A stretch of 64,000 nt of DNA, taken from positions 49,459 to 113,458 of the forward strand of contig JAILHF010000055.1 in NCBI GenBank assembly GCA_024696005.1. Reading direction: 5' to 3'. The translations under genes were made by a program, and so were the position numbers. Below, one piece after another: positions 1 through 64,000 of the stretch (the stretch's first letter is position 1; each line of letters begins with the position of its first letter). The stretch comes from Lachnospiraceae bacterium (lineage in GTDB: Bacteria > Bacillota > Clostridia > Lachnospirales > Lachnospiraceae). The notes below the pieces were generated by a model that was not told where the DNA came from, searched no databases, and saw nothing but the letters and a program-made list of their open reading frames with translations.

Positions 1-45
1 GCGCGAGGAAATCTGGGAACTCCTAAAAAGTTAGACTTTACTATC

Positions 46-74
46 TTGCAAGCCGTTACAAAATGTTGTAGAAT
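46..74 (+). promoter_or_regulatory. sigma-A-type promoter TTGCAA-N17-TAGAAT
   Basis: TTGCAA 46-51, TAGAAT 69-74, upstream of the ORF at 117. Confidence 0.55.
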
Positions 75-116
75 AGTTAACGTAACTGTTGGAAATCTGA
101 ACGAGAGGTTTTACTT

Positions 117-1112
117 ATGGCAATGAGATTGATCACCAGATCGGATTTTGACGGGTTGGCCTGCGGCACGCTGCTCCTGGAAGCAGGTGTCATCGATCAC
201 TGGAAGTTTGTGCATCCGAAAGATCTTCAGGACGGTCTGATCGAGATCGACGAGAACGATTGCCTTGCAAACGTGCCTTTTGTGGAAGGCTGCGGCCTTT
301 GGTTTGACCATCATTCCAGTGAATTTGAGCGTAACGAGCTGGAGGGACGCTACAAGGGCGAGAGCCGCATCACCCCTTCCTGCGCACGCATCATTTACGA
401 ATATTACGGCGGGGAGGAGCGTTTCTCCCATTTTGACGATATGATGGTAGCGGTTGACAAGGTGGATTCGGGCAACCTGACCATCGACGAGATCCAGAAC
501 CCCGAGGGCTGGATCCTTGTGGGGCTTTTGATGGATCCCCGTACCGGCCTGGGGCGCTGGCGCAATTTCACCATCCCCAACTATCGCCTGATGGAAGTGC
601 TGATGGAAGCATGCCGTACTATGAACACGGAAGAGATCCTGGCTCTGCCGGACGTGCAGGAGAGGATCGAAGTCTATCATGAGCAGTCGGCGAAGTTCAA
701 AGAGATGGTAAACGCGCATACGAGAGTGGAGGGCGATGTGATCATCTCGGATCTGCGCGGCGTGGATCCCATCTATTCCGGGAACCGCTTCATGATCTAC
801 AGCATGTATCCCGAACAGAACATCTCGGTCTGGATCGTCAACGGCAAGGGCGGCCAGGGCTGTTCCTGCGCTACCGGTTACAGCATCTTAAACCGGAGCA
901 GCCACGTGGATGTGGGTGCGCTGATGCTGAAGTACGGCGGCGGCGGACACCGCAAGGTGGGTACCTGCCAGTTCACCAACGAGACGATGGACATCAACAT
1001 CCCCATGCTTCTCGACGATCTGGTACATTACGATGCGATCTTCCCGGACGGCGTGGTCGATGACAAGAAGAACAAGCCCGTCGGGGTCACGGTGATCAGC
1101 AACAAGGATTGA
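117..1112 (+). CDS. DHH-family phosphoesterase-like protein
   Basis: ORF 331 aa; N-terminal SDFDGLACG, WFDHHSSE and C-terminal GGGGHRKVGTCQF motifs typical of DHH/DHHA1 proteins. Confidence 0.75.
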   Translation: MAMRLITRSDFDGLACGTLLLEAGVIDHWKFVHPKDLQDGLIEIDENDCLANVPFVEGCGLWFDHHSSEFERNELEGRYKGESRITPSCARIIYEYYGGEERFSHFDDMMVAVDKVDSGNLTIDEIQNPEGWILVGLLMDPRTGLGRWRNFTIPNYRLMEVLMEACRTMNTEEILALPDVQERIEVYHEQSAKFKEMVNAHTRVEGDVIISDLRGVDPIYSGNRFMIYSMYPEQNISVWIVNGKGGQGCSCATGYSILNRSSHVDVGALMLKYGGGGHRKVGTCQFTNETMDINIPMLLDDLVHYDAIFPDGVVDDKKNKPVGVTVISNKD

Positions 1113-1138
1113 GGCCGGTACAGATACGAATAGAAAGC

Positions 1139-1167
1139 ACAGCGGGGTGGAAACGCTCCGCTGTTTT
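1139..1167 (+). terminator. intercistronic hairpin ACAGCGG/CCGCTGT followed by TTTT, between DHH gene and glnS
   Basis: 7-bp perfect stem with short T-run, 15 nt before the glnS start codon. Confidence 0.45.
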
Positions 1168-1181
1168 AAGGAGAAGAGGAC

Positions 1182-2858
1182 ATGGCGGAAGAGGAAGTAA
1201 AGGAATCAAGGAATTTTATCGAACAGGCCATTGACAAGGACCTGGCGGAAGGCGTTTATGACCACGTGCAGACGCGTTTTCCTCCGGAACCCAACGGATA
1301 TCTGCATATCGGCCATGCCAAGGCGATCCTGACAAATTACGGGATCGCGCAGGAATACGGCGGAAAGTTCAACATGCGTTTTGACGATACCAATCCGACC
1401 AAGGAAAAGCCGGAGTTTGTCGAAGCGATCAAGGAAGACGTGAAGTGGCTCGGCGCGGACTGGGAAGACCGTCTGTTCTTCGCATCCGATTATTTCGGCC
1501 AGATGTACGATGCGGCCGTAAAGCTGATCAAAAAGAACAAAGCCTATATCTCCACGCTCAGCGCGGATGAGATCCGTGAGACACGCGGGACCTTTGAAGA
1601 GCCCGGAAAGGAAGACCCGGGACGTGAGCGCAGCATAGAGGAAAACCTTGCCCTGTTCGAGAAGATGAAGAGCGGCGAGGTCCCCGACGGAGAGATGGTG
1701 CTGCGCGCCCGCATCGACATGGCTTCTCCCAACATGAACATGAGAGATCCCGTGATCTATCGTGTGGCGCACATGACGCATCATAATACGGGAGACCGCT
1801 GGTGCGTATATCCGATGTATGATTTCGCGCATCCCATCGAGGATGCGATCGAGGGGATCACGCATTCCCTCTGCACGCTGGAATTTGAAGATCACAGGCC
1901 TCTGTATGACTGGGTGGTGCGCGAGCTCGAATACCCGCATCCGCCCCGCCAGATCGAATTCGCCAAGATGTATCTGACCAATGTGGTGACCGGCAAGCGC
2001 TATATCAAGAAGCTGGTGGAAGACGGCATCGTGGACGGCTGGGACGATCCCAGGCTGGTTTCCATTTCCGCGCTTCGCCGCCGCGGCTACACGCCGGAAT
2101 CGATCCGCAGGTTTGTGGAGCTTTCCGGTCTTTCCAAGGCAAACTCCTCTTCGGACATGGCAATGCTCGAGTATTGCGTGCGCGAAGACCTGAAGCTGTC
2201 CCGGCCGCGCATGATGGCGGTACTGGATCCGGTCAAGCTGGTCATCGACAATTATCCCGAAGGACAGAGCGAGGAACTCGAAATCCCCAATAATCTGGAG
2301 AATGAGAGCCTGGGTGTGCGCAAAGTGCCTTTCGAGCGTGAGCTTTATATCGACCGCGAGGACTTCATGGAAGAGCCGCCGAAAAAGTATTACCGCCTGT
2401 ATCCCGGCAACGAGGTGCGTCTGATGAGCGCCTATTTCGTGACCTGCACGGGCTTTGAAAAGGATGAGAACGGAAACGTGACCGTTGTGCACTGCACCTA
2501 CGATCCCGCGACCAAACAGGGCGGTCCCGATCCCGGACGAAAGGTGAAGGGAACGATCCACTGGGTACCCGCTTCCTCGGCCCTCAAGGCGACGGTCCGT
2601 CTGTATGAGAACCTGGTTGATGAGGAAAAGGGTGTTTACGACGAGCAGGGAAATGTGAACGTCAATCCCGATTCGCTGAAGACTTTGACGGAATGCCGTC
2701 TGGAGCCGGCGCTTGCGGATGCAAAGGCCTTTGACAGCTTCCAGTTTGTGCGCCAGGGCTTCTTTGTAGCGGATTACAAGGATTCGAAGCCCGGAGCACC
2801 GGTCTTTAACCGCATTGTCGGGCTGAAATCTTCTTTTGTGCTTCCGAAGACGGAGTAA
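1182..2858 (+). CDS. glnS: glutaminyl-tRNA synthetase
   Basis: 558 aa; [27 protein letters not shown] and class I aaRS features characteristic of GlnRS. Confidence 0.93.
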
Positions 2859-2867
2859 GGAGGACTT

Positions 2868-3725
2868 ATGGGATTACTGGACGGTTTGGAAAAATTCGGT
2901 TTCGGAGGACTGGATAAGGTAGACATCTACGAGGAAGCTCCGAAGGAAAAAAAGGAAGTGAAACCGGAAGTAAAGCCGGAGCATGTGGTCGAGGAGCGTG
3001 ATTTCCTGATCGACAAGGAGTACGAGTGCCATGTCTGCAACAGGAAGTTCAAGCAGCGCATCGTGCGTCCGAACCGGGCAAAGCTTGCCGGCCAGGACCG
3101 CGATCTGCGTCCCGTATACAACGGGATCGACACCCTGAAATACGATGTGATCCTCTGCCCCTACTGCGGCTATTCCGTGCTGCAGACCTTCTATGCGGCG
3201 CTGGCAAAACCGCACCGTCAGCTGATCAGGGAAAACATCAGCGCGAATTTCAAGCCTATGCCGGATAAGGTTCCCGAGGTGATCCGCTACGAGGAAGCCG
3301 CTACCCGCTACAAGCTGGCGCTTTTTAACGCAGTGGTCCGCCAGGGAAAGAGCAGCGAAAAGGCGATGATCTGCTTAAAGACCGGCTGGCTGATGCGGGG
3401 CTGGGCCGACAGTCTGGAAGGGAATACCGAAGAAGAGCAGGAGCGCATCTCCGACTGCAAGAAGCAGGAGCGGGAAAACCTGAAGAGCGCGCTGGAGGGC
3501 TTCATCAAGGCGCGTGCCACGGAGCAGGCTCCTTATGCGGGAATGAAGGAATCCACGCTGGATTACATCATCGGGGCACTTTGTGTGGAACTCAACGAGC
3601 GCCTGGAGGACGGCGCACGCATGCTGCAGACCGTGGCGATGTCTACCAGTGCGGGAGCCATTCAGAAGGAGCGCGCGCGTGAGATGCTTGAAGAGATCCG
3701 CAACCGCTTGAAGGCGGCGCAATGA
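2868..3725 (+). CDS. DUF2225-like protein with two zinc-ribbon CxxC pairs
   Basis: CHVCNRKF...CPYCGYS; 285 aa; overlaps next ORF by 4 bp. Confidence 0.7.
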   Translation: MGLLDGLEKFGFGGLDKVDIYEEAPKEKKEVKPEVKPEHVVEERDFLIDKEYECHVCNRKFKQRIVRPNRAKLAGQDRDLRPVYNGIDTLKYDVILCPYCGYSVLQTFYAALAKPHRQLIRENISANFKPMPDKVPEVIRYEEAATRYKLALFNAVVRQGKSSEKAMICLKTGWLMRGWADSLEGNTEEEQERISDCKKQERENLKSALEGFIKARATEQAPYAGMKESTLDYIIGALCVELNERLEDGARMLQTVAMSTSAGAIQKERAREMLEEIRNRLKAAQ

Positions 3726-4669
3726 TACGCCTCGAACGATACCGTTCGGAAAAGAGAGGGGAGTGGGATGTGTTTGTAAAACACGCCAGGAACTCCCTTT
3801 TTCTGTTTGAGCGCGATTACATGGATTATCACAGTGATCGTTTTTCGGATCACTCTCTCCTGTTTTATGAAGAAGATGAACTGCTGGCCGTGCTTCCGGC
3901 AAACGAGCGTGACGGGGAATTGCATTCCCATCAGGGACTGACCTTCGGAGGGCTTCTGATCGGGGAAAAGGCCAAGCAGCACAGCGTGAACGATTGTCTG
4001 GAAGCACTGGCCGGATACATGAAAGAGAACGGCCTGCACAGGCTTCATTATAAATGCGTTCCGCATGTCTTTCACCGGCAGCCGGCGGAAGAAGATCTTT
4101 ACACGCTCTTCCGGATGGGGGCCGTAACGGAAGCCGTGGCGGCTTCGACGGTCATTGACCTGAAGAACCCCTATAAGATGACAAAGGGCAGGAAGGCGCA
4201 GATCAGCCGTGCGCGCAGGGAAGGCGTGAGCATTCGCATTGCGGAGGAGAAGGAAGAGTACAGTCGCTTCATCGAGCTGGAGAACGCGGTGCTTTCGGAG
4301 CGGCACGATACCCGGGCCGTGCACAGCGCGGAGGAGCTCTTTCTGCTGCACAGCCGCTTCCCGGAGCAGATCCGGCTTTACGAGGCGCTTTACGGTGGAG
4401 AACTGATCGCGGGCTGTGTCGTCTATGTCAATCCGCAGACGCTGCATACCCAGTACATGGCGGCAAACGAGACCGCCAGGCAGCTGGGCGCGCTGGATCT
4501 TGCGGTGGCGGCCGTCATGGAGGACTATCGTGAGAGCCACGCTTTTCTGGATTTCGGGATCTCCACGGAGCGGGACGGGAAGGAACTGAACGGGGGACTG
4601 ATCGCACAGAAGGAGAGCTTCGGCGGCAGGACCAATGTTTATGTGCGGCTGGGATTGGAGATGGGCTGA
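3722..4669 (+). CDS. GNAT/FemAB-like acyltransferase
   Basis: 315 aa; LHRLHYKCVPHVFHRQPAEED and C-terminal LDFGISTERDGKELNGGLIAQKESFGGR acetyltransferase-like pattern. Confidence 0.6.
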   Translation: MIRLERYRSEKRGEWDVFVKHARNSLFLFERDYMDYHSDRFSDHSLLFYEEDELLAVLPANERDGELHSHQGLTFGGLLIGEKAKQHSVNDCLEALAGYMKENGLHRLHYKCVPHVFHRQPAEEDLYTLFRMGAVTEAVAASTVIDLKNPYKMTKGRKAQISRARREGVSIRIAEEKEEYSRFIELENAVLSERHDTRAVHSAEELFLLHSRFPEQIRLYEALYGGELIAGCVVYVNPQTLHTQYMAANETARQLGALDLAVAAVMEDYRESHAFLDFGISTERDGKELNGGLIAQKESFGGRTNVYVRLGLEMG

Positions 4670-5484
4670 TGGGAAAGATCCGGGCCAGCGTGCTGTTTGT
4701 ATTGTATGAGAATTTTGATGAGGCGGAGATCACTTTGCGCTCCCTGGCGGAGCAGCAATGCAGGGATGTGGAGCTGATCCTTTCCGATGACGGCTCTGCG
4801 GGCTATGACACTTCGCTTCTTGAAAAGGAGGCGGAGCGCCTGAAAGGCACTTTCGCGGAGGTGCGCGTCAACGTCAATGAAAAGAACATGGGCAGTGTGG
4901 CGCATTTTAACAGGCTCTTCGGGATCGCGAAAGGGGAGTACATCGTCTTCTGCAGCCCGGGGGACCGTTTTCCTACCCCCCATACGGTGGAGCGCATCGT
5001 AAGCCGGATGGAACGGGGGAAGGAGACGGTATTGACCGGCCGGCGGCGCGACATGTACGCCGACCACAGCAAGGTCCGCCCCTCGCTTCTTGTCGGAGCG
5101 GCTCTCAGGATCTGCCCGCGCTTACTCATGAATTACATGATCCGGCGCCGCAATCTGATCAGCTCCTGCTGCACGGCCTACAGCAAACGGCTCTTTGAAC
5201 GCTGCGGCATGCCGGACGAAGGATACCGGCTTCTGGACGATTTCCCCTATATCATCACGCTGCTGCAGAAAGGGGAGCGCATCGGCTTTACCCGCGAGAT
5301 CTTTCTGGAGCACAGCATCGGCGGCGGTGTCTCCACGGGAGAGTCGATCCACCCGCTCATATTGAAGGATCTGATCCGCATGCAGGAGCAGCTGGCCGCT
5401 CATCCCGAGGGGCTGTATGCATCCACGCGCCGCTATCTGGAGCGCGAGATCGCAAAAAGAAGAACGGAAGACGGGAGGGGATGA
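4669..5484 (+). CDS. family 2 glycosyltransferase
   Basis: 271 aa; ASVLFVLYENFDEAEITLRSLAEQ...ELILSDDGS GT-A fold N-terminus. Confidence 0.75.
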   Translation: MGKIRASVLFVLYENFDEAEITLRSLAEQQCRDVELILSDDGSAGYDTSLLEKEAERLKGTFAEVRVNVNEKNMGSVAHFNRLFGIAKGEYIVFCSPGDRFPTPHTVERIVSRMERGKETVLTGRRRDMYADHSKVRPSLLVGAALRICPRLLMNYMIRRRNLISSCCTAYSKRLFERCGMPDEGYRLLDDFPYIITLLQKGERIGFTREIFLEHSIGGGVSTGESIHPLILKDLIRMQEQLAAHPEGLYASTRRYLEREIAKRRTEDGRG

Positions 5485-5612
5485 AAATCCGCTCTTTTCT
5501 TTTTCGGGGATCTGTTGTAAAATATGTCTATGGATCATATCCGGATGCCGGAAGGGCTTGTGCAGTTTTCCGAGGGCCGGATGTGCGAAACGGAGAAAGG
5601 AGTTATAAGATC

Positions 5613-6002
5613 ATGGCAAAAAAATTTGGCGGTGTTTTGTTGTTCGGCCTGGCTGCCGGCGCTGCTGCTGCGGGCGTGTATCATTATCTTCAGAACAGAG
5701 AGAAAGAGTTGGCGGACATCGATGATTTCGACGATCTGGACAACATGGAAGAAGAGGAAAAGACGGAGCGCAGCTATGTGAATCTTGAAAATGTCAAGAC
5801 CTTTGCGACCGAGACCCTCGACAAGGCAAAGGAAGTGGCAAAGGATGCCTATGAAAAAGTGAGCCAGAAGGTTCAGGAAGTCATGGCAGACAAGAAGGAA
5901 GACGGGGAAGATCCGGTCGAGGTCGTCAAGGACGCAAAGGACGATGACGATTCCGACAGCGGGGAAGACTTCTTCAACGATTCCGACGATGCAAACAGCT
6001 GA
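5613..6002 (+). CDS. small acidic membrane-anchored protein (YtxH-like)
   Basis: in-frame ATG 5613 gives MAKKFGGVLLFGLAAGAAAAGVYHYL TM start, then an acidic helical tail; track ORF start 5481 is probably upstream of the true start. Confidence 0.55.
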   Translation: MAKKFGGVLLFGLAAGAAAAGVYHYLQNREKELADIDDFDDLDNMEEEEKTERSYVNLENVKTFATETLDKAKEVAKDAYEKVSQKVQEVMADKKEDGEDPVEVVKDAKDDDDSDSGEDFFNDSDDANS

Positions 6003-6024
6003 CACGGCGGCAATGACCGCCCCG

Positions 6025-6053
6025 AAAAGGCCGCAGTCCGCGGCCTTTTTCAT
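6025..6053 (+). terminator. rho-independent terminator
   Basis: AAAAGGCCGC-agtcc-GCGGCCTTTTT. Confidence 0.75.
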
Positions 6054-6109
6054 TTTTTTGCAAGGGGATACTGTAAATCGTCCGTAAAATATGCTATGAT
6101 AAGCCACGT

Positions 6110-6706
6110 ATGAACGAGAAATTTTATTCGCTGAAAAAAGAGAAGCAGGACAAGATGATCAACGGAGCCATGCAGGTTTTCGCGCAGTACGGATACCGGC
6201 ATTCCTCCACGGATGAGATGGTCCGTGTCTGCGGTGTGAGCAAGGGGCTGTGGTTCCATTATTTCGAGAACAAATCCGGTCTGTATTCTTTTGTGGCGAG
6301 CTACGGGCTCAAGTACGCCATGCTCGAGCTTTCCATGAAACCGGTCAGGAGCGGTACCGATTATTTTGAACTGCGTTATCATATAGAAGAATGCAAGATG
6401 GTCATGATGGAGAAGTATCCGTATCTCCCCCTGTTTCTGGGCAGCATCGTCCGGGAAGAGGATCCGGATGTGGAGGAACTGATCCGGGAGCCCCGGGCGA
6501 AGTACGCCGGTCAGCTTTCGGACATTATGATGCAGGCGGATTATTCCCTGCTCAGACGGCATGAGGACTATCTTCTGCTGATCGACATGCTGGATTATAC
6601 GCTGGAGGCTTTGCTGGCAGACGCCTACCGTTCCTCGGTATTCTCGGCGGGCCGCTATCTCATGGAAGTACGCAAGCACATCAGTGCGATGCAGAAGCTT
6701 CTCTGA
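6110..6706 (+). CDS. TetR-family transcriptional regulator
   Basis: N-terminal HTH: KMINGAMQVFAQYGYRHSSTDEMVRVCGVSKGLWFHYFENKSGLY. Confidence 0.85.
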   Translation: MNEKFYSLKKEKQDKMINGAMQVFAQYGYRHSSTDEMVRVCGVSKGLWFHYFENKSGLYSFVASYGLKYAMLELSMKPVRSGTDYFELRYHIEECKMVMMEKYPYLPLFLGSIVREEDPDVEELIREPRAKYAGQLSDIMMQADYSLLRRHEDYLLLIDMLDYTLEALLADAYRSSVFSAGRYLMEVRKHISAMQKLL

Positions 6707-6812
6707 TCCGCTGAAAACTTCAAAAAATAGTTTGCACCCAAAAGTCAAGTGTGATACAATCTCGTTTGATGTTCTTTTTGCTTATTTAATTAGGAAAGCG
6801 GGAGAGAGGAAA

Positions 6813-8048
6813 ATGACGGAAGTAGCGGTATTCGGATACGGCACCGTCGGCAGCGGTGTTGTGGAAGTGATCGAAAAGAATGCGGAACCGATCGCCTCCA
6901 GGGGCGAGGGACTGCATGTGAAGTATATCCTGGATCTGCGGGATTTCCCCGGGGATCCTTATGCGGACCGCGTGACGCATGACGCGGATGTGATCTACGG
7001 GGATCCGGAGATCAAGGTGATCTGCGAGACCATGGGCGGTGCGACCTTCGCTTATGATTATACCAAGAGGGCGCTTTCGGCCGGGATCAGCGTGTGCACT
7101 TCCAATAAGGAACTTGTCGAGCTGCACGGAGCGGAGCTTTACCGCCTCGCGAAGGAAAACAACTGCAGTTATCTTTTTGAAGCCAGCGTGGGAGGCGGGA
7201 TCCCTCTGATCCGCACCATCACGCAGGCGCTTACCGCAGAGCGGATCGAACGGATCTGCGGTATCTTAAACGGCACGACCAACTATATCCTGGACCGCAT
7301 GGAAAAGGCGGGGCTGGATTTTGCCACGGCGCTGAAGGAAGCCCAGGAGCTCGGCTATGCGGAGAAGGATCCCACGGCGGATATCGATGCCCATGATCCC
7401 TGCCGTAAGATCGCCATTCTGACCTCTCTTGTCAGCGGAAAGAAAACGGATTATTCCGACATCCCCATGGAAGGGATCCGAGACATCAGCCTTAACGACC
7501 TGGCCTATGCCTGGATGCTGGGCGGCACGGTGAAGCTGATCGCGATGAGCGAGTTTGACAAGGACGGCTGCCGCGCGATCGTGTCTCCGCGGGTGATAAA
7601 GAGGGACAATCCGCTTTTTGCGGTCAACAGTGTGTTCAACGCGGTCCTGATCCATTCCGACATGCTGGATGATTCCATGTATTACGGAAGAGGTGCCGGC
7701 AAGCTGGCAACGGCTTCTGCCGTCGTCGGGGACGCGATCGAATGCGCGCGGAATGCGGGCAGGACGATAGAATGTGGCTGGTCGGAGGAGAAGCTGGTGC
7801 TGGCGGATGCTTCGGGAATGAAGCAGAGCTATCTGCTGCGCCTGAAAAAAAGTGCCCTTCCGAAGCTGGAAGAGCGCATCGCTATCGAAGAAAAGCTCGA
7901 ACCCACGGAGGAGTTCCTGCGTGAGCACGGCCTGGATCCGAAGGATTTCGCGGACGAAATGGCTGTGGTGAGCGGCGAGATGAGCGAGAAAGAATGGAAG
8001 GAAAAAATAGCGGGTGTTGACGGAGTGATCCGTTATATCCGCATGTAA
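6813..8048 (+). CDS. hom: homoserine dehydrogenase
   Basis: MTEVAVFGYGTVGSGVVEV, GILNGTTNYILDRM; start corrected to 6813 from track 6684. Confidence 0.92.
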   Translation: MTEVAVFGYGTVGSGVVEVIEKNAEPIASRGEGLHVKYILDLRDFPGDPYADRVTHDADVIYGDPEIKVICETMGGATFAYDYTKRALSAGISVCTSNKELVELHGAELYRLAKENNCSYLFEASVGGGIPLIRTITQALTAERIERICGILNGTTNYILDRMEKAGLDFATALKEAQELGYAEKDPTADIDAHDPCRKIAILTSLVSGKKTDYSDIPMEGIRDISLNDLAYAWMLGGTVKLIAMSEFDKDGCRAIVSPRVIKRDNPLFAVNSVFNAVLIHSDMLDDSMYYGRGAGKLATASAVVGDAIECARNAGRTIECGWSEEKLVLADASGMKQSYLLRLKKSALPKLEERIAIEEKLEPTEEFLREHGLDPKDFADEMAVVSGEMSEKEWKEKIAGVDGVIRYIRM

Positions 8049-8061
8049 GGGGAGGAAGATT

Positions 8062-9270
8062 ATGCTGATCGTCAAGAAATTCGGCGGCACTTCCGTGGCC
8101 AACAAGGAAAGGATCCTGAATGTGGCCAGACGATGTGCGGACGAGTACAGGAAAGGAAATGATGTGGTGGTCGTGCTCTCTGCCATGGGAAAAATGACGG
8201 ACGAGCTGATCGAGATGGCACGGAACATCAATCCGGAGCCTTCGCGCCGTGAGATGGACATGCTTCTCACGACGGGTGAACAGACCAGCGTCGCGCTGGC
8301 AGCAATGGCGTTTGCAACGCTCGGGATCCCTGCGATCTCGCTGAATGCGTTCCAGGTTGCCATGCATACCACTTCGAACTATTCCAATGCGCGCCTGAAG
8401 CGCATCGACACCGAAAGGATCCGTCATGAGCTGGATCAGAAAAAGATCGTGCTGGTGACCGGTTTCCAGGGTGTCAACAAATACGGTGATTACACGACAC
8501 TCGGACGCGGCGGCTCCGATACAACGGCGGTTGCCCTTGCGGCGGCACTGAAAGCGGATGCCTGCGAGATCTATACGGATGTGGACGGCGTGTATACGGC
8601 GGATCCGCGCGTGGTGAAGAAAGCACGCAAGCTTTCCGAAATCACCTACGATGAGATGCTGGATCTGGCGACGCTGGGTGCGGGCGTGCTGCATAACCGC
8701 TCCGTGGAGCTGGCAAAGAAATACGGCGTGCAGCTGGTGGTCAGAAGCAGCCTTACCAATGAAGAAGGCACGGTAGTGAAGGAGGAAACGAAAGTGGAGA
8801 GAATGTTAGTTAGCGGTGTGGCAGCCGATAAGAATTGTGCCAAGATCTCTGTGGTGGGCCTGAGCGACAAGCCCGGTACCGCATTCAGACTGTTTGACGC
8901 TCTGGCGCAGGCAAACATCAACGTTGACATGATCCTGCAGAGCGTGGGACGCGATAACAGCCAGGACATCGCCTTTACCGTTGTCGGCGACTATGCGGAC
9001 GAGGCAATGAAGGTGATCGCGGACAACGAGTCCCGCCTGAAATACCAGAAGCTGGAGTGCGAAAAGGGCGTTGCAAAGGTATCTGTTGTGGGTGCCGGCA
9101 TGATGAGCAACCCCGGAGTGGCTGCCCGGATGTTTGAATGCCTCTACAATTCCAACATCAACATCAAGATGATCTCTACTTCCGAGATCCGCGTCACGGT
9201 TCTGATCGACGAGAAAGAAGTGGACAAGGCAATGAACGCCGCGCACGACATCTTCGGTCTCGAAGACTGA
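8062..9270 (+). CDS. aspartate kinase with C-terminal ACT domains
   Basis: MLIVKKFGGTSVANKERI, TTGEQTSVALAA, GRGGSDTTAVALA. Confidence 0.94.
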   Translation: MLIVKKFGGTSVANKERILNVARRCADEYRKGNDVVVVLSAMGKMTDELIEMARNINPEPSRREMDMLLTTGEQTSVALAAMAFATLGIPAISLNAFQVAMHTTSNYSNARLKRIDTERIRHELDQKKIVLVTGFQGVNKYGDYTTLGRGGSDTTAVALAAALKADACEIYTDVDGVYTADPRVVKKARKLSEITYDEMLDLATLGAGVLHNRSVELAKKYGVQLVVRSSLTNEEGTVVKEETKVERMLVSGVAADKNCAKISVVGLSDKPGTAFRLFDALAQANINVDMILQSVGRDNSQDIAFTVVGDYADEAMKVIADNESRLKYQKLECEKGVAKVSVVGAGMMSNPGVAARMFECLYNSNINIKMISTSEIRVTVLIDEKEVDKAMNAAHDIFGLED

Positions 9271-9307
9271 GATCGGCTGATCGAAATTCATAAAAAGGAT
9301 CCATCGG

Positions 9308-9335
9308 CAGCCCCCTGATCGGGGGCTGTTTTTTG
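9308..9335 (+). terminator. rho-independent terminator after aspartate kinase
   Basis: CAGCCCCC-tgatc-GGGGGCTG + T-run. Confidence 0.85.
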
Positions 9336-9605
9336 GTTTGCATAACTCTGCATATACCCCGGAAAACAGGCACAGTATCTTGTAGGGCAAAGGGACAAAA
9401 AAATACAATATATATGCGCATTTCCGCAGAACGCAAAATCCCGCTCCAAAGCGGGAAAAACTGTGAAAAGTTCACAAGATTTCATTGCCAATGGGGCGCT
9501 GCTATAGTAAAATAGTAACGATGGTTTCGTATGCTCTGACCGGAAAGCTTAAAGTCGGAGGATCGGACCTAAAACAGAAAAAACGATCATGAAAGGAGAA
9601 GAAAC

Positions 9606-12600
9606 ATGAAGAAAAAGTGGAGACAGATACTAAGCTGGATCCTCACACTGACCATGTTGCTGGGGACGTTCCAAAGTAACGGCCTGGCAATCACGGCGTT
9701 GGCGGAAGAGCCGGAGGCCGGCTATCTCAGTATCGAGGATGTCATCGTCGGAGACGCGGACACGCTGGTGAACGGGCTCAATGATAAGTTCGGTCCCGGC
9801 AAGTATAACAAAGAAAATAATACTGCCGAGGGTGGTCTGGCTCTTTCTGAGGGCATCACGTATGTTGGTGTTATAGTGCAGGCCAACGGCAGTCTTACTG
9901 TTGGGGGAACAGATTGCTGGGGGGTTAAGATTGCCAAGGATGAAACCTATTATGACTATTTTCCTTCCGATGGCTCGATCATGTCTCCCGGTGAGGGCCA
10001 TGTAGGCTCCAGTTTCCTTTATTTCCCGCTGTATGGCACTGATATAAATCATCCCCATACGCTGGTACAGGATCTGACGGCTGAAACGGGGAAGGCAGGT
10101 AATGCAACCCTGGCTGATATCGCCGGCGACCTGATCTTTACTCCGTTTGTAGTAAGAGATAAGAATTATATTGCGGCTTATGGAGCAAATAAAACCGCAG
10201 CAAAAAATAGCATTGAAGGTAGCACGGAAGCGCCGAATCCTGAATTTTTCACGGCTGAGGCAGAGACGGTTGATGTAGTTGCACAGGCTGGCTGCATCGA
10301 GATCAGCGAAATGATAGTCTGCAACGGAGACAAGCTTGCGGCTAAACTGAATGCGGCTTGCGGAGTGACGGACAAATATACAAAAGAGGGCCTCAAAGTT
10401 GACGATGAGATCACATATGTTGCGGTTGTTGTCAAGAAACAGGGAGGTCTTGCCCTTGCCGAAAACGATTGCTGGGGTGTGAAGATCGCTACGACTGATG
10501 GGAATTCCTTTGACTATTTCCCGTCTGATGCATCCATCGCAGCGCCCGGAGCGGGATTCAGTTTTATTTACCTGCCGCTGAGCAAACCGGACACACTCGG
10601 GCGTGATACTCTTATAGAGGACATGGGCTTGACGGAGATAGCTGATGCCCTTGATGTTACGCCTTTTGTTGTATGGGGTAAAAAAGCTGCCGCGGCCTGG
10701 GGAGCAAGTAAAGATCAGGCAAAAGCGAATTGCGAAACCAATAATTCCTGTTTCTACAGTGCTCAGGAAAAAACCTACCAGATTCCGGAGCTTGCGAACA
10801 GTTATATCTTTAAGATCTATGTTAATGATGGACAGACACCGTGGAACGTGTTATCGGGAAGCCTTGAGCCCCTTACAGCGGATGCTGATAACACTTATGC
10901 GGATATGTTGGTCGGTACAGAACTTTCGCGGAAATATGAAATAAAATCAAAGGATTATCATGACACTTTTGAAGCAAGCGGCTTGGAGTGGAATGTGTAT
11001 ACAACCGATGCCGGTACTACCCAGGCTGTCGCCGGGAAAGATTACCCTGCGGGTGTTTCCATAACCTCCTCTGCCGGTACCATAACGATCGGTGGACGGG
11101 TAGAAAAAACCTTTGAGGCTCAAACGGTATATCTGATCGGAAAAGAGGTATTGAATGCTCAATCCTCCAGGATCAGACTGATCATTCCCGTAAAGTTTGG
11201 CGTGAAACCGGTGGATGTAACAGCTCTGCCGAATGAAATTGCATTTACCGCAGCCAGTGAAGGCTATGTAGTGAGTAAAACGCCTGTGAGCGGCAAGGCT
11301 GTGGTGGCGCCGGAAGAGATCACCCTTAAGGCGGTGGCAGACCTCAGCGCTGAATATGAGGGCGTGGATGTTAGTTTCTCGATAAAGAATGAGGACGAAT
11401 GGGATGCGGATGAGATTCCTTTCACGGTTAGCCCTGCCAGCGGTAAGCTTACGAGCGCTACACCGCTGAAAGTGGAAGTGGCACCGATCGAAGGACTGGC
11501 TTACTATACCGGCGACGGCACGGTATACAGTGATAAGCTTGTGATCAGCAGCGATGCTTTTGCGGATATCGAGATCCCTCTGAGCTTTACTGTGAAAAGT
11601 GACCTGAAGGTTTCCGTCACCCGTGGCGGGGAAGAAGTGGAAGGTCTGGATCTCGGCGATATAGAAGTGGGTAAAGAAATAGAGCCCATTGTGATCAAGG
11701 TTACGAGCAAGAGCCATGGCGTGACCATCACCCCGCTTGCAGAGGCACTGCCGGCCGGTCTTAATGCCGTGATCGCCAAGGGAACGAAGCAGTCCACTCT
11801 CACTATCAGCGGAACACCTTCCGTGGGAGCTTATACATGGAATGAGACCGATAATAAGGAAAAGCAGGCATACAGTTTCAACGTAAAGGCGACCGAATCT
11901 TCTACGGGTGCAGAGACCGGAGGACAGTTTGAGCTTAGCGTAAAGCCTGCGGATGTAAGCTACGCCGATGAAGACGGTCTGGCTTTTAACAAGAGTTCGG
12001 AATCCTTAGGCACCGGTGTAGACAGCTATGCTTATACCTGGGGTATGAATACAGGAGACAGCGAGGTTAAGAGTATTCAGCTTCAGGTCAAGAACAATAC
12101 GGATGTAGAACTGACCTTGACAGCCGAATTAGATAATTCTGATAAATTCATACTTGGAGATAATGAACCGCTTAAAGTCGAGGCCGGAAAGACCGGGGCT
12201 TTCGTACTCAAGACGAAAGAAGGGGCGACTATAGAGGCGAGCAATACTGTAACTGTTATAATATCCGGTTCTGGCATACAGAAAGCTGCTGTCAAGTATA
12301 CGGTCAAAAACGTAACAGAGGGTAGTGTGATCACGGAGTCTATTCCGAGCGCAGAGGTCGGCAAGCCCTATGCGGCTACCCTGAAAGCAAACGGCGGCAG
12401 TGCCGGCTGGGCGATCGTGACATCTGAAGACGATGATCCTAACGCAGCGGCAGGTACCAAGACAAACGAAAGCTACCTTTACGAAAACTATGGTATAACA
12501 CTGAATGAGACGACCGGTGTGCTTTCCGGTACGCCGAAGAAGGCGGTTACAAATCTTCCTATCAAGGTAAGAAAAGGAAGTAACGGAACACCCAGGCAAT

Positions 12601-15600
12601 TGACGCTTACCATAACGGCGGCAGAAAACGCCCTTACCATCGCCGCTAACGGTAAGGCAATAGGCACGGGCGATAAGAAGCTCAACATGGGTGAGCTGGT
12701 CTATGGTAATACGAATGGTGTCAGCAAAGCGATCAGCATTACGGATAAGACAGGCGTGGGTCTTGGAGATCTTACGGCTGAAATTGACAGAGTAAAATAT
12801 GACAATGGCAGTGGACCTGATACCTCTTGGGACACTGCTCCTAACATCAGCAAGTATTTTGTTCTGAAAACGCTTAAAGCGGATGGAGAAGAGCTTACTA
12901 CCGGCAGTACAGATAATTCTGTCACGCTGTTGGAATCGAAGGCTTATGCACTGACTGTGGAAAGCCTCGGAACCGGTGCTGAACACTTGAAAGCCGGTGT
13001 GTATACGGTTACGGTAAGCGTAGGCGGTACAAATGCAGCGCTCCAGACGTTTGAAGCTAAAGTAACGGTAAAGAGCGTCTTCAAGATAGGAAATGTGAGC
13101 GGAACATTTACAGTTGGTACTGCAGTGCCTACTACAGAGCCAGATGCGGCTCCATACAGATATACAGCTACTAAGGACGCCGAAAGTGATCCTATCATCT
13201 CGGATGTGACGTTTAGCTGGGTAGGTGAACCGGATGGCCTTAGCCTTAATGCAGAAAACGGACAGATCAGCGGTACTCCCACCGAATCCGGTGAGTTTGA
13301 GGTTACCGTAAATGTTACCGGAACCGGGGATAATGCAGGCATCAGCGGCAGCGCAAGCTTTAACCTTGTGGTAGCGGGTCTTACGGAGTTGTCTGTGACC
13401 GTTAGTGCCAATGAAAAAACAAAAGTACTTGTAAACGGAAATGATGCCATTGTCCTTAAAGGAAAGGTTGTAGGGGATGCCCGGGATATGGTCGCTGACG
13501 GTTTCGCGGTTAAGCTTGCTACGAGCGGTACTGATCTGGTTGCCGGCGGACAGCTGAATATCAGCGTGGAAGCCGTTGATACCAGTACGGACCAGAGTGT
13601 TCCGAACCCGCATGACGGCTCCGAGGGCTTTATAGGCGTTACCAAAGAGCATATTGCAAATTCTGCTGTGGGAAGCGGGGAATATGATTTCTATGTAGGT
13701 CCCAAGAGTACAACTGTGGCCGGGGATTATCTGGTCAAGGTGACGATCAGCGGTGAGAATGTTACTACCTTCAGCTTCTACGTGGAATATGTGGTATCCG
13801 ACAAGCTGGCTATCGAAGAGCCTGAGGCGGAAGGTCTGAAGACGGCGATCGGTGCCTCCTATATGCTTCAGCTGAAGGCAGAGAATACTTACGGGAAGAC
13901 GCTTAATTGGTATGAGCTGCAGGCCAAAAAAGGCGAAAACGGATGGTATAACTATATAACTCAAGACGACGGAATTATCTCTTCGGGTGCTGATTACCGT
14001 GAGGGATCTGCAGGCACAACGCCCGGCACTACCGGTCTGGCGCTGATAGAGGATTCTGACGCAAGCGCAATAATCGGACGCTCGGATCCTGATGATAAAA
14101 GAGCAGTGGTCGGGATAAGGGGCGATTTTCCGATAACAGTCCGTGTCAAGAGTATTGCGACAGGCGGGACCCTGAAAGATGAGCAGGAAAAACTGAAGAA
14201 CAGAAGCGGAGCTACTGTCACGTATCATTCTGTAGATTCTATAGAAGAGAATCTTGATCTTAATACATTTGACCCGTACGCTGATCAGGAATTTGATCTG
14301 TCCTTTATCCTGAAGGCAGGCAAGACCTCCAGCGTGAGCGTGAGCAATGTTGCTTCTGATGCAAATGGCTTTAATACTGATGCACAGGCTGCAAAAGCAA
14401 CGTCTGAGGAATCACGTACGCCCGATATGGTGGCTATGCTTGCAAATACGACCTTCGATGAGAATAATGACGCCACGATCGTAGGTTATACCTTTAAGGA
14501 TCAGAGCAAAGTGTACCTGAGTGCACCTGACGAAACGATTACGCTTACCCTGAAGAATAACAGCGGAGTGGCGATGGAGAACATCAGCATGAGCCTCTCC
14601 AAAAACGACAGCACGGGATCGGGCTTTTTGCTGGCTGCCAACAAGATCGAAAGCATTGCGGCTGGTGGAACCGGTACCTTTAAGGTCCATGCTAAGCCTA
14701 AGACCCTCCGTACGCCGACACCGGACGGATATGAGGATGTCATCATCATCACCGCTGATGACATGGAAGCAATTGAATTCCCGATCAGCCTGAAGGTTAT
14801 TGACGCCGAGATCCTGTTTGATGCATATTATGATGATGCATCAGTTGCTGCCGTGCACCAAAACAGCAGCCTTCAGGTGGTCAGTGCCAATCAGCTTCTT
14901 AATGAGGAAGGGATCGATCTTGGAGAGTTCCAGAGCGGTAAAACAGATTACCGGGGGGCTGTCAAAAATCTGTATATCCTGAATGCCGGAAATATAGATC
15001 TGGATCTTACCGTTGTGGAAGTAAAGGATGCGGATGGTACCCCTTATGTCAACGAAAATGATACGAATAAGAAGCTGCTGATCGGCAAAACCTCTGAAGC
15101 TGTGGGTAGAGCTCAGATAGAGTTTGATGAAGTGGCGGAAGGTAAAGAAGCAAAACTTTATTTCCGTCTGGCTGACGATAGTAATGTGCCGGGCAGTTCC
15201 ACCGCATATCTGAGTATCAGCTATGGCGGGGAAGAAGAAGTGATCCTGCCAGTGAACTATTTCTTCTATGATGATGATCTTTCGGCGGAGGTAAGTCCTT
15301 CCGGAACGGATATCCTGATGCTGAAGAACAAGGACAGCGAGGATCCCAAGGAAAAGTACTATGCCGAGAACTATGACTATAAGGATGCTGCGGAGACGTT
15401 TACCGTAAAGAACGATAACGTAATCGCAGGAGCAGAAGAGGACATCGTAAAAAGCAAGACTCTCGTAGGAGTGACGGTTACTCTTTCCGGCGCAAATAAA
15501 GATGACTTCCAGTTTATCGATTACGGAACGGCTAAGGTGACTGGTGGAGATAAGCTCTCTATAGATGCTATTGCATCCGGAGAAAGCTTCAGCTTCAAGC

Positions 15601-18600
15601 TTGCACCGGTTGAAGGACTGAGAGCCGGAAGCTATACGGCTACGCTCAGCTTTGGTGCAGAAAACAAAGATGCGACAACAATTGAAAAGAACGTGAGCTT
15701 CCGTGTCTTTGACTCCGATGTTTACGAGCAGGATATCTACTCCGAAGCGAGTGCAATCACGGCAGAGACAGACCGGAATCGTCTTTATCAGTCACTTGTG
15801 GTGAGCCAGAGGGATGATATCCTTGTTACGACGGACACAGCAACTAATACCGTTAATGCATCCATAAACGGCGGTTCTGTTAACGTTAAGTTCCGGTTTA
15901 GCGGGGATGTAACAGATCATCTCAACCTGACGTCACCTGATAGCGCTGAAGTAACCAGGGCAGAGGGTATCGCGACGGATCTTATCAGTGTGGTGCTGGA
16001 AGAGGATGATATTACCAAGATCAAGGCTAAGCATTCCTTATATTCCGCCGGATCTGACTTCTTTACGACCGTGAACTTCAATATCCTTTCGAAGGTCACA
16101 TTTGTTACAACGAATGTTGACAGCATAAAGAACACTTATGCAGAGTTCAACAGGGATAATGTAGAGATCACGGAAGGTGCAGAAGGCACAATTGACAAGA
16201 CCAAGAATATCGTTGTAACTGTACCCAACGGCAAGCCTCTGGCATCGGCCCTGAACGACGGAATCCTTCCCGTTGTAAAAAGAGGAGATTATGGATTCAA
16301 CGGCTGGACCGACGATGGTATCGTTGTTGACGGTGAGAAAGATATTACGGATGATCTGACGCTTAACCCGAGCTGGCATACCCACAGGTATTCCACTAAT
16401 CCCAATGAGTCCAACGAAGCATTTGCAAAGTGGACCTGGAATGAAGATACGGAGGGAACATGGACTGCAAGTCTTGTGCTTCACTGCACGGACGGCGGCT
16501 GCATGGCAGAGGATAAGGGCGAGCTTGTATTTACGACAGAGACGGATCCGGCGGTAAGCATCACGAACGGCCCCAGCCATCCTGTTACCTGCACGGAAGA
16601 CGGATACGTTACTTATGTGGCATCTCTTACCTATGGCGGAGTGACTTACGTTTCCGAAAACAGAATAGAGGAAGCAACCACCGGCCATGCTTGGGATGAC
16701 GCAGTCGTAACCTGGGGCGATGCTAAGCCAGACGGCAGCTACGACGAGAGCTGTGTGAGCGTGTCCCGCACGTGTACCAAGTGCGAGGACAGCATAGATC
16801 TGCGGATCGTCAGCGTAAATGCGAGCAGACAGGAAGCAGATTGCGAGCATGACGGACAGATCACATACAGCGTAACTTATATGGATGTGAATGCTTTCGG
16901 AGAGGAAACGGAAGAGAAGCCCGCTACCGGACAGGAACTGACAGTGCCTATCCCGGCACGTCATAGCAATGAGCTCGATATCATCGTGGAAGACTTTAAC
17001 GAAGAGACTCTGAGCGCCAATGTTGTGATCACCTGCCCTGACTGCGGAAACAAGCTCTTTGAAGGCATCTTGAGAGGTGAGTTGAAAGAAGGCACACAGG
17101 ATGTATATGTCTTCAGCTTCGTGTACCGCGATGTGAACTACTCTGTGGAATGGAAATATCATGAACATGTATGGGAAAATCCCGTATGGACATGGACGGT
17201 GTGCACCCTCGAGAGCGCATCCGCAAACGTAACGGTAAGCTGCAACGTGAATGCCGAAAAGCCTCACAGCAAGACAGTTGTGGCGGACATGAGCAAGACC
17301 GTCAGCGGCAATAAGCTTACCTGGACGGCGACGGCAACGGTCAGTGGCCAGACCTTTACCGACACGAAGGCATTAGACACCGTTACCGGTGAGGAATGGA
17401 CGCATGACCACGTCTGGACCGGACCCGAATGGGTATGGACCGGCAGCGTGAGCACCGATGATATCGCGGTGACGGGTATCTTCACCTGCTCCGTGAGTGC
17501 CGATGATATCCACACTCTGGAGATAGAAGCAGAAGTGGCTTCGACCAGTGCGAACGGTGTGGTCACCTGCACGGCTACCCTTACCGGGCCGGATGGAGAG
17601 ACCTATACCGTTGAAAAGCAGTTTGATGCAGTTACCGGCGAAGAGATCACCCATGAGCATGTATGGGAAGGCCCTGTATGGGAGTGGAGCGGCAGCGTCA
17701 GCAAAAACGACGTTGCAGCGAAGGCTACCTTCACCTGTTCCGTAAGTGCCGACAAGGTTCACAGTGAGATCGTGGACGCGAAGGTGACCTCTGTGAGCAG
17801 TGACGGCATCATCACCTATACGGCAACGGTATCCTTCAACGGCAGCAACTATAGCGATACAAAGCGCTTTGATTGGGCTACCGGTGAAGAGGTTACCCAT
17901 GAGCATGTATGGGAAGGCCCTGTATGGGAGTGGAGCGGCAGCGTGAGCAAGAACGACGTGGCGGCGAAGGCGACCTTCACCTGCTCCGTAAGCGCTGACA
18001 AGGTTCACAGTGAGACTGTTGACGCGAAGGTGACCTCCGTGAGCAGTGACGGCATCATCACCTATACGGCAACGGTATCCTTCAACGGCAGCAACTATAG
18101 CGATACAAAGCGCTTTGACTGGGCTACCGGCGAAGAGATCACCCACGAGGATGTGTGGGGAGATCCTGTATGGACCTGGGCAGGAAGCGTAAGCACGAAC
18201 AATGTATCTGCAAAGGCAACCTTTACCTGCACCGTGGTACCCGGCAAGCCTCACAGCGAGGTGGTTGATGCGGTGATCAGTTCCGTGAGCGGAGATGGCG
18301 TGGTCGTCTGCACGGCAACGGCGGTATTCAAGGGCAATACCTATACCGATACCAGGATCTTTGATGCAGGGAAGGGTGACGAGGTAAATGATAAGAAGCT
18401 TTGGAGCAAACCTGTATGGGATTGGACCGGAACCACCAGCACCAATGCGGTGGCAAAGGCAACCTTCACCTGCACGGTAAGCGCCGATACGCCTGTTACC
18501 AAGACCGTGAATGCCGATAAGATCGAGATCCGGCTTGAAACAAAGGATTACATCTATTATGTTGCGGAAGTAAGCTTTGAAGGAACGAGCTACACCGACG

Positions 18601-20057
18601 AGTATGCGGTGAACAAGACCAGCGGCAAGGGTGCGGATGTGCCCGTGAACGGCATCGGTATCGGTATCGAAGGTCTGGAAGAGTCCTACGATTATACGGG
18701 TATCAAGATCAAGCCCAGCTTCATCGTGGTGGATTATGACTGTGACAAGGTGCTTGCGGAAACCACAGACTACACCGTGAGCTATGGCGCGAACAAGAAC
18801 GCCGGACTGAAAGCGGGTAGCGTGACCATCACCGGTAAGGGCAACTATGCCGGCAAGACCGTAACGGAAACCTTCGACATCGTCGACCGTGCGGCCGAGG
18901 TTTCCAGGACCGACATGTTTGACCTCAAGGGAGCAAAGATCAAGAATCTCAATGCAGTGATCTACAATGGAGAGGAGCAGCATCCCGCATTTACCCTTGA
19001 ACTGAAGGGCGGCACGTCCTACAACTATGAGTGGGACGGCAGCGAGTATGTGACCGGCGATGCCAAGACTCCGATCAATGCGGTTGTGACCCTGGCAAAC
19101 AATGTGAAGAAGGGTAGTGCAACTATCCTGCTCACGGGTAAGGATGTCAACGGAAAGGCTACTGTCTTAAAGAAGGCGTTCTCGATCAAGCCTGTGGATC
19201 TCTCCAAGATCGATACGGATGATCTGAAGCTTGTGGAAGCAGGCGAGGCCATCTGGTCCTCAAAGGGAGCGGTTCCGAGCTATCTGAACCTTGAATACGT
19301 AACAGAGAACGGAAAAGTGATTGCTCTGGTACAGGGGCAGGATTACTCCGCGAAGTATACCTACGCCAGCAAGAAGAAGGATGCGGGCACAGGAGCCGCT
19401 TCGATCACGATCGCCGGTAAGGGCAACTTCAGCAAGAAGTTTGGCAAGACCTTTAGCTTCGACATCTCCAAGCTGGAGCTTACGGATGAAAACGTGTCTG
19501 TGGCAGCCTATGCAGGCATGAAAGCAAAGACTGCAAAGATCACCGTATATGACGGATGCGGAAAGGCAGTAGCCCTCAGCAACCTGGATGTGAAGATCTT
19601 CAAGGAAGGCACTGATTCCGATCTCTTTACCACCGGTACAAAACTCGAGGCCGGTGCGACCTATACGGTCGAGGTGGAGCCCAAGAACGGTGAGGACAAT
19701 GCGAATATCAGCGGCAAGGCTACCATCGTCTTTGTGGCAGCGGCCAACCTGTCCAAGGCAAAGGTGGTGGGTATCAGCGGAAAGGGCGCATACTATGCAG
19801 AATTCACCGGCGAAGAGATCCGCTTCGAGGACATGGAAGTGAATCCTTTCGAAACGGGCGCGATCAAGATCCAGTACAAGGTGAACGGAAGCTATGTAAC
19901 GCTGAAGTACGGTGAAGACTACGAGATATCCGGATACGCAAACAACCTCAAGAAGGGCAGCATGAGCGTGACCATCCGCGGTATCAGCAAAGATTACAGC
20001 GGCGTCAAGACCTTCAAGGTCAAGATCGCGGCGAAACAGATGAAGAAAGCAAAGTAA
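9606..20057 (+). CDS. giant secreted multidomain protein (3483 aa), putative adhesin/exoprotein
   Basis: single ORF with signal peptide MKKKWRQILSWILTLTMLLGTFQSNGLAITALAEE, duplicated N-terminal module, Ig-like (He_PIG-type 'GTPT/SG' repeats), an InlB-B-like segment, six ~82-aa W/C repeats; no LPXTG motif seen. Confidence 0.85.
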   Translation: MKKKWRQILSWILTLTMLLGTFQSNGLAITALAEEPEAGYLSIEDVIVGDADTLVNGLNDKFGPGKYNKENNTAEGGLALSEGITYVGVIVQANGSLTVGGTDCWGVKIAKDETYYDYFPSDGSIMSPGEGHVGSSFLYFPLYGTDINHPHTLVQDLTAETGKAGNATLADIAGDLIFTPFVVRDKNYIAAYGANKTAAKNSIEGSTEAPNPEFFTAEAETVDVVAQAGCIEISEMIVCNGDKLAAKLNAACGVTDKYTKEGLKVDDEITYVAVVVKKQGGLALAENDCWGVKIATTDGNSFDYFPSDASIAAPGAGFSFIYLPLSKPDTLGRDTLIEDMGLTEIADALDVTPFVVWGKKAAAAWGASKDQAKANCETNNSCFYSAQEKTYQIPELANSYIFKIYVNDGQTPWNVLSGSLEPLTADADNTYADMLVGTELSRKYEIKSKDYHDTFEASGLEWNVYTTDAGTTQAVAGKDYPAGVSITSSAGTITIGGRVEKTFEAQTVYLIGKEVLNAQSSRIRLIIPVKFGVKPVDVTALPNEIAFTAASEGYVVSKTPVSGKAVVAPEEITLKAVADLSAEYEGVDVSFSIKNEDEWDADEIPFTVSPASGKLTSATPLKVEVAPIEGLAYYTGDGTVYSDKLVISSDAFADIEIPLSFTVKSDLKVSVTRGGEEVEGLDLGDIEVGKEIEPIVIKVTSKSHGVTITPLAEALPAGLNAVIAKGTKQSTLTISGTPSVGAYTWNETDNKEKQAYSFNVKATESSTGAETGGQFELSVKPADVSYADEDGLAFNKSSESLGTGVDSYAYTWGMNTGDSEVKSIQLQVKNNTDVELTLTAELDNSDKFILGDNEPLKVEAGKTGAFVLKTKEGATIEASNTVTVIISGSGIQKAAVKYTVKNVTEGSVITESIPSAEVGKPYAATLKANGGSAGWAIVTSEDDDPNAAAGTKTNESYLYENYGITLNETTGVLSGTPKKAVTNLPIKVRKGSNGTPRQLTLTITAAENALTIAANGKAIGTGDKKLNMGELVYGNTNGVSKAISITDKTGVGLGDLTAEIDRVKYDNGSGPDTSWDTAPNISKYFVLKTLKADGEELTTGSTDNSVTLLESKAYALTVESLGTGAEHLKAGVYTVTVSVGGTNAALQTFEAKVTVKSVFKIGNVSGTFTVGTAVPTTEPDAAPYRYTATKDAESDPIISDVTFSWVGEPDGLSLNAENGQISGTPTESGEFEVTVNVTGTGDNAGISGSASFNLVVAGLTELSVTVSANEKTKVLVNGNDAIVLKGKVVGDARDMVADGFAVKLATSGTDLVAGGQLNISVEAVDTSTDQSVPNPHDGSEGFIGVTKEHIANSAVGSGEYDFYVGPKSTTVAGDYLVKVTISGENVTTFSFYVEYVVSDKLAIEEPEAEGLKTAIGASYMLQLKAENTYGKTLNWYELQAKKGENGWYNYITQDDGIISSGADYREGSAGTTPGTTGLALIEDSDASAIIGRSDPDDKRAVVGIRGDFPITVRVKSIATGGTLKDEQEKLKNRSGATVTYHSVDSIEENLDLNTFDPYADQEFDLSFILKAGKTSSVSVSNVASDANGFNTDAQAAKATSEESRTPDMVAMLANTTFDENNDATIVGYTFKDQSKVYLSAPDETITLTLKNNSGVAMENISMSLSKNDSTGSGFLLAANKIESIAAGGTGTFKVHAKPKTLRTPTPDGYEDVIIITADDMEAIEFPISLKVIDAEILFDAYYDDASVAAVHQNSSLQVVSANQLLNEEGIDLGEFQSGKTDYRGAVKNLYILNAGNIDLDLTVVEVKDADGTPYVNENDTNKKLLIGKTSEAVGRAQIEFDEVAEGKEAKLYFRLADDSNVPGSSTAYLSISYGGEEEVILPVNYFFYDDDLSAEVSPSGTDILMLKNKDSEDPKEKYYAENYDYKDAAETFTVKNDNVIAGAEEDIVKSKTLVGVTVTLSGANKDDFQFIDYGTAKVTGGDKLSIDAIASGESFSFKLAPVEGLRAGSYTATLSFGAENKDATTIEKNVSFRVFDSDVYEQDIYSEASAITAETDRNRLYQSLVVSQRDDILVTTDTATNTVNASINGGSVNVKFRFSGDVTDHLNLTSPDSAEVTRAEGIATDLISVVLEEDDITKIKAKHSLYSAGSDFFTTVNFNILSKVTFVTTNVDSIKNTYAEFNRDNVEITEGAEGTIDKTKNIVVTVPNGKPLASALNDGILPVVKRGDYGFNGWTDDGIVVDGEKDITDDLTLNPSWHTHRYSTNPNESNEAFAKWTWNEDTEGTWTASLVLHCTDGGCMAEDKGELVFTTETDPAVSITNGPSHPVTCTEDGYVTYVASLTYGGVTYVSENRIEEATTGHAWDDAVVTWGDAKPDGSYDESCVSVSRTCTKCEDSIDLRIVSVNASRQEADCEHDGQITYSVTYMDVNAFGEETEEKPATGQELTVPIPARHSNELDIIVEDFNEETLSANVVITCPDCGNKLFEGILRGELKEGTQDVYVFSFVYRDVNYSVEWKYHEHVWENPVWTWTVCTLESASANVTVSCNVNAEKPHSKTVVADMSKTVSGNKLTWTATATVSGQTFTDTKALDTVTGEEWTHDHVWTGPEWVWTGSVSTDDIAVTGIFTCSVSADDIHTLEIEAEVASTSANGVVTCTATLTGPDGETYTVEKQFDAVTGEEITHEHVWEGPVWEWSGSVSKNDVAAKATFTCSVSADKVHSEIVDAKVTSVSSDGIITYTATVSFNGSNYSDTKRFDWATGEEVTHEHVWEGPVWEWSGSVSKNDVAAKATFTCSVSADKVHSETVDAKVTSVSSDGIITYTATVSFNGSNYSDTKRFDWATGEEITHEDVWGDPVWTWAGSVSTNNVSAKATFTCTVVPGKPHSEVVDAVISSVSGDGVVVCTATAVFKGNTYTDTRIFDAGKGDEVNDKKLWSKPVWDWTGTTSTNAVAKATFTCTVSADTPVTKTVNADKIEIRLETKDYIYYVAEVSFEGTSYTDEYAVNKTSGKGADVPVNGIGIGIEGLEESYDYTGIKIKPSFIVVDYDCDKVLAETTDYTVSYGANKNAGLKAGSVTITGKGNYAGKTVTETFDIVDRAAEVSRTDMFDLKGAKIKNLNAVIYNGEEQHPAFTLELKGGTSYNYEWDGSEYVTGDAKTPINAVVTLANNVKKGSATILLTGKDVNGKATVLKKAFSIKPVDLSKIDTDDLKLVEAGEAIWSSKGAVPSYLNLEYVTENGKVIALVQGQDYSAKYTYASKKKDAGTGAASITIAGKGNFSKKFGKTFSFDISKLELTDENVSVAAYAGMKAKTAKITVYDGCGKAVALSNLDVKIFKEGTDSDLFTTGTKLEAGATYTVEVEPKNGEDNANISGKATIVFVAAANLSKAKVVGISGKGAYYAEFTGEEIRFEDMEVNPFETGAIKIQYKVNGSYVTLKYGEDYEISGYANNLKKGSMSVTIRGISKDYSGVKTFKVKIAAKQMKKAK
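17161..18630 (+). repeat. six tandem ~82-aa (246-nt) protein-coding repeats, HVWxxPVWxWxGSVSxxxxxAxxTFTCSVSAD
   Basis: period read directly; copies beginning near 17652 and 17898 nearly identical at nucleotide level. Confidence 0.85.
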
Positions 20058-20072
20058 GTAACAAAGCACCTG

Positions 20073-20103
20073 GCCCTGCCGGCTTTCCGGCAGGGCTTTT
20101 TTT
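20073..20103 (+). terminator. rho-independent terminator of the giant gene
   Basis: GCCCTGCCGG-cttt-CCGGCAGGGC + TTTTTTT. Confidence 0.92.
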
Positions 20104-20151
20104 GTGCTTTTCAAATGAAGTAAAAAACTTTGAAAAAATTTGAAAAAAGTA

Positions 20152-20179
20152 TTGACAATTCAAAATAATGTGGTAAGAT
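20152..20179 (+). promoter_or_regulatory. promoter TTGACA-N16-TAAGAT of the ncRNA gene
   Basis: TTGACA 20152-20157, TAAGAT 20174-20179 in an AT-rich upstream tract. Confidence 0.8.
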
Positions 20180-20185
20180 AAGTAC

Positions 20186-20701
20186 ATAACAACAAGAGAA
20201 CAGCTTGTTGATCACATAAATCACAGGAGCCCGGCGGAAGAAAGGAAGAGACGACAGAGCAGTCGGAAGAAAAGGTAAGGGGCTCCGCCAGACGGAAAGA
20301 GAGGTACAGTCCACCCGAGAAGTAAGTAATGTATCTTAGATCTGCGAAGGAGCAGAGTGAGTTTTCCAAAGTAACAAGTTGATCATATCACTCGCAGGAG
20401 GCAGACAGGATACCGGGGCTCAGGAAAGCAGCTTATTTAAGTTTCATCGAAGAAAAAGCAGCGAGGTACATAGTTACAACCGTTGCAGCGTGAGCGCAAA
20501 GATGGAGGATGATAGGCAGGCTTAAACTGGGAAGCAAGTCAATCGAATATGGAACGTCCGCCGTAAAACCGGAGCACGGACAAAGGCTTCATCAGAAGCG
20601 AATGGACAAATTCTAACAGGAGGTAAGGTCCATTGGACAATGAGTCAGCATGAGAGCCCTTGCAGAGGAGAATAAGATCTGCAAGGGCTTTCATCTTTTT
20701 T
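20186..20701 (+). ncRNA. large structured noncoding RNA gene, class unknown
   Basis: own promoter and terminator, no substantial ORF with start/SD, at least eight local perfect stems (see findings). Confidence 0.8.
20655..20701 (+). terminator. terminator of the ncRNA
   Basis: AGCCCTTGCAGA 20655-20666 / TCTGCAAGGGCT 20678-20689, 12-bp perfect stem + TTCATCTTTTTT. Confidence 0.88.
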
Positions 20702-20704
20702 GAC

Positions 20705-20733
20705 TTGCAGATTATCTCTAAATGTGGTATCAT
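20705..20733 (+). promoter_or_regulatory. promoter TTGCAG-N17-TATCAT
   Basis: TTGCAG 20705-20710, TATCAT 20728-20733, upstream of the GH3-like gene. Confidence 0.5.
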
Positions 20734-20785
20734 CGGCGTTGGAGTTTACATAATGTTGTAAACAGAAGACGACGGAGGGAATATC

Positions 20786-22126
20786 ATGGCGAAGAAGACG
20801 CCGGATCGAAGGGAATACAGACGGAAACGCAGGATACGGAATCAGATCCTTTGCTGGTTATTGGTGGTCCTCATGCTCGCATTGATCGTATTCGGGGCAT
20901 ACGAAGGGATCAAATTCATGGGAAAGCAGAAGGCATCCAAGCCCGCGCAGGAACCTTCCGTTTCGGAAGATGCAACGGAAAGCGCGCCCGAGGAAAACGG
21001 GGAGACGATCAAGACGCCGGAGAGCATGGAAGAACTGACCGAAGAGATAGAACCGGAAGTCGAGGAAGAAGAGGAACAGGAGGATCCCCGCGTTCTGGCG
21101 CTCCTGGAAGGAATGAGCCTGGAGCAGAAGATCGACGGGCTTTTTCTTGTGAGCCCGGAAACCATCACCGGTGTGGAAGCTGCCACCATGGCGGGCGACG
21201 GGACCAAGGATGCCCTGATGAAGTATGCGGTCGGTGGGATCCTGTATGCATCGAAGAATGTCAGCGCCGCGTCCCAGTTTGAAGAGATGGTAGCGACTAC
21301 CAGAAACATGTATCATGAGATCTACAACCGTGATCTGCTGACGCTTGTGGATGAAGAGGGCGCGCAAAGCACCATCGCCGCCGTCACGGAAGACGAGCAG
21401 CAGTCGCCGGAAAGCGAGCTGGGCGTGAGCGGTAGCAGGGATAATGTCAAGGATGCTTATGCAAAGATCGGAGAGACCGTGTCGGCTTATCATCTGGAAG
21501 GTGACATGGCACCGGTCGCAGCCGTCAAGACGGTTGAAAATGCCTATCTGGGCAACCGCATCTTTTCCGATGATGCCGACATGGCGGCGTCCATGGTTTC
21601 CGCGGCGGTGGAAGGTCTGTCCGGAAAAGGGATGCTTTCCTGCCTGAACGCTTTTCCGGGTGAGGGCGGAGCGGAAAACGATCCGGAGCGGAATGCCATT
21701 TCCACGGACAAGGACATGGAAGCGCTGAAGGAGTGTGAGCTGAAGCCTTTCATCGAGGGCATCGCGGCCGGAGCGGACATGGTCATGGTCAGCAACATCG
21801 TGGCGTCCAATGCGGGCAGCGGGGATGCATCCTGCAGCCTTTCGGAAGAGATGGTCACCGGCGTGCTGCGCAGGGAACTGGGCTTTGAAGGCGTGATCGT
21901 TACCGCGCCCCTCGATCAGGCAGCGTGCACCGAGAAGGATCATCCGGGCAATGCCGCGCTGAAAGCTTTCCTGGCAGGAGCGGATCTGATCTGCATCCGG
22001 AACCAGACCGGTTTTCTGGAAGCGCGCGAAACGCTGCTCAACGCGGTAAACGACGGAACGATATCGGAAGAGCTGGTGGACGATTCGCTGAAGCGCATCT
22101 ACCGCATGGAGCTTCGGATCAAATAA
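20786..22126 (+). CDS. GH3-like (beta-N-acetylhexosaminidase-fold) membrane-anchored protein, predicted catalytically inactive
   Basis: N-terminal TM; LEQKIDGLFLVSPE, LVDEEGA, NAFPGEGGA, GFEGVIVTAPLDQAA align with GH3/NagZ motifs but lack catalytic residues. Confidence 0.7.
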   Translation: MAKKTPDRREYRRKRRIRNQILCWLLVVLMLALIVFGAYEGIKFMGKQKASKPAQEPSVSEDATESAPEENGETIKTPESMEELTEEIEPEVEEEEEQEDPRVLALLEGMSLEQKIDGLFLVSPETITGVEAATMAGDGTKDALMKYAVGGILYASKNVSAASQFEEMVATTRNMYHEIYNRDLLTLVDEEGAQSTIAAVTEDEQQSPESELGVSGSRDNVKDAYAKIGETVSAYHLEGDMAPVAAVKTVENAYLGNRIFSDDADMAASMVSAAVEGLSGKGMLSCLNAFPGEGGAENDPERNAISTDKDMEALKECELKPFIEGIAAGADMVMVSNIVASNAGSGDASCSLSEEMVTGVLRRELGFEGVIVTAPLDQAACTEKDHPGNAALKAFLAGADLICIRNQTGFLEARETLLNAVNDGTISEELVDDSLKRIYRMELRIK

Positions 22127-22190
22127 TTGCCTGCTTTTACAGGCCTCCGGGCGGTGGGGCAAAATAATTTAAAATTTCAAAAAAATAGTA

Positions 22191-22219
22191 TTGACAAATA
22201 AGCTTGGCCGACATATAAT
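22191..22219 (+). promoter_or_regulatory. promoter TTGACA-N17-TATAAT of tRNA-Gly
   Basis: consensus hexamers at 22191-22196 and 22214-22219. Confidence 0.85.
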
Positions 22220-22247
22220 AACACTTGTCTGTTGAGACAGACGGAAT

Positions 22248-22320
22248 GCGATAGTGGTGCAGTTGGTAGCACACGACCTTGCCAAGGTTGAGCTCGCGGG
22301 TTCGAGTCCCGTCTATCGCT
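22248..22320 (+). tRNA. tRNA-Gly(GCC)
   Basis: cloverleaf, acceptor GCGATAG/CTATCGC, anticodon loop TTGCCAA, TTCGAGTCC T-arm, discriminator T. Confidence 0.95.
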
Positions 22321-22322
22321 CG

Positions 22323-22349
22323 AAAATGCTGAGCGATCAGCATTTTTTT
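22323..22349 (+). terminator. terminator of tRNA-Gly
   Basis: AAAATGCTGA-gcga-TCAGCATTTTTTT. Confidence 0.85.
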
Positions 22350-22428
22350 ATTCAATACGATCAAAGAGAAGCTTCACATGCTTTTGGGGATTGTTGGGGG
22401 AAAACAACGAAAAAGGATGTGGGTGAAG

Positions 22429-22671
22429 ATGATCAAGAGAACGATTAGTGTAGGGAAGAAGTTCGGAGCGGATATCATTCCATACCTGGTCCAGTCGGCC
22501 TGTCATTATGATTGCTCTCTGTACATTGAGTCACAGAGCAGGAACATCAACATGAAGAGCATCATGGGAATGACGATCCTGCAGCTTGACAAGGGGAGCA
22601 GTTTTGAGCTGATCGCGGAAGGAACGGATGAGCAGCTGGCGGTGAACGAGATCGCTGCCTGTTTCGAGTAA
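22429..22671 (+). CDS. HPr-like protein lacking the His-15 phosphorylation motif
   Basis: MIKRTISVGKKFGADIIPYLVQ...NMKSIMGMTILQLDKGSSFELIAEGTDE; HPr Ser-46 region conserved; start chosen by alignment with HPr N-termini. Confidence 0.75.
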   Translation: MIKRTISVGKKFGADIIPYLVQSACHYDCSLYIESQSRNINMKSIMGMTILQLDKGSSFELIAEGTDEQLAVNEIAACFE

Positions 22672-22692
22672 GGAACTTCATCGGCGTTAAGC

Positions 22693-22722
22693 AAAAAGGG
22701 CACCATATATGCCCTTTTTTTG
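22693..22722 (+). terminator. rho-independent terminator
   Basis: AAAAAGGGCA-ccatata-TGCCCTTTTTTT. Confidence 0.85.
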
Positions 22723-22747
22723 CTGATATAAGGGCTAGATGTTGGAC

Positions 22748-22776
22748 TTGACAGAAGCATTTGCAGCTCGTATGAT
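22748..22776 (+). promoter_or_regulatory. consensus promoter TTGACA-N17-TATGAT
   Basis: TTGACA 22748-22753, TATGAT 22771-22776. Confidence 0.85.
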
Positions 22777-22779
22777 AAA

Positions 22780-22796
22780 TGTTACAAAAATGTTAC
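22780..22796 (+). promoter_or_regulatory. WalR-box-like direct repeat TGTTAC-N5-TGTTAC
   Basis: fits published WalR/YycF consensus TGTWAH-N5-TGTWAH; lies just downstream of the -10. Confidence 0.55.
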
Positions 22797-22827
22797 AAAC
22801 AGTCTGAAAGTTGGTTTACAGGGTTTT

Positions 22828-24087
22828 ATGCTGAAGTTTGATCGAAGATCCGCCGCATTGCTCACGATCCTTGCGGGATTTGGCTTCGCAGCGATGGCAG
22901 GGCATGCGGAGGACGGCGAAAAACAGTATATCGTGACGGAACGTTCCAATCTCCGCAAAACTCCTTCCGTGGAAGGGGAGTGGATCATGTCGGTTCCCGA
23001 AGGGGCTCTTGTCGAGATCATCGGCGGGGAGACGGACGGCTATACCCTGATCGAATACGATGGCGTAAAAGGCTTTGTGAATGTACAGGGGTTGAAGGAT
23101 CCCGAAGCGGCGGAAGAGCCCGAGCAGATCGAGCAGGCACATGTGATCACGGCACGAGAGGTTCGTGACAGGGCCATGGATGCCGCAGAGATCCGGGAGC
23201 AGCAGGCGCAGGAGATCGCCCGCAGTATCGCGCCCGCAAGGGATAAACAGAAAGTATTTTACACGGTACGCAGTGCCGTTAATTTCCGCGCAGAGGCGTC
23301 CGGGAGCAGCGAACGGCTCGGAATGATCATGCCCGGAGACAACGTGGAATTCCTGGATGAAGGGGAAAACGGCTACATGCATGTGAAGTTCAATGACCGG
23401 AAGGGTTATATCATTTCTTCCGTTGTTGAGGACATGTCTTCGGCGGGACGGAACGCTTCGGCGCTGCCCATGCGGGAAGTGGCGCTGACGGATGGCATGG
23501 TGGAAGGAAGCCAGACCATTACGACCAGTGCTTCGGCAGCCATAAAGAAGGCACCCCAGAAGCAGGCGCCCCAGCTCAGTTATCAGATCAATGTAAAGAC
23601 AAATCTCCGGGATCTGCCGGAGGAGAGCGATAACCTTCTGGCAACGCTGCCGGCGGGCACGAGCGTCATGCTCCTGGGACAGAAGGGCGATTATGCGATG
23701 GTCCAGTACGACGGCATGACCGGTTACGTGCTGGGCAGCAGCGTGGTCAATTCCCTGGATTACGCAAAGGAACACGGCTCGGCGGTGCTCTTTACCCTTA
23801 CGGGATACTGCTCCTGCCATATCTGCTGCGGACAATACAGCCCCGAGATCACGGGCGGCGAAGCGCATACGGCTACCGGTACCGTGCCGCAGGAGGGACG
23901 TACCATTGCCGTGGATCCCAGGGTGATCCCTTACGGTTCCAGAGTCACGATCGAAGGCTGGGGAACCTATGTTGCGGAAGACTGCGGAGGCGGGGTCAAA
24001 GGCAATCATATCGACATGTATTTTTCGACGCACGAAGCTGCCCGGCAGTTCGGAAGGCAGCAGTTGTACGTGACGTTTGAGAAGTAA
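22828..24087 (+). CDS. secreted SH3b + 3D-domain cell-wall protein
   Basis: signal peptide; three SH3b-like repeats (NLRKTPSVEGE, NFRAEASGSSERLG, NLRDLPEESDNLL); C-terminal 3D domain TGYCSCHICCG...GTVPQEGRTIAVDPRVIPYGSRV...AEDCGGGVKGNHIDMYF. Confidence 0.88.
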   Translation: MLKFDRRSAALLTILAGFGFAAMAGHAEDGEKQYIVTERSNLRKTPSVEGEWIMSVPEGALVEIIGGETDGYTLIEYDGVKGFVNVQGLKDPEAAEEPEQIEQAHVITAREVRDRAMDAAEIREQQAQEIARSIAPARDKQKVFYTVRSAVNFRAEASGSSERLGMIMPGDNVEFLDEGENGYMHVKFNDRKGYIISSVVEDMSSAGRNASALPMREVALTDGMVEGSQTITTSASAAIKKAPQKQAPQLSYQINVKTNLRDLPEESDNLLATLPAGTSVMLLGQKGDYAMVQYDGMTGYVLGSSVVNSLDYAKEHGSAVLFTLTGYCSCHICCGQYSPEITGGEAHTATGTVPQEGRTIAVDPRVIPYGSRVTIEGWGTYVAEDCGGGVKGNHIDMYFSTHEAARQFGRQQLYVTFEK

Positions 24088-24185
24088 AGCCCTTTTTGCG
24101 CAGCCCCGGGACCGTGGGGAAGCGCTGCAGTCTGTAAAATCGCACAAAGATCTTTAAGTACTCCCGAGAAAAATCGGCATATTTC

Positions 24186-24214
24186 TTGAAACTTTCATTC
24201 ATTTATACTATAAT
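24186..24214 (+). promoter_or_regulatory. promoter TTGAAA-N17-TATAAT
   Basis: TTGAAA 24186-24191, TATAAT 24209-24214. Confidence 0.75.
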
Positions 24215-24298
24215 AATATCCGAGTGTCGGTATGGATACCGGCGGCTTTAGATATAGGGGGGGCTCGGACCTTGCCGTGACCCGGAAATGAGGTAGAC

Positions 24299-26536
24299 AT
24301 GAGAGTTTGTGCACAATGTGGAAGTAAATGGGGGATGATGGACCGTAAGTGCAAAAGCTGCGGATGCACGGCATTTACGGAAACCAAGACCAATATTTTC
24401 GGAGCGGAAACATCCACATCCAAGAAGCGGAAGTGCATATATTGCGGGGCTGACCTGGAGCTGAAGGCGAAATTCTGCTGGTCCTGCGGGAAACCCTGTG
24501 ATGGGACCATCTCCCTGTCTTTCCTGGATGAAAAGAAAGAAGAACCCGTACCCGCCGCTCCCGATCTGGATTTCTTAAAGAGTGCCGACGATTTCTCGGC
24601 GGGGCTCGGAAAACCTTTGCAGAGAGAAGTGGGACCGGCTGCCCCGACCTTTGTGTCGGAACAGAAGCGGACGGCTCCCGTTCAGGAGCAGCAGGTACAG
24701 TCAGCACCGAATAATCCCATGCTTGCAGGTCTGTCGCAGCAGCAGCCGGCGGCTCCGCAGGCAATGGCGCCTCAGGCAATGCAGCCCCAGCAGGGAATGC
24801 AGCCCCAGCAGGGAATGCCCCAGGGGGCTCCGATGCAGGCACAGCAGGCAGGACCGATGCCCGGAGCACCGCAGGGCGCGCCGGCACCGGCACCGCAGAG
24901 TCAGCAGATCGTTGTTCCGGTCGGGCTGACCAGGGAAGAGGCCGAGGCCAAGATCGCCGAGGAGCGTGCCCGTGCGGAAGAAGCGGCGCGCAAGGCGGAA
25001 GAAGACAGAAAGCGTGCGGAGGAAGAGGCGGCACGCAAGGCGGAAGAAGAGCGGAAGCGTGCGGCGGAAGAGGCGGCGCGCAGAGCGGAAGAAGAGCGGA
25101 AGCGTGCGGCTGAGGAAGCGGCGCGCAAGGCAGAGGAAGAACGCCGCCGCGCAGAAGAGGAGCGCAAGCGTGCCGAAGAAGAACGCCGTCGCGCGGAGGA
25201 AGCTGCGAGACGTGCGGCCGAGGAGGCGGCGCGCAAGGCGGAAGAAGAAAAGAGACGTGCCGAGGAAGCTGCGAGACGTGCGGCGGAAGAAGCGGCGCGC
25301 AAGGCAGAAGAAGAAAAGAAACGCGCCGAAGAAGCTGCGAGACGTGCGGCCGAGGAGGCAGCGCGCAAAGCGGAAGAAGAGAAGAAGCGCGCGGAAGAAG
25401 AGCGGAAACGCAAGGCTGAGGAAGAGCGCAAACGTGCCGAGGAGGAAGCAAAGCGCAAAGCTGCGGAAGAGGCGGCGCGCAAGGCGGCCGAGGAACGGGA
25501 GAAGCAGCTGCAGGCCCTTCGCAAGGAGGCCGAGGAGCTCGGAAAGAAGGCTCTGGACAAGAGCAGCAAGTCGGCCGAGGAAGGCCGCAACGATCTGGAA
25601 GCGGCGCTGGACCGTTATAATGAATACTTTGCCAAGACAAAGGCCGATCCGGCCAAGTCCGACATCGGAAAACAGTACTGGATCATCAAGGAGAGACTGG
25701 GCGTGCTCTACTTCAAGGAGAGAGCCTATAAGCTTGCGGCTCCCCTTGTGAAGGATGCGGCGCTCAACGGCAGGAGCCGTGCTAAGATCTGCTACGTGGA
25801 ATGGATGCTCCGAAACCGCAAGGACATCCCTGCGGAGCCGGGAGTCCTGCGCAGGCTGCTGGAGGAAGCGCTTGCGGACGATCAGGTGAAGAACGATACG
25901 GACGAAAAGAAGAGAGCGCTGTATACCATGGGGCGCGTCTACGAGGAAGGCGTCAGCGTGGAAAAGAACCAGGAGACGGCGTTCGGATATTACATGCAGA
26001 GTGCTGAGCTGGGAGACAGCGCGTCCATGGCCATCGTGGGCCAGTGCTATCTGTACGGGGACGGCGTAAAGAAGGATCCGAAAGAGGCCTTCAACTGGAA
26101 CGAGAAGGCGGCCAAGGCCGGGGATGAGCGGGCAGTCCGCAATCTCGCGGTGGCGTATGATTTCGGGACCGGCGTAAAGAAGGATGCGGAAAAGGCGATC
26201 TACTGGTACAAGCGCCTGTTGGATTTTATTGCGAACGACCGTTTTGCAATGTACCGCATCGCGTATTGCATGGCGGATCCCGACAAGGAATTCGGGACCA
26301 AGCCGGATGACGAGAAGCTGAAGGAAGCCTGCTCTTATGCCCAGAAGGCCATTGCCGGCGGTGAGAAGAAGGCAGAGTTCATACTCGGCTATTATTGCAC
26401 GCTGCCTGCAGGCGGACCGGATTATAACAAAGCGGCCGAACATTTTGCCAAGGCGGCGAACAACGGAGACGAGAAGGCAAAGAAGTGGCTGTCGCGTCTT
26501 GTCAAGGGCGGATCGGGAAATTACAGCATGCGATAA
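24299..26536 (+). CDS. zinc-ribbon / Glu-Ala-Lys-Arg coiled-coil / Sel1-type TPR protein
   Basis: CAQCGSKWG..CKSCG, CIYCGADLELKAKFCWSCG; long (R/K)AEEAARKAEEE tract; C-terminal Sel1-like repeats (YYMQSAELGDSASMAIVGQCYLYGDGVKKD). Confidence 0.8.
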   Translation: MRVCAQCGSKWGMMDRKCKSCGCTAFTETKTNIFGAETSTSKKRKCIYCGADLELKAKFCWSCGKPCDGTISLSFLDEKKEEPVPAAPDLDFLKSADDFSAGLGKPLQREVGPAAPTFVSEQKRTAPVQEQQVQSAPNNPMLAGLSQQQPAAPQAMAPQAMQPQQGMQPQQGMPQGAPMQAQQAGPMPGAPQGAPAPAPQSQQIVVPVGLTREEAEAKIAEERARAEEAARKAEEDRKRAEEEAARKAEEERKRAAEEAARRAEEERKRAAEEAARKAEEERRRAEEERKRAEEERRRAEEAARRAAEEAARKAEEEKRRAEEAARRAAEEAARKAEEEKKRAEEAARRAAEEAARKAEEEKKRAEEERKRKAEEERKRAEEEAKRKAAEEAARKAAEEREKQLQALRKEAEELGKKALDKSSKSAEEGRNDLEAALDRYNEYFAKTKADPAKSDIGKQYWIIKERLGVLYFKERAYKLAAPLVKDAALNGRSRAKICYVEWMLRNRKDIPAEPGVLRRLLEEALADDQVKNDTDEKKRALYTMGRVYEEGVSVEKNQETAFGYYMQSAELGDSASMAIVGQCYLYGDGVKKDPKEAFNWNEKAAKAGDERAVRNLAVAYDFGTGVKKDAEKAIYWYKRLLDFIANDRFAMYRIAYCMADPDKEFGTKPDDEKLKEACSYAQKAIAGGEKKAEFILGYYCTLPAGGPDYNKAAEHFAKAANNGDEKAKKWLSRLVKGGSGNYSMR
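24960..25510 (+). repeat. degenerate GCGGAAGAAGCGGCGCGCAAG-type coding repeat (coiled-coil)
   Basis: visible low-complexity AEEAARKAEEERKR repeats. Confidence 0.8.
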
Positions 26537-26606
26537 TTTTCTTGACAAGCAGAACCTTTTTTGAGATAATGTCAACGTTGCGGTTTGAGATTAACCGCGG
26601 CGGCTT

Positions 26607-26680
<74 letters not shown>

Positions 26681-26711
26681 TTGGCCGAAGGGCTGTGGAT
26701 TTCGGCAATAT

Positions 26712-26786
26712 GGTGGGTATGGCGTAGTTGGTTAACGCGCCAGATTGTGGTTCTGGAGACCGAGGGTTCGAGTCCCTCTACCCACC
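26712..26786 (+). tRNA. tRNA-His(GTG)
   Basis: acceptor GTGGGTA/TACCCAC with G-1:C73, anticodon loop TTGTGGT. Confidence 0.94.
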
Positions 26787-26796
26787 CGAAGAAAAG

Positions 26797-26826
26797 AAAA
26801 GTTCCGGATGTTCCGGAACTTTTTTC
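26797..26826 (+). terminator. terminator of the Arg/His tRNAs
   Basis: AGTTCCGGA/TCCGGAACT + TTTTTT. Confidence 0.8.
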
Positions 26827-26850
26827 TTATGCCTGAAAGGAATCGGACAG

Positions 26851-26876
26851 AAAAAAAGACTGCCTTGCAGTCTTTT
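26851..26876 (-). terminator. terminator of tRNA-Gln (minus strand)
   Basis: AAAAGACTGC-ctt-GCAGTCTTTT with U-run on the minus strand. Confidence 0.8.
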
Positions 26877-26878
26877 AG

Positions 26879-26951
26879 CTGGGCCAGCTGGATTCGAACC
26901 AGCGAGATGCAGGGATCAAAACCCTGTGCCTTACCGCTTGGCGATGGCCCA
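26879..26951 (-). tRNA. tRNA-Gln(TTG)
   Basis: reverse complement TGGGCCATCGCCAAGCGGTAAGGCACAGGGTTTTGATCCCTG...GGTTCGAATCC...TGGCCCAG. Confidence 0.94.
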
Positions 26952-26986
26952 AAACAGGAGTTGCCACGTGGGTGGCCACAAACGAG

Positions 26987-27015
26987 AATATACCATATAT
27001 GCCGTCGGCGGTCAA
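26987..27015 (-). promoter_or_regulatory. minus-strand promoter TTGACC-N17-TATATT of tRNA-Gln
   Basis: hexamers at 27015-27010 and 26992-26987. Confidence 0.65.
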
Positions 27016-27041
27016 ATACATATTTTCGGTGGAGTGAGCAT

Positions 27042-27330
27042 GCGGCCTTGCGGGATGATCAAAACAGCCCGCGGAAAGAGCAGAAGACATAAGGACCGGG
27101 GCACGTCGCGGAGGAGCCCGTCAGCTCTTGAAGCTGCATGATGAGAAAAGGGACGAGTCGCCACGGATGGCGACGAGAGCGAGAGCCGGCGCATGGATGC
27201 GACGTCTCGAGCGGTCCCGGGCTGTACCCGGAATGAAAGCAGCGCCGTAGAGCTGCGTGGCTCCGGAGTGGTGCCCGGGACTTATGTCCTTCTGCTCTGC
27301 ACATCCTGCATCCTTATCCCGCAAGGCCGC
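27042..27330. repeat. ~290-bp imperfect inverted repeat / palindromic element with 15-bp perfect termini
   Basis: GCGGCCTTGCGGGAT 27042-27056 vs ATCCCGCAAGGCCGC 27316-27330 plus several nested matching arms. Confidence 0.85.
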
Positions 27331-27355
27331 CCCGCGAACGGAACAATCCCTTGTT

Positions 27356-28141
27356 CTACTCTTGCTTCAGGATATCGAGCACCCACTGGTCCTGTTTCAT
27401 GGCTTCGGTGCGCCTGCGGTAGTCGGGGAGTGTTTTTTCGATCTCACGGTAAAAGGCGGGGCTGTGATCGCGGTGCAGGGTATGGCATAGCTCATGGACC
27501 ACGACATAGTCGATCTCATAGAGGGAGAGCGTGATGAGCAGGAGGCTGTAGTTGATGCCGCATTTCGCGTTGCAGGAGCCCCAGTTGGTCCGGGCCGAGG
27601 AGATGCGGATCCGGGTGCAGGGAAAGCCGGTCAGCTTCGAAAACCGGGCTGTATGCTCCGTGAGGATGCGGCGTGCCTGCTCGCGGTACCAGTATGTAAG
27701 CATTGCCCTGTTCTGCCGCAGGATCTCCTCTTCGGGCAGAGCGATGAGGGAGATGTCCTTCGTGCGCAGACGCGGATGGGGCAGACAAAGAAACGTGCCG
27801 TCGTAGTCCGCGAGTCCGCCGCGGAAGCTTTCGGCATCGGCCAGAAACTGCTCCGGGCTGCTCAGGCGGACGTCACGGCCTGCGTGGTAGCGAAGCGTCA
27901 GCATGGCCCCGAGAAAGGGCACCCGGCTTTCGGGGGCGGCCGTGACCGAATCGGCGCGGTTTACGGAGCGCTTGCAGAGTGCCTGCCTTTCGGCGATCCA
28001 TTTCTGTTTTTCCGCGATAAAGGCATCGATCTCGGCGGCGCTGCTGTAAAGGGGAGCGCGCACGATCAGGCGCCCGTCGCTTTGGATCTCCAGGGCGATG
28101 CTTTTTCTTCGGCTTCGGATGATCTGTTCCTCTTTAATCAT
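27356..28141 (-). CDS. YgjP-type zinc metallopeptidase-like protein
   Basis: 261 aa; RSRRKSIALEI, ...DYVVVHELCHTLHRDHSPAFYREIEKTLPDYR. Confidence 0.88.
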   Translation of the reverse strand: MIKEEQIIRSRRKSIALEIQSDGRLIVRAPLYSSAAEIDAFIAEKQKWIAERQALCKRSVNRADSVTAAPESRVPFLGAMLTLRYHAGRDVRLSSPEQFLADAESFRGGLADYDGTFLCLPHPRLRTKDISLIALPEEEILRQNRAMLTYWYREQARRILTEHTARFSKLTGFPCTRIRISSARTNWGSCNAKCGINYSLLLITLSLYEIDYVVVHELCHTLHRDHSPAFYREIEKTLPDYRRRTEAMKQDQWVLDILKQE

Positions 28142-28202
28142 GTTTTTGATTATAGCAGAGAATTGTTTGGCGTGAAATGGGATTTTGTGGTATGATGGCT
28201 AC

Positions 28203-29252
28203 ATGAATGCCGGAATGAAGATGACAATCTGTGCGGGGCTGTGTGCCCTTTTTCTCGGTGGCTGCGGCGGAAGCGGGGAAACGCATCTGCAGAAGGGCAT
28301 GGAGGCGGTAGCCAGGCAGGAATACCGCAATGCCCTGGCGGAGCTGGACGGAGCGATCCGGGACGGCGAGGACAAGGAGCAGGCATATCGCGGGATGGGG
28401 CTGGCTTACATGGGACAGCAGGAATACGCAAAGGCCCTGGCGTCCTTTTCCAAAGCCCTGGGCGAAGCGGGGATCTATCCCGGCGAGACGGAATATGACA
28501 TCAATTACTACATGGCGATCTGCTATTACAAGCTGGGGGCTTATGACGAGGCGATCGGGCGTTACGACGCGATCACGGACCTGAAGCCCAAGGAACCCCG
28601 TGCCTGGTATCTGAAGGGCAACATGCAGCTCTGTCTGGAAGACATGGAAGGGGCGAAGGAGAGCTTCGAAAAGGCGGTTGCCATACGCAAGAACGATTAC
28701 GCGCTGTATATCGATATTTATGCGGCGCTGATGCAGCACGGCCTGGGAGCGGATGCGGCGGCCTATCTGGAGATGGTGGATGAGGCGGATCCCAAGACCG
28801 TTTCGGATTATGACAAAGGCCGTCTCTGTTTTTACCGTGGGGAATACACACAGGCGGGCAATTACCTGGAGCGTGCGCGTGAGTACGACAGCTCGAACAC
28901 GGAACTGATCACGCTGCTCGGAACCTGCTACAAGCAGCAGGGACAGATGGATAAGGCGGCAAGCGTGTACCAGGGCTTTGCCGAGGAGCATAACAATGCG
29001 CAGATCTGCAACCAGCTGGGGCTGTGCTACGCGGAAAGCGGGGATTACGAGCAGGCGCTGGCCGCGTTCCGGCGCGGCAAGGAGATCCGTGAGAACAATA
29101 CCTGCATGCAGACGCTCCGCTACAACGAGATCGCCTGCTGTGAATACCTGCAGGATTACGAAGGAGCGGCGGCTCTTCTTCAGGAATACATGGAAGTATA
29201 CGGCAAAACGGAAAAGCTGGAGAAGGAATACGCCTTCCTTACTACACGTTAG
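28203..29252 (+). CDS. TPR-repeat lipoprotein
   Basis: signal with lipobox LFLGGC; multiple TPRs (AYRGMGLAYMGQQEYAKALASFSKAL); start corrected to 28203. Confidence 0.8.
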   Translation: MNAGMKMTICAGLCALFLGGCGGSGETHLQKGMEAVARQEYRNALAELDGAIRDGEDKEQAYRGMGLAYMGQQEYAKALASFSKALGEAGIYPGETEYDINYYMAICYYKLGAYDEAIGRYDAITDLKPKEPRAWYLKGNMQLCLEDMEGAKESFEKAVAIRKNDYALYIDIYAALMQHGLGADAAAYLEMVDEADPKTVSDYDKGRLCFYRGEYTQAGNYLERAREYDSSNTELITLLGTCYKQQGQMDKAASVYQGFAEEHNNAQICNQLGLCYAESGDYEQALAAFRRGKEIRENNTCMQTLRYNEIACCEYLQDYEGAAALLQEYMEVYGKTEKLEKEYAFLTTR

Positions 29253-29303
29253 ACTAAACGCACAAAATTATTTCTTTTTTTTCTTTCATAATAAACAAAA
29301 ACG

Positions 29304-29351
29304 TTACTATATGTAGTAGTGGCGGTCAGCGGTAAACATAATATCTTGTGT
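29304..29351 (+). promoter_or_regulatory. tandem NrdR-box-like sites upstream of nrdD
   Basis: TTACTATATGTAGTAG (29304-29319) and ACATAATATCTTGTGT (29336-29351), start-to-start 32 bp. Confidence 0.65.
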
Positions 29352-29359
29352 TTCGCGGC

Positions 29360-29388
29360 TTGACTTTTCCCAAAGCCTTTGTTATGAT
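29360..29388 (+). promoter_or_regulatory. nrdD promoter TTGACT-N17-TATGAT
   Basis: TTGACT 29360-29365, TATGAT 29383-29388. Confidence 0.75.
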
Positions 29389-29592
29389 ATCCCTGCACGG
29401 TCAATCAAATACTTATGTAAACAAAATACTCTACGGCGTTCTGAGCCGGAAGCTACACGAAATAGCCTGAAATATGATTTTTATGGAGATTTTGTTTTGT
29501 TGACGCTTCAAACTGGTTTACATAACATCGAGAGAGACCGGCAGGGAAAAATAGAGGATGAAAGCAGAATAAGAGAGGGAAAGCGGGAAGTT

Positions 29593-31986
29593 ATGTTCAA
29601 AGTGATCAAGAGGGGCGGAGAAACGACGGATTTCATGCTGAGCAAGATCAGCGATGCGATCCGCAAGGCATTTGATGCCGAAGAGATGCAGTACAACAAC
29701 GATATCATCGACATGCTGAGCCTGCGCGTCACGGCGGATTTTCAGCAGAAGATCAAGGGCGATGAGATCCACGTGGAAGAGATCCAGGACAGTGTGGAAA
29801 AGGTTCTGGAAACGGCAGGCTACACTGCGGTAGCCAAGGCATATATCCTGTACCGCAAGCAGAGAGAAAAGATCCGCACGATGAAGAACACCATCCTGGA
29901 TTACAAGGAAGTGGTGAACAGCTATGTCAAGGTGGAAGACTGGCGTGTAAAGGAAAACTCCACCGTGACCTACTCCGTTGGCGGACTGATCCTTTCCAAT
30001 TCCGGCGCCGTTACGGCAAACTACTGGCTTTCCGAAATCTATGACGAGGAGATCGCGGAAGCGCACCGCAACGCGGATATCCATATTCATGACCTGGCCA
30101 TGCTGACCGGTTACTGCGCGGGCTGGTCCCTGAAGCAGCTGATCCAGGAAGGGCTCGGCGGCATCACCGGCAAGATCACATCTGCACCGGCGGCACATCT
30201 TTCCGTTCTCTGCAACCAGATGGTCAACTTCCTCGGGATCATGCAGAACGAATGGGCCGGCGCACAGGCTTTTTCCTCCTTTGATACGTATCTGGCACCT
30301 TTTGTCAAGGCAGATAACTTAAGCTACACCGAAGTCAAGAAATGCATCGAGACATTCATCTACGGCGTTAATACGCCGTCCCGCTGGGGCACGCAGGCTC
30401 CCTTCTCCAACATCACTCTGGACTGGACGGTCCCGAACGATCTGGCGGAGCTGCCGGCCATCGTGGGCGGAAAGGAGATGGATTTCAAATATAAGGACTG
30501 CAAAAAGGAAATGGACATGGTGAACAAGGCCTTCATCGAGGTCATGATCGAGGGCGACGCCAACGGACGCGGTTTCCAGTACCCGATCCCCACCTATTCC
30601 ATCACGAGCGACTTTGACTGGTCCGATACCGAGAACAACCGTCTGCTCTTCGAAATGACGAGCAAGTACGGCACACCTTATTTCTCGAATTACATCAATT
30701 CCGACATGGAGCCCAGCGACGTGCGAAGCATGTGCTGCCGTCTGCGCCTGGATCTGCGCGAACTGCGCAAAAAGACCGGCGGTTTCTTCGGCTCCGGCGA
30801 GAGCACCGGCAGCGTGGGTGTTGTCACGATCAACATGCCCCGCATCGCTTATCTCTCGGCAAACGAAGACGAATTCTTCCGCCGCCTGAACCGCATGATG
30901 GATATCGCGGCAAGAAGCCTGAAGGTAAAGCGCGGCGTGATCACCAAGCTGATGGAAGAGGGGCTCTATCCTTATACGCAGCGTTATCTGGGCAGCTTTG
31001 AGAACCACTTCTCCACGATCGGTCTTGTGGGAATGAACGAGGTGGGACTGAATGCGAACTGGCTGCGTGCCGACATGACCTCGCCCAAGACGCAGGCGTT
31101 CACCAAGAAGGTTTTGAACCACATGCGTGACCGTCTGTCCGAGTATCAGGTGGAGTACGGCGATCTTTATAACCTGGAAGCAACGCCGGCCGAGAGCACG
31201 TCCTATCGTCTTGCGAAGCACGACAAGGCGAAATGGCCCGGGATCCGCACGGCGGGACATGACGGTGACGTGCCTTACTACACCAACTCCTCGCATCTTC
31301 CCGTTGATTACACGGCGGATATCTTTGATGCGCTGGATATCCAGGATGAGTTGCAGACGCTTTACACTTCGGGAACCGTGTTCCATGCCTTCCTGGGAGA
31401 GAAGCTTCCGGACTGGCAGTCGGCGGCAAAGCTGGTGCGCACCATCGCGGAGAATTACAAGCTGCCGTATTACACGCTTTCACCGACCTATTCGATCTGC
31501 AGGGAGCACGGATATCTGGCCGGCGAAGTGAAGGCCTGCCCGCACTGCGGAAAGAAGACCGAGATCTATTCCCGCATCACCGGCTATTACCGTCCGGTCC
31601 AGAACTGGAATGACGGAAAGCTGCAGGAATACAAGAACCGTACCGAATACGATATCGCCAATTCCGTCCTCAAGAGACCCACGTCCGCGATCGTGACCGT
31701 AAACGGACTGGACGATGACGAGCCGGAGATCGAGTTCTCCCAGCCGGAGGAGGTGCGTTATCTCTTCACGACGAAGAAGTGCCCGAACTGCAAGCTGGCC
31801 AAGGAAGCGTTGAAGAACATTCCTTATGTCCTGATGGATGCGGAGGAGAATCCGGAGCTGGCGTACAAATACAAGGTCCGCCAGGCACCCACGCTGGTGG
31901 TCGTCAACAGTGATCAGGTCCGAAAGTTTTCCAACCTGTCCAACATCGTGCAGTATGCGGAGGAAAACGCACTAGTAGGTGTATGA
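29593..31986 (+). CDS. nrdD: anaerobic (class III) ribonucleoside-triphosphate reductase with C-terminal thioredoxin/glutaredoxin-like domain
   Basis: N-terminal ATP-cone; CPHCGKKTEIYSRITGYYRPVQNWNDGK zinc site and glycyl-radical loop; C-terminal LFTTKKCPNCKLAKEAL...APTLVVV; start corrected to 29593. Confidence 0.93.
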   Translation: MFKVIKRGGETTDFMLSKISDAIRKAFDAEEMQYNNDIIDMLSLRVTADFQQKIKGDEIHVEEIQDSVEKVLETAGYTAVAKAYILYRKQREKIRTMKNTILDYKEVVNSYVKVEDWRVKENSTVTYSVGGLILSNSGAVTANYWLSEIYDEEIAEAHRNADIHIHDLAMLTGYCAGWSLKQLIQEGLGGITGKITSAPAAHLSVLCNQMVNFLGIMQNEWAGAQAFSSFDTYLAPFVKADNLSYTEVKKCIETFIYGVNTPSRWGTQAPFSNITLDWTVPNDLAELPAIVGGKEMDFKYKDCKKEMDMVNKAFIEVMIEGDANGRGFQYPIPTYSITSDFDWSDTENNRLLFEMTSKYGTPYFSNYINSDMEPSDVRSMCCRLRLDLRELRKKTGGFFGSGESTGSVGVVTINMPRIAYLSANEDEFFRRLNRMMDIAARSLKVKRGVITKLMEEGLYPYTQRYLGSFENHFSTIGLVGMNEVGLNANWLRADMTSPKTQAFTKKVLNHMRDRLSEYQVEYGDLYNLEATPAESTSYRLAKHDKAKWPGIRTAGHDGDVPYYTNSSHLPVDYTADIFDALDIQDELQTLYTSGTVFHAFLGEKLPDWQSAAKLVRTIAENYKLPYYTLSPTYSICREHGYLAGEVKACPHCGKKTEIYSRITGYYRPVQNWNDGKLQEYKNRTEYDIANSVLKRPTSAIVTVNGLDDDEPEIEFSQPEEVRYLFTTKKCPNCKLAKEALKNIPYVLMDAEENPELAYKYKVRQAPTLVVVNSDQVRKFSNLSNIVQYAEENALVGV

Positions 31987-32029
31987 GCTTGAAAAAGCCC
32001 TATACATTTTCGAACAAATCATTTATAAT

Positions 32030-32064
32030 AAGACTGTGTGTGTCAGGCACACAGTCTTTTATTA
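32030..32064 (+). terminator. terminator of nrdD, abutting a downstream -10 hexamer
   Basis: AAGACTGTGTG-tgtcagg-CACACAGTCTT + TTATT. Confidence 0.75.
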
Positions 32065-32085
32065 AAAAAAGGAGGGGAAAGAAAG

Positions 32086-32709
32086 ATGTTTTGTGAAAAG
32101 TGCGGAACACAGGTGCCCGACGGAAGTTCGGTATGTCCGAATTGCGGAGCACCGTTGTCGACCGGAGCAAAAGTGGGGAGCGCGGTCAGCGCAGCAGCCG
32201 GTGCGGCACAGGATGTTTTCGGTCAGGCAGAGCAGTCTCTTGGGAGCGCACTCAACAACGTCAGCCAGAGCATGGGAGGACCGAACCTCCAGCAGTCGCC
32301 GACGGGCGGACCTCTGAAGACGGACCGCAGCCTGGTAATGTACATCCTTTTGACGATCGTTACCTGCGGCATTTACGGTTACTACTTTGTGTACACCATG
32401 GCAAGAGATGTGAACATCGCCTGCGAAGGTGACGGAGAACAGACGGCCGGCCTGGTGGCCTTCATCGTGCTGAGCATGGTGACCTGCGGCTTCTATGCAT
32501 ACTACTGGTACTACAAGATGGCCAATCGTCTGCAGGCCAATGCACCCCGTTACGGTCTGAACTTTACCGAGAACGGGACCACCGTACTGCTCTGGTGCGT
32601 GATCGGTATGTTTGTCTGCGGCATCGGTCCCTTTGTTGCCATGTACATCCTGATCAAGAACACCAACGAGATCTGCACCGGTTATAACCGGGCTAACGGT
32701 TTCATGTAA
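32086..32709 (+). CDS. zinc-ribbon DUF4234-like membrane protein
   Basis: MFCEKCGTQVPDGSSVCPNCGAPL then repeated ILLTIVTCGIYGYYFVY / IVLSMVTCGFYAYYWYY; start corrected. Confidence 0.8.
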   Translation: MFCEKCGTQVPDGSSVCPNCGAPLSTGAKVGSAVSAAAGAAQDVFGQAEQSLGSALNNVSQSMGGPNLQQSPTGGPLKTDRSLVMYILLTIVTCGIYGYYFVYTMARDVNIACEGDGEQTAGLVAFIVLSMVTCGFYAYYWYYKMANRLQANAPRYGLNFTENGTTVLLWCVIGMFVCGIGPFVAMYILIKNTNEICTGYNRANGFM

Positions 32710-32727
32710 GCATTCGTCGCAAATACG

Positions 32728-32756
32728 GCCCGCCTTCGAAAGAGGGCGGGCTTTTT
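32728..32756 (+). terminator. rho-independent terminator
   Basis: GCCCGCC/GGCGGGC + TTTTT. Confidence 0.85.
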
Positions 32757-32778
32757 CAAAGGGAATGGGAGGCATCCG

Positions 32779-33708
32779 ATGATCGACAGGCTGATCGAAA
32801 AAATTGAGAAGACGGGAGCACCGATCGTGGTGGGGCTCGACCCGACCATGAAGCTGATCCCGCCGCAGATATTGAAGAAACACATGGATGAGAGAGGAGA
32901 ATGCCCGGAAGCGGTGGCGGATGCCATGACGGAATACAACCGGGGGCTGATCGATGCCGTTGCGGATCTTGTTCCGGCGGTGAAACCCCAGATCGCTATG
33001 TATGAGGCTTTCGGCCTTGCGGGACTGACGGCCTTTGCGGAGACGGTCCGCTATGCGAAAGAGAAGGGGCTGGTGGTGATCGGCGACGTCAAAAGGGGCG
33101 ATATCGGTTCCACATCGGAAGCCTATGCCCAGGCCCATCTGGGAAAGTGCGTGATCGGCGAAAAGACCTTCCGCGGTTTTGAGGAGGATTTTGCCACGGT
33201 CAATCCCTATCTGGGCAGCGACGGCGTAAAGCCTTTCGTCAAGGTATGCGCCGAAGAGAAGAAAGGGATCTTTGTGCTGGTAAAGACGTCCAACCCTTCC
33301 AGCGGGGAGTTTCAGGACCGGGAGATCGACGGTCGCCCGCTCTATCAGCTGGTGGGAGAAAAGGTCGCGGAATGGGGCGAAGAACTGATGGGCAGCCGCG
33401 GATACAGCTATGTGGGGGCAGTGGCCGGAGCCACCTGGCCCCACCAGGGAAAGCAGATCCGCCAGCTGATGCCGAAGAGCTATATCCTGGTACCGGGATA
33501 CGGAGCCCAGGGAGGAAAGGGAGCGGATCTGGTCCACTTCTTCAACAAGGACGGCCTCGGGGCGATCATCAATTCCTCACGCGGCATCATCGGGGCTTAC
33601 CAGCAGGAGAAGTATGCGTCCTACGGGGCGGAAGCTTATGCGGATGCGGCACGCGCGGCCGTGATCGACATGAAGGAAGATATCGCGCAGGCACTGTCAA
33701 ATCTCTAA
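32779..33708 (+). CDS. pyrF: orotidine-5'-phosphate decarboxylase
   Basis: IVVGLDPTMKLIP, VIGDVKRGDIGSTSEAYAQ. Confidence 0.93.
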   Translation: MIDRLIEKIEKTGAPIVVGLDPTMKLIPPQILKKHMDERGECPEAVADAMTEYNRGLIDAVADLVPAVKPQIAMYEAFGLAGLTAFAETVRYAKEKGLVVIGDVKRGDIGSTSEAYAQAHLGKCVIGEKTFRGFEEDFATVNPYLGSDGVKPFVKVCAEEKKGIFVLVKTSNPSSGEFQDREIDGRPLYQLVGEKVAEWGEELMGSRGYSYVGAVAGATWPHQGKQIRQLMPKSYILVPGYGAQGGKGADLVHFFNKDGLGAIINSSRGIIGAYQQEKYASYGAEAYADAARAAVIDMKEDIAQALSNL

Positions 33709-33724
33709 AGGGGAGGAAAAAGAG

Positions 33725-35122
33725 ATGCAGAAAGAAGCGGTAAAGGACAATGCGATCTACGATGCGAAAAAACTGGGTATTCCCAGAATGCTCATTCTGG
33801 GACTGCAGCACATGTTTGCCATGTTCGGCGCAACCATACTGGTGCCGATCCTGGTCAATTCCTACTTCCACGGTGAAGGGCTTTCCGTTCAGGTGACGCT
33901 CTTCTTCGCCGGAGTCGGAACACTTTTCTTCCATCTGTGCACGAAACTGAAGGTACCGGCGTTCCTCGGTTCCTCCTTTGCTTTCCTGGGCGGCTTTGCA
34001 ACGGTGGCGGAGCTGAATGTCGGGCCTTTTGCCGACATGAGCTACGGGGAGAAGCTTCCCTATGCCTGCGGCGGCATCGTCGTGGCAGGTCTTCTGTACC
34101 TGATCCTGGCACTGGTGATCCGTCTGGTCGGGGTGGAGAACGTGATGCGTTTCCTCCCGCCCGTGGTGACGGGCCCCATCATCATCTGCATCGGCTTAAG
34201 CCTTGCGCCTTCGGCCGTGAGCAATGCCTCCACCTGCTGGCCCCTGGCGCTGATCGCGCTCGCGGTGGTCGTGATCTTCAATATCTGGGGGAAAGGGATG
34301 TTCAAGATCATCCCCATCCTTCTGGGTGTGGTGATCTCCTACGTGGCGGCCCTGATCATGAACGCCTGCGGCATGACCAATGCGGACGGCAGCGCGATCC
34401 TCAATTTTGAGCCCATCGCGAAGGCATCCTGGGTAGGCCTGCCGCCTTTCCTCTTTGCCAAGTTCGATATCACGGCGATCCTGGTGATGGCGCCCATCGC
34501 CCTTGCCACCATGATGGAGCACATCGGCGACATTTCCGCCATCTCCGCCACCACGGGACGGAACTTCATCCAGGATCCCGGCCTGCATCGCACCCTTCTG
34601 GGCGACGGCATGGCCACCTCCCTGGCGGCCCTCTTCGGCGGCCCGGCCAACACCACCTACGGAGAGAACACGGGTGTGCTGGAGCTTTCCAAGGTCTATG
34701 ATCCCACGGTGGTCCGCATCGCGGCGGCCTTCGCCCTGGTACTGAGCTTCATCCCCAAGGTATCGGATCTGATCGGGACCATGCCTTCGGCGATCATCGG
34801 CGGGATCAGCTTCATCCTTTACGGAATGATCAGTGCGATTGGCGTGCGCAACATCGTGGAGAACAAGGTGAATCTGACAAAGTCCCGCAACCTGATCATC
34901 GCGGCGGTGATCCTTGTCTGCGGACTGGGCTTCTCGGGCGGCCTGACCTTCACCATCGGTTCCACCAGCATCACCCTGACCGCACTGGCGATCGCGGCCA
35001 TCGCAGGCATCCTGCTGAACGCGATCCTTCCCGGAAACGATTATCATTTCGGAAAGAATCCTGAGGGCGACATCAACCGCGGCCTGAGCTTTAACATAAA
35101 CGAAAAGGAAGAGGAAGAATAA
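33725..35122 (+). CDS. uraA: uracil permease (NCS2 family)
   Basis: [38 protein letters not shown]. Confidence 0.9.
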
Positions 35123-35148
35123 ATACAAAGACAACGGAGGACGGAAGA

Positions 35149-35793
35149 ATGGACTTTACGAAGGAACCCAATATCTACATCCTGGATCATCCCCTGATCC
35201 AGCACAAGATCACCCGCCTGCGGGACAAGAGCACCGGAACGGCGGAATTCCGCAAGGTCGCGGGCGAGATCGCCATGCTCATGGGCTACGAGGCCCTGCG
35301 CGACCTGGAAACCGAAAACATCGAGATCGAGACCCCGATCGAAAAGACCTCCAGCCCGGTGATCGCCGGCCGCAAGCAGGCCGTGGTGCCGATCCTCAGA
35401 GCGGGGCTTGGCATGACCGAGGGCATCTTAAGCCTCCTGCCCACGGCAAAGGTGGGGCACATCGGGATGTACCGTGACGAGGTGACTCACAAGCCCCACA
35501 GCTATTACTGCAAGCTTCCCAATCCCATCAACGAGCGCATCATCATCGTGACGGATCCCATGCTGGCAACAGGCGGTTCGGCAGTGGACGCGATCAATTT
35601 CATCAAGGAAAAGGGCGGGCGCATGATCAAGTTCATGTGCATCATCGCAGCGCCGGAGGGCCTGAAGAACCTTCACGAGAAGCATCCGGATGTGCAGATC
35701 TACGTGGGCCATCTGGACCGGGAGCTCAACGAGAACGCCTATATCTGCCCGGGCCTGGGCGATGCCGGCGACAGGATCTTCGGAACCAAGTAA
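35149..35793 (+). CDS. upp: uracil phosphoribosyltransferase
   Basis: [34 protein letters not shown]. Confidence 0.94.
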
Positions 35794-35805
35794 GGGGGGA
35801 AGCCC

Positions 35806-36075
35806 ATGAAGCTGATTCTTGTACGGGAGAACGAGAGCCCGGAGGATTACGACGAGTCCGTGCGCAAGCTCAAGCGCTGCCTGGTGGACGGCGGCCTGAC
35901 CGGAAAGATCCCCACCCTGGATTACATCCGGCCGGACGGAAAGTATACGGACGAGTACATCGAGGACATGATACAGGAGATGATCGCGCGCGTGGGCGCG
36001 GAGCACATGATGCGGCAGCCCCTGTTTGACGCAGTGGTGCTGCTGCGCCGTCTGGAGAGCAGTCAGGAAGTTTGA
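35806..36075 (+). CDS. hypothetical protein
   Basis: 89-aa ORF in operon context; no family recognised. Confidence 0.5.
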   Translation: MKLILVRENESPEDYDESVRKLKRCLVDGGLTGKIPTLDYIRPDGKYTDEYIEDMIQEMIARVGAEHMMRQPLFDAVVLLRRLESSQEV

Positions 36076-36842
36076 AGACCGAGATCATATACAGCAGGAA
36101 CCGAAAAGAGGACATTGACCGCGCGCTGGAAGAGATCGCGGCCTTTCGCAGACAGTATGCCTCTGTGCTGACCGTGACGGACGGGCGCAGGGGCGAGGCG
36201 CTCTGCGGCGGGCTGATGATCTGCGGCGCGGTCACCGGTCTTGTCCTGGACAGCCTGATCACCCTTCCGCTTCTGCATCTCGGGATCTTCTTCCTGGGCC
36301 ACAGCTTCGCGGCAAAGAAAAGCATCGCAAGCTGGATCAGGGAGAACATGATCCGGAAGCGCTGCGCGGGGCTGATCGAGTCCGATGCCACGCTCGAAGG
36401 CCTGGTAAAGGATCTGGAAGAGCTCGGCGCTTATGTGGAGATCTCGAATGTCATGCAGGAATGCTACGAGCGCTATCAGGGGAAGATGGACGTGCGCGTG
36501 GATGAGCGGCGTGACGACAACGGGGAGAGCTGCCATGTCCTGAGCATCATTACCGACGGCTATTCGGACGATATCGGCAAAAGCGGCAGGGTAAAGATCC
36601 CGGGCATGACGAGGAGCTTTCCCATCTCCCCGGAAGCCTTTCAGAAGATCTTCCGCCGCGGCGTGATCGATTTTTCCTGGCTGGACGGACAGCTCAGCAC
36701 CTGTGCGCAGCGCATGCGGGCACTCCGGGAGGAGATCGGCGCCTTCGGTGCCGGAGCGCAAAAGGCCCTTCCGATGAAAGAAACGCCGGATGCCGTGGAA
36801 TTCCGGGACATCGGGGATAATCCCAGGGATATTCTCGATTAG
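36072..36842 (+). CDS. hypothetical protein with one hydrophobic segment
   Basis: 256-aa ORF, TTG start overlapping the previous stop; MICGAVTGLVLDSLITLPLLHLGIFFLG. Confidence 0.55.
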   Translation: MKTEIIYSRNRKEDIDRALEEIAAFRRQYASVLTVTDGRRGEALCGGLMICGAVTGLVLDSLITLPLLHLGIFFLGHSFAAKKSIASWIRENMIRKRCAGLIESDATLEGLVKDLEELGAYVEISNVMQECYERYQGKMDVRVDERRDDNGESCHVLSIITDGYSDDIGKSGRVKIPGMTRSFPISPEAFQKIFRRGVIDFSWLDGQLSTCAQRMRALREEIGAFGAGAQKALPMKETPDAVEFRDIGDNPRDILD

Positions 36843-36871
36843 TTGAAAAAAGATGGAAAGTATGGTAAAGT

Positions 36872-36905
36872 ATCACTGTCTGTGCTTGCAGACAGTGATT
36901 CTTTA
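36872..36905 (+). terminator. hairpin ATCACTGTCTG/CAGACAGTGAT overlapping the putative pyrE promoter
   Basis: 11-bp perfect inverted repeat followed by TCTTTATT; TTGAAA (36843)-N17-TAAAGT (36866) immediately upstream. Confidence 0.65.
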
Positions 36906-36922
36906 TTGAAAGGAAAGCCGGA

Positions 36923-37600
36923 ATGGATCAGTACAAGAAGGAATTTATCGATTTTATGGTGGAGTCGGAGGTGTTGAAATTCGGCGAGTTCACCCTGAAG
37001 AGCGGAAGGAAGTCCCCCTTCTTCATGAATGCTGGCGCTTATGTGACGGGAACGCAGCTCAGAAAGCTGGGGCAGTATTATGCGAGAGCCATAGAGGCGC
37101 ATTTCGGCCTGGACTTTGACGTGCTCTTCGGACCGGCATACAAGGGGATCCCTCTGGGCGTGGCGACGGCCATGGCCATCAGCGAGCTCTACGGGGTGGA
37201 TGTGCGCTACGCTTCCAACCGAAAGGAAGTGAAGGATCACGGCGATACGGGCATCATGCTCGGCAGCAATCTGAAGGACGGCGACAAGATCGTGATGATC
37301 GAGGACGTCACGACTTCCGGAAAATCCATCGAAGAGACCTTCCCGATCCTGAAAGCGCAGGCCGATGTGGAGATCAGGGGGCTGATCGTTTCCTTAAACC
37401 GCATGGAAAAAGGAAAAGGCGAGAAGAGCGCTCTTTCGGAGATCAGCGAGCTTTACGGCTTCCCGACCGCCGCGATCGTGACGATGGCGGATGTCACGGA
37501 GTATCTGTACGGACGGGAAAAGGACGGAACGGTACTGATCGATGATGCCAGAAAGGCAGCGATAGACGAGTATTACGCGCAATACGGAGCAAAGGAGTAA
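36923..37600 (+). CDS. pyrE: orotate phosphoribosyltransferase
   Basis: FTLKSGRKSPFFMNAG; VMIEDVTTSGKSIEE. Confidence 0.93.
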   Translation: MDQYKKEFIDFMVESEVLKFGEFTLKSGRKSPFFMNAGAYVTGTQLRKLGQYYARAIEAHFGLDFDVLFGPAYKGIPLGVATAMAISELYGVDVRYASNRKEVKDHGDTGIMLGSNLKDGDKIVMIEDVTTSGKSIEETFPILKAQADVEIRGLIVSLNRMEKGKGEKSALSEISELYGFPTAAIVTMADVTEYLYGREKDGTVLIDDARKAAIDEYYAQYGAKE

Positions 37601-37605
37601 GCCAT

Positions 37606-37758
37606 ATGGAAGAGAGGACCTATCAGATCATGAGCCGCACGGGCGGTTGGAACATCGCACTGGGGATCGTTTCCATCGTCGTGGGTCTTTCGGCCGGTGT
37701 GCTGTTGATCATCGGCGGAAGCAAGCTTCTGGCAGGAAGATCAAAGATCATTTTCTGA
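37606..37758 (+). CDS. 50-aa small membrane protein
   Basis: MEERTYQIMSRTGGWNIALGIVSIVVGLSAGVLLIIGGSKLLAGRSKIIF; below ORF-track length cutoff. Confidence 0.6.
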   Translation: MEERTYQIMSRTGGWNIALGIVSIVVGLSAGVLLIIGGSKLLAGRSKIIF

Positions 37759-37761
37759 CGG

Positions 37762-38079
37762 ATGGGATTTCTGCTCAGATACAAATTTACGAATAAACGT
37801 CATCCGGCGATAGCGATCATGTCCGTGATACTTGCTTTGATCGGAACGGTTTCGCTCGTGCTGGTGATCGTTTCCACCTGCAAGAACGGCGGTGTGGCTT
37901 TGCCGCGCTACGGGATCACGGTGCTGCTCGCGCTGCTGATGTCCCTTGTCGGCCTGATCTTCGCGATCGTGGCCAGGACAAAACCCGACCGCTATACCTT
38001 TTTCCCCGATCTGGGGATCCTGTTGAACGGGCTGCTGCTTATTTCCTGCGGCGGGATCCTGTTCCTCGGGCTTTCTTGA
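37762..38079 (+). CDS. small multi-TM membrane protein
   Basis: 105 aa, three hydrophobic segments. Confidence 0.6.
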   Translation: MGFLLRYKFTNKRHPAIAIMSVILALIGTVSLVLVIVSTCKNGGVALPRYGITVLLALLMSLVGLIFAIVARTKPDRYTFFPDLGILLNGLLLISCGGILFLGLS

Positions 38080-38119
38080 TGAAGGAGATCCCGCCTGCGG
38101 GCGGTAAAAGAGGACCGGT

Positions 38120-40174
38120 ATGGAAGAACGCATGGAATTGGCGTGTGAGCGCCTGATTGAGAGAAAAGAAGAGCTTGAAACAAAAAACACGGTACTGCCG
38201 GGGGACTGGCAGGATTTTTTTGTGACGCAGGTCAGGCTCCTTCTGCTTCTGAAAGAGGTACGGGATGGCGCGGACAAGGCGCCGGTTGAAAAACTGAGGG
38301 AATGGAACCGCGAGCTGTATGCGGATATCCTTCCGGAGAATTATGAACGGAGCTGGTGCAATCCGACGCGAGCCGTCGAAGCCTTCGGCGGGGAGCTGGG
38401 ACGGCTTCTTTGTTCCGTTGCGGCCGAGATGCGCAGCGCGATCCGCTATGCCTTTGAAGGGGAAGATGAAGCGCTGCTGATCCGGATGGAACTTTTGCTC
38501 CAGCTTTTCTACATGACGGAGCAGGGTTTTGCGGAAGACAAGGCCGCTCCGGAATATGCGGTGTATAAAGAGGACTGGTATTCCTTTGTCAGTGATTATT
38601 TCGAGACGGAATACGAGCGCAGGGCGGCACAGCTTGTGGATCCGGAACGGGATTTTGCGCTGCGCATCATCCGGGAAGCCGACCTGGGCGGGACGGATTA
38701 TCTCTACCGTTTCGGGGAATACATCACGGAGAACGAGCGGAAGCTGGCGGAATATATCGGAAGCCTTCCCGAAGAGCGGATCGCGCAGATCGCGGATACC
38801 TGGACCGAAGGCTACCGCATCGGTTTTGTGAACTGCGGAAAGGATCTTTCGATCAAAACGAGCGTGAACATCCGCTATCCGCTGGGCTTTGAACGCGTGG
38901 TCAGGCGTGCGGTCTCCAACTTTGAGGCGATGGGCCTGGGCAGCGTGATCTACAGTCCCGGGGAGAACATCTTTTTCGGCCGCAGCGTCAGCAAGAACGG
39001 ATTTTTCGGTGCCAATCCGAATCCGCAGTTCGATTATGACCACAGAGAGGATATCGCTGTCCTTTTGGACGGACAGATGGTGACGCGCCGCCTGGAATGC
39101 ATCGAGCAGGGCTTTGCGGCGGTGAAGGAAAAGGCGAAGGGGCACGCGGGGCCTGCGGTAATGGAGGTCTTCGGAGAAACGCCTTTTGTGCCGAAGGAGA
39201 ATGCAAATGCCTGCCGTCTGAGCGAAGAGCAGCGCCGTCTGCAGGTACGCTTCCGGACGGAAAACCTTCGCATTGTGAACAATTACATACCCGGGGAAGA
39301 GCGGAGCTTTACGATCATCGCCTTTCCCGTTCCCGCCATCGGAGAGAAGTTCGAAGAGATCTTTGATGCGGTGGTGCGGATCAACACGCTGGATTATCGG
39401 AAATACCTCACGATCCAGAGCGTGATGATCGATGCCCTGAACGGGGCGAGAGCCGTTCATGTCAGGGGAATGGGCGGAAACCGCACGGAGCTGACGGTAA
39501 GCCTGATGCAGCCGGACGACAAAGAAAAACAGGCGGTTTACGAAAACTGCGTGGCGGATGTGAACATACCGGTGGGAGAGATCTTTACGACTCCGGTATT
39601 GAAAGGGACCGACGGCATCCTGCATGTGAGCCGGGTCTTTCTGAACGAACTGGAATTCAGGAATCTGTCCCTTGTTTTCAAGGACGGGATGGTGACGGAT
39701 TACGACTGCGCGAACTTCTCCGATCCCGCGGAGAACAGGCGCTATATCGAGGAAAACGTGCTCTTCCATCATAAGAGCCTTCCGATGGGAGAAGCAGCGA
39801 TCGGGACCAATACCACGGCCTATACGATGGCGAGAAAGTACGGGATCGAGGCGGTACTGCCCATCCTGATCGCCGAAAAGACAGGCCCGCATTTCGCGGT
39901 CGGGGATACCTGCTATTCCCATTCGGAAGATCTGCGGGTGTTCAATCCGGACGGGAAAGAGATCATCGCAAAGGACAATGAAGTATCGTCTTTGCGAAAG
40001 AGCGATCCGTCCAAAGCGTATTTCGGCTGTCATACGGATGTGACGCTTCCCTATGACGAGCTGGGACTGCTGGAAGGGATATTCGATGACGGCAGCCGCG
40101 TCAGCATCATAGAAAACGGACGTTTCGTGCTTCCGGGAACGGAAGAGCTGAACGAGGCGCTGGATGAGGGATAA
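38120..40174 (+). CDS. M29-like aminopeptidase
   Basis: 684 aa; IPVGEIFTTPVLKGTDGILHVSRV...MARKYGIEAVLPILIAEKTGPHFAVGDTCYSHSED. Confidence 0.7.
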   Translation: MEERMELACERLIERKEELETKNTVLPGDWQDFFVTQVRLLLLLKEVRDGADKAPVEKLREWNRELYADILPENYERSWCNPTRAVEAFGGELGRLLCSVAAEMRSAIRYAFEGEDEALLIRMELLLQLFYMTEQGFAEDKAAPEYAVYKEDWYSFVSDYFETEYERRAAQLVDPERDFALRIIREADLGGTDYLYRFGEYITENERKLAEYIGSLPEERIAQIADTWTEGYRIGFVNCGKDLSIKTSVNIRYPLGFERVVRRAVSNFEAMGLGSVIYSPGENIFFGRSVSKNGFFGANPNPQFDYDHREDIAVLLDGQMVTRRLECIEQGFAAVKEKAKGHAGPAVMEVFGETPFVPKENANACRLSEEQRRLQVRFRTENLRIVNNYIPGEERSFTIIAFPVPAIGEKFEEIFDAVVRINTLDYRKYLTIQSVMIDALNGARAVHVRGMGGNRTELTVSLMQPDDKEKQAVYENCVADVNIPVGEIFTTPVLKGTDGILHVSRVFLNELEFRNLSLVFKDGMVTDYDCANFSDPAENRRYIEENVLFHHKSLPMGEAAIGTNTTAYTMARKYGIEAVLPILIAEKTGPHFAVGDTCYSHSEDLRVFNPDGKEIIAKDNEVSSLRKSDPSKAYFGCHTDVTLPYDELGLLEGIFDDGSRVSIIENGRFVLPGTEELNEALDEG

Positions 40175-40195
40175 GAATTCAAAGGAGGTAGTAAA

Positions 40196-40696
40196 ATGCC
40201 ACAGGTAGGGATTGTAATGGGCAGTGATTCGGACATGCCCGTGATGAGAAAGGCGGCGGAGGTGCTGGAGGAGCTGGGGATCAGCTTTTCGATGCGCATC
40301 ATCTCGGCACACCGGGAGCCGGATGTCTTTTTCGAATATGCAAAGAATGCGGAAGCCGAGGGGATCAAGGTGATCATCGCCGGAGCCGGAATGGCGGCGC
40401 ATCTGCCCGGCATGTGCGCGGCGATCTTTCCGATGCCCGTGATCGGGATCCCGATGCATACGACTTCACTGGGCGGACGCGATTCCCTGTATTCCATCGT
40501 GCAGATGCCTTCGGGGATCCCGGTGGCAACGGTGGCGATCGGAGGCGGGACGAATGCCGGGCTGCTGGCAGCGAAGATCCTGGCCACTTCCGACGAAAAA
40601 CTGCTGGAAAAACTGAAGGCGTACAGCCAAACGCTGAAGGAGGCTGTGGAAAAGAAGGACGCGAAACTTCAGGAATGCGGATACAAGGAGTATTAA
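40196..40696 (+). CDS. purE: 5-(carboxyamino)imidazole ribonucleotide mutase
   Basis: VGIVMGSDSDMPVMRKAAEVL; ISAHREPD; AAHLPGMCA. Confidence 0.95.
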   Translation: MPQVGIVMGSDSDMPVMRKAAEVLEELGISFSMRIISAHREPDVFFEYAKNAEAEGIKVIIAGAGMAAHLPGMCAAIFPMPVIGIPMHTTSLGGRDSLYSIVQMPSGIPVATVAIGGGTNAGLLAAKILATSDEKLLEKLKAYSQTLKEAVEKKDAKLQECGYKEY

Positions 40697-40708
40697 AAGG
40701 AGGAGAGT

Positions 40709-41734
40709 ATGGATTACAAAAAGGCTGGAGTGGATATTGAAGCCGGTTACCGTTCCGTGGAGCTGATGAAGCAATATGTGTCAAAGACGATGCGCCCCGA
40801 GGTCCTGGGCGGGATCGGCGGCTTTGCGGGAGCGTTTTCCCTGGCTTCCATCAAAAACATGGAAAAGCCGACGCTGATCTCGGGTACCGACGGCGTGGGA
40901 ACAAAGATCAAGCTGGCATTTCTCCTGGACAAGCACGATACGGTCGGCATCGACTGCGTTGCGATGTGCGTGAACGATATCGCCTGCGCGGGAGCGGAAC
41001 CGCTCTTTTTCCTTGATTACATCGCCTGCGGCAGGAACATCCCCGAAAAGATCGCTTCGATCGTGAAGGGCGTTTCGGAAGGCTGCATCCAGGCGGGCTG
41101 CGCGCTGGTTGGCGGCGAGACGGCCGAGCATCCGGATCTGATGCCCGAGGAGGAATACGATCTGGCCGGTTTCGCGGTAGGCCTCGCGGATGAGAAGGAT
41201 ATCATCGACGGTCATGCGATCAAAGCAGGGGATACCCTGATCGGCATTGCGTCGAGCGGCGTGCACTCCAACGGGTTTTCGCTGGTCCGCAAGGTGTTCC
41301 CGATGACGAGCGACGCGCTGATCCGCTATAACAACGAGCTGGGGATGAGCCTGGGCGATGCCCTGCTCACGCCTACCAGGATCTATGTGAAAGCGCTGCG
41401 CGCGGTAAAGGAAGCCGGGCTCACGATCAAAGGCTGCAGCCATATCACCGGCGGCGGTTTTTACGAGAACATTCCCCGCATGCTGCCCGACGGCATCGGA
41501 GCGAAGGTGGAAAAGAAGAGCTACGAACGGCCGGTGATCTTTGACCTGCTGCAAAAGAGCGGTGATATCGATGAGCATGTCATGTACAATACCTACAATA
41601 TGGGTATCGGCATGGTCCTTGCCGTGGATCCCGCCGAAGCGGATGCCGTGGTGAAGGCACTGGAAGGAGCCGGGGAAAAGGCTTATGTCATCGGTGAGAC
41701 GGTCGCCGGAGAAAAGGAAGCGGTGATATGCTGA
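40709..41734 (+). CDS. purM: phosphoribosylformylglycinamidine cyclo-ligase
   Basis: [28 protein letters not shown]. Confidence 0.95.
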
Positions 41735-42333
41735 GAGTAGCGGTAATGGTAAGCGGCGGCGGAACGAATCTGCAGGCCATCATTGACGCGGTCGAGAGCG
41801 GGAAGATACGGGACACAAAGCTCGTGCGCGTGATCTCGAACAAGGCGGACGCCTATGCGCTCACGCGGGCCAAGGAGCACGGGATCGAGGCTGTGGCTGT
41901 GACGAGAAAGGATCATGCGGACAAGGAGGCTTTCCACGCTGCGCTTCTTGCGGCGCTTGATGAGGTCAAGCCCGACCTGGTCGTTCTTGCGGGATTCCTG
42001 GTCGTGCTTCCGCCCGAGATGGTGCAGCGTTACCGGGGGAGGATCATCAATATCCATCCGGCGCTGATCCCCTCGTTCTGCGGTGACGGGTTTTACGGAC
42101 TCAAAGTACACGAGGCGGCTCTGGCCAGAGGAGTAAAGGTCACCGGAGCCACGGTCCATTTCGTGGAGGAAGGGACCGACACGGGACCGATCATCGCGCA
42201 AAAAGCAGTAGAGGTGCTGCCCGGTGATACGCCGGAAGTCCTTCAGAAAAGGGTGATGGAACAGGCAGAGTGGATCCTGCTCCCGCAGGTGATCGACGAG
42301 ATCGCCACGGGCAGGCTCAAGATCGGAGGTTAA
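41728..42333 (+). CDS. purN: phosphoribosylglycinamide formyltransferase
   Basis: [31 protein letters not shown]. Confidence 0.94.
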
Positions 42334-42337
42334 CGGG

Positions 42338-43609
42338 ATGAAGGTTATGATCGTTGGCGGCGGCGGACGCGAACATGCCATTGCCGCAAAGCTTAAGGAA
42401 AGCAAAAACTGCGACAGGCTCTATTGCGCACCGGGAAACGCCGGCATCGCGCAGATTGCCGAGTGCGTGCCCATCGGCGTGATGGAGTTTGACAAGATCA
42501 GGGATTTTGCGAAAAAGGAGCAGATCGATCTGGTGGTCGTTGCGCCGGATGATCCGCTGGCGGCCGGCCTGGTGGATGAGCTGGAGAAGGCAGGGCTTCG
42601 CGCTTTCGGACCCCGTAAGAATGCGGCGATCCTGGAGGGCAGCAAGGCTTTTTCCAAGGATCTCATGAAGAAGTACGGCATTCCCACGGCGGAATACGAG
42701 AATTTCGATTCCGCGGAGGAAGCGCTGCGCTATCTTGAGAGTGCTTCCTATCCCATCGTTCTGAAAGCGGACGGCCTGGCGCTCGGCAAGGGAGTGCTGA
42801 TCTGCGCGGATCATGCGGAGGCAGAGGCCGGCGTGAAAGAGATCATGGAAGACCGGAAGTTCGGCGATGCGGGAAAGCGCATGGTCGTGGAGCAGTTCAT
42901 GACGGGGCGTGAGGTTTCGGTCCTGACCTTTACGGACGGGAAGACGATCCGCGTCATGGCGAGTGCCCAGGATCACAAACGTGCAAAGGACAATGACGAA
43001 GGCCTCAATACCGGCGGCATGGGAACCTTTTCTCCGAGTCCGTTCTATACGGAGGAGATCCACGAGTACTGCATGAAGAACATCTATCAGCCTACCGTGG
43101 ATGCGATGGCAAAGGAAGGACGTGTATTTCAGGGCGTGATCTTTTTCGGCCTGATGCTCACGCCGGAGGGCCCGAAGGTTCTGGAATACAATGCCCGTTT
43201 CGGGGATCCGGAAGCGCAGGTGGTGCTCCCGCGCATGGAAAACGATCTGCTGGAAGTCATGGAAGCCTGCGTGGACGGCACGCTGGATAAGATCGAGCTG
43301 AAATTCAGGGATGAAGCGGCAGTATGTGTGGTCCTGGCTTCGGACGGCTATCCCCTGAGCTATGAAAAGGGGAAAGAGATCACGGGACTGGAAGCTTTTG
43401 AAGGGAAGAAGGATGCGTTCTGCTTCCATGCGGGCACAAAGTCCGGGGACGGAAAGGTCCTGACGAACGGCGGCCGTGTCCTGGGGATCACGGCACTCGG
43501 CGCAGATCTGAAGGAAGCACGCAAAAAAGCATACGAAGCGTGCGAATGGGTGCATTTTTCCAACAAATATATGCGCCATGACATCGGAAAAGCCATCGAT
43601 GAGGTTTGA
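42338..43609 (+). CDS. purD: phosphoribosylamine-glycine ligase
   Basis: MKVMIVGGGGREHAIA; GGMGTFSPSPFY; EYNARFGDPEAQ. Confidence 0.95.
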   Translation: MKVMIVGGGGREHAIAAKLKESKNCDRLYCAPGNAGIAQIAECVPIGVMEFDKIRDFAKKEQIDLVVVAPDDPLAAGLVDELEKAGLRAFGPRKNAAILEGSKAFSKDLMKKYGIPTAEYENFDSAEEALRYLESASYPIVLKADGLALGKGVLICADHAEAEAGVKEIMEDRKFGDAGKRMVVEQFMTGREVSVLTFTDGKTIRVMASAQDHKRAKDNDEGLNTGGMGTFSPSPFYTEEIHEYCMKNIYQPTVDAMAKEGRVFQGVIFFGLMLTPEGPKVLEYNARFGDPEAQVVLPRMENDLLEVMEACVDGTLDKIELKFRDEAAVCVVLASDGYPLSYEKGKEITGLEAFEGKKDAFCFHAGTKSGDGKVLTNGGRVLGITALGADLKEARKKAYEACEWVHFSNKYMRHDIGKAIDEV

Positions 43610-43746
43610 TTTACATAACTGATTTACATAATTTGCAAAAAAAGCTGGATATTTTGTGAACTATGCTTTATAATATCAAATCGGGTATGGGTTTTCCGTT
43701 AAGGAAAATTGAACTTTTAGGAAAAATCGGGGAAAGGGATAGAACA

Positions 43747-44937
43747 ATGGAGAAAAGAAAGACAAATTGGGCCAGATACGGTCTGGCATTCCTGATGGCA
43801 ATGGTCCTCTTTTTCGCGATGCATGTAATGGCACACGCGGGGGAGGATGAGAACGAGGGAACGGCAACGGTCAAAGCCGGCAAGGAAAACGTTCGTGTGC
43901 GTGCCAGCGCCGTGGACGGAAGCGAAGTTGCGCATGTAAACGGCGGTGACAGCTTTACGGTTCTGGGTTCCACCACGGGCAGCGACGGTTACACCTGGTA
44001 TGAGATCAGCGGTACCGCGGGCGGCAACTCGATACGCGGTTATATCCGTGAGGATTTTGTGGATGTTACGGAAGCAACAACGCCCGACGAAGGCGCGGAT
44101 GAACCTGAGGATACGCAGGAGAGCGCACCGGGCGGAGAGGACGCGACACCAACGGATACATCGGTCCTCGGGACGATCCTGGCGATGGATCCGCCCGTTG
44201 GCGAGGACGGAAATGAAGCAACGCCTCCTTCGATGCCTGCAGGCTTTTCCGAGACGGAGATCATCGTGGGCGAGCGTCAGGTCAAGGCATGGCAGAAGGA
44301 TGATGTCTTCTATCTTTTCTATGCGACCTCTCCTTCCGGCAATGTAGGATGGTTTTTGTATGATTCCGGCGAAGGACGCTGGGTGCGTTACATGGATTTC
44401 CTTCTGGAGTACAACGCTTCCTCCGAAGCAACAGCCGGTGGCGGCGGTGTCAAGAAGGGCGTGGTGATCATGCTCGCGGTCCTTGTGGTCCTGCTTCTTG
44501 CGGCATGCGGTTTCCTTGCATTCCGCCTGTTCAGCGGCCGTGATTTCTATGATGATGATGACGACGATGATGATGATTATCGTCCCGCAAAGCGCACTGC
44601 TCCGAGCACCGGCAGCCAGAGACCCGCGTCGGCTTCTCCTGCCCGTCCGGCAGGCCAGGGACAGCGCCCGGCAGGCCAGCCCCGTCCGGCAGGCCAGGGA
44701 CAGCGTCCGGCAGGACAGCCCCGTCCGGCAGGTCAGGGACAGCGTCCGGCAGGTCAGCCCCGTCCGGCGGCAGGCCAGGGACAGCGCCCGGCAGGCCAGC
44801 CCCGTCCGGCAGGCCAGGGACAGCCGGTCCGCAGACAGAGCCAGGGCGGCGCACCTGTGACCAGACGCAGCCCGCAGGGAGCGAACGGACAGCGCCCCGT
44901 GCGCCAGAGCCGCCCCATGGATGACGATGAGGAGTAA
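43747..44937 (+). CDS. SH3b-domain membrane protein with repetitive PAGQGQRPAGQPR tail
   Basis: signal peptide/TM, VRVRASAVDGSEVAHVNGGDSF SH3b, TM GVVIMLAVLVVLLLAACGFLAF, D9 tract, Pro/Gly/Gln/Arg repeats; start corrected to 43747. Confidence 0.75.
   Translation: MEKRKTNWARYGLAFLMAMVLFFAMHVMAHAGEDENEGTATVKAGKENVRVRASAVDGSEVAHVNGGDSFTVLGSTTGSDGYTWYEISGTAGGNSIRGYIREDFVDVTEATTPDEGADEPEDTQESAPGGEDATPTDTSVLGTILAMDPPVGEDGNEATPPSMPAGFSETEIIVGERQVKAWQKDDVFYLFYATSPSGNVGWFLYDSGEGRWVRYMDFLLEYNASSEATAGGGGVKKGVVIMLAVLVVLLLAACGFLAFRLFSGRDFYDDDDDDDDDYRPAKRTAPSTGSQRPASASPARPAGQGQRPAGQPRPAGQGQRPAGQPRPAGQGQRPAGQPRPAAGQGQRPAGQPRPAGQGQPVRRQSQGGAPVTRRSPQGANGQRPVRQSRPMDDDEE
44641..44829 (+). repeat. 39-nt coding minisatellite (PAGQGQRPAGQPR)
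   Basis: tandem cgtccggcaggccagggacagcgyccggcaggccagccc units. Confidence 0.85.
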
Positions 44938-44957
44938 GCCCTGAACGGAAAAACTGA

Positions 44958-44986
44958 TTGACAAAACACCTCTGATGTTATATGAT
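44958..44986 (+). promoter_or_regulatory. consensus promoter TTGACA-N17-TATGAT of the GntR-clpC unit
   Basis: TTGACA 44958-44963, TATGAT 44981-44986. Confidence 0.85.
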
Positions 44987-45010
44987 GAGTATAACATCAG
45001 AGGTTCTTTT
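44968..45010 (+). promoter_or_regulatory. 14-bp perfect inverted repeat overlapping the -10 (operator and/or terminator)
   Basis: ACCTCTGATGTTAT (44968-44981) / ATAACATCAGAGGT (44991-45004) + TCTTTTT. Confidence 0.75.
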
Positions 45011-45030
45011 TATGATGAACGGAGGGTGCT

Positions 45031-45414
45031 ATGGCAGACAGTTCTTTCAAGATCGAGATCAATTTTGACAGTGAAGAAGCGTACTATATGCAGATCCGCA
45101 ACCAGGTCATCGCACAGATCGCCTACGGAAAGCTGGAGAAGGGTGAGCAGCTTCCTTCCGTGCGTCAGCTGGCGGAGGAGATCGGGATCAACATGCACAC
45201 GGTAAACAAGGCATATTCCCTGCTCCGCAGAGAAGGCTATGTCAAGATCGACCGTCGCAGCGGCGCAAAGGTTGATGTGGAATATCGGCAGGACAGTGAT
45301 ATAAAGGAAATCAGCGAGGAGCTTTATTTGCTGGTGGCAAAGGCACGCTGCAAGGGGATCAGCAAAGAGACCCTGCTCAGGCTGGTTGACGAACACTTTG
45401 CCCAAGGGAACTGA
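45031..45414 (+). CDS. GntR-family (YtrA-type) transcriptional regulator
   Basis: YYMQIRNQVIAQIAYGKLEKGEQLPSVRQLAEEIGINMHTVNKAYSLLRREGYV. Confidence 0.88.
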   Translation: MADSSFKIEINFDSEEAYYMQIRNQVIAQIAYGKLEKGEQLPSVRQLAEEIGINMHTVNKAYSLLRREGYVKIDRRSGAKVDVEYRQDSDIKEISEELYLLVAKARCKGISKETLLRLVDEHFAQGN

Positions 45415-45416
45415 AC

Positions 45417-47918
45417 ATGCTCGCAGAGTTTACATCCAAGGCGGAAACAGCGCTCAGTCTTGCGCAGAGAGCATCCAGGGAGATGCATTCCGGCTATACG
45501 GGAACAGAACATATCCTTCTCGGTCTGATACGGGAAGGAACGGGAGTCGCTGCGGCGATCCTTCGGGAAAATCACGTTTATGAAAGCCGTCTGACCGAGC
45601 TGATGCGGGATACCCTGCAGCCGCACGGCAGCAGCACACTTTTGAAAGAGCAGAAGGATTATTCCGTCAAGGCATCGGAAGTTCTCAGGCGTTCGCACAA
45701 GATCGCGAAAGAGACGGGGGCATCGCAGACCGGAACGGAGCACCTGCTGCTCGCTATTTTTGCGTTGCAGGATTGTGTGGCCCTGCGTCTTCTTTCGGCA
45801 GTGGGATTGGATGCAGGCCGCTTTTACAAGTCCGTGATCCGCTATATGGGGGACCGGGCTTCGGAATACGTTAAGAAAATGGCCCGCAAGCGCGGGAAGA
45901 ACAAGGACCAGCGGGAAGACAGCGAAATGCTGGACCAGTTCGGGAAAGACCTGACGGCAATGGCCAGGGAAGGCAGGCTGGATCCGGTGATCGGGCGCGA
46001 GAACGAGATCAAGCGCGTGATCCAGATCCTCAGCCGCAGAACCAAGAACAATCCCTGTCTGGTCGGGGAGCCCGGTGTCGGCAAGACGGCGATCGTGGAA
46101 GGGATCGCGGCCCGCATTGCTGCCGGAGAAGTCCCGGATACCGTAAAGAACAAGCGACTGATCACCATGGATCTTTCGGGCATGGTGGCGGGCAGCCGTT
46201 ACAGAGGTGAGTTTGAGGAAAGATTAAAGCGTCTGATGAATGAGGTGATCGAGAACGGTGACGTGATCCTTTTTCTGGACGAGATCCATACGGTGATCGG
46301 CGCGGGCGGCGCCGAAGGTTCCATTGACGCATCCAATATCTTAAAACCCGCCCTTGCACGCGGGGAGATCCATATGATCGGGGCCACGACGATGGCCGAA
46401 TACCGCAAGTATTTTTCCAAAGACGCGGCGCTGGAGCGGCGTTTTCAGCCCGTGACGGTGGAGGAGCCGACGATCGAGGAAGCGATCGGGATCCTCAAGG
46501 GCATCGTGCATAAATACGAAGAACACCATGGCATTGCGATACGCCCGGAAGCACTGGAGGCGGCTGTGCGCCTGTCCGAGCGTTATATCAATGACCGTTT
46601 TCTGCCGGACAAGGCGATCGACCTGATCGACGAAGCCGCATCCGCCAAGAAGCTGGGCGGCAGGATGAAACCGCAGAAGATCCGCGAGCTGGAGGAAGAG
46701 ATCGCCAGGAAGGACGACCAGATCGAGCGTTCCATCCGGATCGAGGCCTTTTTGCAGGCCGGGGAACTGCGCGCGGAACAGGATAAACTGAAGAAAAAGC
46801 TGAAGAAGCTGGAAGAAGCCGAAGAGAAGAAGAGCACGGGACGGGATGACTGTGTTGATGAAAATGCCATTGCGGAGGCGGTAAGCACCTGGACGAGGAT
46901 CCCGCTGAAGAAGCTTGCGGAAAAGGAGAGCGAACGCCTGCTTAAGCTGGAAGAGCAGCTGCACAAGCGCGTGGTGGGACAGGAGGAAGCGGTGAGCGCC
47001 GTTTCCCGTGCGATCCGCCGCGGCAGGGTGGGGCTGCAGGATCCGAAGCGGCCCATCGGTTCCTTCCTTTTCCTGGGGCCTACGGGCGTCGGCAAGACCG
47101 AGCTGTCCAAAGCGCTGGCAGAGCTGGTCTTCGGCAGCGAGAATGCATTGATCCGCGTAGACATGTCGGAATACATGGAACAGCATTCCGTTTCCAAGAT
47201 GATCGGTTCCCCGCCCGGATACGTGGGCTATGAAGAAGGGGGCCAGCTGTCCGAGAAGGTGCGGCGCAACCCCTATTCGGTGGTGCTCTTTGACGAGATC
47301 GAGAAAGCGCATCCGGATGTGTTCAACATCCTTTTGCAGGTCCTCGATGACGGGCACATCACCGATGCCCAGGGGCGGAAGGTATCCTTCAAGAACACGA
47401 TCCTGATCATGACCTCCAACGCGGGGGCGCAGCGCATCATTTCGCCCAAGAACCTTGGCTTTACGGCGCATTCCGATGCGCAGCGTGATTACGAACACAT
47501 GCGTGACGGCGTGATGGACGAGGTGCGCAGGATCTTCAAGCCCGAATTCATCAACCGCATCGATGAGATACAGGTGTTCCATCCGCTGAACAAGAACGAC
47601 TTGAAGCGCATACTGACGCTTTTGACGAAGGACCTGATCTTCCGCTGCAGGGAGCAGCTGGAGATCCGGCTGGAGATCAGCAGGACCGTAAGGGATTATC
47701 TGGTGGAGGAATACACGGATGTGAAGATGGGGGCAAGGCCCCTCAAGCGGGCGGTACAGACGCGGCTGGAGGACCCGCTGGCAGAGGAACTGCTTGCCGG
47801 AAAGATCCGTCCCGGAGACAGTGTATCCGCTGTCCGGAAGGACGGCAAGATCGTGTTCGTACGGAAAACAGAGAAAAAAGACGGCAAAAACAGCGATAAC
47901 ACAACAAACGGAGGGTAA
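45417..47918 (+). CDS. clpC: ClpC-type AAA+ ATPase
   Basis: two Clp_N repeats, two Walker A motifs ([20 protein letters not shown]), UVR-like linker. Confidence 0.93.
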
Positions 47919-47922
47919 AGAG

Positions 47923-48336
47923 ATGTCTGTAGTAAAAGAACTTTTGCGTGCCGAATCCGACGGGAGCATCAGCTTCGGCGACCACAGTCTGGACAGCAAG
48001 GCAAAGCTGGAGGATTTCAGACACGGCGATGATCTGCTCAAAGTTAAGACCTTTAAGGAGATCACCCGTCTGGAAAAGAACGAGATCTTTTTGTACGAGT
48101 CCGTTCCCGGCACTTCCGTTACGGGCTTTAAAGAGACGGAAGGCGGCATGAGCTTTTCGGTGGAAGGTCCCGAGGACGCGCAGATCACCGTGGGCCTGGA
48201 GCCGGATACCGAATACGAGGTGATCGTCGGCGATTCCGATGCGGGCCGCATGAAGACGAACCTCGGCGGCAAGCTGGCCATGAGCGTGGAGCTTGCGGGG
48301 ATCGGTGAAGTGAAGGTGGAGATCCGGAAGATCTGA
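47923..48336 (+). CDS. hypothetical protein
   Basis: 137-aa ORF starting MSVVKELLRAESDGSISFGDHSL; SD GGAGGG upstream. Confidence 0.6.
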   Translation: MSVVKELLRAESDGSISFGDHSLDSKAKLEDFRHGDDLLKVKTFKEITRLEKNEIFLYESVPGTSVTGFKETEGGMSFSVEGPEDAQITVGLEPDTEYEVIVGDSDAGRMKTNLGGKLAMSVELAGIGEVKVEIRKI

Positions 48337-49703
48337 TGGCAGCAAAGAAAAAGATCGTTTTTTTCTGCAGCGAGTGCGGGAACGAATCCGCGAAATGGAT
48401 GGGACAGTGTCCGGCCTGCCACGCCTGGAACACCATGGTGGAGCAGGAAGTGGGAACGGGTGCCGCGGCAAAGAAAGCAAGGCCCATGGCCGAAGTGCCG
48501 AAGCCCGTGGTCCTGTCCGAGATCAGCCTGGGAGAAGAGGACCGGGTGCGTACCGGCATCGGGGAACTGGACCGGGTACTGGGAGGCGGCGTTGTGCCGG
48601 GCTCCATGGTCCTGGTGGGCGGTGATCCGGGGATCGGCAAGTCCACGCTGCTCTTGCAGGCCTGCCGCGAGCTGGCGGCCCGTGGACAGAAGCTTTTATA
48701 CATCTCCGGCGAGGAATCGTTAAAGCAGATCCGCATGCGGGCCGACCGCCTCGGTGTTTTTTCGGATGGGCTGCGCCTTTTGTGCGAGACGGATCTGGGT
48801 GAGATCTCGGGGATCCTCAAGCAGGAGCATCCGGATATCGTGGTCATCGATTCCATCCAGACCATGTATAACGAAGAGGTGAGCGGGACACCCGGAAGTG
48901 TTTCCCAGGTGCGGGAATCCACGGCGGTTTTGCTCCAGCTTTCCAAGAGCCTGGGGATATCCATTTTTATCGTCGGGCATGTGACCAAGGAAGGGACTGT
49001 GGCCGGCCCGCGCATCCTGGAGCACATGGTGGATACGGTCCTCTATTTCGAGGGCGACCGGCATGCATCCTACCGCATCCTGCGCGGGGTCAAGAACCGT
49101 TTCGGTTCCACGAACGAGATCGGCGTCTTCGAGATGCGCCAGAACGGCCTGGAGGAAGTGGAGAACCCTTCCGAATACCTGCTCAGCGGACGTCCGGAGA
49201 ATGCCAGCGGTACCGTGACGGCCTGTTCGATCGAGGGGACGAGACCGATATTGCTCGAGGTTCAGGCGCTGGTCTGCCAGACCAGCTTCGGGATACCGAG
49301 GCGGCAGAGTGCCGGAGCGGATCTGAACCGCATCAATCTGCTGATGGCGGTGCTGGAAAAGAGGCTCGGCATCCATCTGGGACAGTGCGATGCCTATGTG
49401 AACATCGCGGGAGGCATGCGCATCGCGGAACCGGCACTGGATCTTGCGATCGCCATGGCCGTGGTGAGCAGCTTTCTGAACGTGCCGGTGGGAGACAAAC
49501 TCCTCGCTTTCGGGGAAGTGGGGCTTTCCGGCGAAGTAAGAGGCGTCAGCCAGGCGGAAGTGCGCGTGGCCGAAGCAGCCAAGCTGGGATATGAGATCTG
49601 CGTATTGCCCACGGCCAATGCGGAGCGGATCGGAAAAACGAAGGATATCAGACTGATCGGTGTCAGCTCGGTGAGGGACGCGATCGCTCTGATCAAAAAA
49701 TAG
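48336..49703 (+). CDS. radA: DNA repair protein RadA
   Basis: [47 protein letters not shown]. Confidence 0.95.
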
Positions 49704-49726
49704 AGAAAAAAGGAGAGAAAAAAAAG

Positions 49727-50239
49727 ATGACACTGTTAGATCAATGGCGGGCAATGGCCTATGACACAAAGAATAATGACAAGGCGACGATCCAGAAGCT
49801 TTGGAACGATTATTTCAAAGAAGAGACCCGCATCTATAAGGAGCTTCTGGCCGATCCCGATGCGGAAGTAAAGGGCACAGTCAAGGATCTCGCAGAGAAA
49901 TACGGCCTTTCCGTAATGTACATGGTCGCGTTCCTGGACGGGATCAACGAGAGCCTGAAGGTTCCCAATCCCATCGAGGAAATGGACGAAGATACGGAAG
50001 TAAGCCTTGGCTTTGACAAGGAACTGCTGTACAAGAACATGGTAGATGCCCGTGCCGACTGGCTTTACGGCCTTCCCGAGTGGGAAGCGATCTTCCCGCA
50101 GGAGAAGCGCGACGAGCTTTACAAAGAGGCAAAGAAAGCCGGTACCGTTGTGCATGAAATGCCCAAGGTATATCCCAACGATCCCTGCCCCTGCGGGAGC
50201 GGCAAGAAATTCAAGAAGTGCTGCGGCAAGGCAGGCTGA
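49727..50239 (+). CDS. SEC-C motif protein
   Basis: C-terminal [19 protein letters not shown]. Confidence 0.8.
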
Positions 50240-50286
50240 GCGGCGCGTCCGGCATAGATTAGACTGAAAGAAAGAAGGAAGAGACG

Positions 50287-51423
50287 ATGACTAAGATAGA
50301 TGTGATAAGCGGTTTCCTGGGAGCAGGAAAGACGACCCTGATCCAGAAGCTTTTGAAAGAAGCCTGGAAGGGCGAGCAGGTGGTCCTGATCGAGAACGAG
50401 TTCGGTGAGATCGGCATTGACGGCGGTTTTCTTCAGGAAGCGGGCATCGAGATCACGGAAATGAATTCCGGCTGCATCTGCTGCTCCCTGGTGGGAGATT
50501 TCGGAACGGCACTCAAGGATGTGATGAAACGCTTCACGCCGGACCGCATTGTGATCGAGCCCTCCGGCGTCGGCAAACTCTCGGATGTGGTGCGTGCCAT
50601 ACAGTCGGCGGAACTGGGAGACGATGTGGTGCTGAATTCCGCCATCGTTGTGGTGGATGCAACCAAGTGCAAGCTTTATATCAAGAATTTCGGCGAGTTC
50701 TTCATCAATCAGGTCGAGCACGCCGGAACCATCATCCTGAGCCGTACCGGCAATATCACGGATGAAAAGCTGAAGATCGCGCTTGATCTTCTGCGCGAGC
50801 ACAATGCCAAGGCCACGATCATCACGACGCCCTGGGAGCAGATCACGGGGCAGTCCATCAAAGAGACCATGGAGGGTGTGGATCTTCTGGATGAGCTTCT
50901 GAAGGAAGTGATGGAGCATCATCACGATGAGGACGAGGAATGCGACGATCCCGAGTGTGAATGCCACCATCATCACCATCATGATGAGGATGTGGAGTGC
51001 TGCCATCACCATCACGATCACGATGAAGACGGGGAGTGCTGCCATCATCATGATCATGACCACGACCATGAGCACGAGCACCATCACGACCATGATCACG
51101 ATCACGACCACGATCATGAGCATCATCACCATCACCACCATCATGCGGATGAAGTCTTTACCAGCTGGGGCATGGAGACGGCGGCAAAGTATACAAAGGA
51201 CGAGATCGAATCTTTTCTTGCGGAGCTTTCCGATGCCCTTACCTACGGAATGGTTCTCAGGGCAAAGGGCATGGTCCCGGCAGCGGAGGGCGGCTGGATC
51301 TATTTTGATTATGTTCCCGGCGAGAGCAATGTCCGCGACGGTGCGCCCCAGCCGACCGGCAAGTTCTGCGTGATCGGTTCGAAGCTCAATGAAGAGGAAC
51401 TGGAGGAGTTGTTTAAGAAATGA
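50287..51423 (+). CDS. G3E/COG0523-type GTPase (CobW-like) with His-rich metal-binding region
   Basis: GFLGAGKTTLIQ P-loop, SGCICCS CxCC motif, long HHHHDHDHDHEH tract. Confidence 0.9.
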   Translation: MTKIDVISGFLGAGKTTLIQKLLKEAWKGEQVVLIENEFGEIGIDGGFLQEAGIEITEMNSGCICCSLVGDFGTALKDVMKRFTPDRIVIEPSGVGKLSDVVRAIQSAELGDDVVLNSAIVVVDATKCKLYIKNFGEFFINQVEHAGTIILSRTGNITDEKLKIALDLLREHNAKATIITTPWEQITGQSIKETMEGVDLLDELLKEVMEHHHDEDEECDDPECECHHHHHHDEDVECCHHHHDHDEDGECCHHHDHDHDHEHEHHHDHDHDHDHDHEHHHHHHHHADEVFTSWGMETAAKYTKDEIESFLAELSDALTYGMVLRAKGMVPAAEGGWIYFDYVPGESNVRDGAPQPTGKFCVIGSKLNEEELEELFKK

Positions 51424-52352
51424 AACCGGTATATCTGATCAATGGTTTTCTGGAGAGCGGAAAGAGCAGTTTCATCCGTTTCACGCTGCAGCAGCCCTAC
51501 TTTCAGGTAAAGGGGCTCACACTTCTTTTGCTGTGCGAGGAAGGGGAAGTGGAATACGATGAAAAGATCCTGCGCGCATCCAGGACGGAGGTCCGCGTGA
51601 TCGAAGATGAGGCGGATTTTACACCGGAAAATCTTCTCGCGATCGAAAAGGAGCTCAATCCCGAGCGCGTCATCATCGAATATAACGGGATGTGGAACAT
51701 CAAGGAGATGAAGCTTCCGTTCCACTGGAATGTGGAGCAGCAGATCACCTGCATCGATGCGTCCACCTTCCCGACTTATTACAGCAACATGAAATCCATG
51801 GTGGCCGAGATGGTGCGCCGCTCCGAACTGATCATCTTCAACCGCTGCGACAGCGTGATGGAAAACCTGGGAAGTTACCGGCGCAATATCAAGGCGGTCA
51901 ACGCACAGGCGGATGTGGTCTTTGAAAACGCGGAAGGTGAGATCAACGAGATCTTTGAGGAGGATCTGCCTTACGACCTGAAGGCGGACCGCATCGATCT
52001 GGATGACAATTCCTACGGGATCTGGTATCTGGACATGATGGACCATATCGAACGCTATGAGGGCAAGGTCATCAGCTTCATTGCCAGCGTGATGCGGCCG
52101 AATTCTTTCCCGAAGGGCTGCTTTGTCCCGGGACGCATGGCCATGACCTGCTGTGCCGAGGACATGACGTTTTTGGGATATGTCTGCCGGTACGAAGGCG
52201 CGGAAAAGCTGAAGGAACGCAGCTGGGTGAAAGTGGAGTGCACGGTGAAAAAAGAGTTCCAGGAAGCCTACAAGGGCGAAGGTCCCGTGCTTTATGCCCA
52301 AAAGGTCGAAGCTGCGCAGAAACCCGCGCAGGAGGTCATCGGTTTTAACTGA
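51420..52352 (+). CDS. divergent G3E-type GTPase paralog without the CxCC motif
   Basis: VYLINGFLESGKSSFIRF P-loop, overall G3E layout, no CxCC. Confidence 0.75.
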   Translation: MKPVYLINGFLESGKSSFIRFTLQQPYFQVKGLTLLLLCEEGEVEYDEKILRASRTEVRVIEDEADFTPENLLAIEKELNPERVIIEYNGMWNIKEMKLPFHWNVEQQITCIDASTFPTYYSNMKSMVAEMVRRSELIIFNRCDSVMENLGSYRRNIKAVNAQADVVFENAEGEINEIFEEDLPYDLKADRIDLDDNSYGIWYLDMMDHIERYEGKVISFIASVMRPNSFPKGCFVPGRMAMTCCAEDMTFLGYVCRYEGAEKLKERSWVKVECTVKKEFQEAYKGEGPVLYAQKVEAAQKPAQEVIGFN

Positions 52353-52372
52353 GCTTGAAAGGAAGGAAAAGA

Positions 52373-52597
52373 ATGAACGAATTACTGGAAATCCTCAAGG
52401 GAGTACGTCCCGACATCGATTTTGAAAAGGAAACGGCGTTGATCGACAACGAGATCCTCGATTCGTTTGACGTGATCTCGATCGTGAGTGAAGTGAACGA
52501 GGCCTTTGGCGTGGAGATCAACATGGAGGATCTGCTCCCCGAGAATTTTAATTCCGCGGAGGCCATATACGCGCTTATCCTGAAGATGCAGGGCTGA
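52373..52597 (+). CDS. acyl carrier protein (DltC-like)
   Basis: 74 aa; EILDSFDVISIVSEVNEAFGVEI has DS(F/L) phosphopantetheine attachment serine. Confidence 0.85.
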   Translation: MNELLEILKGVRPDIDFEKETALIDNEILDSFDVISIVSEVNEAFGVEINMEDLLPENFNSAEAIYALILKMQG

Positions 52598-52610
52598 CAA
52601 GGGGGGTATA

Positions 52611-54188
52611 ATGGCATTTACCTCCCTGGGTTTTTTGTTTTTTGCACTGGCAACGGTCACTCTTTATTTTGTTTTTCCGAAGAAGTGGCAGTGGCTGGTG
52701 CTTTTTGCTGCAAATCTGTATTTTTATTCCACTTATGAGATCCGTTTCCTCGTTTTCCTGCTGGCAGCAGGACTGATCAGTTATGCGGCGGCCCTGATCC
52801 TGGAAAAGCAGAACCGCTCCTCCGAGCTTGCGTTAAAGAATGCCGGGGCGGAGGACAAGGACCGCGTGCGCAGGGAAAACCTGAAACGGAAAAAGAGGAT
52901 CGCCGCCATCGCGATCCCGCTGATCCTGTCTTCCTGGATCGTGATCAAGTACGGCAGATTCTTTATCTCGAACATCAACGCGCTGATCGGCATATCGGGC
53001 ACTCCGGGAAAGCTGCCGGAGCCGGAATGGATCCTTCCCCTGGGCATGTCCTTTTATACCTTTCATGCGATCGCTTATCTGATCGATGTGTACCGGAAGA
53101 AATATCCGGCCGAGAGGAATTTTTTGAAATACTTTACCTTTCTGTCGTTTTTTCCGCACATGATACAGGGCCCGTTCAGCCGTTTCGGGGAATTGGGGAA
53201 AAGCATTTTTGAGGAACACCGTTTTTCGACGGACCGTCTCCGGGAAGGCAGCGCGCGCATACTCTGGGGAATGTTCAAAAAGATCGTGATCGCGGACCCG
53301 CTTGCCGCCACGGTAAGCACCATCCTCGGGGATCATCAGGCCTATGGCGGGGTACAGATCCTTTTTGCGGTCTTTGTATACAGCGTCAGGCTGTATGCGG
53401 ATTTCTCGGGCTACATGGATATCGCCTGCGGGCTCAGCCATATCCTGGGGATCAGGCTGGCCGAGAATTTCCGTCGGCCCTTTTTCGCCAAGACCGTCGA
53501 TGAGTATTGGCGCAGATGGCACGTGACCCTCGGATTCTGGTTCAGGGATTATGTCTTTTATCCGGCTTCGATGGGGAAGGCGGGCATGAAGCTTTCCAAG
53601 TGGGCACGTTCGAAGTGGGGGCCCAGGATGGGAAAGCTGATCTCGGGGTATTTTGCCCTGATCTTTGTCTGGACGGCCACGGGGCTCTGGCACGGCGCGA
53701 ACTGGACCTATCTGGTCTGGGGTTATCTGAATCTGTTTGTCATCGTCAGCACGATGCAGCTTGGCGAAGTTTATGATAAGATAACGGGGAAGCTGCACAT
53801 ACGACGGGAGAGTCTTCCCTGGAAGCTTTTCTGCATGCTGCGTACGTTTTTGCTGATCAGTGTGTTCCGCTTCTTTTCCATTGCGCCGGGGCTTAAGGAG
53901 GCTTTCTCGACGCTGGGGCATACGGTACTGGATTTCCGGCCCGCGCTTCTGTTGAAGCCTTCCGGTTTTCTGATCGGGATGTACCGGGAAGAGATCCTCA
54001 TGGCGGGGGCAGGCATCCTGGCCATGCTGGTTGTGGACATCCTGCAGGAAAAGGAAAAATGGGATGCGCTGAAAGCGAAGGTCCCTTTTGGGCTCAGGGC
54101 GTTTATCTACGCCTGCATGCTGCTGATGATCACGTTGATGGTGAAAGGGGCGGACATGTCCCAGGGCTTCATGTATGCGAATTTTTAA
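52611..54188 (+). CDS. MBOAT-family O-acyltransferase (DltB/AlgI-like)
   Basis: 525 aa multi-TM; FPHMIQGPFSRFGEL; TATGLWHGANWTYLVWG catalytic His region. Confidence 0.9.
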   Translation: MAFTSLGFLFFALATVTLYFVFPKKWQWLVLFAANLYFYSTYEIRFLVFLLAAGLISYAAALILEKQNRSSELALKNAGAEDKDRVRRENLKRKKRIAAIAIPLILSSWIVIKYGRFFISNINALIGISGTPGKLPEPEWILPLGMSFYTFHAIAYLIDVYRKKYPAERNFLKYFTFLSFFPHMIQGPFSRFGELGKSIFEEHRFSTDRLREGSARILWGMFKKIVIADPLAATVSTILGDHQAYGGVQILFAVFVYSVRLYADFSGYMDIACGLSHILGIRLAENFRRPFFAKTVDEYWRRWHVTLGFWFRDYVFYPASMGKAGMKLSKWARSKWGPRMGKLISGYFALIFVWTATGLWHGANWTYLVWGYLNLFVIVSTMQLGEVYDKITGKLHIRRESLPWKLFCMLRTFLLISVFRFFSIAPGLKEAFSTLGHTVLDFRPALLLKPSGFLIGMYREEILMAGAGILAMLVVDILQEKEKWDALKAKVPFGLRAFIYACMLLMITLMVKGADMSQGFMYANF

Positions 54189-55521
54189 GAACAAGAACCT
54201 ACAAACGATATTGATGCCGCTTTGCATCGCCCTGTTCTTCCTGGCGGGAAACGCGCTGCTCGGAAGCCTGCTTCAGCCGCTGGGCACATCCCGCTATTTC
54301 CGGGATGAGGTGGCAGTTTATGCTGCGGAGGGGAAGCAGGCGGACATCGTCTTCCTCGGATCGTCCCGCACCTTTCAGACCTATGCGCCGGAAGTGCTGG
54401 AGCGGGAACTGGGACTGGAGCTTGTGATCAATGCCGGGAGCGCCACGCAGCGTCCGGAGAGCAGTTATTATCTGCTGAAGGACCTGTACCGGCAGGTAAA
54501 GCCCAAGGTCGTGGTTTGGGGTGTGCAGTGGAACATGCTTTTGAAGGAAGCTACGGAATCGCAGCGTCTCGAGAGCGCGATCACGGCTTATGACAGGATG
54601 AGCGCGAGAGGACGCATCGAGTATATCCCCACGTACATGTTCACGGATCTCTGGCCGCAGTTTCTGGATGTTTACCGCTATCGCAATGACTTTCGCTACG
54701 ATGCCATCCGAAAGAACCTGGAGGCAAAGGCGGAGTACAAAGAGCACGGCTTCATCCCGGATACGGAAGCGGACCATTACTATGCGGGGAAGGGCTTCAC
54801 CTACTCCAACACCCATTGCGAGGACGGGAATGTTCCGATCATGGATGAAGGCGGACAGATCCGTTTCTCCGCGGAAGAGATCGACCCGGAAAAACTGCGC
54901 TACCTCGAAAAGGTAACCAAATTCTGCGAAAAGAACGGGATACGCCTGTATCTGGTCGCATCGCCCATAGCGGTGATGAACCTCTATCATCTGGAGGGCT
55001 ATCAGGAGGCGAACGATTACTATGCGGATTTTGCCGAAAAACACGGCATCGTGTTTTACAACCTGAACTATCTGAAGGACAAGGAAGAGCTGTTCCCGGA
55101 TCACATGCAGTGCGATTACGTCCATCTTTCCGGGGAGGGCGCCGAAGCAGCCAGTGCCTTGTTTGCGGAGCTTCTGCGCATGGAAGCAAACGGCGAATCC
55201 ACGGACGGGCTTTTTTATGACGATCTTTCGGAAGTGAAGGCGCAGATCCGCCGCATCGCGGCCGTGAAGGCCGACATCGAAAGGGAAGGAACGCGGGCGG
55301 AAGTCAGTGTGCTGAGCCTGCACAACGAGGATGTTGTTGTGCGCTATAAGGCCGAATATGCCAAAGAGGGAGAAGAGGAATTCGTTCTTCTGCGTGACTG
55401 GAGCGAAGGAGAGGAATTTGAGCTGGCATTGCCGTCTGCTTCGGGCGGAAGGCTGCGGATCAGCGCCTGGTCCGGTGTGGAGGGCGAAGGGATCGCCTGG
55501 CAGGAATACGTGCTCGAGTAA
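54175..55521 (+). CDS. membrane-anchored SGNH/DltD-like protein
   Basis: N-terminal TM; IVFLGSSRTFQTYAPE, VINAGSATQRPES, DYVHLSGEGA (DxxH). Confidence 0.75.
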   Translation: MRIFKNKNLQTILMPLCIALFFLAGNALLGSLLQPLGTSRYFRDEVAVYAAEGKQADIVFLGSSRTFQTYAPEVLERELGLELVINAGSATQRPESSYYLLKDLYRQVKPKVVVWGVQWNMLLKEATESQRLESAITAYDRMSARGRIEYIPTYMFTDLWPQFLDVYRYRNDFRYDAIRKNLEAKAEYKEHGFIPDTEADHYYAGKGFTYSNTHCEDGNVPIMDEGGQIRFSAEEIDPEKLRYLEKVTKFCEKNGIRLYLVASPIAVMNLYHLEGYQEANDYYADFAEKHGIVFYNLNYLKDKEELFPDHMQCDYVHLSGEGAEAASALFAELLRMEANGESTDGLFYDDLSEVKAQIRRIAAVKADIEREGTRAEVSVLSLHNEDVVVRYKAEYAKEGEEEFVLLRDWSEGEEFELALPSASGGRLRISAWSGVEGEGIAWQEYVLE

Positions 55522-55558
55522 AAGAAGCAGTGAGTGAAGCAGGAACAGGAGAGAAGCC

Positions 55559-56968
55559 ATGATATGGGATTTGGAACGCTACGCTGAGAGGGAAGCATTG
55601 ACGGGAGAGGGCATCTCGATCCGTTACAGGGTGCTCAGGGAAAAGGGGGATGAGATCTGCCGCATGGTCCCGAAACGCTCCCTTGTGTTTGTTCTCTGCC
55701 GGAACAAAGTCGCGACGATCGCCGCATACACCGGCTTTCTGAACGGCGGGGTCGTTCCGCTGATGCTGGACGGGAAACTTTCCCCCGAATTGCTTGCTTC
55801 GATGATCGGGCTCTACGAGCCGGCTTTCCTGTGGCTTCCCGCAGAACGCAGGGACGAGATGGCCGGTGCGGAGGAGATCTATCGTGCGGACGGTTATCTG
55901 CTCCTTAAGAATCCGAAAGCGGCGGAGCTTGCGATGGATCCGTCCCTGGCGCTTCTGATCTCGACTTCGGGTTCCACGGGCAGCCCCAAGCTGGTCCGCC
56001 TGTCTTATAAGAATATCCTGGCGAATACCGCTTCGATCATTGAATATCTGCACATCAACGAGCGGGAGAGGGCGATCACCTCGCTGCCGCTCAATTACGT
56101 ATACGGGCTTTCCGTTTTGAACACCCATCTTTATGCCGGAGGCTGTCTGATCCTGACCGAACAGAACTGCTATTCCAAGCTTTTCTGGGATCAGTTTGAA
56201 CGCTACGGGGGCACTTCTTTTGCGGGCATTCCGTTCATGTACGAGATGCTTCATAAGCTCCGCTTTGAAAAGAAAACGATCCCGGGACTGAAGACGATGA
56301 CCCAGGCCGGCGGAAAGCTTTCCCCGGAGCTGCATGAGCTGTTTGCCGCATATGCACAGGAGAACGGGATCGACTTTGTCGTGATGTACGGTGCTTCCGA
56401 AGCGACGGCGCGCATGGGCTATCTGCCGCCGGAGCGCTCCCTGGAAAAGCGCGGGAGCATGGGGATCGCGATCCCGGGCGGACGCTTTGAACTGATCGAT
56501 GAAGCACACCGGGTGATCGGGGAAGCGGGGCAGAGCGGCGAGCTTGTCTATTACGGCGAGAACGTAAGTCTCGGTTACGCCGAAGCCCCCGAAGACCTTA
56601 ACAGACCCGATGAGCGCAACGGACGCCTGGAAACCGGAGACATGGCCTATTTTGACGCTGACGGATATTATTACATCGTCGGCAGAAAGAGCCGTTTCAT
56701 CAAGATCCTGGGAAAACGCACGAACCTGGCCGAGATGGAAGGGATCCTGAAGCAGAAATTCGGCATCCTGGACCTGGCGTGCTCCGGGAAGGATGATTCC
56801 CTGGACATCTATCTCACCGATGCTTCCCGGACGGAAGAGATCGGGGATTATCTGTTTGAGGAGATCGGGATCAACCGTCACCTCTATCATCTGCACGTGA
56901 TCCCGGAGATTCCGAAGAACACGGCGGGCAAGGTATTGTATTCGCAGCTGAAGCCACAGGAGGGGTAA
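55559..56968 (+). CDS. AMP-forming ligase (DltA-like adenylation enzyme)
   Basis: LISTSGSTGSPKLVRLSY; VMYGASEATARMGYLP; LETGDMAYFDADGYYYIVGRKSRFIKILG; PKNTAGKVLYSQL. Confidence 0.9.
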   Translation: MIWDLERYAEREALTGEGISIRYRVLREKGDEICRMVPKRSLVFVLCRNKVATIAAYTGFLNGGVVPLMLDGKLSPELLASMIGLYEPAFLWLPAERRDEMAGAEEIYRADGYLLLKNPKAAELAMDPSLALLISTSGSTGSPKLVRLSYKNILANTASIIEYLHINERERAITSLPLNYVYGLSVLNTHLYAGGCLILTEQNCYSKLFWDQFERYGGTSFAGIPFMYEMLHKLRFEKKTIPGLKTMTQAGGKLSPELHELFAAYAQENGIDFVVMYGASEATARMGYLPPERSLEKRGSMGIAIPGGRFELIDEAHRVIGEAGQSGELVYYGENVSLGYAEAPEDLNRPDERNGRLETGDMAYFDADGYYYIVGRKSRFIKILGKRTNLAEMEGILKQKFGILDLACSGKDDSLDIYLTDASRTEEIGDYLFEEIGINRHLYHLHVIPEIPKNTAGKVLYSQLKPQEG

Positions 56969-56971
56969 AAA

Positions 56972-57634
56972 ATGGAAGAGAAAGCTTATAAGCAGATCGG
57001 CGAGTCGGTGATCAAACAGAGCAGGATCGGGAACGGTTCGGTGATCGATCATGACTGCGTGATCTTAAAAAGCGAGATCGGAGAGAACGTGGACATCGAG
57101 AAGCGGAACCTGATCCGCGATTCCGTTGTGGGCGACATGAGCTATACCGGTTCGGACACCAGCATCATGTGGGCAGAGGTGGGAAAGTACTGCTGCATCT
57201 CGCGCATGGTCGACATCGGAGGGAACGAGCATGACTATCGTGCGGTCTCGATGATGCCGCTCTACCGCATGGAGAACAAGCTCCTCGGGAAGCTCAATCA
57301 GCATCCGGACGAAGAAAAGATCGTTATCGGAAACGATGTGTGGATCGGCGCGGGAGCGCAGATCGTGCGGAAGAAAGGCCTGAAGGTCGGAAACGGTGCC
57401 GTGATCGGCGCGGGAGCCGTGGTGACAAAGAGCGTGCCGCCTTACGCGATCGTGGCCGGAGTCCCCGCGAAGGTGATAGGCTACCGTTTCATGAAAGAGG
57501 TGATCGGGCTGCTTGAGGAGCTTAAGTGGTGGGACTGGGACAAAGAGAAGGTGGCGGAAGAACTTCCCTTTCTCACATCCGATCTTTCGGTGGAAAAGCT
57601 GAGGGAACTGCTGGCAAAGTCTCTTGAAAAATGA
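56972..57634 (+). CDS. left-handed beta-helix (hexapeptide, CatB-like) acyltransferase
   Basis: [53 protein letters not shown]. Confidence 0.9.
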
Positions 57635-57681
57635 TCCCGTTTATGGTAGGATTTTGCTTAGTGAGAAACTGAATTCAGGAG

Positions 57682-58230
57682 GTGCTTATGACGACAAAAG
57701 AAGTGATCCTGGGAAGAAGAAGTATCCGAAAGTACAGCGACAAGCCGGTGGACGACAGCCTGCTTCAGGAGATCGTGGAAGAGGCATCCTATGCCCCCAG
57801 CTGGAAGCACACGCAGATCACACGCTACATCTGTGTGAAAGATGCGGCCCTCAAGGACAGGATCGCACAGGAAGGGACCACGATCTGGCCCGGAAACGGT
57901 GATATCATCCGTCAGGCACCGGTGCTGACTGCTGTCTGCGTTGTCAAGAACCGTTCGGGTTTCGAGCGGGACGGATCCTTTTCGACGAAGAGGGAAGACC
58001 GCTGGGAGTTCTTTGACGCGGGGATCGCGTCACAGACCTTCTGCCTCGCAGCGTATGAGCATGGCCTGGGAAGCGTTATCCTGGGGCTCTTTGACATTGA
58101 AACAGTTTCGAAGCTGCTTGAAGTCCCGGAGGGACAGGAGCTGATCGCGCTGATCCCGTTGGGATATCCCGCGGAAGAGCCGGTCGCGCCGAAGCGGAAA
58201 GCAGTTTCCGATCTGCTCACGATCCGATAA
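57682..58230 (+). CDS. nitroreductase-family protein
   Basis: [60 protein letters not shown]. Confidence 0.88.
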
Positions 58231-58233
58231 TCA

Positions 58234-58264
58234 GAAAAGAGAAGCCGGGTGCTTCTCTTTTTTA
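58234..58264 (+). terminator. rho-independent terminator
   Basis: AAAAGAGAAGC-cgggt-GCTTCTCTTTTTT. Confidence 0.8.
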
Positions 58265-58279
58265 CGACAGGAGGATGAC

Positions 58280-59191
58280 ATGCGACATTTGATGAATCCG
58301 ATGGATTTCTCGGTGGAGGAGCTGGACAGGCTTTTTGACCTGGCGGCGGATATCGAGAAGCATCCGGAGGCTTATGCACACAAGTGCGAAGGAAAAAAGC
58401 TGGCAACCTGTTTTTATGAGCCCAGCACCCGGACACGTCTGAGCTTTGAGAGCGCGATGCTCAACCTCGGCGGGTCCGTGATCGGTTTTTCGGATGCGGG
58501 GTCTTCCTCGGCATCCAAAGGAGAGAGCGTTTCCGATACGATAAGGGTGATCTCCTGTTTCGCCGACATCTGCGCGATGCGGCATCCGAAGGAGGGTGCG
58601 CCGATGGTAGCGGCAAGCCGCTCTTCCATCCCGGTGATCAACGCCGGGGACGGCGGGCACCAGCACCCCACGCAGACCCTGACGGATCTGCTCACGATCC
58701 GCTCCCTGAAGGGCAGGCTCGATCACTTCACGATCGGGCTGTGCGGTGACCTGAAGTTCGGACGCACGGTCCATTCGCTGGTCAACGCGCTGTCCCGTTA
58801 CGAAGGGATCCACTTTGTCTTTATCTCCCCCGAGGAACTGCGTATCCCGGGGTATCTGCGCGAGACTCTCTGGAGCAAGGCGCTGTCGTTCGAAGAGGTG
58901 ATTCGGCTGGAAGATGTGATGCCCAAGCTGGATCTGCTCTACATGACGCGTGTGCAGAGAGAGCGCTTCTTTAACGAAGAGGATTATGTACGTCTGAAGG
59001 ATTTCTACGTTCTGACCAAGGCCAAAATGGAAAGGGCACGCGAGGACATGCTGGTCCTGCACCCGCTGCCCCGTGTGAACGAGATCTCGGTAGAGGTGGA
59101 TGACGATCCGCGGGCGGTCTATTTCAAGCAGGTCCGGTACGGCGTGTATGTGCGCATGGCGCTGATCCTCACGCTGCTGGAGCTGGTATAA
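58280..59191 (+). CDS. pyrB: aspartate carbamoyltransferase catalytic subunit
   Basis: [43 protein letters not shown]. Confidence 0.95.
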
Positions 59192-59201
59192 GGAGGGCGG
59201 A

Positions 59202-59633
59202 ATGTTAAACGTAGGCAAGATCGAGGAAGGCTTTGTTCTGGATCATATTCCCGCGGGCAAGAGCATGTCCATCTATTATCACCTGGGGTTGGATAAGCTG
59301 GATTGCACCGTGGCCATCATCAAGAATGCCCGTTCCAATATCATGGGGAAAAAGGACATCATCAAGGTGGAGTGCGATATCAACACCCTGAACCTGGATG
59401 TGCTGGCCGTGATCGATCATACCATCACGGTAAACGTGATCAAGGACGGCGAGATCGTGGAGAAAAAGGCGCTGGAGCTTCCGCTGGAACTCAAAGGGAT
59501 CATGAAGTGCCGCAATCCACGCTGCATAACCTCCATTGAACAGGAGCTTCCGCATATCTTTTATCTGGCGGATCCCGTAAAGGAACTGTATCGTTGTCGC
59601 TATTGCGATGAAAAAAATACGGAGCGTTTTTAA
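59202..59633 (+). CDS. pyrI: aspartate carbamoyltransferase regulatory subunit
   Basis: DHIPAGKSMSIYYHLGLDK; C-terminal four-Cys zinc site CRNPRC...CRYC. Confidence 0.93.
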   Translation: MLNVGKIEEGFVLDHIPAGKSMSIYYHLGLDKLDCTVAIIKNARSNIMGKKDIIKVECDINTLNLDVLAVIDHTITVNVIKDGEIVEKKALELPLELKGIMKCRNPRCITSIEQELPHIFYLADPVKELYRCRYCDEKNTERF

Positions 59634-59638
59634 CAGAC

Positions 59639-61090
59639 ATGAATGAATTCATTTTGTTTTCCAGTACTTATGAAAAATGGGTGGATGCGATCCGGATGCA
59701 GATGATGCCCGGAGCGCGCGGAGAAGAGGTCAAGGCTGCCCGTTATGAATTGTGCCGCAGGCTTCTGCGGGAAGGGGAGCGTGCGGGATTTCGCGGCAAT
59801 CTCTGGCATTGCCTGCTGACCGAATCCCTGCTCCTGGATGAAAATCCCTATACGCTTGCAGCCGAGGGAAGAGGCAACCCGCGCGGTGCGTTGACAGCGG
59901 TTGCCGTTGCCGAGATGAACGAGGTGCTGAATTTCTTCCGCATCGATATCCGGCAGCTTTCCATGGGCCTGGCGGGCGTGCGCGGAATGGAGATCCTGGC
60001 GGACTATGTGCCCTCCGGGCGTCGTTCCTGCTACAACAACAAGGTGCGTGAGGCCATCCAGGATGCGGCTGCTGCGATCGCGCAGTGCCGGGACGGAGCC
60101 GAAGTGCTGCAGGTCCTGGATATCTTTTACCGGAATTACGGCGTGGGTCTTCTGGGGCTGCACAAGGCATTCCGGATTGGGGATGCGGGCGAGCGCCGCA
60201 TCGAGCCCATTCAGAATGTCGTGGAGAGCTATCTGGACGATCTGATCGGTTATGACGAGCAGAAGAGGCAGCTGATCGAGAATACCGAGTCCTTCCTGCG
60301 CGGGCAGAGGGCCAACAACTGCCTGTTGTACGGCGAGGCGGGGACAGGCAAGTCCAGCAGCATCCGCGGGATCCTGCACCGTTATTACGACCAGGGCCTG
60401 CGCATCGTCGAGGTCTATAAGCACCAGTATAAGGAGATCAACGAACTGATCCGCAGCCTGAAGGACCGGAACTATCGTTTTATCATCTACATGGACGATC
60501 TCTCCTTTGAGGAATTCGAAGTGGAATACAAATTCCTGAAGGCACTGATCGAGGGCGGACTGGAGGAACGGCCGGAGAACGTGCTGATCTATGCAACCTC
60601 CAACCGGAGGCATCTTGTTCGTGAGAGCTTTGATGACCGGCCCGACAGTCCTTTGGATAAGCACAAGAACGAAACCGTGCAGGAGAAGCTTTCCCTCTTC
60701 TCCCGTTTCGGCATCACGATCTATTACGGCGCGCCGGCGCAGAAGGAATACTTCCATATCGTGGAAGAGCTGGCAAAGCGCTACGGCCTGCCCTACAGCA
60801 GCGAGGAACTGCGTTCGCTGGCCAACAGTTGGGAACTCAGCCACAACGGTCTTTCCGGCCGCACGGCAGCCCAGCTCATCGATCATCTGCGCGGACAGCT
60901 GGCCGAGGATGCAAGACGGCAGCTGCATCAGGAACAGGGAAAGCCGTTAACGGAAGCACCTGCCGGGCAGCAGGCAGCGGCTGCGCAGGGAGCGCCGGCG
61001 GACAATGCCGCACAGAGCGCACAGAAGGAAGAGGTGCCGGCGGACGGTGCCGCACAGGAGGCGCAGAACGTAAACACGCAGGAGGGCTGA
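59639..61090 (+). CDS. DUF815-type AAA ATPase
   Basis: DLIGYDEQKRQLIENTESFLRGQRANNCLLYGEAGTGKSSSIRGIL. Confidence 0.85.
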   Translation: MNEFILFSSTYEKWVDAIRMQMMPGARGEEVKAARYELCRRLLREGERAGFRGNLWHCLLTESLLLDENPYTLAAEGRGNPRGALTAVAVAEMNEVLNFFRIDIRQLSMGLAGVRGMEILADYVPSGRRSCYNNKVREAIQDAAAAIAQCRDGAEVLQVLDIFYRNYGVGLLGLHKAFRIGDAGERRIEPIQNVVESYLDDLIGYDEQKRQLIENTESFLRGQRANNCLLYGEAGTGKSSSIRGILHRYYDQGLRIVEVYKHQYKEINELIRSLKDRNYRFIIYMDDLSFEEFEVEYKFLKALIEGGLEERPENVLIYATSNRRHLVRESFDDRPDSPLDKHKNETVQEKLSLFSRFGITIYYGAPAQKEYFHIVEELAKRYGLPYSSEELRSLANSWELSHNGLSGRTAAQLIDHLRGQLAEDARRQLHQEQGKPLTEAPAGQQAAAAQGAPADNAAQSAQKEEVPADGAAQEAQNVNTQEG

Positions 61091-61105
61091 GCACAGGAGG
61101 GATAA

Positions 61106-62656
61106 ATGGCGGAACGCAAGAGTGCGCCGCGCATGTTTGCGGCACTTGATGTAGGAAGCTTTGAACTCTGTCTGAAGATCTTTGAGATCTCGCCGAAAGG
61201 GATACGTCAGGTCGAGTATCTCAGGCATCGCCTGGCTTTGGGCACGGACAGCTATGCGACCAGAAAGATCAGCCTTTCCAAGATGGAAGAGCTTTTCCGC
61301 ATCCTGCAGGAATTCAAGGAAGTGATGAAGAGCTACCGGGTGAAAGAATACCGTGCCTACGGGACTTCCGCGCTCCGCGAAACAGAGAATACCGAGATCC
61401 TCCTGGACCAGATCCGAAACCGCGGCGGCATCGATCTGGAGATCCTCAGCAATTCGGAACAGCGGTTTTTGGATTGCAAGGCCATTGCTGCCCACGGGGA
61501 GCGTTTCGAACGCATCATTTCCAAGGGGACTGCGATCGCGGATATCGGAGGCGGAAGCATACAGCTTTCGCTTTTTGACAAGGGACAGCTTGTGATCACG
61601 CAGAGCTTAAAGCTCGGAGTCCTGCGTCTGCATGAACGCCTGGAAGCCATGAAACCCCGCAGCACCCAGGTGGAAGCTCTGCTGGATGAGATGATCGGCG
61701 GGCAGCTGGCGGTTTTCCGGAAGATGTATCTGAAGGAACGCGAGATCAGTAATCTCATCGTCATGGATGATTATTTTTCCGGACGTTTTCCGGATGCCGT
61801 GGACGGCGTGAAGGACGGGCAGCTGGCGGATGTAGCGGATTTTCTGCGTTTCGCGGATGCCCTGCCGGAGGAGTCGGTGGAGGACATGGCTGACCGCCTG
61901 GAGATCTCGGAGGAGAGCGTTCCTCTCTTTAAGATCTCGGCCGGGATCCTGAAGCGCATCGTCCGGGAATTTGAGGTAAAGACCCTCTGGGTGCCGGGCG
62001 CCACGATCTGCGACGGCATGGCCTATGAATATGCCGAGAAGCACGAGATCGGCGCAACGGGACGGGATTTCACCAAGGACATCCTTGCCTGTGCGACCAC
62101 CATGAGCAAGCGTTACCTGGGCAGCAGGAAGCGCTCCGAGGCTCTGGAATTTTTGGCGCTTTCCATCTTTGACGGGATGCACAAGGTGCACGGCATGGGC
62201 CGGAGAGAGCGCCTTCTTCTGCAGCTCGCTGCCATCCTGCACGACTGCGGCAAGTTCATCAACATGACCAATGTGGGGGAATGCTCCTACGCGATCATCA
62301 TGAACACCGAGATGATCGGTCTGTCCCATCTGGAGCGCGAGATCCTCGCCTGTGTGGTCAAGTTCAACCACGAAGAGTTTGAATATTACGAGGACCTTTC
62401 TTCCCACAGCGACATCGGGGAAGCGGCCTACCTTACCATCGCAAAGCTCACGGCGATCCTGCGGATCGCAAATGCCCTGGACAAGAGCCATAAGCAGAAG
62501 GTCCGGGGCCTGAAGGTGATCCTGCGTGAGGACAAGCTCATACTCGAGCCCGAGACCGGGGCGGAGGATCTGCTCTTCGAGCAGGAGCGTTTTGCGAACA
62601 GGGCTTCTTTTTTTGAGGAAGTATACGGATTGCGTCCGCAGATCCGGCGCGGATAA
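61106..62656 (+). CDS. ppx: Ppx/GppA-family phosphatase with HD-like C-terminus
   Basis: AALDVGSFELCLKIFEI; AIADIGGGSIQLSLF; LLQLAAILHDCGKFIN. Confidence 0.85.
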   Translation: MAERKSAPRMFAALDVGSFELCLKIFEISPKGIRQVEYLRHRLALGTDSYATRKISLSKMEELFRILQEFKEVMKSYRVKEYRAYGTSALRETENTEILLDQIRNRGGIDLEILSNSEQRFLDCKAIAAHGERFERIISKGTAIADIGGGSIQLSLFDKGQLVITQSLKLGVLRLHERLEAMKPRSTQVEALLDEMIGGQLAVFRKMYLKEREISNLIVMDDYFSGRFPDAVDGVKDGQLADVADFLRFADALPEESVEDMADRLEISEESVPLFKISAGILKRIVREFEVKTLWVPGATICDGMAYEYAEKHEIGATGRDFTKDILACATTMSKRYLGSRKRSEALEFLALSIFDGMHKVHGMGRRERLLLQLAAILHDCGKFINMTNVGECSYAIIMNTEMIGLSHLEREILACVVKFNHEEFEYYEDLSSHSDIGEAAYLTIAKLTAILRIANALDKSHKQKVRGLKVILREDKLILEPETGAEDLLFEQERFANRASFFEEVYGLRPQIRRG

Positions 62657-62671
62657 CGTTGGGGGAGAAAC

Positions 62672-64000
62672 ATGGATTATCGGGATGCGCAATACTACAT
62701 CAACCGGGAACTGAGCTGGCTGCGTTTCAACGGACGTGTGCTTTCGGAAGCGAAGGACAAAGAAACGCTGCTTTTCGAGCGCCTGAAATTCCTGGGGATC
62801 ACGGCCTCCAATCTGGACGAGTTTTTCATGGTGCGGGTGGCCTCCCTCAAGGACATGGTCCATGCGGGCTACAGCAAAAAGGATATCGCGGGACTGAAGC
62901 CCGAGGAACAGCTCAAGCTCCTTACGCCGGAGCTGCACGGATTCGTGCGCGAGCAGTATGCGGTCTACCGCACGCTTTTAAAAGAATGCGCGGTAAAAGG
63001 TCTGGTCATGACCGAGCATCACGAGGAGCTGACGAAGGAAGAGGGAGAGTATGCCGACCGCTATTTTTCGGAGCATGTCTATCCCGTGCTCACGCCCATG
63101 GCGGTGGATTCCTCCAGGCCCTTCCCGCTGATCAAAAACCGATCCCTTAACATCTGCGCGCTGCTGGCCAAGAAGGGCAAGGATCCGGACAAGGAAAAGC
63201 ACCAGGAATTCGCAACGGTGCAGGTGCCGAGCGTCCTGCCCCGTCTGGTGGAGCTGCCTTCCGCGGAAGGCGTGCGGCGCGTGATACGCCTGGAGGAGCT
63301 GATCGAGCGAAACATCAGCAGGCTTTTCTTAAACTACGATGTGATCTCGTCCTCGCCCTTCAGGATCATGCGAAACGCCGACCTGACCATTGAGGAGGAC
63401 GAGGCGGAAGACCTGCTCAAGGAGATCGAAAAGCAGATCAAGCGCCGGCAGTGGGGCGAAGCCATCCGCCTGGAAGTGGAGAAGGGCGTGGACAAGCGGC
63501 TTCTGAAGATCCTGCGGCACGAGCTCTCCATCGGCGAGGAGTCCATCTACGAGATCGACGGCCCCCTGGATCTGTGCTTTCTGATGAAGGTCTATTCCCT
63601 TGAGGGCTTTGAGGAATACAAGCACAAGAATCCGAAACCCTGCGAGGTGCCGCAGATCCCGCCCGGAAGCGATGTTTTCGAGGCGATCCGGAAGGGGGAC
63701 ATCCTTCTGCATCATCCGTACCAGTCTTTTACGCCGGTGGTGGAGTTTATCCGGCAGGCGGCCGACGACCCGCAGGTACTGGCCATCAAGCAGACCCTGT
63801 ACCGTGTGAGCGGCAATTCCCCCATCGTGCGGGCACTGGCGGATGCGGCGGAGAACGGGAAGCAGGTATCGGTCCTGGTGGAACTGAAGGCCCGCTTTGA
63901 CGAAGAGAACAACATCGGCTGGGCAAAGATGCTGGAGAAAGCCGGCTGTCACGTGATCTACGGCCTGGTGGGTCTGAAGACCCACTGCAAGATCGCGCTG
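62672..64000 (+). CDS. ppk1: polyphosphate kinase (5' part, truncated by window end)
   Basis: MDYRDAQYYINRELSWLRFNGRVLSEAKDKETLLFERLKFLGITASNLDEFFMVRV; open to the window end, hence absent from the ORF track. Confidence 0.92.
   Translation, partial: MDYRDAQYYINRELSWLRFNGRVLSEAKDKETLLFERLKFLGITASNLDEFFMVRVASLKDMVHAGYSKKDIAGLKPEEQLKLLTPELHGFVREQYAVYRTLLKECAVKGLVMTEHHEELTKEEGEYADRYFSEHVYPVLTPMAVDSSRPFPLIKNRSLNICALLAKKGKDPDKEKHQEFATVQVPSVLPRLVELPSAEGVRRVIRLEELIERNISRLFLNYDVISSSPFRIMRNADLTIEEDEAEDLLKEIEKQIKRRQWGEAIRLEVEKGVDKRLLKILRHELSIGEESIYEIDGPLDLCFLMKVYSLEGFEEYKHKNPKPCEVPQIPPGSDVFEAIRKGDILLHHPYQSFTPVVEFIRQAADDPQVLAIKQTLYRVSGNSPIVRALADAAENGKQVSVLVELKARFDEENNIGWAKMLEKAGCHVIYGLVGLKTHCKIAL

What the first reader, a model, noticed from the sequence alone, without database searches (positions are those of the whole stretch)
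27042..27330. ~290-bp imperfect palindrome between tRNA-Gln and the YgjP-like gene
Seen: 15-bp perfect termini GCGGCCTTGCGGGAT / ATCCCGCAAGGCCGC. Inward matching arms are AGAGCAGAAGACATAAGGACCGGGGCAC (27077-27104) vs the reverse complement of 27271-27298, GGAGCC/GGCTCC (27113/27259), CAGCTCT/AGAGCTG (27122/27249), GCTGC/GCAGC (27133/27239) and GGGAC/GTCCC (27150/27214). Two apical hairpins follow: GTCGCC-acggat-GGCGAC (27157-27174) and CGCAT-gg-ATGCG. The whole stretch could fold as one long branched hairpin. It may be a MITE-like element or a structured RNA; no clear target-site duplication was visible.
Basis: seen in the sequence. Interest (0 to 1): 0.68.

Follow-up and report, generated by a model that had tools for sequence, protein, structure and literature searches.

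The report
Dispersed repeat carrying CsrB-like RNA
The palindrome is one of roughly 30 scattered copies of a mobile-looking DNA repeat in a probable ruminant-gut Lachnospiraceae genome, and its core encodes a known but unexplained RNA (TwoAYGGAY) whose two hairpin loops look like binding sites for the global regulator CsrA, so it may be a regulator sponge spread in transposon-like fashion.

Summary
(1) It is a dispersed repeat, consensus 27033-27344. The genome has 11 near-full copies (72-92% identical), several truncated or interrupted ones, and 24 core hits in all. Four congeners keep tRNA-Gln beside the YgjP-like gene with only 38-90 bp between them and no element. No ORF, no target-site duplication and no longer partner sharing the end was found. 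(2) Its core, 27106-27271 (+), is Rfam RF01731 TwoAYGGAY (83 bits; gathering score 43), in the same Rfam clan as CsrB. Covariation is strong: 20 of 22 pairs have compensatory changes. In the 11 copies both loops read A-N-GGA-N, with A, G, G, A invariant and N free, as in the CsrA-site consensus. In a class-wide sample all 24 genera with TwoAYGGAY also have CsrA, against 54 of 199 others.

Best reading: a MITE-like repeat whose transcript carries a CsrA-binding, decoy-like module. Expression and binding are untested, and three near-complete csrA-less congeners keep 2-11 copies. TwoAYGGAY and its CsrA hypothesis are known. The mobile multi-copy wrapping, the genus-level co-occurrence and a nested GA-cis insert were not found in the papers searched.

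The parts
27033..27344 (+). Whole type-A repeat unit (AGTGAGCATGCGG ... GCGAACGGAAC)
   Evidence: Consensus ends of 11 aligned copies; right flanks differ between copies
27042..27056 (+). Left terminal arm GCGGCCTTGCGGGAT
   Evidence: Read directly; paired in the predicted fold
27316..27330 (+). Right terminal arm ATCCCGCAAGGCCGC
   Evidence: Read directly; paired in the predicted fold
27077..27104 (+). Left inner arm
   Evidence: Pairs with 27271-27298 in the predicted fold
27271..27298 (+). Right inner arm
   Evidence: Pairs with 27077-27104 in the predicted fold
27106..27271 (+). TwoAYGGAY RNA core (RF01731), full-length model match
   Evidence: 83.1 bits, gathering score 43
27157..27174 (+). 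Hairpin 1, loop ACGGAU (A-N-GGA-N)
   Evidence: A, G, G, A invariant and N = C or T in 11 copies; stem covaries over 47 cores
27190..27201 (+). Hairpin 2, loop AUGGAU (A-N-GGA-N)
   Evidence: A, G, G, A invariant and N = A, C, G or T in 11 copies; stem covaries over 47 cores
26987..27015 (-). Promoter-like site of tRNA-Gln (TTGACC-17-TATATT), just outside the repeat and apparently spared by it
   Evidence: Consensus scan, 10 of 12 positions

Best explanation
A non-autonomous, MITE-like repeat of about 312 bp with imperfect inverted ends and no ORF has spread to intergenic sites of a probable ruminant-gut Lachnospiraceae genome. When its + strand is transcribed, probably by readthrough since no promoter of its own is evident, its core folds into a TwoAYGGAY RNA. 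That RNA shows two A-N-GGA-N hairpin loops about 30 nt apart, a layout suited to one CsrA dimer, so the copies together would act as a dispersed decoy or docking module for CsrA. Shown: dispersal, an empty syntenic site, family membership, covarying structure, invariant GGA loops, genus-level co-occurrence with csrA. Inferred: transcription, CsrA binding, titration, and a transposase acting in trans.
For: Dispersed copies with shared ends; syntenic empty sites in four congeners; RF01731 match and 24 hits in the genome; same Rfam clan as CsrB; covariation beyond both controls; A-N-GGA-N loops with free N, GGA kept in most of 81 cores; csrA in the genome; CsrA in 31 of 36 TwoAYGGAY genomes and 24 of 24 genera of a class sample, against 94 of 355 and 54 of 199; the CsrA proposal of PMC4333381.
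Against: No own promoter or conserved terminator on the + strand. G020, G026 and G031 (97-100% complete) have 11, 2 and 9 copies but no csrA. Within the genus copy number does not follow csrA, and eight csrA-bearing congeners have no copy. Loop 1 of type B lacks the leading A, and one clade has no GGA in loop 1. No target-site duplication and no transposase partner. The class-wide association is not corrected for phylogeny.
Confidence: 0.55

Rival explanations
1. A purely selfish MITE-like repeat: the conserved GGA hairpins serve its own spread (recognition of its single strand or transcript by a transposase or another factor), and CsrA is irrelevant.
For: Multi-copy, insertion-polymorphic, several different outer wrappers around the same core, persistence with intact loops in csrA-less genomes.
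Against: All 24 TwoAYGGAY genera in the class sample have CsrA, and the loop constraint A-N-GGA-N with free N matches the CsrA consensus.
Confidence: 0.27
2. A family of ordinary CsrA-antagonist sRNA genes (CsrB-like) duplicated over the genome, not a mobile element.
For: Conserved structure and loops; same clan as CsrB.
Against: No promoter or terminator of its own; copies in varied orientation between unrelated genes; long inverted arms with conserved ends; copy number 0-24 within one genus.
Confidence: 0.12
3. A cis-acting element that regulates the neighbouring gene, as Rfam's label 'Cis-reg' suggests, or that acts as a bidirectional terminator.
For: Rfam type label; intergenic position close to gene ends; strong stem on both strands.
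Against: Neighbours and orientations differ between copies; congeners lack it at the window's site; no poly-U tail at its ends.
Confidence: 0.05
4. Decaying sequence with fortuitous symmetry.
For: None beyond the arms being imperfect.
Against: Repeat copies, family match, covariation, folding z-score.
Confidence: 0.01

Closest known systems
TwoAYGGAY RNA (Rfam RF01731; Weinberg et al. 2010, PMC2864571)
   Same: Full-length model match well above the gathering score, two hairpins with AYGGAY-type loops
   Different: Here the core sits inside a longer repeat with inverted ends, in about 30 copies of at least two types; the original table lists it only as a probable RNA without cis or riboswitch role
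CsrB/RsmY-type CsrA-sequestering sRNAs (Rfam clan CL00106)
   Same: Hairpin loops with GGA in pairs; same Rfam clan; csrA in the genome
   Different: Two GGA hairpins per unit rather than many, no own promoter seen, dispersed repeat rather than one or few sRNA genes, binding untested
Bacterial MITEs
   Same: Short, ORF-free, inverted ends, dispersed in intergenic sites, absent from the syntenic site of relatives
   Different: No target-site duplication, weakly inverted outermost tips, no partner with a transposase found; carries a conserved RNA core
GA-cis RNA (RF02987)
   Same: An identical insert of about 80 bp interrupts several copies of this repeat at one and the same site
   Different: A separate RNA family, absent from the window's copy

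Membership tests
TwoAYGGAY (RF01731) | Covariance-model score above the gathering score | tested here: met
   83.1 against 43 bits, model positions 1-168
TwoAYGGAY (RF01731) | Two hairpins with AYGGAY-type terminal loops and a conserved outer stem | tested here: met
   ACGGAU and AUGGAU; 20 of 22 pairs with changes on both sides over 47 cores
CsrA-sequestering sRNA (CsrB/RsmY type) | GGA motifs in hairpin loops, in pairs | tested here: met
   A-N-GGA-N in both loops of 11 copies
CsrA-sequestering sRNA (CsrB/RsmY type) | CsrA encoded in the same genome | tested here: inconclusive
   Yes here and in 24 of 24 genera, but not in G020, G026, G031
CsrA-sequestering sRNA (CsrB/RsmY type) | Transcribed as a separate small RNA from its own promoter | tested here: inconclusive
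   No promoter-like site directs + strand transcription from just before the unit; the only + strand match, at 26961-26989, is weak; expression data not available
CsrA-sequestering sRNA (CsrB/RsmY type) | Binds CsrA and relieves its targets | not testable with these tools
   Needs binding and reporter assays
MITE | Short, without a transposase gene, in many dispersed copies | tested here: met
   About 312 bp, 26 matches in the genome
MITE | Terminal inverted repeats | tested here: met
   15-bp perfect arms about 9-14 bp inside the ends; the outermost tips are only weakly inverted
MITE | Target-site duplication | tested here: not met
   No common direct repeat in the flanks of the copies
MITE | Full-length partner element sharing the ends | tested here: not met
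   All 12 left-end matches (up to 3 mismatches) are known short copies; the assembly is in 74 contigs
REP/BIME | Y1 tyrosine transposase (RAYT) in the genome | not tested

The most novel reading that the evidence does not exclude
A transposon-like repeat has captured, or essentially consists of, a CsrA decoy RNA, so that the element's copy number sets the cell's capacity to titrate a global regulator: CsrB-like sponging that evolves by transposition in Clostridia.
Probability: 0.3. Interest if true: 0.78.

Novelty: new variant of a known kind. Interest (0 to 1): 0.55.

Why it matters
TwoAYGGAY has been an orphan RNA family since 2010, and a CsrA-binding suggestion made in 2014 was not followed up in the papers found here. 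The genus-level co-occurrence with CsrA and the free N inside otherwise invariant A-N-GGA loops turn that suggestion into a sharp, testable claim. The mobile, multi-copy form would be a new way for a bacterium to acquire and dose regulator sponges.

Tried and rejected
Chance symmetry was rejected. A phage-borne element has no support: one degenerate pattern had no exact match in viral contigs. A leader for one particular gene was rejected: neighbours and orientations differ between copies. A search for a longer autonomous element by its left end returned only known short copies. GA-cis has no descriptive paper in the library. A missed csrA in G020, G026 and G031 was checked by reading their FliW neighbourhoods: only a FliW paralogue near a sigma-factor-like gene is there, without csrA. 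The gene-neighbour table rests on a crude ORF picker and was used only for orientation and spacing.

Full report
Observation. Folded alone, 27035-27340 gives -156.9 kcal/mol on the + strand (z = -6.6) and -154.2 on the - strand (z = -6.65), with no shuffle as stable. It lies between tRNA-Gln (26878-26951, -) and the 3' end of a YgjP-like gene (27356-28141, -).

It is a dispersed repeat. A search of the window's own genome (3.75 Mb, 74 contigs) with 27035-27340 gives 26 matches: the window itself, ten other full-length places at 75-89% identity, and truncated, split or contig-end pieces. Pairwise identity among 11 copies is 72-92%, so the copies are not of one age. Aligned, they share the ends AGTGAGCATGCGG ... 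TTGCGAACGGAAC, which places the unit at 27033-27344. Beyond the right end the sequence differs between copies, while some 20 bp to the left of the unit stay partly alike. There is no common target-site duplication. All 12 places that match the left end with up to 3 mismatches are known short copies, so no longer partner was found. Copies sit between genes in varied orientation.

The window's site is empty elsewhere. In G018, G029, G013 and G010 of the same genus tRNA-Gln still neighbours the YgjP-like gene, but the gap is 38-90 bp and no RF01731 match lies in it; here it is 404 bp. The species are too diverged to read the exact junction. The window's genome is therefore probably a ruminant-gut Lachnospiraceae (inference).

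Its core is a known RNA family. 27106-27271 (+) matches RF01731 TwoAYGGAY over its full length with 83.1 bits, gathering score 43. The genome has 24 such hits, which fall into the window's type A and a shorter type B with other outer arms. RF01731 belongs to the same Rfam clan, CL00106, as E. coli CsrB. On 47 cores from this and related genomes 93.7% of cells pair and 20 of 22 pairs have changes on both sides; none of 500 shuffles reaches this, and sliding the partner by 1-3 columns drops pairing to 27-46%. The structure was derived from the same alignment, which favours it on the sliding control.

The loops look like CsrA sites. In the 11 type-A copies both loops are A-N-GGA-N: A, G, G and A are invariant, N is C or T in loop 1 and A, C, G or T in loop 2. 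Across 81 cores the stems differ widely but compensate, and most keep GGA in both loops. Exceptions: loop 1 of type B is a five-base CGGAU without the leading A, and a clade of four genomes (G008, G012, G016, G019) has ACGAU in loop 1. Loop sequence is strand-specific, so the selected form is the + strand RNA or single strand (inference). CsrA binding was proposed for this family from motif matches in PMC4333381; no follow-up was found in the library.

CsrA co-occurrence. The genome has one csrA, beside a fliW. In an even sample of the class, 36 of 391 genomes have RF01731 matches and 31 of these have CsrA, against 94 of 355 of the rest (odds ratio 17, p = 2e-12). By genus it is 24 of 24 against 54 of 199. 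Phylogenetic dependence is not corrected for, motility is a likely confounder, and one search used strict filters that can miss weak matches. Within the genus the link is loose: 25 of 34 congeners have 1-21 copies. G020, G026 and G031, 97-100% complete, lack csrA and carry only a FliW paralogue, yet keep 11, 2 and 9 copies; those read keep their GGA loops. Either csrA was lost recently there, or the loops also serve something else.

Mechanism. Most likely this is a non-autonomous mobile repeat whose transcript exposes two CsrA-type sites about 30 nt apart. Dispersal, empty site, structure and loop constraint are shown. Transcription, CsrA binding, titration and the transposase are inferred. 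The weak points are the absence of an evident own promoter, the csrA-less genomes, and the lack of any binding data.

Novelty. The RNA family and the idea that it binds CsrA are known. The repeat-borne, insertion-polymorphic form, the detailed loop constraint, the genus-level co-occurrence and the nested GA-cis insert were not found in the papers searched, a library that lacks most subscription journals.

Noticed in passing
G000:C73:502760-503056 and the ends of contigs C12, C21, C17, C23 (L013-L016, L018): An identical insert of about 80 bp, matching GA-cis RNA (RF02987, 62.4 bits), interrupts several type-A copies at the same position after hairpin 2, although the copies around it differ; it contains two AGGGAGG motifs. 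It may be a site-specific nested element or have spread by gene conversion.
   Followed up: partly
L148, L149, L150, L151, L156 (G018, G032): In these congeners two TwoAYGGAY cores stand back to back inside a composite of about 700 bp with inverted ends resembling ATTCATGTTTATCGA; back-to-back pairs also occur in G020 and G031 (L152-L155).
   Followed up: partly
L020 (G000:C57:45292-45375 and its right end): A copy keeps both outer arms but has lost the whole RNA core, about 145 bp in all: an internal-deletion derivative.
   Followed up: no
L053-L056, L079, L080 (G019, G012, G016, G008): The copies scoring best against Rfam have ACGAU instead of a GGA loop in hairpin 1, so only one CsrA-like loop remains.
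   Followed up: no
L189, L190, L191, L193 (G020, G031, G026, G001): A FliW paralogue lies near a sigma-factor-like gene, without csrA beside it; in G020, G026 and G031 it is the only FliW.
   Followed up: partly
L196 (G007:C66): 716-898 and 351-514, both -: A Clostridiales-1 RNA (RF01699, 105 bits) lies about 200 bp from a TwoAYGGAY core on the same strand.
   Followed up: no
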